A stretch of 32,050 nucleotides of DNA. It comes from a virus. The notes beneath the pieces are model-generated. The model was not told the origin of the DNA and did no database searches. It saw only the letters and a list, made by a program, of their open reading frames with translations. Position numbers and translations under genes: made by a program. Location: IMG/VR virus record IMGVR_UViG_3300035698_035450, positions 1 through 32,050 of that record; one strand, written 5' to 3'. Positions 1-32,050 of the stretch are shown here, in pieces (position 1 is the first letter of the stretch; each line of letters starts with the position of its first letter).

Positions 1-564
1 TCATTGCGTAAAAACTGTGAATTTTGTCACGCGGCTTTGTTTACACAGTTTCTCCCCTCCAGATGAACGCTCCGCCAGCCGCACAGCCCACAACACAAAC
101 CACCGCAAAGCCAAACGCCGACCTGGCAAACCAATCCCACCAACCCGCAAACGCCAACCGACCGACTTGCCCGATTCCTTGGCCCGCTTCAATCGCCGAT
201 CAACTTCTTCAATCAGCCAATCGACAATCTTATCGACATTCTCCCGGCACCACTCTGGCCCACGCGCATTCATCTCCGCGATGCGGCTTGAGCACATGCA
301 ACCTGCCTCAATGTCTTCGCCCGTCCAACGCTTGATAAGTCGATGTAACTGGGCACCGCAGCCGTTTTGGGCCAACCTTTTATGATGTTCTATTACGACC
401 GGATCGATGCGCCGTGGTTCCCGAGCGGGTCGCTTGGCTTCACAATTCTTGATCGTGGGCACGGTGCGTGGATGATCGGGATGCGGGCGATCTTTCCAGC
501 CGCAAAGCCGACAGATCCAGCCATGAACATCCGGCTCGAATTCGCAGTAGGTGTTCTCTGCCAT
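1..564 (-). CDS. Putative zinc-binding phage protein, function unknown
   Basis: A 187-residue protein whose TGA stop is the first three bases of the window. The N-terminus has a zinc-knuckle look (Cys7, the CRLC pair at residues 18-21, His28/His31, Cys41). A second Cys-rich block follows around residues 68-106 (GCG, GCMC, then GPEWC), and the C-terminal third is basic. I recognise the pattern GCMC...N.RGPEWCREN...IV.WL from hypothetical proteins near the tail genes of planctomycete-type phages; no function is known to me. Its ATG overlaps the stop of the upstream Cys-rich gene (TAATG), so it is translationally coupled and is the last gene of the tail operon visible here. Confidence 0.8.
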   Translation of the reverse strand: MAENTYCEFEPDVHGWICRLCGWKDRPHPDHPRTVPTIKNCEAKRPAREPRRIDPVVIEHHKRLAQNGCGAQLHRLIKRWTGEDIEAGCMCSSRIAEMNARGPEWCRENVDKIVDWLIEEVDRRLKRAKESGKSVGWRLRVGGIGLPGRRLALRWFVLWAVRLAERSSGGEKLCKQSRVTKFTVFTQ

Positions 565-1667
565 TATCCAACCGCCCTAAGCCTTGCCGGGACGCCGTTC
601 CAATCTGGTGCCTCTTCGCAATACTCGCTGGATATTTCCTTGTACACGTGACCGCTAAGATCTAAATTGCATAAACCTAAGCATCCAGGAACGAAATGTT
701 CATGACTGTTTCCAGGTTCAGAAAAGCTATATACCGTAATATGATCGTTGTTAGGGTTGTTCGGATCTATACATGCGTAGTGCATCCAAAATCCATAATA
801 CCGTTCATAGCTATTAACGGCGATGTTCAATCCACCGGTACATTTTCGCCTTTGCATATTTGAACAATCACAGGCATCTGACGTCCAAGGGAACTCGTCA
901 CCCGCGCCTTGGAATTCCCAGGCGGGATTGAAGCCGGGATTACACGAGGGAGCCCAGCCGTCGTAGCAAGCTTGCCATGTGCGAGAAAGTGTGTAAGATT
1001 GGCCATCTATAATCATCTCCAGCGCCGACGGCCCAGCAGTCATTGCCGGAATGCCCAGGCCATACGGGGTGTAATAATGGTGCACTTGCTCATGGGCTTC
1101 ACACATATCGTAAGTCGGGCCGGCGTATGGGTGAGACGTGATTGCACACTTGGCGCCGGAGCCGATTCCCGAGCAGGATACTTCCGTCAGTTCCAAATTG
1201 GAAATGTTCAAGCAATCGACGGGCCGCTCTTCTACGGCGAACTGTTTTTCCCATACATACGAATAACCGCACCAGCCATTTGTCCACCCCAGGGCTTCTC
1301 CATACTTGACTGTGACTTTATAATCGGACGAGAGAGTTAATCGTAAGGGAACCTTTGCCGTACACGAGGCTGAGCCGAAATACGGTAAATTCGTCTCCCA
1401 AACACAACCACCACCCCACACATGATGAGAGCCATTAATGTCGATGGTTACGTTGCCGACGACTACCACGGGCGCATCGCTGATGGTTACGATCCAGCCA
1501 GCGGGCGATTGGCCATCCTGGCAATAATTGCAAGTTCCAAAAGACTGTTCGCTACAGCAAGTATTATCCGCATCCGTCACGCCAAAGCGAAACTTGCAGG
1601 CCAAGTTCCGCTCGGCCTTGGGAAGAATCAACCCGCTTGCTCGTTTTAACCAATTTTCGGCACTCAT
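564..1667 (-). CDS. Cysteine-rich putative distal tail or receptor-binding protein
   Basis: A 367-residue protein with 21 cysteines, several in close pairs (CC at about residues 37-38, CDC near 280, CLGLC near 335), and many aromatic and Gly residues. There is no signal peptide and no family that I recognise. Its place after tape measure and two putative distal tail proteins suggests a tail-tip or adsorption protein; that is inference from position. The ATG at 1667 is chosen because it overlaps the previous stop (ATGA); a GTG 30 bases upstream in the same frame is a weaker alternative. The cysteines could bind metal or form disulfides once the virion is outside the cell. Confidence 0.8.
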   Translation of the reverse strand: MSAENWLKRASGLILPKAERNLACKFRFGVTDADNTCCSEQSFGTCNYCQDGQSPAGWIVTISDAPVVVVGNVTIDINGSHHVWGGGCVWETNLPYFGSASCTAKVPLRLTLSSDYKVTVKYGEALGWTNGWCGYSYVWEKQFAVEERPVDCLNISNLELTEVSCSGIGSGAKCAITSHPYAGPTYDMCEAHEQVHHYYTPYGLGIPAMTAGPSALEMIIDGQSYTLSRTWQACYDGWAPSCNPGFNPAWEFQGAGDEFPWTSDACDCSNMQRRKCTGGLNIAVNSYERYYGFWMHYACIDPNNPNNDHITVYSFSEPGNSHEHFVPGCLGLCNLDLSGHVYKEISSEYCEEAPDWNGVPARLRAVG

Positions 1668-2398
1668 ACTGCACAGCTCGCTTGAATCACATACCACTTA
1701 TCGCTCAACAAAGCGATCACCACTTTCGTTCCCGCGTCTAACGATTCGCCCGCGCCCAGTAGCCAGTCGTAGACGTCCAGATCGTCACCGCTATCGGTCA
1801 ACGGATCGCCCGACCAGATGGAAGCCTTGCATGTACTACCGACGTCAAGCGTAGAGTTGAGCTTCGCGAGTTTTAGATTGCCAGCACTGCAACCTAACCG
1901 TACAATGGCCCACCTGCTGCCTGTGCCCTCTTGGCTCCAGAGTATCTGTATGCCGCCATCGCCACAGTGCAACCTGGTCACATCGTCTACGTCGGGAGAT
2001 GCCGTGTGGCCCTCACCGGTGACCTTGGCCAATGTGACGCCGGATATTTGTGCATGGCCGAACTTGTCGGCCGCGATGGGCTCTTGTGCGATCACAATCG
2101 ACATGGCATCCGTGCCGGTGGGCGCCACGCCGATCATAGCAATCCCGTCGCGCAAAAAACCGGCGTCCTCGGGAGCGAAAACGGGCTCGGTTAGACTCAA
2201 CACGCCAAAGCGTGGGCAGTCCACTTCGGAGTCGTTGCGCACACGGATAATGGCCGTGTCGGAATTCAAGGGCTTCCATGACGGAATACGATTCTGCTGC
2301 CGCCCGCGGAAGTCGCGTGCCACGTCGATGAATGTATTGAACGTCTCGGCGGGAATCTTGAGTTTATCGCCCGTCGATACTTTGCGCAGATCGGCCAT
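1664..2398 (-). CDS. Putative distal tail / baseplate protein, function unknown
   Basis: A 244-residue protein, start MADLRKVSTGDKLKIP. It has no membrane segment or signal peptide and is rich in short beta-type stretches, with a repeated Gly/Asp-rich loop pattern. The opening motif (G.KL.IPA.T.N.FID.A) is one I associate with structural proteins at the distal end of tail operons in planctomycete-type phages, but I know no biochemical function. Its ATG overlaps the stop of the upstream gene (TAATG) and its own stop overlaps the next ATG, so it is coupled on both sides. Confidence 0.78.
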   Translation of the reverse strand: MADLRKVSTGDKLKIPAETFNTFIDVARDFRGRQQNRIPSWKPLNSDTAIIRVRNDSEVDCPRFGVLSLTEPVFAPEDAGFLRDGIAMIGVAPTGTDAMSIVIAQEPIAADKFGHAQISGVTLAKVTGEGHTASPDVDDVTRLHCGDGGIQILWSQEGTGSRWAIVRLGCSAGNLKLAKLNSTLDVGSTCKASIWSGDPLTDSGDDLDVYDWLLGAGESLDAGTKVVIALLSDKWYVIQASCAV

Positions 2399-3189
2399 TA
2401 TACTCCAATGCCTAAGAGTGAGAAGTCGGCGTACTCATAAACCTGCTCCACGTAAGCCGCCACCGGTTTCTTAATCAGCCGCTTGGCGCTGGTGTCTTCG
2501 GCGTCGGCATAGCTGAGCCAAAGATAATCCCAGCCACGTTTTTCCGTGATAGTGATATCGCCCAGGTCCAGATTGACGACGTTAGGGCTGGCGGCGAAGC
2601 GGTAGTTGATCGACCAGTTGTCCATGCCCGTCTTGGAACCCTGCGCGCCGAGAAAAAGAACCTCGCCGATGGCAAAGCCACGGAAGGGATAGAGGTTAAC
2701 CTTGCCGGTGAGTCCGAAAAGCGTTAGTTTATATGTGCCGTCGGCCAGCAGCGTATGGTCAAGATCGTGAGTCTCGCCGAAATTGAAGATGGGCGTGGTG
2801 ATATCCACACCCTCGACATTATCCTTGCTAACGCCGATAGCGCCATGGAAGTTGGGCGCTGTCTCTCCGGAGGGCGCGTAGGTGCCCACCGTATCGAGGC
2901 TCTGTGTAACACGTTGCGTGCCGCCCGAGGTATCAAAGGTCCAGGTCGACTCGCCCTCTTCGGGCTTACCGTAATTTACAGTGCCCTGCCAGGCGTATTC
3001 GGCCGTACGCTCAAGATGGGCCGTAAGGCGGGCCAGGTTATTGTACACCAACGGTGAAAACGCCAAGAGTGCGTCACCGGCCGCGATATCATTGTCGGTG
3101 CCCTGGACCAGAAAGACTAGATCCACGCTGGGATCCTTGCCGCCGGTCGTTTCGCGGCTTTCCCATTTTTCTGTGACTGTGATCGCCAT
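2398..3189 (-). CDS. Putative distal tail protein downstream of tape measure
   Basis: A 263-residue protein, start MAITVTEKWESRETT. It directly follows the tape measure gene (TAATG overlap), the place where siphophages carry the distal tail protein or tail hub. The N-terminus (TEKWESRE) and the repeated beta-strand pattern fit a tail-tip jelly-roll or hub component, but no catalytic or diagnostic motif is visible. Role assigned by position only. Confidence 0.8.
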   Translation of the reverse strand: MAITVTEKWESRETTGGKDPSVDLVFLVQGTDNDIAAGDALLAFSPLVYNNLARLTAHLERTAEYAWQGTVNYGKPEEGESTWTFDTSGGTQRVTQSLDTVGTYAPSGETAPNFHGAIGVSKDNVEGVDITTPIFNFGETHDLDHTLLADGTYKLTLFGLTGKVNLYPFRGFAIGEVLFLGAQGSKTGMDNWSINYRFAASPNVVNLDLGDITITEKRGWDYLWLSYADAEDTSAKRLIKKPVAAYVEQVYEYADFSLLGIGV

Positions 3190-5123
3190 TACCCAAACCT
3201 CATATCTTGGGCCTTCTGAACCAGCTTCTTGGTATTGGCCGCCGTGGCCTCGGTGGCCTGGGCCACTTTTTCCATGGGGCCGTTGGAGCTCAGCCCGCGG
3301 GCGGCCATGGCGTTGAAGGTGCCTTTGCTGCTGAGCTTGCTGAGATCGAACGCCAGATTGCCACCCGCTAAACCGGCAACAGTGGACGCCAGCTGCGGTT
3401 CTTCGATCGTCAGGTCGGCCTCTTCCTTGGCGGAACGTTTCTTAGCGGCAAGGGCCAACGCCTCCTGCCACTCACGGCGTGCCTGTTCTAGCTCGGCTCT
3501 GCCCTGGGAAGCCTGGCTGGACTCGCGTAGCTTACGACGACGCGTATCCTCGGCCAGTTGGTCCTGAGTGCCCTGGCGGTCGTTTTCGATCTCTTGCTGC
3601 TTGGCTCGTGTCTGCGCATCAATGTCTTCAACTTGGCCAGGCTGCATCTGTCGCTTATGTGCAAAGTCCTCTTTGAGATTCTTACGCACATCATCAACAC
3701 TGACACCCTCGATTACGGCAACAATGGGTGCGATCAGATCGGCCATCGATTCTGTGAAACCACTGTTGCTGAATTCCAGCCACTTTTTCTTCAAAAATCC
3801 CAGGGCCTCGACCCAGGCCGACTTGATCTTGGCAACCGCATCGGTAAAATACATGGCCAGGCCCATCACGCCGTCGGCCCAAAAACCCTTGAACTCGATC
3901 CACAGGCCAGCCAGCCAAGCCAGGCCAGCCTGCCAAGCTACCTTCAGCGAAAGCCAGAGGATGCGGGCGGCCAAAGCGATGTCGCCCGCAGCCAACGCGT
4001 CGGCGATGCCGCCCCAGGCCTTACTGGCCGAGGCTTCGAGTGCGGCGAATTTCTGGCTCAGCCAACCCAAGACCTGTTTACCGACCCCCGATGCATACAA
4101 AAAATACCCACCCAGGCCGATAAGGGCCGCCGCCACGATACCGATGGGCGAAACCAGCGCCAGAATGGCCGCCCCGATGCCACCCAATACGGCTCCCACG
4201 GTAGAGATAATCGTCACCAGACCGCCCACGGCCGCGCCAGCCAGGGCCAACGCACTGCCCAGGCCTACTAATACGGCGCCGGCGGCCGTAACCACGGCCG
4301 CAACTTTCATGATCGATATAATCGTATCCTGGTTGGCCTTAACCCAATCCATGGCCGGCCGCACAACGTCCATCACCCGCTTGGCTAAATCTGAAAGAGA
4401 AGGCGCCAGGGCCGCGCCCACCTGCATGGCTGTCATCTTTAACACGCCCCACAGCCGATACCAATCGTCCGTCAATTTAGCAGCCGCAGTAGCGTCTTCG
4501 CTGCTCATGACAAGGCCCAGATCCTTAGCCTCTTGCATCATGGCGGCCATGCCAGCTGTGCCGTCTTTGAGCATGGGCAGCATGGCCGTGCCGGAGCGGC
4601 CGAATATCATGGACGCCAGGGCCGCTTTTTCGGTTTCGTTAGTCATGCGTGAGAGCGCATCAACAGATTCCATATACAACTGTTCGGTGCCCTTGAGTTG
4701 CCCGTTGGCATCCTTGACATTAATACCTAATGCGCCAAAAGCGTCCGTGGCCGTCGACAGGCCGCGTGTGGCATCGTAGGCTGTGCGCTGCATGCGGCGG
4801 ATGCCGCCCTCCAGCGACGCTATGTCCGAACCGCCCAGTGCGGCCGCATGTCCAAGTTGCCCCAGGAACTCCACGGACACACCCACACGCCCGGACATTT
4901 TATCCAGGGCGTCCCCGGCGGCCATGAAGGACTTGACACTGCCCAGCAGGGGTGCCATCATGGCACCACCGGCGGCCATGGCCTTGGCGCCTATGGAAGT
5001 CAGCCCAGCGCCCCAGGCCTTTAACTTGGCCGAGGCCCGTTTGAGCCCGCGGGCCAAGCGGGTGTCGTCGGCGAACAGTTCCACAAACGCGCGTCCCGCT
5101 CTGATACCTTGGCTTGCACTCAT
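3189..5123 (-). CDS. Tail tape measure protein
   Basis: 644 residues. The N-terminal 250 residues are the Ala/Gly/Met-rich helical region typical of phage tape measure proteins (GMAAMMQEA, SMIFGRSGTAMLP). A long hydrophobic stretch lies at about residues 267-345, and a charged, probably coiled-coil segment rich in Gln, Glu, Lys and Arg at about 490-570. Tape measure proteins fill the tail tube, set its length and help DNA cross the inner membrane. By the usual rule of about 0.15 nm per residue the tail would be near 0.1 micrometre. The start overlaps the stop of the chaperone ORF (ATGA). It is the longest gene between chaperone and tail tip, as in other siphophages. Confidence 0.93.
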   Translation of the reverse strand: MSASQGIRAGRAFVELFADDTRLARGLKRASAKLKAWGAGLTSIGAKAMAAGGAMMAPLLGSVKSFMAAGDALDKMSGRVGVSVEFLGQLGHAAALGGSDIASLEGGIRRMQRTAYDATRGLSTATDAFGALGINVKDANGQLKGTEQLYMESVDALSRMTNETEKAALASMIFGRSGTAMLPMLKDGTAGMAAMMQEAKDLGLVMSSEDATAAAKLTDDWYRLWGVLKMTAMQVGAALAPSLSDLAKRVMDVVRPAMDWVKANQDTIISIMKVAAVVTAAGAVLVGLGSALALAGAAVGGLVTIISTVGAVLGGIGAAILALVSPIGIVAAALIGLGGYFLYASGVGKQVLGWLSQKFAALEASASKAWGGIADALAAGDIALAARILWLSLKVAWQAGLAWLAGLWIEFKGFWADGVMGLAMYFTDAVAKIKSAWVEALGFLKKKWLEFSNSGFTESMADLIAPIVAVIEGVSVDDVRKNLKEDFAHKRQMQPGQVEDIDAQTRAKQQEIENDRQGTQDQLAEDTRRRKLRESSQASQGRAELEQARREWQEALALAAKKRSAKEEADLTIEEPQLASTVAGLAGGNLAFDLSKLSSKGTFNAMAARGLSSNGPMEKVAQATEATAANTKKLVQKAQDMRFG

Positions 5124-5332
5124 GCTCTACCGTCCACAAAAACCGTCTTGAGAATAGATAAATCCTTGGCCATCACCCGCCTGCGAGGTTTTTTTGCGAT
5201 CACATCCTGCGGCAGCGGGTTGAAATCACGGGGATGTTTTAGCGGCGCGTCGGCCGTTTTGTTGGCGTTGTAGAGCATGGCCAGCACGTGGCTGGTGCAA
5301 TCCCAGGCCAGACGCTTGCGGCCTTGTGCCAT
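5120..5332 (-). CDS. Tail assembly chaperone, second reading frame (gpT-like)
   Basis: Read from the ATG at 5332 this is 70 residues, but the same frame stays open upstream to a stop at 5564-5566. It encodes protein-like sequence well before the ATG: WRFIYESAG (about 5380-5405), then VDPGPLTLRELAWMAQGR. That pattern (LTLREL.WMA.GR...AW..TS..LA...N) is the conserved second domain of the two-part tail assembly chaperones of siphophages, normally made as a -1 frameshift extension of the first ORF. No Shine-Dalgarno precedes ATG 5332. I think the working product is the fusion from 5353..5832 into this frame; an independent short product cannot be excluded. Confidence 0.8.
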   Translation of the reverse strand: MAQGRKRLAWDCTSHVLAMLYNANKTADAPLKHPRDFNPLPQDVIAKKPRRRVMAKDLSILKTVFVDGRA

Positions 5333-5352
5333 CCAGGCCAGTTCACGTAAAG

Positions 5353-5832
5353 TCAGAGGCCCGGGGTCGACGCCGATGATGCCGGCCGATTCGTAAATGA
5401 ATCGCCAACTTTCCCCAGCGCCGCTTCGATCTCGCGACTCAGACTCGGACTCTCGAGCCGTTGTCGGATCAGTTCGGCCGCCCGCTCCGCCAGGTTGTCG
5501 AACTTCGCGATCGCCGCCTTGAGGTTCTCCCTGTCGGCGGCACTGGGGAAAAAATCGACCAGTTCACCCAGCAGTGCTCTCTTGGCGTGCAAGATGGAGT
5601 CACCGCCCATAGCCTGGCCAAACTGTTCGTCGCTAACGCCCTCCATATCCGCCTGCGGCTTGCAGATACAGTATATAACGTCACACAGGAGAATGGGATC
5701 GACCATCAGCCGCTCGAGGATCTGCTTGACGTCCAAGAGGTCCTCGTTAAGCAGATCGCGAACACGTTTGACAGCGTCGACGTTGACGGCAATGGACCAG
5801 ATGCGGCCCGTTGTATCGGAAAAAGTTTTCAT
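5353..5832 (-). CDS. Tail assembly chaperone, first reading frame (gpG-like)
   Basis: A 159-residue mainly helical protein between tail tube and tape measure. The N-terminal pattern MKTFSDTTGRIWSIAVNVDA, then VKRVR..L..DLLD, LLCDVIY.ICKPQAD and GVSDEQFGQAMGGD matches tail assembly chaperones that coat the tape measure protein during tail assembly. A good ribosome binding site (AAGGAATATTATAG-ATG) precedes the start. The -1 frame at its 3' half encodes the second chaperone domain, so a minority of ribosomes probably shift frame here. The in-frame heptamer T TTT TTC (5548-5554) is a candidate slip site. Confidence 0.88.
   Translation of the reverse strand: MKTFSDTTGRIWSIAVNVDAVKRVRDLLNEDLLDVKQILERLMVDPILLCDVIYCICKPQADMEGVSDEQFGQAMGGDSILHAKRALLGELVDFFPSAADRENLKAAIAKFDNLAERAAELIRQRLESPSLSREIEAALGKVGDSFTNRPASSASTPGL
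5548..5554 (-). other. Candidate -1 ribosomal frameshift heptamer T TTT TTC
   Basis: On the minus strand, codons GAT TTT TTC of the first chaperone ORF form a perfect X XXY YYZ heptamer in the zero frame. The -1 frame has a TGA at 5566-5564 just upstream and is then open to 5120, so a slip here would produce a chaperone fusion. A second candidate is the run GGGGAAAG near 5409-5416, which contains the lambda G-T slip string GGGAAAG, but there only the Gly codon re-pairs perfectly in this frame. Confidence 0.5.
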
Positions 5833-5878
5833 CTATAATATTCCTTCCTCATTCTGATTTCCACATTCGACATTTCCA

Positions 5879-6319
5879 CTAAGAAACCGTGTACCACGCC
5901 GGCGGATGCTCGCTATAGGTGGGCTTGGCCGTGATGGGCACCTCCATGGCCTCGGTGAGTTGTTCCTCGCGGCCGAAACCAAAGACCTCCATGCTGGCCC
6001 GTAGTCCTTGCGAGCCACTGGTGGCGATATCACCGTCCATAACGGCGAACTCGATGGGCGTGTCAGCGAACCAGGCCGTGTGCAGGGCCGTGAAGTCAGT
6101 GTCATCCGTGTCGTAGACCATGGCCCATTCAAGCGATCCTTTCTTGAGCGAAGAAATGACCGCCTCCCAGCCGTTGTTACCACGCGTGGTGGCGTCGGCC
6201 TCGCCCTTCTCCATCTTCAGCGAGAGGTCTTTGATATTCTTCATCTCCGTCCACACGGGCGTTTCGTAAGTGCCCGTGTTGCGGTAGGTTTTGCCCTTGA
6301 GGCCGAGAATAGCGCCCAT
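5879..6319 (-). CDS. Major tail (tube) protein
   Basis: A 146-residue protein, start MGAILGLKGKTYRNTGTYET, with a strong AAAGGAG ribosome binding site. The pattern (tag-like N-terminus, 'VWTEMKNIKDLSLKMEKGEAD', 'TTRGNNGWEAVISSLKKGSLEW', and a late 'TPIEFAVMDG') is that of siphophage tail tube proteins of the TP901-1/lambda gpV fold. Its place directly before the chaperone and tape measure supports this. The protein would form stacked hexameric rings around the tape measure. Confidence 0.85.
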   Translation of the reverse strand: MGAILGLKGKTYRNTGTYETPVWTEMKNIKDLSLKMEKGEADATTRGNNGWEAVISSLKKGSLEWAMVYDTDDTDFTALHTAWFADTPIEFAVMDGDIATSGSQGLRASMEVFGFGREEQLTEAMEVPITAKPTYSEHPPAWYTVS

Positions 6320-6334
6320 GTCGTGGCTCCTTTA

Positions 6335-6766
6335 CTATAGAATTGAATCCCGCCACATGGCGGGCAGTTTGGGTTTTTCCTTGTCGAAAGCCGGGCCCAT
6401 GTAGGGCCGAGGCTTTATCCTGATCACTTTGCGTTGCTTGTCCGAGGTTCTCGAACGGCCACCGTGCTCCAGTGCCGAGGGCGCCTGGCCGCGTTTACTA
6501 CCCAGCCGCTTGGGCCCGATGACCACCGAACGCCGGGCCCGTTCGTAGGCGTAGAGGATAAATCGCTTCAACAAACCAGCGTGTGAACTGGGCGCCTGGC
6601 CGCTTGCCGACACACGTTTTCGTTTACGTATACTCTGTCTGGCGCCGCGTCGAACCATAAAACCAAACCGCGACAACACGCGCCGCTCGGCCTGCTGTGC
6701 GGATCGCTTAATCTTTTTTGTGTCTAATTTGAGGCCACGTAACTTGTTGATGCGAAAACCGATCAT
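6335..6766 (-). CDS. HK97 gp10-like tail completion / head-tail protein
   Basis: A 143-residue, very basic protein. The features R.VLSRFG..VR..ARQSIRKRK, then SASGQAPSSHAGLLKRFI, SALEHGG and PRPYMGPAF resemble the HK97 gp10 / minor tail completion family, in which a basic N-terminal helix is followed by 'G.P...tG.L', a central beta sheet and 'aRPfm.pAf'. Such proteins sit at the head-tail interface or tail terminator. The ATG overlaps the stop of the upstream gene (ATGA). Family assignment by motif memory. Confidence 0.72.
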   Translation of the reverse strand: MIGFRINKLRGLKLDTKKIKRSAQQAERRVLSRFGFMVRRGARQSIRKRKRVSASGQAPSSHAGLLKRFILYAYERARRSVVIGPKRLGSKRGQAPSALEHGGRSRTSDKQRKVIRIKPRPYMGPAFDKEKPKLPAMWRDSIL

Positions 6767-7122
6767 GTGGCACGCAGTACGCTTGTCAGGCGAACGGCTT
6801 CCACGGCGGCAACGCTCGTGGCCGCGTCCACGCTTGCCGCGGCCGCAACGTAGTCCGGGTCGGCCAAGGCCAACCGCTGCCGTGCTTCTTCTGCCAGTGC
6901 CGCTTTCCTGGCCGCCTTGATGGCCGGCAGTCGACGCTTGTTGATAGCCGTTTTCTGGATCTTGCTGGCCTCTTGCACTCGGCCGTTCTTGAAAACCCGA
7001 TATTGAACTGGAATTACCTGCGCCTCACGTATCCCTGCTGGGTTCTTTATCCAGTCAGGCGACGGTGCCTCGTGCAGTGATGTGCGAATTACGCCAGTCT
7101 CAGGGTTAAAGTAATCAGCCAT
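6763..7122 (-). CDS. Small virion-module protein of unknown function
   Basis: A 119-residue protein, start MADYFNPETGVIRTS, with a GAGGTGACATA ribosome binding site. The first half is beta-type with several charged residues. Residues 60-115 are Ala-rich and probably helical or coiled-coil (KAARKAALAEEARQRLAL). It lies between the LamG gene and the gp10-like gene, so a virion or fibre-associated role is likely. Function unknown. Confidence 0.72.
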   Translation of the reverse strand: MADYFNPETGVIRTSLHEAPSPDWIKNPAGIREAQVIPVQYRVFKNGRVQEASKIQKTAINKRRLPAIKAARKAALAEEARQRLALADPDYVAAAASVDAATSVAAVEAVRLTSVLRAT

Positions 7123-7131
7123 TATGTCACC

Positions 7132-7812
7132 TCATAAAATACTGCCGGCTGTCAGAATGCACGCCGGATGCTCTGTTGCACTCGTGCCGAAATTTGTAAG
7201 TTCAAGCCCGGCGATTCCCTCCTGCCATCCACCGTCCAGCGGGAGATACCAGTTTGGTCTGGCCCCAATATCCACAGCTCGCACACCGGTAGCCAATTCT
7301 GCAATCTTGTCCGCAAGCAAAGCACAATCCCACTTGGCGATTTCCGCCAGACTGCCAGCGAAAAAACCGGAACCGTCATGCCCGCGACCAAGTTGTGTTG
7401 GATTGGCTGAATTGACAGTTGTAATGCTCACTGTGGAAGTGGCGGTTTGCACCACCCCATCTAAATAAGTGCGGAGCGTCGAGCCATCGTATACGGCCGC
7501 CAGGTGGTGCCAAGTATCAACCGTAGTTACATCATTGGAAACAACCTCCACATAGCTGCCATTGTCAGCATCGAAACGAAACGTAATCCTGCTAGCAAAT
7601 GTTGGATTATCGTCACCCCACACCAGAACCGCCGTACTCCCCGCAACCCACGAATAACCATTATTTAATAAAAAACGAGGCGCCCCGCCCGATAAATCAC
7701 AACGTCGCATCCATAGCGAAAGCGTAAACGTGTAATCTACCGCCCCAAACGTCAGCGCCGCATGGTCGACAATCTCGATACGATCAGATGTGCCATTAAA
7801 ATTTCTAGCCAT
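7132..7812 (-). CDS. LamG / concanavalin A-like virion protein
   Basis: A 226-residue protein with the laminin G-like jelly-roll pattern: FNGTSDRIEI near the start, FTLSLWMRR around residue 30, then TWHHLAAVYDGSTLRTYLDG around residues 120-140, GSLAEIAKWD near 170, and a closing beta strand set. LamG/ConA-like modules bind carbohydrate or act as oligomerised decoration and fibre domains. Its ATG overlaps the previous stop (TGATG). It lies in the head-tail joining module, so it could be a capsid or neck decoration rather than a tail-tip adhesin; that is inference. Confidence 0.82.
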   Translation of the reverse strand: MARNFNGTSDRIEIVDHAALTFGAVDYTFTLSLWMRRCDLSGGAPRFLLNNGYSWVAGSTAVLVWGDDNPTFASRITFRFDADNGSYVEVVSNDVTTVDTWHHLAAVYDGSTLRTYLDGVVQTATSTVSITTVNSANPTQLGRGHDGSGFFAGSLAEIAKWDCALLADKIAELATGVRAVDIGARPNWYLPLDGGWQEGIAGLELTNFGTSATEHPACILTAGSIL

Positions 7813-8318
7813 CAGGTCACCGGCACCTCTATGGTCAAGTGATACAAACGTAAGTCGCCAGTCAAATTGTCGCCAATATCATTAGCCTTCCGACCGAACT
7901 TGAAGAATACAAGATCGCCCGCCGTCCAGGATCGGCTAAATGTCATTTCACACACATCCATGAGATGATCCATAGCAACGCCGTTATCGATAGCATCTTC
8001 AATAACCACAGTGCTAGAAGTCCAAGTCCCGTCAGTTGAATCGCCGTCGGCCAAGGCAAGAGTCTGTAACTCAAATGCCACGTCCGCCTCAGCCGGGGAT
8101 GCCGATGCCACTGCTGCTTGGATTGTGATGTCCTTGGTGGGGTCGTAGTTGCTCGGCAACCAGAAGCTACCCTGGATGTACTCCGGCGTAGTATCGTCAA
8201 ACACACGCACGGGGATGTCATTCACGCGTGACAGGGGCGCGCCGTTCGTCTCAGGTGTGGCCATGGCATATGCCGGCATCTGATAAACGGGCCGATAGTT
8301 GGCTCGACGGATTCCCAT
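7812..8318 (-). CDS. Beta-rich virion protein of unknown function
   Basis: A 168-residue protein. The ATG at 8318 is used because it overlaps the upstream TAA (TAATG) and sits 8 bases after GGGAGGT; a TTG two codons earlier is too close to that site. A likely jelly-roll region (IQGSFWLPSNYDPTKDITIQ, then FSRSWTAGDLVFFKFGR and LRLYHLTIEV) resembles phage virion or head-fibre proteins. It is coupled to the next gene (LamG) by a TGATG overlap. Function unknown; virion decoration is inferred from fold type and position. Confidence 0.75.
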   Translation of the reverse strand: MGIRRANYRPVYQMPAYAMATPETNGAPLSRVNDIPVRVFDDTTPEYIQGSFWLPSNYDPTKDITIQAAVASASPAEADVAFELQTLALADGDSTDGTWTSSTVVIEDAIDNGVAMDHLMDVCEMTFSRSWTAGDLVFFKFGRKANDIGDNLTGDLRLYHLTIEVPVT

Positions 8319-8572
8319 TACCAAGTACCTCCCACGACCGTCACAATATCACCCGCCGTGCCCTTGACCTCGATGGCGGCCAGATTGACATGCTCGAACT
8401 TATGCCATTCGCCCGGCTCCAGAGGCACTTCGTCGCTCGTGTCGCCCTTTAATATCACATGGCCCGCATTGTAAGTTGGGGCTGTGATCGTTACGCTGGC
8501 CACGGTTGTTTCGTCGGCCAGCGCCTGCCACGACGTTGTTAGTTCAACTTTTCGAGCTATAACGTTATTCAT
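8318..8572 (-). CDS. Small beta-rich virion protein
   Basis: An 84-residue protein, start MNNVIARKVELTTSW, preceded by CAGGGTGAAAT. The sequence is a series of short beta strands (VASVTITAPTYN, AGHVILKGD, EVPLEPGEWHKFEHVNL, IEVKGTAGDIVTVVGG) with no membrane segment. Such small all-beta proteins in head-tail modules are often decoration or fibre-attachment domains. The stop overlaps the start of the next gene. No family recognised with confidence. Confidence 0.72.
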   Translation of the reverse strand: MNNVIARKVELTTSWQALADETTVASVTITAPTYNAGHVILKGDTSDEVPLEPGEWHKFEHVNLAAIEVKGTAGDIVTVVGGTW

Positions 8573-8595
8573 ATTTCACCCTGGTGAATTTCAAT

Positions 8596-9027
8596 TCACC
8601 CATACATAGTCAGTGACAGCGTAATCACCCCGGTGAACACCCGCTGCTGATCGAGGTGTTCTCCCACATACAAGGGATCATGTTCGACCTCGGTGCAAAT
8701 GGCCGACACCCCGCCGCAAACGAAAGTTTCCATGTGAAAGGCGTCGGCCATTTCCATAAGCAGGTCGAGCATGGCGTCGCAATCTGCCAGCGCCCCGGGG
8801 TCGATTGCCTGCTGCACACCCACATCCACCTGCACAATATGTTTGGCCGAAGACCGCCCTTCGACCTGCCGCGTGGCCGATTTGGGAACGACCGAGACCT
8901 TGATTTCCTGCAGGTCGGCCCGCTTGTGGTTAACCTGAAAGGTTCGCACGGCAGTAAACGCCACGGACCAGGTTTCGGCGTTGAGTTTTTCAGTCACAGC
9001 CATAGCGGCGGCCGAAGCGCGGTTCAT
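8596..9027 (-). CDS. Putative tail terminator / minor tail protein
   Basis: A 143-residue protein, start MNRASAAAMAVTEKLNA, with alternating helix and strand: an N-terminal helix, 'VSVVPKSATRQVEGR', 'HIVQVDVGVQQAID', a helix 'DCDAMLDLLMEMADAF', then 'VFTGVITLSLTMYG'. This layout and its place after the head-tail connector fit the gpU-like tail terminator fold. I assign it by layout and position, not by a diagnostic motif. Its ATG overlaps the upstream stop (ATGA). Confidence 0.65.
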   Translation of the reverse strand: MNRASAAAMAVTEKLNAETWSVAFTAVRTFQVNHKRADLQEIKVSVVPKSATRQVEGRSSAKHIVQVDVGVQQAIDPGALADCDAMLDLLMEMADAFHMETFVCGGVSAICTEVEHDPLYVGEHLDQQRVFTGVITLSLTMYG

Positions 9028-9407
9028 ACGACGTTCTCTACTTTCTTGTCCTTAACATGTGCCCGTAGCGTGGCGCGGTCGTTTTCATAGCGGTAACAGG
9101 GCTCGTTGCCGGGCGACATGACTTCATAAATGTAGCGACGCCCGTCGACCACTTCCTCGATGGTGTCGCCACTTAACGGCAATGTAAGTGCGCCGTCCAA
9201 CACCAAGTCGACGGCCAGAAACAGATAATCACGACATTCGGCCCGCAACACGCCGCCGTCGAAGTCCGTCTGTTCGTATTCCCAGCGGCCTAGCATAGCT
9301 TGCAGTTCCACCCACGCACCGCCGCGACGGTAGGTCACCGTGCGCGACAGGTGCGTCTTCTGCTGCCGGGCCAGCCAGGCCAGGGAATTAGCGATCATGT
9401 CTGTCAT
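9024..9407 (-). CDS. Putative head-tail adaptor / connector protein
   Basis: A 127-residue protein, start MTDMIANSLAWLARQQKTH. The pattern 'VTYRRGGAWVELQAMLGR', then 'FDGGVLRAECRDYLFLAVDLVL', 'GDTIEEVVDGRRYIYEVMSPG' and 'PCYRYENDRATLRAHVK' fits head-tail joining proteins that complete the neck. It lies right after the cement protein and before the terminator-like protein, which is the expected place. The stop overlaps the next start. Confidence 0.7.
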   Translation of the reverse strand: MTDMIANSLAWLARQQKTHLSRTVTYRRGGAWVELQAMLGRWEYEQTDFDGGVLRAECRDYLFLAVDLVLDGALTLPLSGDTIEEVVDGRRYIYEVMSPGNEPCYRYENDRATLRAHVKDKKVENVV

Positions 9408-9414
9408 GGCTTAC

Positions 9415-9744
9415 CTATTGGCTCAGTCGCACACGAACGGTAGTGTCGGCACTGGCGGCCGCGATTACGGCCTTGCCGATGAGCTTGTTCGTGCCCGAAT
9501 CGGCGGCCGTAGTCGCCTCAGCGTCGGCCACGTCCCAGTAGACGTTGGCACCGGCCGCGATCACTCCCACGCCCTTGGAAAAGTCGAATACGCCCGACAC
9601 GGTGAGAGCACCCAGCTTATTGGCTGGAATATCCAGGTTGGCCACGCCCACCAGTTCGCCCTGCACGACCACGGCGCCGGCCGTGACGGCACTGCCGGGC
9701 GTGTAGTCGACCATGTTACCTCTGCTTACTAAACTCGCACCCAT
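9415..9744 (-). CDS. DUF2190-type capsid cement protein
   Basis: A 109-residue, Ala/Gly/Val-rich all-beta protein. The pattern VDYTPGSAVTAGAVVVQGELVGVA, with 'FDFSKGVGVIAAGANVYWD' and 'IGKAVIAAASADTTVRVRL', is typical of the DUF2190/phage cement family, trimeric or pentameric proteins that stabilise the mature capsid. A GGAGATAAGAGT ribosome binding site precedes the ATG. It lies a little further from the capsid gene than usual, with two exported proteins in between. Confidence 0.85.
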   Translation of the reverse strand: MGASLVSRGNMVDYTPGSAVTAGAVVVQGELVGVANLDIPANKLGALTVSGVFDFSKGVGVIAAGANVYWDVADAEATTAADSGTNKLIGKAVIAAASADTTVRVRLSQ

Positions 9745-9790
9745 ACTCTTATCTCCTCATTTTTGTATCTATTGTGAACTTGAATAACGA

Positions 9791-10762
9791 CTAACGGCCG
9801 GCCGCGGTGCTGGTGGTCTTCTTCCGCGTGGCCCGCTTCCGAGAAGTCCGCTTCGTAGTAGCAGACTTTTGCTCTTCGAATTGTTCGCCCAGCTTTTGCA
9901 CCATGTCAACCAGGCCCTTGAAGGCCTCGTCATCCAACAACGGAGACTTACCGGCCGCCTTGCGCTGTGCGCGGATGAACGAGAGTCCCCACACGGCCAG
10001 CACAATGATGGCCGGGACCGAGAACCCGCCGGCCACCAAGGCAATCACAGCCTTCCAGGGAAAACTAAACAGTGGCGTGGGGTCCAGTGGGGGAATCTGA
10101 AACTGCAGATTCGGATCATTCGGCCGCCAAGGGCGGCGGTTATCTTGGTCGGTATCCGGCTTGGGGTTCCAAGGCGGCGCGCAATCTTGGCCGTAAGTAC
10201 CCGCTGGTACGGTCGAGACGATTTGCACCTGCGGTGCGACCTTGCTAACATACTTCTTAATGGCGGCCACAATCTGTCCGGCCAGGTCTCGCGGGTTACC
10301 AGTGTAGGTGTTCTGGAAAACGACCGTGCCCGCGTCACCATACTTGCCACTTCGGGGCGGCTGCACTACGATAGTGGGAAAACCAGAGAACTCGAGGTTT
10401 TCAAACCGCCAATCCTGACTTTGATCGTCGATGTTGTACTCAGCATAATGGGCCCAAGACGCCTTGGGATCATTCGGGTCGGCCAGGGCCAACAGCCAGG
10501 GATCGGCACGCCAGGCCTGCTTGAGTTCGGCACAAGGCTTGCAGCCCTGCATGGAAACCACCGAAATAAACCACTTGTCATCGTCGCTCGCGGGCGGCTG
10601 CATGGCCTCGATAAAGGCGTCAACGCCGTCGTCACGATGCCCGCCACCGATGTGCTGAGCCGTGTCGCCAAGCCTACGCACTTCGTCCCGGTTGACTTCG
10701 CCGGCCCAGGCCAGGGGACAGAGTGCCGTCAACATCAAAACACAAATCACAAAACGCTTCAT
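9791..10762 (-). CDS. Exported, membrane-anchored thioredoxin-like protein with basic tail
   Basis: A 323-residue protein with a clear Sec signal peptide (residues 1-20, ending LAWA). A thioredoxin-like domain follows, with a CKPC active-site-type motif at residues 74-77 and a cis-proline-type SGFPT at 126-130. Then come a Pro/Asp-rich linker (190-232), one transmembrane helix at about 236-263, and a Lys/Arg/Thr-rich tail (from about 300) ending in repeats of TSRKRATRKK type. The fold would sit outside the cytoplasmic membrane, with the tail inside; orientation is inference. A strong GGAGGAAGATAA ribosome binding site precedes the ATG. A role in disulfide handling of the neighbouring Cys-containing peptidase or of Cys-rich tail proteins is possible but unproven. 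Confidence 0.82.
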   Translation of the reverse strand: MKRFVICVLMLTALCPLAWAGEVNRDEVRRLGDTAQHIGGGHRDDGVDAFIEAMQPPASDDDKWFISVVSMQGCKPCAELKQAWRADPWLLALADPNDPKASWAHYAEYNIDDQSQDWRFENLEFSGFPTIVVQPPRSGKYGDAGTVVFQNTYTGNPRDLAGQIVAAIKKYVSKVAPQVQIVSTVPAGTYGQDCAPPWNPKPDTDQDNRRPWRPNDPNLQFQIPPLDPTPLFSFPWKAVIALVAGGFSVPAIIVLAVWGLSFIRAQRKAAGKSPLLDDEAFKGLVDMVQKLGEQFEEQKSATTKRTSRKRATRKKTTSTAAGR

Positions 10763-10788
10763 TTATCTTCCTCCAAAAAAGTAAAACT

Positions 10789-11364
10789 TTACCACCAACG
10801 CACATAACGAGGCCGCTGGGGATGCGGTGGGTAGTCGAGAATAACCACCCACTGCCCACTGGCCAGATGTAGACGCCGGAACCCGGCGTCGTCGTACTCG
10901 TCGATCTTGTGAGTACTATTGTTGTTGCAGACGTACCACTTACCAGTACGTTCATCGTGCCCCACTAGGGTTTGAAAGTGCATGCGGCCCGCCCCGATGG
11001 CGGCGCCACGCCCCGTATGGCTGGCCCAAGACATCCAGTCCCAGGTATTACTGCCCGTAATGTTGTAAGCGCGAATGCCGCGTTCACGACAGTAGCGGGC
11101 AACCCGAGACGGGCCGCTGCCGCCGCGTTCCTTGGGACCATAGCTGGTATCCCACAGCAGAGTTGCGGCTGCCGGAACGTTCTGGTCGACGCCACACATA
11201 CCGATGGAGCACTGCACGCATGAGCCATTTGGGTTGGTGTACCAGCCGCGAATTTCCGTCGGCAAGTCGACCGCCAACCCCTCGACGGCAAAAGCCGAAG
11301 GTGAACCGGCAACAACACCGGCACACAACGTCAACATACTGATAAACACAAAAATGTTTTGCAT
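10789..11364 (-). CDS. Exported papain-like (C39-type) cysteine peptidase
   Basis: A 191-residue protein with a signal peptide (about residues 1-26, cut after SAFA). The peptidase core has a candidate nucleophile in NGSCVQCSIGMCGV (Cys49 or Cys52), a candidate catalytic His at GRMHFQTLVGHD (His129) and an Asn cluster CNNNS (147-149) that could complete the triad. This is the papain/C39 pattern. It lies between the capsid gene and the thioredoxin-like gene, an odd place for a Sec-exported protein. It could act on the host envelope during lysis or be a virion entry enzyme; no other lysis gene is visible in the window. Which Cys is catalytic cannot be told from sequence alone. Confidence 0.8.
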   Translation of the reverse strand: MQNIFVFISMLTLCAGVVAGSPSAFAVEGLAVDLPTEIRGWYTNPNGSCVQCSIGMCGVDQNVPAAATLLWDTSYGPKERGGSGPSRVARYCRERGIRAYNITGSNTWDWMSWASHTGRGAAIGAGRMHFQTLVGHDERTGKWYVCNNNSTHKIDEYDDAGFRRLHLASGQWVVILDYPPHPQRPRYVRWW

Positions 11365-11423
11365 AGAAATATCCCACAGTTACAAACACGAAACAGAAAA
11401 GAGAAACCTGCCCCTGGCTCGGC

Positions 11424-13406
11424 TCACGCCTCGCCCTTCATCTTGAGCGCGCCACGATGATCTTGTTCTCGAACGCCGAAATCAATATAGCCGCGGAAGA
11501 GGATGCCCAGCGTGTCGAAGTCGGCATCAGCGCGCTCGACCGTGGGGCGATCCACACCGCCCAGGAAGGCCACTTCAAGCGCCGGCAGGCGGTTGGGATC
11601 GGCCAACAGATACCAGGCCTTGGAGCTGTATCCCGTGAAGGCCGCGTTGTTGAGAAAAACGCTGGAAACGACCTGGAATTTTCCAACATGGGGGTTCGAT
11701 TGCGGCTTAGGCTTATTGGTGGTGGTCGTCTCGTTGAGATTCATCGATGCCATCAAGAGTTCGGCCGGCACCTTCAGGGCCGTGGGCACCAGCAGTGTGC
11801 GTGCCGGCATGCCCAGCGGTCGTCCGTTGGGCTTAGTCTGCTCGCCGAACATGACTTCGGCCGCAGTCAGGCCGTCCACACTGAGGGCCGTGTCGGCGCC
11901 TGCGGCGTAGTTTTTGTGGTCAGCGTGAAAGAAGGCCTTGCTGTCCGACTGCGTGGGGTTTGACAGCAACAGACTCCAAACAGCGTCGGCGATGGCCTCG
12001 GCCGCGCCCATGCCGATATGACGCGGGATGTCGGACAGCGCGCCCAGGTCATCGTTGATGATCATCTTTCGCGTCAGGGCGAACATGATCCCGTGCGTAT
12101 CGGCCTGCTGCCCGAACGTCTGTTCTTCGACCTTTCCGTGCTGGAGTTCGCCATCCGCGCCGACTTGCTTGAACTCGAAGCTGCTGGTCATGCGGTAGCG
12201 GGTATGTTCCTTGAAATCGTTGACCGTGGCGATCTTCGCGATCTGCCGCCATGCGTCTTCGATGTAGTTGTAACCCTCCAAGAGCCGCTTATTGGCCAGG
12301 TTCGAAAGAATGCCCGGCAGGCTGGTGGTGCTAAAGGCCGCCTGCAGCCAGCCGGTGGCGTCACGACGGAAGCGGGGTAGACGCACTCCGCTGGCCAACT
12401 CGCAGAACTCCTGGATTCCCAGGCCCCGCAGCTTGTCAGCCGCCTCGAGGGTCTGCTCGTCGTAGTTGGCCTCCATCGTGGTGGTCGAGATGCCGGACGC
12501 CGAGAGGGCAACGGCCTCCAAGACATGCTGTGTCGGGATACTGTTCTCGACATGCGCGGCGGGTGCCGAGGGCCGTGACTCGCGTAGCACGGCCAGTTCG
12601 CAACTGGTGAGACCCCAGCCCTCGTCGATGGCCTGGGCCTCAATCTCCGGGTGTTCGCCGTCGCAGATATTGCGAATCTCAGTGATACGCCGGGTTTCAG
12701 CGGCGGCCGCCTTGCGGAGGTCGGTACGGAGCATGGCCACGGCGTCTTCATGGCCCGCGGCTTCGAGCTTTTCCGGTACATTGGGCGTAGTTACAACCTT
12801 TTGGCCCTCGGTGCCCTGGATATTTTCCTGGTTTTCAACTGTCTTCGGCATACGATCGTTCTCCTTTTCATTTTCCTTTTCACTGGCGGCGACGACGGCT
12901 TTGGTGTCGGCGTCCGCCCCACTATCAACAAAACTGATTTCCTTGAGCGTCATGCGACGCACAACATGCAACGGTCCCTCGAACTTACGCCCGTTGACTT
13001 CGACAACCTGACCATCCGGCACAAATTCGGCTTCGATCACCGGCCCGCCGATGCTGGCCTGCCAGGGGAATCCGTTCGTGCCCGAGCGGGCCACGTCTCG
13101 GGCCCAACTCGTCTCGCGGCTGATGAGTCCCTCGGCGATAAGCTGCCCGTCATGAGCCTCGATACGCGTGGTGTGCCCCACGCCCTGGTTGGACTTATGA
13201 TCCAGACGGATGGGCACCGATTGGTTAGGCACATCCAGGCCGCTCAGATCGACAACCACCGCGTGCGGGAACCCGGCGACCTGCATCTGACCGCCCGAGT
13301 AGGCCACCATGGAAAAACGTGGTAGATCCTTCCCCTCGGCAGCCGCTTCAATCACCGGCACCGCACAAAACTCAACATATTCAGGCAGCTTGACGCTCTT
13401 TGGCAT
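11424..13406 (-). CDS. Prohead protease - major capsid protein fusion
   Basis: A 660-residue fused protein. Residues 1 to about 175 are an HK97-type (S78) prohead protease: IRLDHKSNQGVGHTTRIEAHDG contains the probable catalytic His70, and FPWQASIGG contains the probable nucleophile Ser118, followed by VRRMTLKEISFVDSGAD. After a Lys/Glu-rich linker, a scaffold-like helical region (about 200-300) leads into a capsid domain with patterns such as TRKMIINDDLGALSDIPRHI, AFFHADHKNY and FLGGVDRPTVE, as in Mu gpT-like fused capsid proteins. The ATG at 13406 has GAGGAG upstream; an ATG at 13445 has none. It overlaps the portal stop by 26 bases. See the internal start at 12851. Confidence 0.88.
   Translation of the reverse strand: MPKSVKLPEYVEFCAVPVIEAAAEGKDLPRFSMVAYSGGQMQVAGFPHAVVVDLSGLDVPNQSVPIRLDHKSNQGVGHTTRIEAHDGQLIAEGLISRETSWARDVARSGTNGFPWQASIGGPVIEAEFVPDGQVVEVNGRKFEGPLHVVRRMTLKEISFVDSGADADTKAVVAASEKENEKENDRMPKTVENQENIQGTEGQKVVTTPNVPEKLEAAGHEDAVAMLRTDLRKAAAAETRRITEIRNICDGEHPEIEAQAIDEGWGLTSCELAVLRESRPSAPAAHVENSIPTQHVLEAVALSASGISTTTMEANYDEQTLEAADKLRGLGIQEFCELASGVRLPRFRRDATGWLQAAFSTTSLPGILSNLANKRLLEGYNYIEDAWRQIAKIATVNDFKEHTRYRMTSSFEFKQVGADGELQHGKVEEQTFGQQADTHGIMFALTRKMIINDDLGALSDIPRHIGMGAAEAIADAVWSLLLSNPTQSDSKAFFHADHKNYAAGADTALSVDGLTAAEVMFGEQTKPNGRPLGMPARTLLVPTALKVPAELLMASMNLNETTTTNKPKPQSNPHVGKFQVVSSVFLNNAAFTGYSSKAWYLLADPNRLPALEVAFLGGVDRPTVERADADFDTLGILFRGYIDFGVREQDHRGALKMKGEA
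12849..12868 (-). promoter_or_regulatory. Internal Shine-Dalgarno and ATG within protease-capsid fusion
   Basis: Inside the fused gene, the minus strand reads AAAAGGAGAACGATCGTATG, ending at the in-frame ATG at 12851 (Met186 of the fusion, MPKTVENQ). AAGGAG is 9 bases before this ATG, a textbook ribosome binding site. Starting here would give a 475-residue scaffold-plus-capsid protein without the protease. This could let the phage make many capsid subunits per protease. The alternative is that AAGGAG is only the codons for the Lys/Glu-rich linker. Confidence 0.6.
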
Positions 13407-14853
13407 CTTTTTGTTTCTCCTCGGTGGTTTCGTTTTCCGTGGCATCGGGTCGAACTGATTCGTCCGACTCGGTTTTGTCTGAGGCGGGTTCGTCAGAGAC
13501 TAGCCCCAACTCTTTCATTAACTTTCGCTCTTTGGCCCGCTGACGAAGCTCGGGCTCCCAGTCCTTACCCTGCCGTGCGAATTCGTAAGCGAGCGTGGTC
13601 GTATTATTGGCCAGTCTGGTGGCCTGCGCGTTGGCCTCTTTGGCGGGATCCACATGGTCCATTCCATCCCAAAAATATTGGGCCTGTGGTGTCTTGATCG
13701 CTCGCAGCACAGCAAACGCCGCGAGCAAAGCCGCCTCTTTTATCCATGCCGCAAAAATGCGATCCATGACCACGCGGCCAAGATGTGATTGCTCGATGCG
13801 CAGGCTTTTGTGGTAGTTTTGAAAATCCAACCTCCCGCTGGCGTAATTATGTTGGCTCGAATCGCCCGTCATTACGTTCACAGGCACGTTAAGGCAACGC
13901 CCTATTTCAGCCAGTATTTCACGTCGAAAATCGACAAACGCCGTCGTCGGTTGCTCTGCCTTAATCTGGGCCAGTTTCCAGCCATCTGGCAGTGTAGTGG
14001 CCATACGCTTCTCAAGTTCAACTACATCCATTGGCTCGATGGATGCGGCCTCGCCGTTTGCCGGCGCGTCCGTGTAAAGTACGGCCGCGAAATCGGCCGC
14101 CGTTTCGGCAGCCCCCAGCACGGCCAACGTGTATCGCCTAAGTTGTGCAAACAGCGGCAGTGCCGGTGTGATCTCTGGAACACCCCGATGTTGGCCCGGG
14201 CGGTCGGAGCGAAACCAGTGGACCATGGCCTGGGCCGGAACCCGCTCGAAATGTCCCAAGGTGTAAGCCGTATCACCCGGATGGCCCTTCATGACGTGGT
14301 AAACGCTCGGGTTTCCAAACCGATCAAACTCAATTCCGTCAATTATGTTGCGTGTGCCGAACCTTTTCTGCGGCGTCGTGACCCGATCCGCCTCGATTTG
14401 TCTGATATCCAGTTTTACGGCGTGGTCCAGGCTGGGGTTGTTGATCAGTACTGCGAAGGCCTCGCCATCTGTCGATTTCGACATCCGCAAGGTGCGGAGT
14501 TTGGCGGGCAGGTCCACGGCCGAGGCCCATTCGGTAAAAGCCTGCTCAATAATGCGGTTTGTCTCGCCGTCTTCCGATAAAAGCTGCAACCGTGGGCCCG
14601 TGCCCACGCAATCGCCGGCCACCGTTAAAACCATGCCCTTGGCGTAGGCGTTGTTGGCCACCTCGTAGCGAGCTCGGTTCCGCAATGTTTGCCGCACATC
14701 GGGCGTCATGGCCGCATCAGCGCTTGAACTGTCGGCCATGGCCCAATGGCGGGCGTTTTCAGTGGTGGTTTGCGCAGCGTCGTAGCGAGCCTGCAACTCT
14801 CGCCGGGGCAGGGATCGGCTGGGCTTCCTGGTTTTTCTGTGGAACGGCCACAT
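13381..14853 (-). CDS. Portal protein (lambda-type)
   Basis: A 490-residue portal protein from ATG 14853 (MWPFHRKTRK). Conserved portal features: 'RYEVANNAYAKGMV', 'GPRLQ', 'DGEAFAVL', 'HWFRSDRPGQHRGVPEI', and the later block 'NVPVNVMTGDSSQHNYASGR', typical of lambda gpB-like portals (PF05136). The C-terminus is acidic and low-complexity (from about 455). The portal forms the dodecameric DNA entry ring at one capsid vertex and binds the terminase. It starts one base after the stop of the 66-residue gene, with GGGAGGG upstream. A TTG-started frame 45 bases longer exists but has no support. Confidence 0.93.
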   Translation of the reverse strand: MWPFHRKTRKPSRSLPRRELQARYDAAQTTTENARHWAMADSSSADAAMTPDVRQTLRNRARYEVANNAYAKGMVLTVAGDCVGTGPRLQLLSEDGETNRIIEQAFTEWASAVDLPAKLRTLRMSKSTDGEAFAVLINNPSLDHAVKLDIRQIEADRVTTPQKRFGTRNIIDGIEFDRFGNPSVYHVMKGHPGDTAYTLGHFERVPAQAMVHWFRSDRPGQHRGVPEITPALPLFAQLRRYTLAVLGAAETAADFAAVLYTDAPANGEAASIEPMDVVELEKRMATTLPDGWKLAQIKAEQPTTAFVDFRREILAEIGRCLNVPVNVMTGDSSQHNYASGRLDFQNYHKSLRIEQSHLGRVVMDRIFAAWIKEAALLAAFAVLRAIKTPQAQYFWDGMDHVDPAKEANAQATRLANNTTTLAYEFARQGKDWEPELRQRAKERKLMKELGLVSDEPASDKTESDESVRPDATENETTEEKQKDAKERQAA

Positions 14854-14854
14854 T

Positions 14855-15055
14855 CTACACGGTCCCTCCCGGCGAGAGCTTTGTGAGCTTGATACCAAGG
14901 CCCGTTTGTCGAGCCGCCTTCTTCGATTCGATGTAGCGGTCGGCGGCGATCTGGTCGGGGATGGAATGCTGTTCCATGTTACCCGTCTCGTTGCCGGCCT
15001 TTTTTGGCCCGGCTGCGTTTTCGGCGATCGTGTTTTCCAAACCTGTCTCGCTCAC
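14855..15055 (-). CDS. Small head-module protein between terminase and portal
   Basis: A 66-residue protein, probably started by GTG at 15055 with AAAGGA upstream. The C-terminal half (IAADRYIESKKAARQTGLGI, then LTKLSPGGTV) resembles small proteins commonly found just before the portal in GpA-type terminase phages, where a gpW-like head-tail joining protein often sits; this one is not clearly gpW. The N-terminal third is low-complexity. The stop is one base before the portal ATG. The 220 bases upstream are noncoding, so this may be the first gene of the portal transcript. Confidence 0.6.
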   Translation of the reverse strand: MSETGLENTIAENAAGPKKAGNETGNMEQHSIPDQIAADRYIESKKAARQTGLGIKLTKLSPGGTV

Positions 15056-15139
15056 GCTTGTGTCATCCTTTTAGTTTTGGCTATTTGTGTGGGTCGCTTT
15101 TGCTTTGGCTTAAAACAAAAACACTCACCCTCTATATAG

Positions 15140-15168
15140 TTATTACCCGCCGAACGTCCTTTTTTCAA
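15140..15168 (-). promoter_or_regulatory. Candidate promoter for portal/capsid genes
   Basis: On the minus strand TTGAAA (15168-15163) is followed after exactly 17 bases by TAATAA (15145-15140), about 85 bases before the GTG of the 66-residue gene. The -35 is a 5/6 match to consensus, the -10 only 3/6. It lies in the single sizeable gap of the structural operon. Weak call. Confidence 0.25.
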
Positions 15169-15194
15169 AACAAAATGTAAATTACGCAGAGTCG

Positions 15195-15208
15195 TACCAG
15201 ATCTGGTA
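15195..15208. repeat. Perfect 14-bp palindrome, operator candidate
   Basis: TACCAGATCTGGTA is fully self-complementary and lies about 30 bases upstream of the candidate -35 box (minus orientation). This could be a binding site for a dimeric regulator. It also contains a BglII-type AGATCT core, so chance or restriction-related meaning is possible. Confidence 0.4.
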
Positions 15209-15287
15209 AAAACCTTTTTCGCGCATATAATGTGCGCACTTGAAAACGAAATTACGACGAATAGAGACGGTCTGATAGAATAGTTCG

Positions 15288-15464
15288 CTAAACTATCTTC
15301 TCTCGCGTCTTGATCGCTTGACCGCAATTGCGGCAGCGTTTGCGACGCACGATCGCGTCGGTTCGAGGACGTGTATAGACCGTGAGGAAGTGACGGCACC
15401 CGCAGTTGCGGCAGACGAGGCCTACGTTTTGTGGTTTATCTGTGTTGTCAGTTTGCGCGTGCAT
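15288..15464 (-). CDS. Small zinc-ribbon protein
   Basis: A 58-residue protein, MHAQTDNTDK at the start, with two CxxC knuckles: CRNC at residues 18-21 and CRNC at 44-47, separated by HFLTVYTRPRTDAIVRRKR. This is a NrdR-like/Com-like zinc ribbon: C-x2-C, a short hydrophobic strand, a basic loop, C-x2-C. Its ATG overlaps the terminase stop (TGATG) and AGAGGA lies 8 bases upstream, so it is translated with the terminase. Similar short zinc ribbons occur near packaging genes in phages. A DNA- or RNA-binding regulatory role is inference. Confidence 0.82.
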   Translation of the reverse strand: MHAQTDNTDKPQNVGLVCRNCGCRHFLTVYTRPRTDAIVRRKRCRNCGQAIKTREKIV

Positions 15465-17725
15465 CAATGCCGTCCTCTTTGCAGCTTGGAAAGCACCAGC
15501 CGCTTGCGTGGCGCGGTAACTTGCTGGCCAAGGGAAGATAGTGTCGAGCCTTGAATGCTAGCGGCCACGGCCGCGCCCACCAGACAGTCGAACCAGTGGT
15601 TATCCGGGCGGGTGGCACGCAGCTTCCATTCGTCGACTGTGCGATCGCGTGCCATGGTCTTCACGCGAAACTCGGACGTGAGGTGTTCGGCCAACAACTG
15701 ATGGGCCTTGCCATCGCGTCCAAATAGCGAGAGACAACTCGGGTCGCCCATGGACACGGCCAGGCGGGCGTGAACGAACGTTTTCCAGTAGTTGGTGTCG
15801 ATCAGTATGTGCCGCACTTGCCGTTTGCCGGTCGTCGTGGGTATTCGCCAATGATGACCTACTCGATCGCCCCGCTTGCGACGGTATTCGGAAAAAGGCA
15901 TCGACGAAGCGCCCACGTACTTGCCATGGCTGGGAATAATGATGCCGGCATGTTTCGATTGGCGGCAGAATTGATAGATCACGTCCGTAGATTGGCCCCA
16001 GTTGGCGTCGATCAAGAGGCGGTCGATCTTCATTTCGGCCCCGTCTTCGCGGCGATATACTCTCGAAAGGCGTTCATCGCAGAGCCGCTCCAACCCGGCA
16101 TAGATCGCCCCCTCCAACCCGGCACCGGGCGTGGCTAGCCCCAGGGTTTGGCGAATGTCGCGGAGCGTAAAATACGCCCGTCGCTGGTCGGGCCAGGTGC
16201 CGTAATCCAGCACATAGCCCGTGAAATCTTCCTCCCAAGCGGCGATCAGCCAAAACAGGGCCCGTTGCTGCACGTCGATGAACATCGTCAGATGCGACGC
16301 GCCCAGCGGCAGGACGCACTTGTCATAGCCGTTCGTTTTGGCGGCGATTTCTTCGGCCGTGAGCATCTCTTCGCCTTCGCTCTCCACGATGGGCTCGTTC
16401 TGATACTCGGCAAAAAAGGCCCCTTCGTCCCGTAGGCGCAAGTTCATGGCGTGCTGGATGGCCGAGAGTTCGTCCACATTGTGACGCTCGGGCCAGGCCA
16501 CGCGCGAACCCTCGTCCATGGCCGCGCGGTTTTCGCGATAGAAATCGGTGGCCACCGAGCCGTCGCCGTCGTTGCGAAATGAGTCGCCGCGGATTTCGGC
16601 ATAACGGGCCCAAAGCTTCTCGTTGCTGGGGAAGGCATATACCATCTTGGTTCGTTCGCCCTGCCATTCAGGGTGTTTATCGCGGTCCAGCAGCCGGTCG
16701 GCCATGTCGTCGGGCCGAATCACGGTGCAGGCCATCAGCCCGGCGATTTTTTTGCCAGGGCCGGCCATACCCAGTACGTCACCGGCAAGAATCGCTTCAC
16801 GGCGTTGGGATTGCGAAGGCGACCAGGCCGATTCGGTAGTTTGCGGGTCGTCAACCATCACCAGTTGCGGGCGAACCACCTGGCCGTCCGCTCGCGCGTG
16901 GTTTTGGCCGCGGATGTCGGAGCCTTTCATGCCGGAACATGAGATGACAACGCCCGAGGCCTTGGAGCCTGCGATCGTGGGCAGCACGATCTTGTCGGCC
17001 GACCATTCGATACGAGTGGGCTCACCCTGGTACTTCTGCCCCTTTTGGCGGTTGGTAATGCGTTCTAGGCACTTGATGGGGTAACAGGCCTCGGGATAAT
17101 CGGCCTGCAACAAAGGATTCGTTTCCAACCAGGTCTTGATGTTCTCTAGCAGATCCTTGGCCCGATCGGCGCTGGCTGCGATCAGAGTAACGAAGGGCGT
17201 AGCGCCGGTGAGTGCCGCCCAGAGCACGGCCGTTTGGCAACCCACGGTTTTTCCGGATCCGCGCGGCATGGCCATGGCAAACAGTCCGCCCGTGCGCACG
17301 GCGCGTTCGATCTTGTCGATTACGCGCAAATGATCGTCGGACCAGGGCAGATAAAAGACCTCGGCGAAGTAGGTTTCACAAAATGTGCGGAATGACGCTT
17401 GAGCGGCCGCCTTGCGCTCGGGATCGGCCACCGCGGGCAACTCGCCAATGTCCTGGGCCGCCCGCACCGATTCGGCATTCCGCTCGGCCTGACGGCGTTT
17501 TTGCTCGGCGTAGTCCTGCGGGGCCTCCTTCGGCGCGAAGTGCTCCAGAGTAAGCCAGGCGGCGTAGCGAAAGAGGTTGATTGTTCTCGCGTCGCCGATC
17601 GTGTAGCCCGCCCGGTTGCGGTGACGCCGCAAACGGGTTTCAGTAAGCACGGTTCCGCGTCCGGCCGTATTCAGCACCCGCATCAGTTCGGTGGGTTTCA
17701 TATTCTGTGGGTTAATTGCTACCAA
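15464..17725 (-). CDS. Terminase large subunit, with N-terminal HTH-like extension
   Basis: A 753-residue packaging ATPase/nuclease. Walker A is PRGSGKT (residues 154-160) and Walker B LVMVDDPQ (288-295). The C-terminal nuclease has likely metal-binding Asp residues at MFIDVQ (483), LIDANW (573) and WFDCL (713, in the DNHWFD pattern of GpA-type terminases). The first 60 residues resemble the 70-residue protein encoded just upstream. The start is taken as TTG at 17725 because a strong GGAGG lies 6 bases before it; the ATG eight codons later has no ribosome binding site. It cuts concatemeric DNA and drives it into the prohead through the portal. Confidence 0.93.
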   Translation of the reverse strand: MVAINPQNMKPTELMRVLNTAGRGTVLTETRLRRHRNRAGYTIGDARTINLFRYAAWLTLEHFAPKEAPQDYAEQKRRQAERNAESVRAAQDIGELPAVADPERKAAAQASFRTFCETYFAEVFYLPWSDDHLRVIDKIERAVRTGGLFAMAMPRGSGKTVGCQTAVLWAALTGATPFVTLIAASADRAKDLLENIKTWLETNPLLQADYPEACYPIKCLERITNRQKGQKYQGEPTRIEWSADKIVLPTIAGSKASGVVISCSGMKGSDIRGQNHARADGQVVRPQLVMVDDPQTTESAWSPSQSQRREAILAGDVLGMAGPGKKIAGLMACTVIRPDDMADRLLDRDKHPEWQGERTKMVYAFPSNEKLWARYAEIRGDSFRNDGDGSVATDFYRENRAAMDEGSRVAWPERHNVDELSAIQHAMNLRLRDEGAFFAEYQNEPIVESEGEEMLTAEEIAAKTNGYDKCVLPLGASHLTMFIDVQQRALFWLIAAWEEDFTGYVLDYGTWPDQRRAYFTLRDIRQTLGLATPGAGLEGAIYAGLERLCDERLSRVYRREDGAEMKIDRLLIDANWGQSTDVIYQFCRQSKHAGIIIPSHGKYVGASSMPFSEYRRKRGDRVGHHWRIPTTTGKRQVRHILIDTNYWKTFVHARLAVSMGDPSCLSLFGRDGKAHQLLAEHLTSEFRVKTMARDRTVDEWKLRATRPDNHWFDCLVGAAVAASIQGSTLSSLGQQVTAPRKRLVLSKLQRGRH

Positions 17726-17924
17726 TGCTGACCTCCTCAGCTAAGTACGCCGTGTAATAGATCAGGTTGATTGTGCCGTCGGCGGCCAGAAGATTGCCAG
17801 CCTTGGCGATCTCAAGTACTTGTTCTTCAGTAACCTTGCGCCGAAATGAATTCGACAGCACGGCCGCCAGATCAGACGGCTTCATAGCCGTAATCTCCAA
17901 GGGTTTTCTTGTATCTTCTTGCAT
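17712..17924 (-). CDS. Small DNA-binding-like protein, related to terminase N-terminus
   Basis: A 70-residue protein directly upstream of the terminase and overlapping its start by 14 bases. It shares with the terminase N-terminus the pattern MKP(S/T)(D/E)L..VL, then T(E) near the middle, AG, then TINL..Y.A(Y/W)L. It is a likely small helix-turn-helix domain. It may be the small terminase subunit or a regulator; this is inference from position and similarity. Two starts are possible: ATG 17924 (AAGGAACGTAAAC before it) or ATG 17885 (GGAG 9 bases before it). Confidence 0.72.
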   Translation of the reverse strand: MQEDTRKPLEITAMKPSDLAAVLSNSFRRKVTEEQVLEIAKAGNLLAADGTINLIYYTAYLAEEVSIGSN

Positions 17925-18057
17925 GTTTACGTTCCTTTTTTGACCAACATAAAATACTTTCCAGAATCCGGCGGAATTGTCGCGGTGTGCGCTTGATGTT
18001 CGGCGAAATTAATGGCTCATGTGTGTCTGTGGGCACAAAACCAAAAGGAGAATAACG
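17925..18057. other. Divergent intergenic region between structural and plus-strand genes
   Basis: The 133 bases separate the first gene of the leftward structural operon from the first plus-strand gene, so promoters for both directions are expected here. TTGACC (17940-17945) and TTGATG (17993-17998) occur on the plus strand, but neither is followed by a good -10 box at proper spacing. Regulatory content is inferred from the arrangement only. Confidence 0.45.
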
Positions 18058-18387
18058 ATGAACACGAAACACGAAAACGACCCGGACATTGGATACGACT
18101 TGGAGATCACCAAGATGACCCGGCGGAATTACGCCCCCGGAACTTGGGTGAGCGGACGGATCGCCGGCCATCGCTTCGAGGCCCTGGTATTTTTCAAAGA
18201 CGCCGAAGAGCCGGAATTCGAATTGCCTGGAAGCCGCATTTCTAAGCTCTGGATCAAGCGGCTGGCCAACAAACAGACCGTTTGTAATTTCGACCGCGGC
18301 TGGGATATACGCCCGGCAGACGCTACGACGGCGGCGATTGTCGACTTCCTGGCCGCTGGTTTGGCCCAATACACCTATGGAAAATAG
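18058..18387 (+). CDS. Hypothetical protein, first of three plus-strand genes
   Basis: A 109-residue protein, start MNTKHENDPDIGYDLEITKM, with AAGGAGAATAACG directly before the ATG. The composition is that of a small globular alpha/beta protein (WVSGRIAGHRFEALVFFKDAEE, then SRISKLWIKRLANKQTVCNF and a final helix). No catalytic motif or membrane segment. It starts a three-gene plus-strand cluster opposite to the rest of the window. The cluster looks like an early or host-interaction unit, but the function is unknown. Confidence 0.78.
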   Translation: MNTKHENDPDIGYDLEITKMTRRNYAPGTWVSGRIAGHRFEALVFFKDAEEPEFELPGSRISKLWIKRLANKQTVCNFDRGWDIRPADATTAAIVDFLAAGLAQYTYGK

Positions 18388-18399
18388 GAGAACAAAACC

Positions 18400-18660
18400 A
18401 TGCGAATAACACGAATCGATTTCGAAGGCGAATTTGGCAACTTCGCCACGGCCGTACGCAAACGCGACAGCCAATACATTGAGGTAACGATCCTCACGCC
18501 GGGCATGCCCGACGGCCGCGAACACAACGTGCAGGCTGACAGCGAAGAGGACATCTTCTCGATGGCCCAATGCCTGCAATTCGAACTCGACAATTGCCAA
18601 GGCACCAACTCCATGATCCACGATTACTACCGCGAATTGCTCAAGTTGAGCGATTGCTAA
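18400..18660 (+). CDS. Small hypothetical acidic protein
   Basis: An 86-residue protein, start MRITRIDFEGEFGNFATAVR, 12 bases after the previous stop, with TAGGAGAACAAAACC before the ATG. The pattern is beta-beta-alpha with a C-terminal helix (EEDIFSMAQCLQFELDNCQG). No recognised family. Spacing and matching ribosome binding sites put it in one transcript with its neighbours. Confidence 0.76.
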   Translation: MRITRIDFEGEFGNFATAVRKRDSQYIEVTILTPGMPDGREHNVQADSEEDIFSMAQCLQFELDNCQGTNSMIHDYYRELLKLSDC

Positions 18661-18687
18661 GCAACCCTTTTTACCGGAGACTTGAAA

Positions 18688-19329
18688 ATGAAGAAGAATG
18701 AGATCAAAATCGGCCACGCCTACATGGCCAAGGTTACCAACAGCGAGGCGCCCGTGCGCATCGACGCCGAGAGCCCGCACGGCGGCTGGGACGCCAAGAA
18801 TCTCATCAGCGGCCGCAAGGTTCGTATCAAAACGGCCCAGCGGTTGCGGCGCCAATGCACGCAAGCCGACTTGGCCAACCTCAAGCGGCCCACGCCTAAG
18901 CAACGTACGAAGACGGCGCCGGTCACCACCACATCGCCCACAGCGGCCACTGTCGCGAAGGCTCCCACCAAGGCGACTCAGAAGACCACCGAACCCAAGG
19001 CACGCGACACGGGCCAAACGGTGGCGAAGGTGGCCAAGACGCCCAAGCCTGTCAAGCCAAAACGCATCTCCGGCTTGACCGCTGCCTACATGGTCCTGGT
19101 TGACGCCGGCAAGGAACTGGGCGTCAAGAAGATCGTCGAGATCGCCGCTGAAAAGGGCTGGTGGAAGTCCGATGCCGCCACGCCGTCGGCCACGATTTAC
19201 GCCGCAATAATTCGAGAGATCGGCACAAAAGATGACAAGGCTCGCTTCAAACGCGGCAAAAATCGCGGAACCTTCCAGGCCATCTGCTCGCCCGAGCAGA
19301 AACTCGAACTCTTCGGCAAAAAGGCATAG
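18688..19329 (+). CDS. HARE-HTH domain protein with low-complexity linker
   Basis: A 213-residue protein from ATG 18688 (GGAG 8 bases upstream; a TTG two codons earlier is disregarded). Residues 1-60 form a small beta-type domain with GGWDAKNLISGRKVRIKTAQ. Residues 65-127 are a Lys/Thr/Pro/Ala-rich linker. Residues 128-199 (SGLTAAYMVLVDAG..., VKKIVEIAAEKGWW, TPSATIYAAIIREI, F.RG..RGTFQAI) match the HARE-HTH winged helix. Proteins of this family are linked to DNA modification and transcription and are abundant in Planctomycetes. It could be a DNA-binding regulator or read modified DNA; note the methyltransferase gene on the other side of the terminator. Confidence 0.85.
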   Translation: MKKNEIKIGHAYMAKVTNSEAPVRIDAESPHGGWDAKNLISGRKVRIKTAQRLRRQCTQADLANLKRPTPKQRTKTAPVTTTSPTAATVAKAPTKATQKTTEPKARDTGQTVAKVAKTPKPVKPKRISGLTAAYMVLVDAGKELGVKKIVEIAAEKGWWKSDAATPSATIYAAIIREIGTKDDKARFKRGKNRGTFQAICSPEQKLELFGKKA

Positions 19330-19360
19330 GCCAAGGCTCATCAAACACTCACCTTTTTCT

Positions 19361-19385
19361 AAGCCCGGCTCGGCCGGGCTTTTCT
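19361..19385 (+). terminator. Rho-independent terminator between convergent genes
   Basis: AAGCCCGGC, loop TCG, GCCGGGCTT followed by TTCTT: a 9-bp perfect stem and T-rich tail, 31 bases after the stop of the HARE-HTH gene. An A-rich/T-rich stretch (TTTTTCT before the stem) lets it act also on leftward transcripts ending after the methyltransferase. Confidence 0.85.
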
Positions 19386-19394
19386 TACGGCAAT

Positions 19395-20723
19395 TCATGC
19401 TGCCACCTCTTCATTGGCCAGCCGCTGTGCCTTGCGCCCCGAGAACTGTTCCCACCTAGAGACTATGACATCACAGTAAAGCTCGTCGAGTTCCATTGCG
19501 AAGCAGTTTCTGCCCGTCTGCTCGCAGGCGATGAGCGTCGAGCCCGAGCCGCCGAACAGCTCCAACACGTTCTCACCCGCCCGGGACGAGTACTGGATAG
19601 CGCGGACGGCCAGCTCGGCCGGTTTCTCCGTCAAATGAATCATACTCTGAGGGTTGACCTTTTTGACCGCCCAGAGATCGGTCGCATTGTTGGGCCCATA
19701 AAACTGGTGGGCCGAGCCGAGTCGCCAGCAGTAGAAACAAATCTCAAAAGCGCCCATAAAATCTTTACGTGTGAGAACCGGATGTTGCTTATCCCAGATA
19801 ATTCCCTGAGAAAAGTACAATTCATGCTTCTTGAGCATGGCCGGATAGTTGGCCAGATTGGCGTAGCCGCCCCAGCAATACAGCGCCCGGCCGGGTTCCA
19901 ACACGCGGGCGATGTTGCCGAACCAGGCGTCGAGCAAACGGTCGAACTCCTCGTCGCTGACGAAGTCGTTGATCAGCGGACGATCCTTGGGCCGCAGTTT
20001 TGCGTGAGTGGCGTCGGCCTTTTCGGGATGCCGCTTGACGTCGAAGTTCTGGTGGTTCTTCGTGCCCTTGAACGAGCTCAAACCGGCTGCGATGGCGTTG
20101 TTCGAGCGCGGTTCCACGGATACATTATAAGGCGGATCTGTATTGCAAAGTTGTATAGATGCACCGTCCAAAAGACGGTCCACATCCTCGGCCGAAGCCG
20201 AATCGCCGCACATCAAACGGTGGTCACCAAGCACCCAGATATCTCCGCGCTGGGTGATCGCCGCGTCGGGCGGGTCGGGAACCTGGTCGGGATCGGTTAA
20301 ACCTTGCTGCACTTCGCTATCGAGTAGTTGCGCCAACTCCTTGTCATCGAAGGCCAGAATATCCATCTCGTAACCGGCGTCTTGCAGGGCTGCAAGTTCG
20401 ATGGGCAGGATCTCATAATCCCATGTGGCCAACTCGCCCGTGCGATTATCGGCCAGTCGGTAAGCCCGAACTTGATCTGGTGAAAGATCGACGGCCACAT
20501 GCACGGGCACCTTTTTGAGTCCCATCTGCAAGGCCGCCTTGTAGCGGGTGTGGCCGGCTATAATAACACCATCCGAGTCGACAACGATTGGCTGGCGGAA
20601 CCCGAACTCCCGCAAGCTGCCGGCCACGGCATCCACTGCCTTGTCGTTCTTTCGTGGGTTGTTGTCATAAGGCCGGATGGAATCAATGTCCCGAATCTCA
20701 ATGTCAAATTGGGTCGTCTGCAT
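19395..20723 (-). CDS. ParB-domain / DNA methyltransferase fusion
   Basis: A 442-residue protein in two parts. Residues 5-135 are a ParB-N/Srx-like domain (IRPYDNNPRKND, then IIAGHTRYKAA with GHTR at 57-60, AYRLADNRTGELA). Residues 160-440 are an amino-methyltransferase of beta-type motif order: catalytic DPPY at 196-199, HLTEKP at 363-368, and SAM-binding LELFGGSGST at 387-396. The DPPY motif fits N6-adenine or N4-cytosine methylation. ParB-methyltransferase fusions are common in phages and may protect phage DNA or mark it. AAAGGAG precedes the ATG. The upstream 424 bases are noncoding and hairpin-rich. Confidence 0.92.
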   Translation of the reverse strand: MQTTQFDIEIRDIDSIRPYDNNPRKNDKAVDAVAGSLREFGFRQPIVVDSDGVIIAGHTRYKAALQMGLKKVPVHVAVDLSPDQVRAYRLADNRTGELATWDYEILPIELAALQDAGYEMDILAFDDKELAQLLDSEVQQGLTDPDQVPDPPDAAITQRGDIWVLGDHRLMCGDSASAEDVDRLLDGASIQLCNTDPPYNVSVEPRSNNAIAAGLSSFKGTKNHQNFDVKRHPEKADATHAKLRPKDRPLINDFVSDEEFDRLLDAWFGNIARVLEPGRALYCWGGYANLANYPAMLKKHELYFSQGIIWDKQHPVLTRKDFMGAFEICFYCWRLGSAHQFYGPNNATDLWAVKKVNPQSMIHLTEKPAELAVRAIQYSSRAGENVLELFGGSGSTLIACEQTGRNCFAMELDELYCDVIVSRWEQFSGRKAQRLANEEVAA

Positions 20724-20813
20724 TACAAAAATCTCCTTTGGTTAGAGTTAAAAAAAAGTCACCCTCCCAACAAACTGCCCTCTATAAGGCGATCTATTCC
20801 CACGCCATCATCC

Positions 20814-20878
20814 TGTCATAATGGCAGGAAGTACCTATTAATTACTGGGCAAAATCAACAAATTTTGCCATAATGGCA
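20814..20878. promoter_or_regulatory. Pair of operator-like palindromes, 52 bp apart
   Basis: TGCCATAATGGCA (20866-20878) is a perfect odd-centred palindrome. TGTCATAATGGCA (20814-20826) differs at one base. The centre-to-centre distance is 52 bp, five helical turns, so bound dimers would lie on one face. Both are 90-155 bases before the methyltransferase ATG. Confidence 0.5.
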
Positions 20879-20986
20879 GTTATCGCTATGCGATGATAAA
20901 CCCCCCATTAATAGCCGTCGTTTACGACATGTTTTGCGATTAGATTACATCTGTCCCCATATTATGCCTGCCAGCTTGGCAGCCGA

Positions 20987-21111
20987 TTTCTGCGGGACAA
21001 CTTCAAAAATACCGTTTGTCCCCCTGCAACCGTTTTACCCTTGTTTTTACGGGGTTTTCTGCGGGACAAAATTCTGGGGGACTATAGAGACAAGTCTCTC
21101 TGTCCCCCTGC
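20987..21111. repeat. Duplicated GGGACA...TGTCCC hairpin units
   Basis: TTTCTGCGGGACAA occurs at 20987-21000 and 21056-21069; TGTCCCCCTGC at 21017-21027 and 21101-21111. Each pair forms a GGGACA/TGTCCC stem, so this is a tandemly duplicated hairpin. The second copy holds a further stem at 21076-21108. Confidence 0.6.
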
Positions 21112-21121
21112 CTGCACTGGC

Positions 21122-21180
21122 AGTACGGAGACTACGTAGAGGTGGCGCTACACGCCACCATCTACTACGTCTTCCGTACT
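21122..21180. repeat. Long imperfect inverted repeat around primase stop codon
   Basis: The left arm (AGTACGGAGACTACGTAGAG.. from 21122) and the complement of the right arm (AGTACGGAAGACGTAGTAGA.., ending at 21180) agree over nearly 28 positions with small bulges, closing on GGTGGCG/CGCCACC. The primase TAG (21148-21150) lies in the loop. No T-run follows, so it is not a standard terminator; it may protect an mRNA 3' end or be a protein-binding or origin element. Confidence 0.6.
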
Positions 21181-23328
21181 ATGGCACAGGGCAGATTTAT
21201 GCGATGATGTTTTGTCCGTCAGCCGATAACCGTTGATTACCTTCTTGTTACCGCGATGCATCAATTCACATTCGTGAATTCGATCTTGTGACAAGAGAAC
21301 GTCGATGCCCCCTTGGACCTTGTCGCTATTCAGACCGGCGAGTTCTCGGATTTTCTTCTTGGAGACGGCTTCTGGGCTCGCTTTCAGCACTTCGATAATC
21401 TGCCGGCAGTGCTTCTCGGTACGTTCTTGTTCACACTTTGTGGTGGCCGTCGAAACGAGTGCGCCGATGTCCGCATCCACAACTTCGATGGCCGCCGACG
21501 TAACCGGGTTGCCGTAATCGTCTTTCATGCCGGGTAGATCCACCGTGAGTAAGTTCATGCCCAACGGCGTGGGCGGATCGGCATCTTTCATCTTGGTTGC
21601 TGTCAGTATCAGGCCGGAATTAGATCTGTTGAGTCGATATTCCGCATCCAACGCGGCGTTCAACGCCATGGCACCACGAGCGCGGTTCTTGTCGGCGTGG
21701 CCCGTGTGGTGAACGATCAGAATTGTGCAGCCATAGTAGCGTCGCAAAAGGTCACAGGCTGCCACAAAGCGGCTCATGTCCTGTGTGGAGTTTTCGTCGC
21801 CACCGCCGAAGCATCGCGCTAGGGTGTCGAGCACGATGAGGCCCGGCTTTTTCTGGGTGTCAATGGCGGCAATCAATTCGCTCAGTTGCCTGCCATCCGT
21901 GACCGCCACGGCAGGCCCAATGAATAGTGAACCCTTGGCTATCTTCACTCCATTGTGCTGCTCCCAAGCACGAATACGCCGTCCGAGCCCACGCCGCCCT
22001 TCTCCGGCGACATAGAACACCGGTGCGGTTTTCACCTCATGGCCACGCCACGGCGTCCCTGTGGCGATTCTCGCGGCCCAGTCGAAGGCCATGAACGTCT
22101 TGCCACAACCTGGATCTCCGAACACCAGTGCCAACGTGTCGCGTTCTAGCGTGCCATGGAGCAACCAGTCTGGCGGACAAGGTTCGAATAAGGTAGCATC
22201 TATAAACTCATACGCTCGATCAGATTGTTCATCTGGAACAACTACAAGTGATGTTGGCTTCTGTGTCTCTTCGACAATTCCGCTAATATCCACTTTCGCC
22301 AGCCCCTCTTGGACTTCGAATTCCTCGTCTCTAATCCAACCTCGCGGTTTGTCCGACGGACTCTTCAACGCTGAATCCACCTTATGCCGCAGTTCCTTCT
22401 CGGTCCAAGGCGGCTCGCAACGAGGATTATAGTTTTCCTGAAGCAGGCGCAGGGCGGCTTCAGGCTCAAGGCAGAAGCCGTTGACCAGGGCCTGGGCTGC
22501 GAAAAACGTCTGGTTGTGGCCGCCCTGGCCACTAATTGCCGGATCGCAGGCATCCAGGTACAATTTGGCCCGATCGAGCAAGCTTATGTTCGCACCATGG
22601 CCATTGTCCGAAGAATAATCGCACATGTGCGAATTATCTGCGGACATCGGTGAATTATGGCCATTGTCCGACGAACAACTGCCATTATTCGAATTGTCTG
22701 CTGACAAGCCGCCATTGTCGGCCGATAATTCATCAGTTTGGCCGACATCGGCGGACATCTTCGGACAATTCGCAGACGACGTCCGATACTCGTTGAATTC
22801 CCATGCGGCTTGCAGGAGCAATTCACGCTCTTGGCTCGTCAGCAGCGGTAGATTGGCCAGATCACCTTGCACAGGCTCGTATCCGTCGGTCGGGGCGCAC
22901 AAAAACAATCCGCCATCGCCGCGTGTTTCGATGAGTGTGACTGGCCCCCCATCGTCTCCCGTCCGTCTCGCGAGTTTCATACTGCTGCCGATTTTGTCTT
23001 CGCAACGGTACACAACGTGCCGGCCACCCGACTGGGACGTCTCGATCACCAGCCGGTCGAGCAATTCCAGGGGAATTTTGCAAGACCACGGATCGAATGA
23101 CTCGCCGCCCTGGTCGAAGTCGATCAGTTCGAGGTTGCCAGATGACTTTCCAGCCAACAAGCAAACGCCGTCATGCTTACGGCTGAACCATGCATTGACG
23201 GTGTCTTCGTCTGGAAGCTTATTCTGGTATTCCTTCCAAGTATGTACCGCCGGCCGCTTCTGCGTTCGTATGGCCGGCAGTACACAAAGTCCCGCATCAA
23301 GATATCGCTTGGCCGTTTCCAGCATCAT
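21148..23328 (-). CDS. Primase-polymerase / RepA-like helicase
   Basis: A 726-residue replication protein. The N-terminal Prim-Pol domain (about 5-180) has LIDFDQGG (68-75), SGGRHVVYR (100-108) and ETRGDGG (134-140), the metal and nucleotide-binding pattern of bifunctional primase-polymerases. A Ser/Asp/Asn-rich repetitive linker (186-247) leads to a helical region. A RecA-like RepA/AAA_25 helicase domain follows: Walker A GDPGCGKT (404-411), Walker B LIVLDT (497-502), IVHHTGH (538-544). A C-terminal winged-helix-like part (about 650-710) ends the protein. The start overlaps the previous stop (ATGA). No separate DNA polymerase is in the window. The linker DNA carries repeats (see 22597-22770). 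Confidence 0.92.
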   Translation of the reverse strand: MMLETAKRYLDAGLCVLPAIRTQKRPAVHTWKEYQNKLPDEDTVNAWFSRKHDGVCLLAGKSSGNLELIDFDQGGESFDPWSCKIPLELLDRLVIETSQSGGRHVVYRCEDKIGSSMKLARRTGDDGGPVTLIETRGDGGLFLCAPTDGYEPVQGDLANLPLLTSQERELLLQAAWEFNEYRTSSANCPKMSADVGQTDELSADNGGLSADNSNNGSCSSDNGHNSPMSADNSHMCDYSSDNGHGANISLLDRAKLYLDACDPAISGQGGHNQTFFAAQALVNGFCLEPEAALRLLQENYNPRCEPPWTEKELRHKVDSALKSPSDKPRGWIRDEEFEVQEGLAKVDISGIVEETQKPTSLVVVPDEQSDRAYEFIDATLFEPCPPDWLLHGTLERDTLALVFGDPGCGKTFMAFDWAARIATGTPWRGHEVKTAPVFYVAGEGRRGLGRRIRAWEQHNGVKIAKGSLFIGPAVAVTDGRQLSELIAAIDTQKKPGLIVLDTLARCFGGGDENSTQDMSRFVAACDLLRRYYGCTILIVHHTGHADKNRARGAMALNAALDAEYRLNRSNSGLILTATKMKDADPPTPLGMNLLTVDLPGMKDDYGNPVTSAAIEVVDADIGALVSTATTKCEQERTEKHCRQIIEVLKASPEAVSKKKIRELAGLNSDKVQGGIDVLLSQDRIHECELMHRGNKKVINGYRLTDKTSSHKSALCHSTEDVVDGGV
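22597..22772. repeat. Degenerate iteron-like repeats inside primase linker
   Basis: ATGGCCATTGTCCGA occurs exactly at 22597-22611 and 22657-22671 (60 bases apart). Variants occur at 22681-22693 (GCCATTATTCGAA) and 22711-22725 (GCCATTGTCGGCCGA), with inverted CGGACAATTCG near 22762. A perfect palindrome TCGCACATGTGCGA lies at 22619-22632. They encode the S(A/S)DN repeats of the linker. As in lambda O, initiator-gene iterons can be the origin; here that is inference. Confidence 0.55.
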
Positions 23329-23693
23329 GCAACCTTTTCGTCGATTGGCCTATACACGGGCATATCATCCAATTCCGCCGGCAACACGCCGTCGGCGATC
23401 ATTTCTTCGTTGTGAATGATGAACATGGCATTGCACATGATCGCCGCCATGTGGTCCTCGTCGTTCTCGCCAGCCTGGTAGGCCAGCAGGTGTCGATACA
23501 ACGACGCAATGCAGCGCTGGATGGGGATACCCTGCTCCCAATTCCGCTCGTTGTATTTTTCCGCGCCCAGGCGCAACCATTCACCCAATCGCATCAACGC
23601 GAACGGGCTGATTAGGTCCGGTCGCGGCTTGCCTTCAGCTGTATCGCGAACGGCGCCCGTACTGAAAGATTGTCGTTTTCCACCGTCGTGCAT
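23325..23693 (-). CDS. DUF5664 / MazZ-like nucleotide pyrophosphohydrolase domain protein
   Basis: A 122-residue all-alpha protein. The pattern STGAVRDTAEGKPRPDLISP, then GAEKYNERNW, HLLAYQAGENDEDHMAAIMCNAMF is that of the DUF5664 family, related to MazG. One member, cyanophage S-2L MazZ, hydrolyses dATP/dGTP during synthesis of 2-aminoadenine DNA. The acidic helix residues (E..DED) would bind Mg. The family is widespread and most members are untested. No purZ or datZ is in the window. AGGAGAAAACACT precedes the ATG and its stop overlaps the primase start, linking it to replication. Confidence 0.85.
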   Translation of the reverse strand: MHDGGKRQSFSTGAVRDTAEGKPRPDLISPFALMRLGEWLRLGAEKYNERNWEQGIPIQRCIASLYRHLLAYQAGENDEDHMAAIMCNAMFIIHNEEMIADGVLPAELDDMPVYRPIDEKVA

Positions 23694-23754
23694 AGTGTTT
23701 TCTCCTGATATGAGGTTGTTTACGTTCGCTACAATAAGACAGACTGTCGGTTTA

Positions 23755-24450
23755 CTAGGCGGCCTGTTTCCGCTCTTTCTCTAGGGTCTCGATAAGAGCC
23801 CGGATTCTCTCGGGCGGCATTTGATCCCAATCCGCTTGACATGTAAGCCCGGCGCGCCGCGAGAAGGTTTTCAGGACGCCTTCTTCTTCGTTGTCCATCT
23901 TTATCAACTGCTTGTGCAATTGAATGCGATCCTTACGCTCACTGCGATCCGCGCGGATGTCGGCGACCGTGATTTTGAACCTCTTGGCCACTTTTCGTTC
24001 CGCGTCGTTCGTATAGGAACAAGCCGTCAGGTGCGCGCCGTCAATTGCAAAACTAGTCACCGTGACATGGAATCCCCGCCATGGGAAACGAGATCCTACG
24101 GCAAGCCGCCCCCGCTTCCGCCTGCCGGAGCCGGTGTCAACGACATCGGCAATAAACGACTGGCGTTCCTTCAATGATTCAAAGGCTTGGGCAGCTGGTA
24201 GATTGCCAGTCTGGACGGCCAACGCATAAAACCCCTCTCCGACGGTTTCGCCAAACCAGTAACCGCCCCGGAACTCCTTATAGATTCTCGCAAAGTCGTC
24301 CTGATCGAACCGTAGTCCGGCATCGATGGCCAGTTGCATAGCACCACGCATTGAGCGGTTCAGGCGTTCCCAAGAATGTCCCGTTGCCGCCAGGGAGTGT
24401 TGCCACACGTGCTGGAGTAGTTGATAAGCCGGAGATTGATTCTGTTTCAT
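23755..24450 (-). CDS. Hypothetical protein in replication module
   Basis: A 231-residue protein, start overlapping the phosphoesterase stop (ATGA) with GGAGG 11 bases upstream. The N-terminal half is helical (AYQLLQHVWQHSL...GHSWERLNRSMRGAMQLAI, with GGYWFGETVGEGFYALAVQ). The middle carries a basic segment SGRRKRGRLAVGSRFPWRGF and a beta stretch (FHVTVTSFAIDGAHLTACSY). The C-terminal third is a charged helix pair. No known motif. The position between phosphoesterase and pyrophosphohydrolase suggests nucleic-acid metabolism, no more. Confidence 0.72.
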   Translation of the reverse strand: MKQNQSPAYQLLQHVWQHSLAATGHSWERLNRSMRGAMQLAIDAGLRFDQDDFARIYKEFRGGYWFGETVGEGFYALAVQTGNLPAAQAFESLKERQSFIADVVDTGSGRRKRGRLAVGSRFPWRGFHVTVTSFAIDGAHLTACSYTNDAERKVAKRFKITVADIRADRSERKDRIQLHKQLIKMDNEEEGVLKTFSRRAGLTCQADWDQMPPERIRALIETLEKERKQAA

Positions 24451-25232
24451 ACTTTCAAATCCTCCACTTCAAAATGGGCCGACGGCGAAAGCCGCTTGCG
24501 ACCGAAAACCTTACCGTGATAACAGTATTTCCCCTTTACGACGGCCACCTGCTCGACGTTGAAATAGTCGCGCTGAGACCAGATAACACTCCATCCACTT
24601 TGCCAATCGGGAGCCACAACGTAATCGGGATTGAGGTTACAGAGGCAACCGTTCTCCCAGGCGGCGTAGGTGTCGTTAATGTCGCGATGGTAAAAGGCCC
24701 CGAGCCTGTGTGTATGACCTGTTAGCACACAACAGCCGTATTTTTCAAAGTGCCCGCGTGCCGAGGCGCCAGACCATTTGCGGACAACCTGGCCGTGGGT
24801 GAACAGCAGCGAGCCAACACGGTATGGCCGATCTTGCGGCTGGAAGCGTATTCGTAGCGAATCGAAGTCGAGCAGACATTCCAACCGTAAATCCCGCAGC
24901 ATGGCCAGGGCCTTGGCTTCGCTGGCCAGGTAACGTCGGAGGCGGAATTCGTGGTTGCCTTCGCTATAGACGATCAGCGCTGAAGGCGCAGCGTCCCGTA
25001 CCTTGGCGAGAAAATCCCGCGTGGCGTCCAAGTCAGCTTGTAAATCCTCCTTGCGCGAGGGATCCTTGACGAAGCGACTGACCGAATAGAAATCGGCAAT
25101 GTCGCCCAACAGGTGTACCGTGGCCGGCCGATGCTCGCGTATAAACGCCAGCGCCATGCGGCAAACGCTCTTATCTTCAAACGGGCAATGTACGTCCGAG
25201 AGGACGACGCCCATGCGGTTATTCGTTTTCAT
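24447..25232 (-). CDS. Calcineurin-like metallophosphoesterase
   Basis: A 261-residue protein from ATG 25232, with GAGG 6 bases upstream; a TTG at 25244 is not needed. All metal-binding motifs are present in order: DVH (13-15), GD (43-44), GNHE (92-95), the later FTH (144-146) and GHTH (172-175). This marks a dinuclear-metal phosphodiesterase or phosphatase. Such enzymes next to phage helicases may act as nucleases or remove phosphates from nucleotides or RNA; the substrate cannot be read from sequence. It follows the helicase within 10 bases. Confidence 0.9.
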   Translation of the reverse strand: MKTNNRMGVVLSDVHCPFEDKSVCRMALAFIREHRPATVHLLGDIADFYSVSRFVKDPSRKEDLQADLDATRDFLAKVRDAAPSALIVYSEGNHEFRLRRYLASEAKALAMLRDLRLECLLDFDSLRIRFQPQDRPYRVGSLLFTHGQVVRKWSGASARGHFEKYGCCVLTGHTHRLGAFYHRDINDTYAAWENGCLCNLNPDYVVAPDWQSGWSVIWSQRDYFNVEQVAVVKGKYCYHGKVFGRKRLSPSAHFEVEDLKV

Positions 25233-25240
25233 AGAGGTCC

Positions 25241-26938
25241 TCAAAATGGAATGCTATCAGAGTCATACCCCATGGCCACTTCCAGCGGCACGGGTTCGGG
25301 CTTCTCGCCCAGGCAGTGGTTGATAATGCGATCGAACTGATCGCCGGTAACTTTACGGACGGTGATTTCGTGGGTGGTCGCAACACCGCCCGCCTCGGCG
25401 ATGTCCACAGCCTGTTGGGCCGTTGTCGGTAGCGAATCGTTCGAACGCAACTTCCACCAATCTTCGAATTTCCGCCGCGCCCAGCCCGAGTGCTCGGGAC
25501 AAACCCATTCGCTTTGGAACTCGTTAAGCCCGGTGCGATACGTAATCCGTAACGTCTTGGGTGCGTCTTCGCCGGCGCCGCGTTTCGTATGAACGCTATA
25601 ATAGACGTCCTCGACGTCGTACTCAGTGTCGATCACCTCGCCCGTGAGGATGCCTTCGCCGGAGGCGGAAGCGTCGTGCTTGTCGTTTTCCGACGGAGGG
25701 AACTTGTAATCGCAGTCAGGACATATAGAATAGGCCGCGTGGATGACCGACTGACATTCGGGACATTCCTTGGCCGGCGCTTCGCCGCCGTTGCCGGCGG
25801 AGTGATCGTTTATCTGAATCGCATCCACCGGGCCGTGCCGCAGGATGTTGCCCCCGTAGTCCAAAACGAGGGAGTCGGTTTTGGCGGGATGCAGGCGGAA
25901 TCCGCGTCCGACCATTTGATAATACAATCCTGCGCTGGCAGTTGGCCGCAGTAAAACTACCGAATCCACGTTGGGCGCATCGAAGCCCGTTGTCAAAACG
26001 TTTACATTGACCAAATATTTCAACGGCGGATAAGTATCGCCGAAAAGGTTGGCTGCGATCTGCTCCCCCTTGAACCGCGCAATCAAATGTTCACGCTCGG
26101 TTGAGGGAGTATCCCCTGTAACCAGACCGCATTCTTCGCCGGTCATGCGTTCGAGCGCGGCTTTAACATGTTCGGCATGCGCCACCGACGCCGCGAAGAT
26201 CAGCACCGAACGTCGATCCTTGGTCATCTCCACGATCTCGCGACATGCCGAGCCCACCAACTCATCGGTGTCCATCAATTCTTCGACCTCGGAGCCGACG
26301 AACTCACCGGCGCGGACGCGTAATGAGGATGTGTCGACCTTCATCCGTCCGGCTTTGCTCCGTAGTGGACACAAGAAACCTTTGGTGATAAGCTCCTTGA
26401 CACCTATCTCGTAGCAGATATCGTTGAGCAGATTGTCCGGCCCGCAGAGCATGCCCGATTTCATTCTGTAGGGCGTGGCCGTGAGCCCGATCAGCCGCAG
26501 ATTAGGGTTTACGACCTTCGCATCATTGAGAAACGTGTAATAGCGCCCTTCGTTTTCGGGCTTTAGGAGGTGGCATTCATCGATAATCACCAGATCGAAG
26601 CGATCCAGTTCACACGCCCGCTGATAAACGCTCTGGATACCGGCCACAATGACCGATTGCGACGTATCGCGGGATTTCAACCCGGCCGAATAGACACCCA
26701 CCTCGAGGTCCGGAGCCATCTGCCGAATCGTACCGGCCGTTTGCTCCAGGAGTTCCTTAACGTGAGCAAGTATCAACACCCGACCATTCCACTTGATCGC
26801 CGCATCATGGCAGATCGTCGCCATCACTGCCGTCTTCCCGCCACCGGTCGGGATAACAACACACGGGTTATCATCCCGGCCGCGAAGATGGCGATATACG
26901 GCATTGATGGCATCTTGTTGGTAATATCTAAGCTGCAC
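25241..26938 (-). CDS. SF2 DEAD/DEAH-type helicase with zinc ribbon and SSB-like tail
   Basis: A 565-residue helicase, start taken as GTG 26938 with GAAGGGGG upstream, inside the 3' end of the ParB-3 gene. Motifs: Walker A PTGGGKT (30-36), DECH (120-123), TATP (153-156), motif V TTGFDAPNVD (316-325), motif VI QMVGRGFR (341-348). A zinc-ribbon-like CPEC...CPDC lies at 392-409. The last residues, MGYDSDSIPF, closely resemble the acidic C-terminal tip of SSB. It probably unwinds or remodels DNA in replication or repair. A longer upstream frame exists but runs through the ParB-3 gene with no start signal. Confidence 0.9.
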   Translation of the reverse strand: MQLRYYQQDAINAVYRHLRGRDDNPCVVIPTGGGKTAVMATICHDAAIKWNGRVLILAHVKELLEQTAGTIRQMAPDLEVGVYSAGLKSRDTSQSVIVAGIQSVYQRACELDRFDLVIIDECHLLKPENEGRYYTFLNDAKVVNPNLRLIGLTATPYRMKSGMLCGPDNLLNDICYEIGVKELITKGFLCPLRSKAGRMKVDTSSLRVRAGEFVGSEVEELMDTDELVGSACREIVEMTKDRRSVLIFAASVAHAEHVKAALERMTGEECGLVTGDTPSTEREHLIARFKGEQIAANLFGDTYPPLKYLVNVNVLTTGFDAPNVDSVVLLRPTASAGLYYQMVGRGFRLHPAKTDSLVLDYGGNILRHGPVDAIQINDHSAGNGGEAPAKECPECQSVIHAAYSICPDCDYKFPPSENDKHDASASGEGILTGEVIDTEYDVEDVYYSVHTKRGAGEDAPKTLRITYRTGLNEFQSEWVCPEHSGWARRKFEDWWKLRSNDSLPTTAQQAVDIAEAGGVATTHEITVRKVTGDQFDRIINHCLGEKPEPVPLEVAMGYDSDSIPF

Positions 26939-27794
26939 AATCACCCCCTTCGATCGCTTCCAGGGCGTTAAAAACCGAGCGCAAGTAATCCAACGGAAAA
27001 TACTCGCGCAGTTCCACGGCAGCCAACTGCGGGTTGTCGGGCGGCAGGTAGACCTCGACAGCACCCTTCATCCGCCGATTAGAGAAGACGGGTCGATCCT
27101 TCGGCTTGGTAGAACGCGACCGCCGCGGTCGGTATTTGTCGCAAACATCCTCCCAAGGGCGTTGCAGTTGTTTTTTGACAGAACAGAAGGTGGCATCGTC
27201 ATCGTAATGCTCACATTCGTTGCAGATCCGCCGTGGCCCATCGTCCGTATCGGAAACAGGATTGGTGCCAATGTTGGAGGTGTTGATCGTACGACCATCA
27301 GCTCCGGCGCGACTTGTAATCCGATTACAAGTGCCCACTTTTTCCATCTCGTGTCGATAACGAATTACCATGTCACGACTCACTCCTACATGCTCCGCAA
27401 TCTGTCGATCTGACATCTCGGTACCGTTGGGATGCAAGAGCGCCGCTTGGACGGCTTTTGCCTTATCCGCATTGGTTCGCCGTAGTCCGTGAGTCTTATT
27501 GACACCGTAGCTGTGCCATTGGGCATCATAAAGATTGCCCTCGAGCACCTCGGCGGCTATCGGTTGGTCCGGCCACACCTGGCAGTGGGCCAGTAAGCGG
27601 TGGTAGCCGTCAGCCAGGACATATTCGCCCTGAGCCTCAACGTAATACACCACAATCGGCGGAAACACGGCGCCGGCTTCCATGGCCGCGGCGTATTCCT
27701 GGACCACATCATCGTCGATGGACTCACGGGTTTGCGTGCCCATGTCGACGCGGATGCCCTGGGGCTCAATTTGTTGTATAGCGGCAGTGGTCAT
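26928..27794 (-). CDS. ParB-N domain protein with Cys-rich C-terminal part (ParB-3)
   Basis: A 288-residue protein. A ParB-N-type domain with TQTRESIDDDVVQEYAAAM and the nucleotide-pocket motif ADGYHR (61-66), then WHSYGVNKTHGLRRTNADK (93-111) and an HTH-like segment SDRQIAEHVGVSRDMVIRYR (128-147). A CNEC-x9-C-x13-C cluster (191-218) may bind zinc. The order and several motifs match the protein at 29068-29808, so the two are paralogs. Its ATG overlaps the stop of the 38-residue membrane protein. Role: sequence-specific DNA-binding regulator, partition-like, or nuclease; not decidable here. Confidence 0.83.
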   Translation of the reverse strand: MTTAAIQQIEPQGIRVDMGTQTRESIDDDVVQEYAAAMEAGAVFPPIVVYYVEAQGEYVLADGYHRLLAHCQVWPDQPIAAEVLEGNLYDAQWHSYGVNKTHGLRRTNADKAKAVQAALLHPNGTEMSDRQIAEHVGVSRDMVIRYRHEMEKVGTCNRITSRAGADGRTINTSNIGTNPVSDTDDGPRRICNECEHYDDDATFCSVKKQLQRPWEDVCDKYRPRRSRSTKPKDRPVFSNRRMKGAVEVYLPPDNPQLAAVELREYFPLDYLRSVFNALEAIEGGDCAA

Positions 27795-27907
27795 TTATGT
27801 TTATCCTCCAAAACTCGAAAAAGCAGATAAGTTCGCAACGCCCCGAAAACACAACTCACAATCGCCAGCACAAGATAGGCCAGCAGGTATTGGTCAAGCT
27901 GCAGCAT
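27791..27907 (-). CDS. 38-residue single-pass membrane protein
   Basis: Starts at ATG 27907, reads MLQLDQYLLAYLVLAIVSCV, continues FGALRTYLLFRVLEDKHK and stops at 27791-27793. One hydrophobic helix spans about residues 8-25 with a basic, cytoplasm-type C-terminus. CGGGAG lies 7 bases upstream. The stop overlaps the ParB-3 start (ATGA) and its own start lies inside the 3' end of the 84-residue gene, so it is coupled both ways. Small size makes it easy to miss; the coupling is the main support. Confidence 0.7.
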   Translation of the reverse strand: MLQLDQYLLAYLVLAIVSCVFGALRTYLLFRVLEDKHK

Positions 27908-28148
27908 TGTTCAACTCCCGGGGCATGATGTCGTCGGGCAAGTCATCGCCGTAATGGGCGATCTTCGTCTCTTCATCCAGCTCTTGCTGGTATGCTTGGC
28001 AGTCGGCCAGGCATTGACGCAGCGCTAGGGTTTGTGCAGCCAAGCGCTGGTCGGCATCGGTCTCGTATTCTTCTTGCACAACCAGGAACGCGTCTTGGAT
28101 CGCGTCCACATATTGTGCTTCCAGATCGCTTGCTGTCTTCTTAGGCAT
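27894..28148 (-). CDS. Small acidic helical protein, unknown function
   Basis: An 84-residue protein from ATG 28148 (MPKKTASDLEAQYVDAIQDA), GAGG 8 bases upstream. It is almost all helical and acidic with possible coiled-coil (QRLAAQTLALRQCLADCQAY, then QELDEETKIAHYGDDLPDDIM). A 13-residue longer upstream frame lacks a ribosome binding site. It might be a DNA-mimic or adaptor protein; that is speculation from charge alone. Confidence 0.7.
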   Translation of the reverse strand: MPKKTASDLEAQYVDAIQDAFLVVQEEYETDADQRLAAQTLALRQCLADCQAYQQELDEETKIAHYGDDLPDDIMPRELNNAAA

Positions 28149-28231
28149 CTTGTTTTCCTCTTTAATTTTCGGGGTTACGCGTATCAACTAATGTCAGATA
28201 AACTTGTAGGGACTTAGCACCACTACACCAT

Positions 28232-29065
28232 CTACAAATGGCTCACTTCTTCGGGCAATGGGAACAATTCCACATTGGCACCACGAAGCTGCTTGGGGGT
28301 TTTCCCATTGAGAAAAGCCGCCAGTGCCCATTCCGTTTTGCCATACCGCAGGCGTCGCACGCCATCGGCCTGTCCGGCACGGGATGCCTGGACCAGAAAT
28401 TGCCAGAGCATCACCGTAGAGCAATCCTCATCATTGGAACCAATGCCGCTCTTGAGGACATTGCAGAAGTGGACCAGCTTGCTACCATGTACCGAGTAGT
28501 AGGCCCGCGCCACCACGGCCCGTGTAGTTGCGGTGGCCACACCCTTGATCGAGGAGGCACCCAGATGCTGCATCGCAAACTCAATCGCTTCGGCATGTTT
28601 CTTATAGAGTTTGCTTTCCTCGCCAACTGACATTCTTGAAGAGCGGGCCGATTGTCCAGCCAACATGGCTCGCAGAGTCGCCAGATGCTTAGCGGAAACG
28701 TCCCCCACCTGACCGGTCATGGTCATGATATCGAGGTTAGACCGCCTCTCGCCGGCATCCACAACCCGCGTGTTTTCGACGGGCTCGTTGAAGAAAACAC
28801 GTAAACGAGCCGGGCGGTCGGCTTCGATGATGGCCCAAAGGCGGTGTTGGCCATCCAGCAACAGGCCGGTCGTGTCGAAGGCGATTCCCTGGTGGCTCAA
28901 TTGCCAGCGATTCTCCAGTATCTCTTTGGCAAGCCGGTTAACATGCGACTGCTTAACTGGGCGGTTGCGGGTATTTGACTCAAGCCAATGGATGGCCTGC
29001 TTGGGGGTAACTTCCATGACGACGTTGTAAGGGTTGGTATTTGTGCGATTGTTCGTAGCGATCAT
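28232..29065 (-). CDS. ParB/DGQHR-type domain protein (ParB-2)
   Basis: A 277-residue protein. The N-terminal half has a ParB-like fold: TPKQAIHWLESNTRNRPVKQ, VNRLAKEILENRWQ, and DGQHRLWAI (DGQHR at 71-75), the motif shared by DGQHR/DndB-like and ParB-like proteins. The rest is mostly helical (LATLRAMLAGQSAR, YKKHAEAIEFAMQHLG). It is not closely similar to ParB-1 or ParB-3. The start follows the ParB-1 stop by 2 bases, so the two are co-translated. It may bind DNA or nucleotides; no methyltransferase partner is adjacent. Confidence 0.82.
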   Translation of the reverse strand: MIATNNRTNTNPYNVVMEVTPKQAIHWLESNTRNRPVKQSHVNRLAKEILENRWQLSHQGIAFDTTGLLLDGQHRLWAIIEADRPARLRVFFNEPVENTRVVDAGERRSNLDIMTMTGQVGDVSAKHLATLRAMLAGQSARSSRMSVGEESKLYKKHAEAIEFAMQHLGASSIKGVATATTRAVVARAYYSVHGSKLVHFCNVLKSGIGSNDEDCSTVMLWQFLVQASRAGQADGVRRLRYGKTEWALAAFLNGKTPKQLRGANVELFPLPEEVSHL

Positions 29066-29067
29066 AA

Positions 29068-29808
29068 CTATTCACCTTTTTTTTCTTGGATAAACTCGGA
29101 AAAAACCTGAATGAGAGTCTCAATGTACGAGACTGGAAACTCCCGCCACAAAGCAGCCGCTGTTATCTCCGGTTTATTCACCGGCAATGTAAGAGAGATC
29201 ATGGGGGCCATCTCGCTGTGTCCCCGTGTGGGCTTAAAGGCCTTGGGGCTTAGCGTGTTGCCCTTGGTGGTCTTCATGCCATTGGCAGATTGTTTGCCGA
29301 TTTTGGCCGTGTTGATTTTGCGGCCGTCGCGGCCAGTGCGGGATTCTGACTTCGAGATTCTCGAAGTGGTTTCAAGTTCCGCGCGGTACTTTCGAATCGT
29401 GAAATCACTCACACCCACATGCACTGCAATCTGAACGTTAGACAACTTTGCACCATTGGGATGCGACAGGGCGGCCTTTGCGGCTTGCGACTTATCTTCA
29501 TTTTTACGCGGCAGGCCGTGAGTTTTATTGGCACCATAGCTGTGCCATTTAGCGTCATCGAGTGTGCCCTCATGCACATTGCACTTGATCGGCTGCTGCG
29601 AATCGGCAACCGTCAGGGCGTTGTATCGATGGAAACCGTCGGCCAGCCAGTAGCTTTCGCCGTCGTAGTACACATCAATCGGTGGCATACTGTCACCGTT
29701 TTGTATGGCCTCGACGTATTCTTCGACCGTAGACTGATTCAACTGGATTCGGGGCTGCGTATCGCCGTCGAGGCGAATGTCATCGGGTTTCAGGTCCTTG
29801 ACGACCAT
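29068..29808 (-). CDS. ParB-N domain protein with HTH (ParB-1)
   Basis: A 246-residue protein. LDGDTQPRIQLNQSTVEEYV opens a ParB-N domain whose pocket is ADGFHR (56-61). WHSYGANKTHGLPRKNEDKS (88-107) and an HTH-like segment NVQIAVHVGVSDFTIRKYRA (124-143) follow. The C-terminal half is basic, ending in a helix. It is a paralog of ParB-3 (26928-27794) over the first two-thirds but lacks its Cys cluster. AAGGAAGAATA precedes the ATG. It may regulate transcription, bind the origin, or be a partition-like protein without a ParA. Confidence 0.85.
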   Translation of the reverse strand: MVVKDLKPDDIRLDGDTQPRIQLNQSTVEEYVEAIQNGDSMPPIDVYYDGESYWLADGFHRYNALTVADSQQPIKCNVHEGTLDDAKWHSYGANKTHGLPRKNEDKSQAAKAALSHPNGAKLSNVQIAVHVGVSDFTIRKYRAELETTSRISKSESRTGRDGRKINTAKIGKQSANGMKTTKGNTLSPKAFKPTRGHSEMAPMISLTLPVNKPEITAAALWREFPVSYIETLIQVFSEFIQEKKGE

Positions 29809-29832
29809 TATTCTTCCTTTCTTAATTTTGAT

Positions 29833-30174
29833 TTAAGCGTTTTCAGCCAGTGTCAGATAAACTTGGACTGCCAGTTTCGGGAGGTCTTCGAGTCGAACGA
29901 CGACCACCCAGGGTTTACGGTTTTGGCGATGCACAACGATGGGCACTTGCTCACCGGCGTCGGCAATCGCCTGATCGAGCGCTTCGTAAAGCCGAAAACG
30001 CTCGGTTCGTTTACATTCGATATGAACGTCGGGAATGTCGGCGACAACGTCGGGCGAGTCGGGCCCGCCGCGGTACTGGCAACCACGACGGGCTTCGACG
30101 CCCAACAACCGCGAGAGCTCGCGAGCGAGCTCCCGCTCCCCCGATGCACCCTTATCACGCGACTTTCGGCCCAT
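29833..30174 (-). CDS. Hjc-like PD-(D/E)XK Holliday junction resolvase family protein
   Basis: A 113-residue protein from ATG 30174 (MGRKSRDKGASGERELAREL), 8 bases after GGAG. An ATG two codons earlier is too close to that site, and a longer frame has none. Conserved nuclease pattern: E13/E15 in the first helix, PDVV (D42), then HIECKR with E53 and K55, as in archaeal Hjc-type resolvases found in many phages. It would cut branched DNA before packaging. Its start overlaps the end of the upstream 61-residue gene by 20 bases. Confidence 0.82.
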   Translation of the reverse strand: MGRKSRDKGASGERELARELSRLLGVEARRGCQYRGGPDSPDVVADIPDVHIECKRTERFRLYEALDQAIADAGEQVPIVVHRQNRKPWVVVVRLEDLPKLAVQVYLTLAENA

Positions 30175-30340
30175 CGGCATATCTCCAATTGACAGTGTCG
30201 TCAGCATATGGCCCCTCGCGTCGTATGCGCTCGACGAGATCGTCAAGCGGATTGCGGGTAGGTAGCCCCTGCACGGCTCCTTCCTGCTCGTCATCATCAA
30301 CTACCACCACACACGCAAAAACTGCAATTAACTTCTTCAT
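30155..30340 (-). CDS. Small protein of unknown function
   Basis: A 61-residue protein from ATG 30340, with a perfect AAGGAGGTGAGT directly upstream. It begins MKKLIAVFACVVVVDDDEQE: the first 14 residues are hydrophobic and the rest is charged, ending YADDTVNWRYADGPKVA. The short hydrophobic start may be a membrane anchor or just a beta strand. A longer reading frame begins inside the DUF669 gene but has no ribosome binding site. Function unknown. Confidence 0.65.
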   Translation of the reverse strand: MKKLIAVFACVVVVDDDEQEGAVQGLPTRNPLDDLVERIRREGPYADDTVNWRYADGPKVA

Positions 30341-30350
30341 ACTCACCTCC

Positions 30351-30806
30351 TTATCGATTCCAAACTGGTGTGTTATCATTGACGGGCGCCTGCTGTGGTT
30401 GGCCGGCAGCCGACTCGCGGCGGGCATAGCCCTTGAGCTCGTTGGTGATTTCGCCATTGTCCTTGCGGTTTTTGCACTTGACCGTGACGACGAGCGGCAA
30501 GTTGTGCAGCTCGACCGAGTCGCGAGGCTGCATTACGCCCACCGCACGGCAGATGGCAGAGAGTTTTCCGCGAGCGATCTTCTGCGTGAGATCGTTGGCG
30601 TGGCTGAGACACAAGCGGTCCCAGACCTTTCGGCCCCGGCAATCGCCGTCCAGGACGGTGAACTCCAGCTCGAGGTAGCTGCCGTTGCCAGACTTGGTCT
30701 GCTTCATCTCGCTGGACGAGACCTCGACCAGGTACTTACCCGCCGGGAGCGGTTCATACTCTTTGGCCGGTTCGACGTTGTTCGCGTTAAAATCTAGTTG
30801 TGCCAT
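30351..30806 (-). CDS. DUF669 single-stranded DNA-binding-like protein
   Basis: A 151-residue protein, start MAQLDFNANNVEPAKEYEPL, with AAGGAG 9 bases upstream. The core (LPAGKYLVEVSSSEMKQTKS, G.YLELEFTVLDGDCRGRKVWDRL, then LHNLPLVVTVKCK) is the DUF669 family, OB-like proteins found next to Sak4/Rad51-like annealing proteins. The C-terminus (PVNDNTPVWNR) lacks the acidic SSB tip. It would coat ssDNA for the neighbouring ATPase and nuclease. Confidence 0.88.
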   Translation of the reverse strand: MAQLDFNANNVEPAKEYEPLPAGKYLVEVSSSEMKQTKSGNGSYLELEFTVLDGDCRGRKVWDRLCLSHANDLTQKIARGKLSAICRAVGVMQPRDSVELHNLPLVVTVKCKNRKDNGEITNELKGYARRESAAGQPQQAPVNDNTPVWNR

Positions 30807-30857
30807 AAAAAGGTTCTCCTTGTGATTGAGACAGAAAAAGGTTAAGCTAACTTGAGG

Positions 30858-31592
30858 TTATGCAGCATCTGCTGCGGGAGTGAACTTTGCGGAAAGGCCC
30901 GCCGAGATCGACGAGATGAACGCACGCCATTCGAAGGGAATTGTGGGCGGCATGCCGTAGCGGTTTTTAGCCAGAGCCGACGGCGTTTCGGTGGTCACGA
31001 GGATGCGGTTGCCGTCAACATCCTGGCGTGCCAAACAGACGAAGTCCGACCACTCGACAAAAATGTTGCGAAAGTCGTCCGGCAGATCGGCCGTCGTCTT
31101 TTCGCGAGTCACGCCGTCAACATCGGTGATGTCGGTCCGCTTCGCATGGGCCAGTAGAACGACAGCAATGCCGCGACCGACAATGCGGTCGAGTACCGGT
31201 AAAAGCCGCTGATAGACATTGTTTTTCAGCACCTGTTTACCGTTACCGTAGCCGCCGTGGGAGCGATTGAGCGTCTGCTCGATATTGTTGCCGCAACCGG
31301 CCACATGCTCTTCGAGACGACGCAGCAGCCAGTCGATGGAGTCGATCACCAACGTTTTATAGGGATGGTCCTCACGCTCCATGGCCAGAAGCCACTTTTC
31401 GATTTCCAGCCAGGTGGCCAGGTAGGGAGTACGGCAACAGGGAATCGCGCCGGCGCCGTTCTCGCAGTCGACGATGATGGAATCATCGGCCTTGGCACCG
31501 AAATAAGTTTTGCCTGCACCCGGAGGTCCGTAAATAATCCCCTTCGGCGCCGAGGGCGAAGGGTTCTGGACGAGGTTGTTGAACATTGACAT
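30858..31592 (-). CDS. Sak4-like RecA/AAA ATPase, recombination mediator
   Basis: A 244-residue ATPase. Walker A is GPPGAGKT (22-29) and Walker B TLVIDSID (80-87). The motif AVVLLAHAKRTDI (143-155) and a short C-terminal part (to about 230) fit the AAA_24 / Sak4 group of phage annealing/strand-exchange ATPases. Partnered here with a DUF669 protein downstream and a RecB-like nuclease upstream, it probably forms the phage's recombination module: nuclease makes ssDNA, DUF669 coats it, Sak4 anneals it. AGGAG lies 9 bases before the ATG. Confidence 0.88.
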   Translation of the reverse strand: MSMFNNLVQNPSPSAPKGIIYGPPGAGKTYFGAKADDSIIVDCENGAGAIPCCRTPYLATWLEIEKWLLAMEREDHPYKTLVIDSIDWLLRRLEEHVAGCGNNIEQTLNRSHGGYGNGKQVLKNNVYQRLLPVLDRIVGRGIAVVLLAHAKRTDITDVDGVTREKTTADLPDDFRNIFVEWSDFVCLARQDVDGNRILVTTETPSALAKNRYGMPPTIPFEWRAFISSISAGLSAKFTPAADAA

Positions 31593-31705
31593 TCAAAAGG
31601 TCTCCTGTGGTTGAAGATTGGTGAATAAAAAGCCTCTTGGTGCGCAGTCTGAGCGCAAAGCGATCGCAAATCGCAAGTTTCTAGGGGGTTAGAGCTCAGC
31701 CGGAG
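31593..31705. other. Short gap before Sak4 gene
   Basis: 113 bases between nuclease stop and Sak4 start. It holds the AGGAG site for Sak4 and GCGATCGC near 31659 with a partly repeated neighbour, but no gene or clear promoter. Confidence 0.4.
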
Positions 31706-32050
31706 TTATGGAATTTCAAGCAGCCGTGGCGTTTCGTAGCCGGTTTCCCAGCTGTCGCTTTTGCGAGCGACCATCAGTCGCGAGATGGCCGATTCGTTTT
31801 CACCGCGGGCAATCGAGAGCGTGTCGTCGGAGACACGCCAGACCCCGCAGCGATACGGTTCGGCTTTCTCCACGCCAATCAAATAGACGGGCACGTACTC
31901 GCCGACCACTTCGCGCAGAACCGCTTGATAGAAGCTTAACTGGCTGTGATAGTGATACCGCCGGGCTTCATTTTCAAACCAATCGAGGTCTGTCGTGGTT
32001 TTGAGATCAACGATGCCCCGATGCGGATGCGTCCAGTCAATACGAATCTG
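31706..32050 (-). CDS. RecB-like PD-(D/E)XK exonuclease (N-terminus beyond window)
   Basis: The last 114 residues of a gene that continues past 32050. The visible part begins QIRIDWTHPHRGIVDLKTTT: RIDW and GIVDLKTT give the catalytic D and DxK of the PD-(D/E)XK fold, and HSQLSFYQ gives the Q-x3-Y motif of RecB-type nucleases. The C-terminal part ends in YETPRLLEIP. In phages this family (PDDEXK_1 / exodeoxyribonuclease VIII-like) is paired with annealing proteins such as Sak4, here encoded next. It probably resects DNA ends for recombination and replication. Confidence 0.85.
   Translation of the reverse strand, partial: QIRIDWTHPHRGIVDLKTTTDLDWFENEARRYHYHSQLSFYQAVLREVVGEYVPVYLIGVEKAEPYRCGVWRVSDDTLSIARGENESAISRLMVARKSDSWETGYETPRLLEIP

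Follow-up and report, generated by a model that had tools for sequence, protein, structure and literature searches.

Among described lysis enzymes, the methanogen virus lysins PeiW, PeiP and PeiR resemble the protein considered here, a predicted phage-borne peptidase that we call pep: they are cysteine enzymes with a papain-like fold and Cys/His/Asp chemistry that act on a non-murein wall, and they lose activity in air and need reducing conditions, supplied by DTT or TCEP (PMC4592898). The Pei lysins differ from pep in that they have no sequence match to it, carry wall-binding domains and target pseudomurein. We know of no exported thioredoxin partner of the Pei lysins. A second likeness is found in phage P1, whose lysozyme is under disulfide control; as described in works cited in PMC9025707, this SAR endolysin, Lyz, is Sec-exported and thiol-disulfide switched, as is proposed here for pep. 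Lyz isomerises its own disulfide and acts as a lysozyme on peptidoglycan, whereas pep is always paired with a separate gene for a thioredoxin-fold protein, here called trx.

In fold and catalytic residues, pep is similar to papain (C1), C39-like peptidases and staphopain, and its GSCxxC motif resembles the GSCGSC of papain; however, identity in the structural alignments is ~6–17%, and pep is small, phage-borne, trx-paired and without a Pfam match. The trx protein shares its fold, CxxC and cis-Pro with DsbD-gamma and DsbH and would likewise lie on the periplasmic side, but it differs from them in its varied CxxC, Pro-rich linker, C-terminal membrane anchor and strict link to pep.

Whether cysteine-rich, disulfide-linked protein holds the planctomycete envelope together has been debated since the 1980s (PMC8567305, PMC10632474). 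The walls of Planctomycetales are reported to contain cysteine-rich YTV proteins, with many peptidoglycan genes missing (PMC8567305), and PMC10632474 places the YTV protein in its essential set, suggests a role in wall rigidity and notes that peptidoglycan in the phylum has been disputed. In the literature searched, we found neither a phage module that pairs an exported protease with an exported thioredoxin nor, for planctomycetes, a description of phage lysis of peptidoglycan-less bacteria.

The locus and its two proteins

The window, namely the whole stretch of DNA analysed, is an IMG/VR record of 32,050 bases and probably an incomplete virus record. Its main genes all lie on the minus strand, and the order round the pair is terminase, portal, fused S78-like protease and capsid, pep, trx, cement and head-tail joining protein, with the following features.

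13381..14898, minus strand: portal protein (Phage_portal_2), on the same strand as pep and trx
11424..13406/13445, minus strand: fused S78-like maturation protease and major capsid protein, upstream neighbour of pep
10789..11364, minus strand: pep, predicted exported papain-fold cysteine peptidase, 191 aa
9791..10762, minus strand: trx, predicted exported thioredoxin-fold protein, 323 aa, with one C-terminal membrane helix
9415..9744, minus strand: cement (head decoration) protein, downstream neighbour of trx (Phage_cement_2, E 8e-23)

Both reading frames that a preliminary description of this DNA had noticed between the capsid and cement genes are thus present there. The intergenic gaps are 59 nt between capsid and pep, 26 nt between pep and trx and 46 nt between trx and cement; therefore, pep and trx most likely lie on the head transcript, and a common late transcript probably includes the portal gene. 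A consensus scan of the pep/trx locus gave no promoter or terminator clearly above chance, the counts being near chance. The GC content of the cassette is not clearly different from that of its surroundings, and recent transfer is therefore not indicated by base composition. As a separate observation, the maturation protease (S78-like) and major capsid protein at window positions 11424–13445 are fused into one 673-aa protein. A near relative of the window, L113 (terminase 96% and head-tail joiner 93% identical), lacks, at L113:8028-9008, the segment that runs from the 3' half of the capsid gene through pep and trx into the start of the cement gene, owing either to a deletion or to an assembly error.

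The window pep has a signal peptide at residues ~1–26. According to a simple hydrophobicity and AxA criterion, signal peptides are present in 41 of 42 full-length pep homologs and 37 of 38 full-length trx homologs; the export signals that the preliminary description had read from both window proteins are therefore retained by their relatives, and homologs lacking them, which would have spoken against the proposed lysis or superinfection system, were not the rule. The Cys/His/Asn pattern noticed at the outset likewise proved to be a family property: N44, S48, C49, Q51, C52, H129, Q131, N148 and N149 are invariant in 49/49 sequences, and the Cys, His and Asn/Asp catalytic residues occur in papain-like order (C49/C52, H129, N148/N149), within the motif GSC49VQC52S and, further along, at H129 and N147–N149. 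A core of four cysteines comprises C49, C52, C57 (43/49) and C146 (47/49).

The AlphaFold2 model of pep, with a mean pLDDT of 71 and values of 43–63 round the cysteine segment, matched a C39-like peptidase in Foldseek at E 1.8e-4 and a C39-like domain with a VIA Z of 9.2 (rmsd 3.1, 119 aligned). Nearly all top fold matches are papain-like, including C39-like domains, papain-like toxins, staphopain and PeiR (Z 7.6). Based on the modelled fold and the catalytic residues, pep is placed in the papain-like cysteine peptidase superfamily (clan CA), with peptide-bond cleavage as its predicted activity. In papain numbering, the corresponding motif is GSC22GSC25. By likeness of GSC49VQC52S to this motif, C52 may be the nucleophile of pep, and C49 would be a neighbour able to form a disulfide with it. 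Pfam gave no match to pep at E up to 1, including Peptidase_C1, the Pei family and peptidoglycan hydrolase domains; the window pep and trx matched no Pfam or PHROG family, and no match to pep was present in the phage (INPHARED) or plasmid collections. The profile sequence search against the PDB yielded no true relative, and its designed Kelch-like rows were discarded as repeat artefacts. In one phage group, a small exported cysteine-rich ORF of 68–97 aa lies just upstream of pep (L004:360-641, L005:7679-7960, L008:1183-1452, L010:213-506 and L013:893-1099).

The layout of trx comprises a signal peptide (~1–20), CKPC (74–77), the cis-Pro P129, a Pro-rich linker (~185–235), a membrane helix (~248–270) and a cytosolic tail. 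The thioredoxin domain was modelled with pLDDT above 90 over residues ~51–170 and aligned to the thioredoxin fold with a Z of 9.7 (rmsd 2.3, 95 aligned); one of the best Foldseek matches was DsbD-gamma. The cis-Pro is retained in 48/48 homologs and CxxC in 44/48, where it varies among CAPC, CPAC, CAAC and CKPC. CxxC is partly or wholly gone in L037, L282, L100 and L103, in which pep keeps its cysteines; therefore, not every lineage can depend on redox activation. Its fold, CxxC and cis-Pro make trx a thioredoxin-fold protein, for which oxidoreductase activity is predicted; these data agree with the CKPC, cis-Pro and single membrane helix first noted. The histone-like basic tail described with them is present in the window trx and a few others, and most homologs are without it. 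Thioredoxin_2 of Pfam reached a best E of 6e-6 among trx relatives, the window trx itself being unmatched, and no trx match was present in the phage (INPHARED) records. In the trx proteins of L014, L017, L018, L024, L026, L027, L032, L034 and L035, the Pro-rich linker is followed, ahead of the membrane helix, by an extra domain of ~100 aa, which showed no similarity to the thioredoxin domain by hhalign.

Co-occurrence, position and hosts of the pair

With pep as the query, 45 IMG/VR loci were found at 58–79% identity over most of the protein, and trx follows downstream on the same strand wherever the contig continues, with gaps mostly of 1–57 bases and of 134 in L041. A search with the single trx sequence returned no relatives because the sequence is too variable, and the search with a trx profile succeeded, giving 52 loci, 50 of which have pep just upstream while the other two begin at a contig end. 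Thus, the question raised earlier, whether the two genes always occur together, is answered in favour of the pairing.

The pair lies on the late-gene strand in these loci, at several positions: in the slot between capsid and cement (window, L012, L100 and L103), between the cement and head-tail joining genes, after later head genes, upstream of terminase (L002 and L042), or in phages without capsid similarity. Relatives found via the capsid mostly lack the pair. Conservation is ~70% for pep and ~45% for trx and capsid, and the dN/dS values of 0.03–0.08 for pep and 0.10–0.21 for trx indicate purifying selection; together with the homologs, these values rule out chance or mis-called ORFs. The pairing, variable position and conservation are what would be expected if the two genes work as a unit and move together. 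The gene lists of sister phages and host records are rough, as the simple gene caller misplaced pep/trx in some of them (e.g., G008 and G424).

Scanning 84,980 species genomes turned up 13 loci, and the MAGs that carry them belong, with a single exception, to Planctomycetota. The remaining locus, in a Rhodospirillaceae MAG, is likely to be the result of mis-binning, since its 22-kb contig is itself an IMG/VR virus. Genomes carry one or two copies, and 3/392 sampled planctomycete genomes carry a locus. In G424, the locus is in a prophage on a 6.96-Mb contig, accompanied by related terminase, portal and capsid genes.

YTV (PF07639) was detected in 10/12 host genomes against 42/392 sampled planctomycetes (base rate ~11%), and the transpeptidase PF00905 was missing from 8/12 host genomes against 15/392 (base rate ~4%), FtsW/RodA being missing in the same eight. 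When the likely mis-binned genome was left out, the counts were 10/11 against 39/389 for YTV (Fisher p ~3e-9) and 8/11 against 13/389 for transpeptidase loss (Fisher p ~2e-9), with statistics that ignore phylogeny and MAGs that are incomplete; among YTV-positive genomes only, transpeptidase loss was less strongly enriched (p 0.013, likewise ignoring phylogeny). The hosts G035, G040 and G041 keep peptidoglycan genes. Overall, the hosts are Planctomycetota with walls largely of cysteine-rich protein, often without ordinary peptidoglycan, and it is this host that the preliminary description had missed. In such hosts, a protease and a disulfide enzyme therefore make sense as lysis proteins.

Other modules in the slot and in sister phages

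The closest relatives in which further DNA separates capsid from cement (L048, L049, L050 and L119; capsid 72–85% identical) encode at this site a 319-aa protein with the papain-like motifs TTGDC, SHDMATVGYD and ANSWG, alongside a lipoprotein, an exported protein of 151 aa and small membrane proteins. This A5 protein thus occupies the slot that pep fills in the window; however, its versions in these four relatives have no signal peptide and are accompanied by holin-like genes, and no sequence similarity between A5 and pep was detected. The A5 family (L050:5991-6950; ~300 aa, next to holin-like genes) has 488 IMG/VR relatives, which we regard as putatively papain-like on the strength of motifs; it has no INPHARED relatives and no convincing Pfam, PHROG or PDB family match. 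A small membrane ORF was present within 1.5 kb in 29/30 A5 loci compared with 9/27 control windows, and several of these ORFs matched PHROG holins (best E 5.9e-6), with no holin match in Pfam. A5 relatives occurred in 8/392 planctomycete genomes, of which 8/8 were YTV-positive and 5/8 had no transpeptidase.

The two kinds of module are linked by a small protein found directly upstream of pep in L025, L029, L030 and L044 (~7590–8000), since its relatives (L311–L313; E 1e-7 to 1e-11) occur in A5-type modules in three host genomes. This protein is possibly a shared lysis accessory.

A true papain, G019_30, lies between the head and tail genes of the sister phage G019 (Peptidase_C1 E 1.3e-7, with chymopapain and falcipain matches), accompanied by a 61-aa one-helix ORF. 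The exported, Pro-rich G019_29 was considered as thioredoxin-like and dropped at an hhalign probability of 3%. In several other sister phages (G023, G024, G026, G028 and G032), pep is absent and no papain module was recognised; therefore, papain-like lysis is not universal in this phage group.

A proposed lysis module and its alternatives

Amidase_2 was looked for in 33 phage records, and Phage_lysozyme and CHAP in 34 with the window among them; none of the three families was present in these records, which are fragments. Pfam scans of 114 otherwise unassigned proteins from ten records gave, among the families listed, no peptidoglycan hydrolase and only the G019 papain. No holin was recognised in the window, and in L002/G001 a two-helix 67-aa ORF abuts pep. 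The early remark that no other lysis gene is visible holds as far as the scans went, which for the window covered mainly the head module together with Phage_lysozyme and CHAP, in a record that is itself probably incomplete.

We propose, with a probability of roughly 0.55, that pep/trx is an exchangeable late lysis module that opens a host protein wall. This reading is preferred because of the strict pairing, the export signals, the late strand and position, the holin-associated replacement in the same slot and the protein-walled hosts; the pairing, export signals, folds, conserved residues, host association and papain-like replacement are supported directly by the data. In the proposed sequence of events, pep would be exported by Sec and would then cleave protein in the periplasm or wall. 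The trx protein would also be exported and held in the inner membrane by its C-terminal helix, with the thioredoxin domain facing the periplasm. A cysteine lysin in the oxidising periplasm needs redox care, and trx would most likely keep or make pep active through the active-site cysteines, the invariant C49-V-Q-C52 pair; it may in addition break disulfides within the cysteine-rich wall. The protease would thereby stand in for a peptidoglycan endolysin in hosts with a YTV-type wall, which often lack peptidoglycan. The wall proteolysis, the redox activation and its direction, the timing and the lysis itself are the steps that we infer.

Several data count against the simplest version of lysis by pep/trx, namely that no holin is visible in the window, that four relatives have lost CxxC in part or whole and that some hosts keep peptidoglycan genes. 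If pep and trx are both exported, something must time lysis. The preliminary description had suggested a redox-activated lysis or superinfection system; a lysis module coupling redox and peptidase functions is indeed the best fit, though the redox activation cannot be required in every lineage. A further-reaching form, which may be called "reductive proteolysis", is put forward only tentatively: the exported cysteine protease and the membrane-bound thioredoxin would jointly dismantle a disulfide-linked, cysteine-rich envelope, replacing the endolysin in peptidoglycan-poor planctomycetes. The novelty would be greater if the wall is truly opened by reduction and proteolysis combined. If the lysis reading is true, pep and trx would be the first candidate lysins for planctomycete hosts without a peptidoglycan wall and would represent another redox-controlled type of lysis, as well as providing enzymes to test directly whether cysteine-rich, disulfide-linked protein holds the planctomycete envelope together.

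A moron gene, too, could vary in its position within the late operon as this pair does. The main alternative, though an unlikely one, draws on this mobility and sees in the pair a means of lysogenic conversion or superinfection exclusion, in which the exported proteins would alter or degrade envelope receptors and block other phages while trx folds or reduces pep: the cassette occurs at many positions, like moron genes, and the phages of the group are temperate, with serine recombinase genes in relatives and an integrated copy in the 6.96-Mb chromosome contig. However, the pair lies on the late strand in tight structural operons, with no convincing promoter or terminator of its own (counts near chance), the scans of these phages turned up no other lysis gene, and the nearest relatives fill the slot with a holin-associated, putatively papain-like module.

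It is quite improbable that the pair is an accessory that loosens the wall or processes envelope proteins for release without being the main lysin, with trx acting in a spanin-like manner. The inner-membrane helix and the Pro-rich periplasmic linker of trx would suit such a role, as would a CxxC that is not universal, but neither the window nor G006 showed another candidate for the main lysin; in G006, the proteins predicted to be exported or membrane-bound are chiefly pep, trx and the tape measure. A similarly low probability applies to pep being a papain-fold enzyme of another kind (transglutaminase-, acyltransferase- or isopeptidase-like) whose targets would be non-protein or isopeptide crosslinks of the wall: phytochelatin synthase and the isopeptidase PeiR are also among its fold matches and the substrate is not readable from sequence, but most nearby folds are proteases and many of the hosts lack peptidoglycan synthesis genes. 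The idea that pep and trx are structural or injected virion proteins acting on the wall at entry is suggested by their location among head genes, but it is highly improbable and was set aside as a main reading on the export signals, since proteins with conserved signal peptides and a membrane helix would be out of place in a head assembled in the cytoplasm, and the location of the pair varies widely.

Two further genes of the window were noted in passing. A ParB-N/DNA methyltransferase-like protein, so named from its sequence, is encoded at 19395–20723, upstream of terminase, and is present in nearly all relatives of the phage group. At the tail end of the structural module, positions 564–1667 encode a cysteine-rich 367-aa protein, the start of which resembles a 993-aa protein of G001 (7586–10567).
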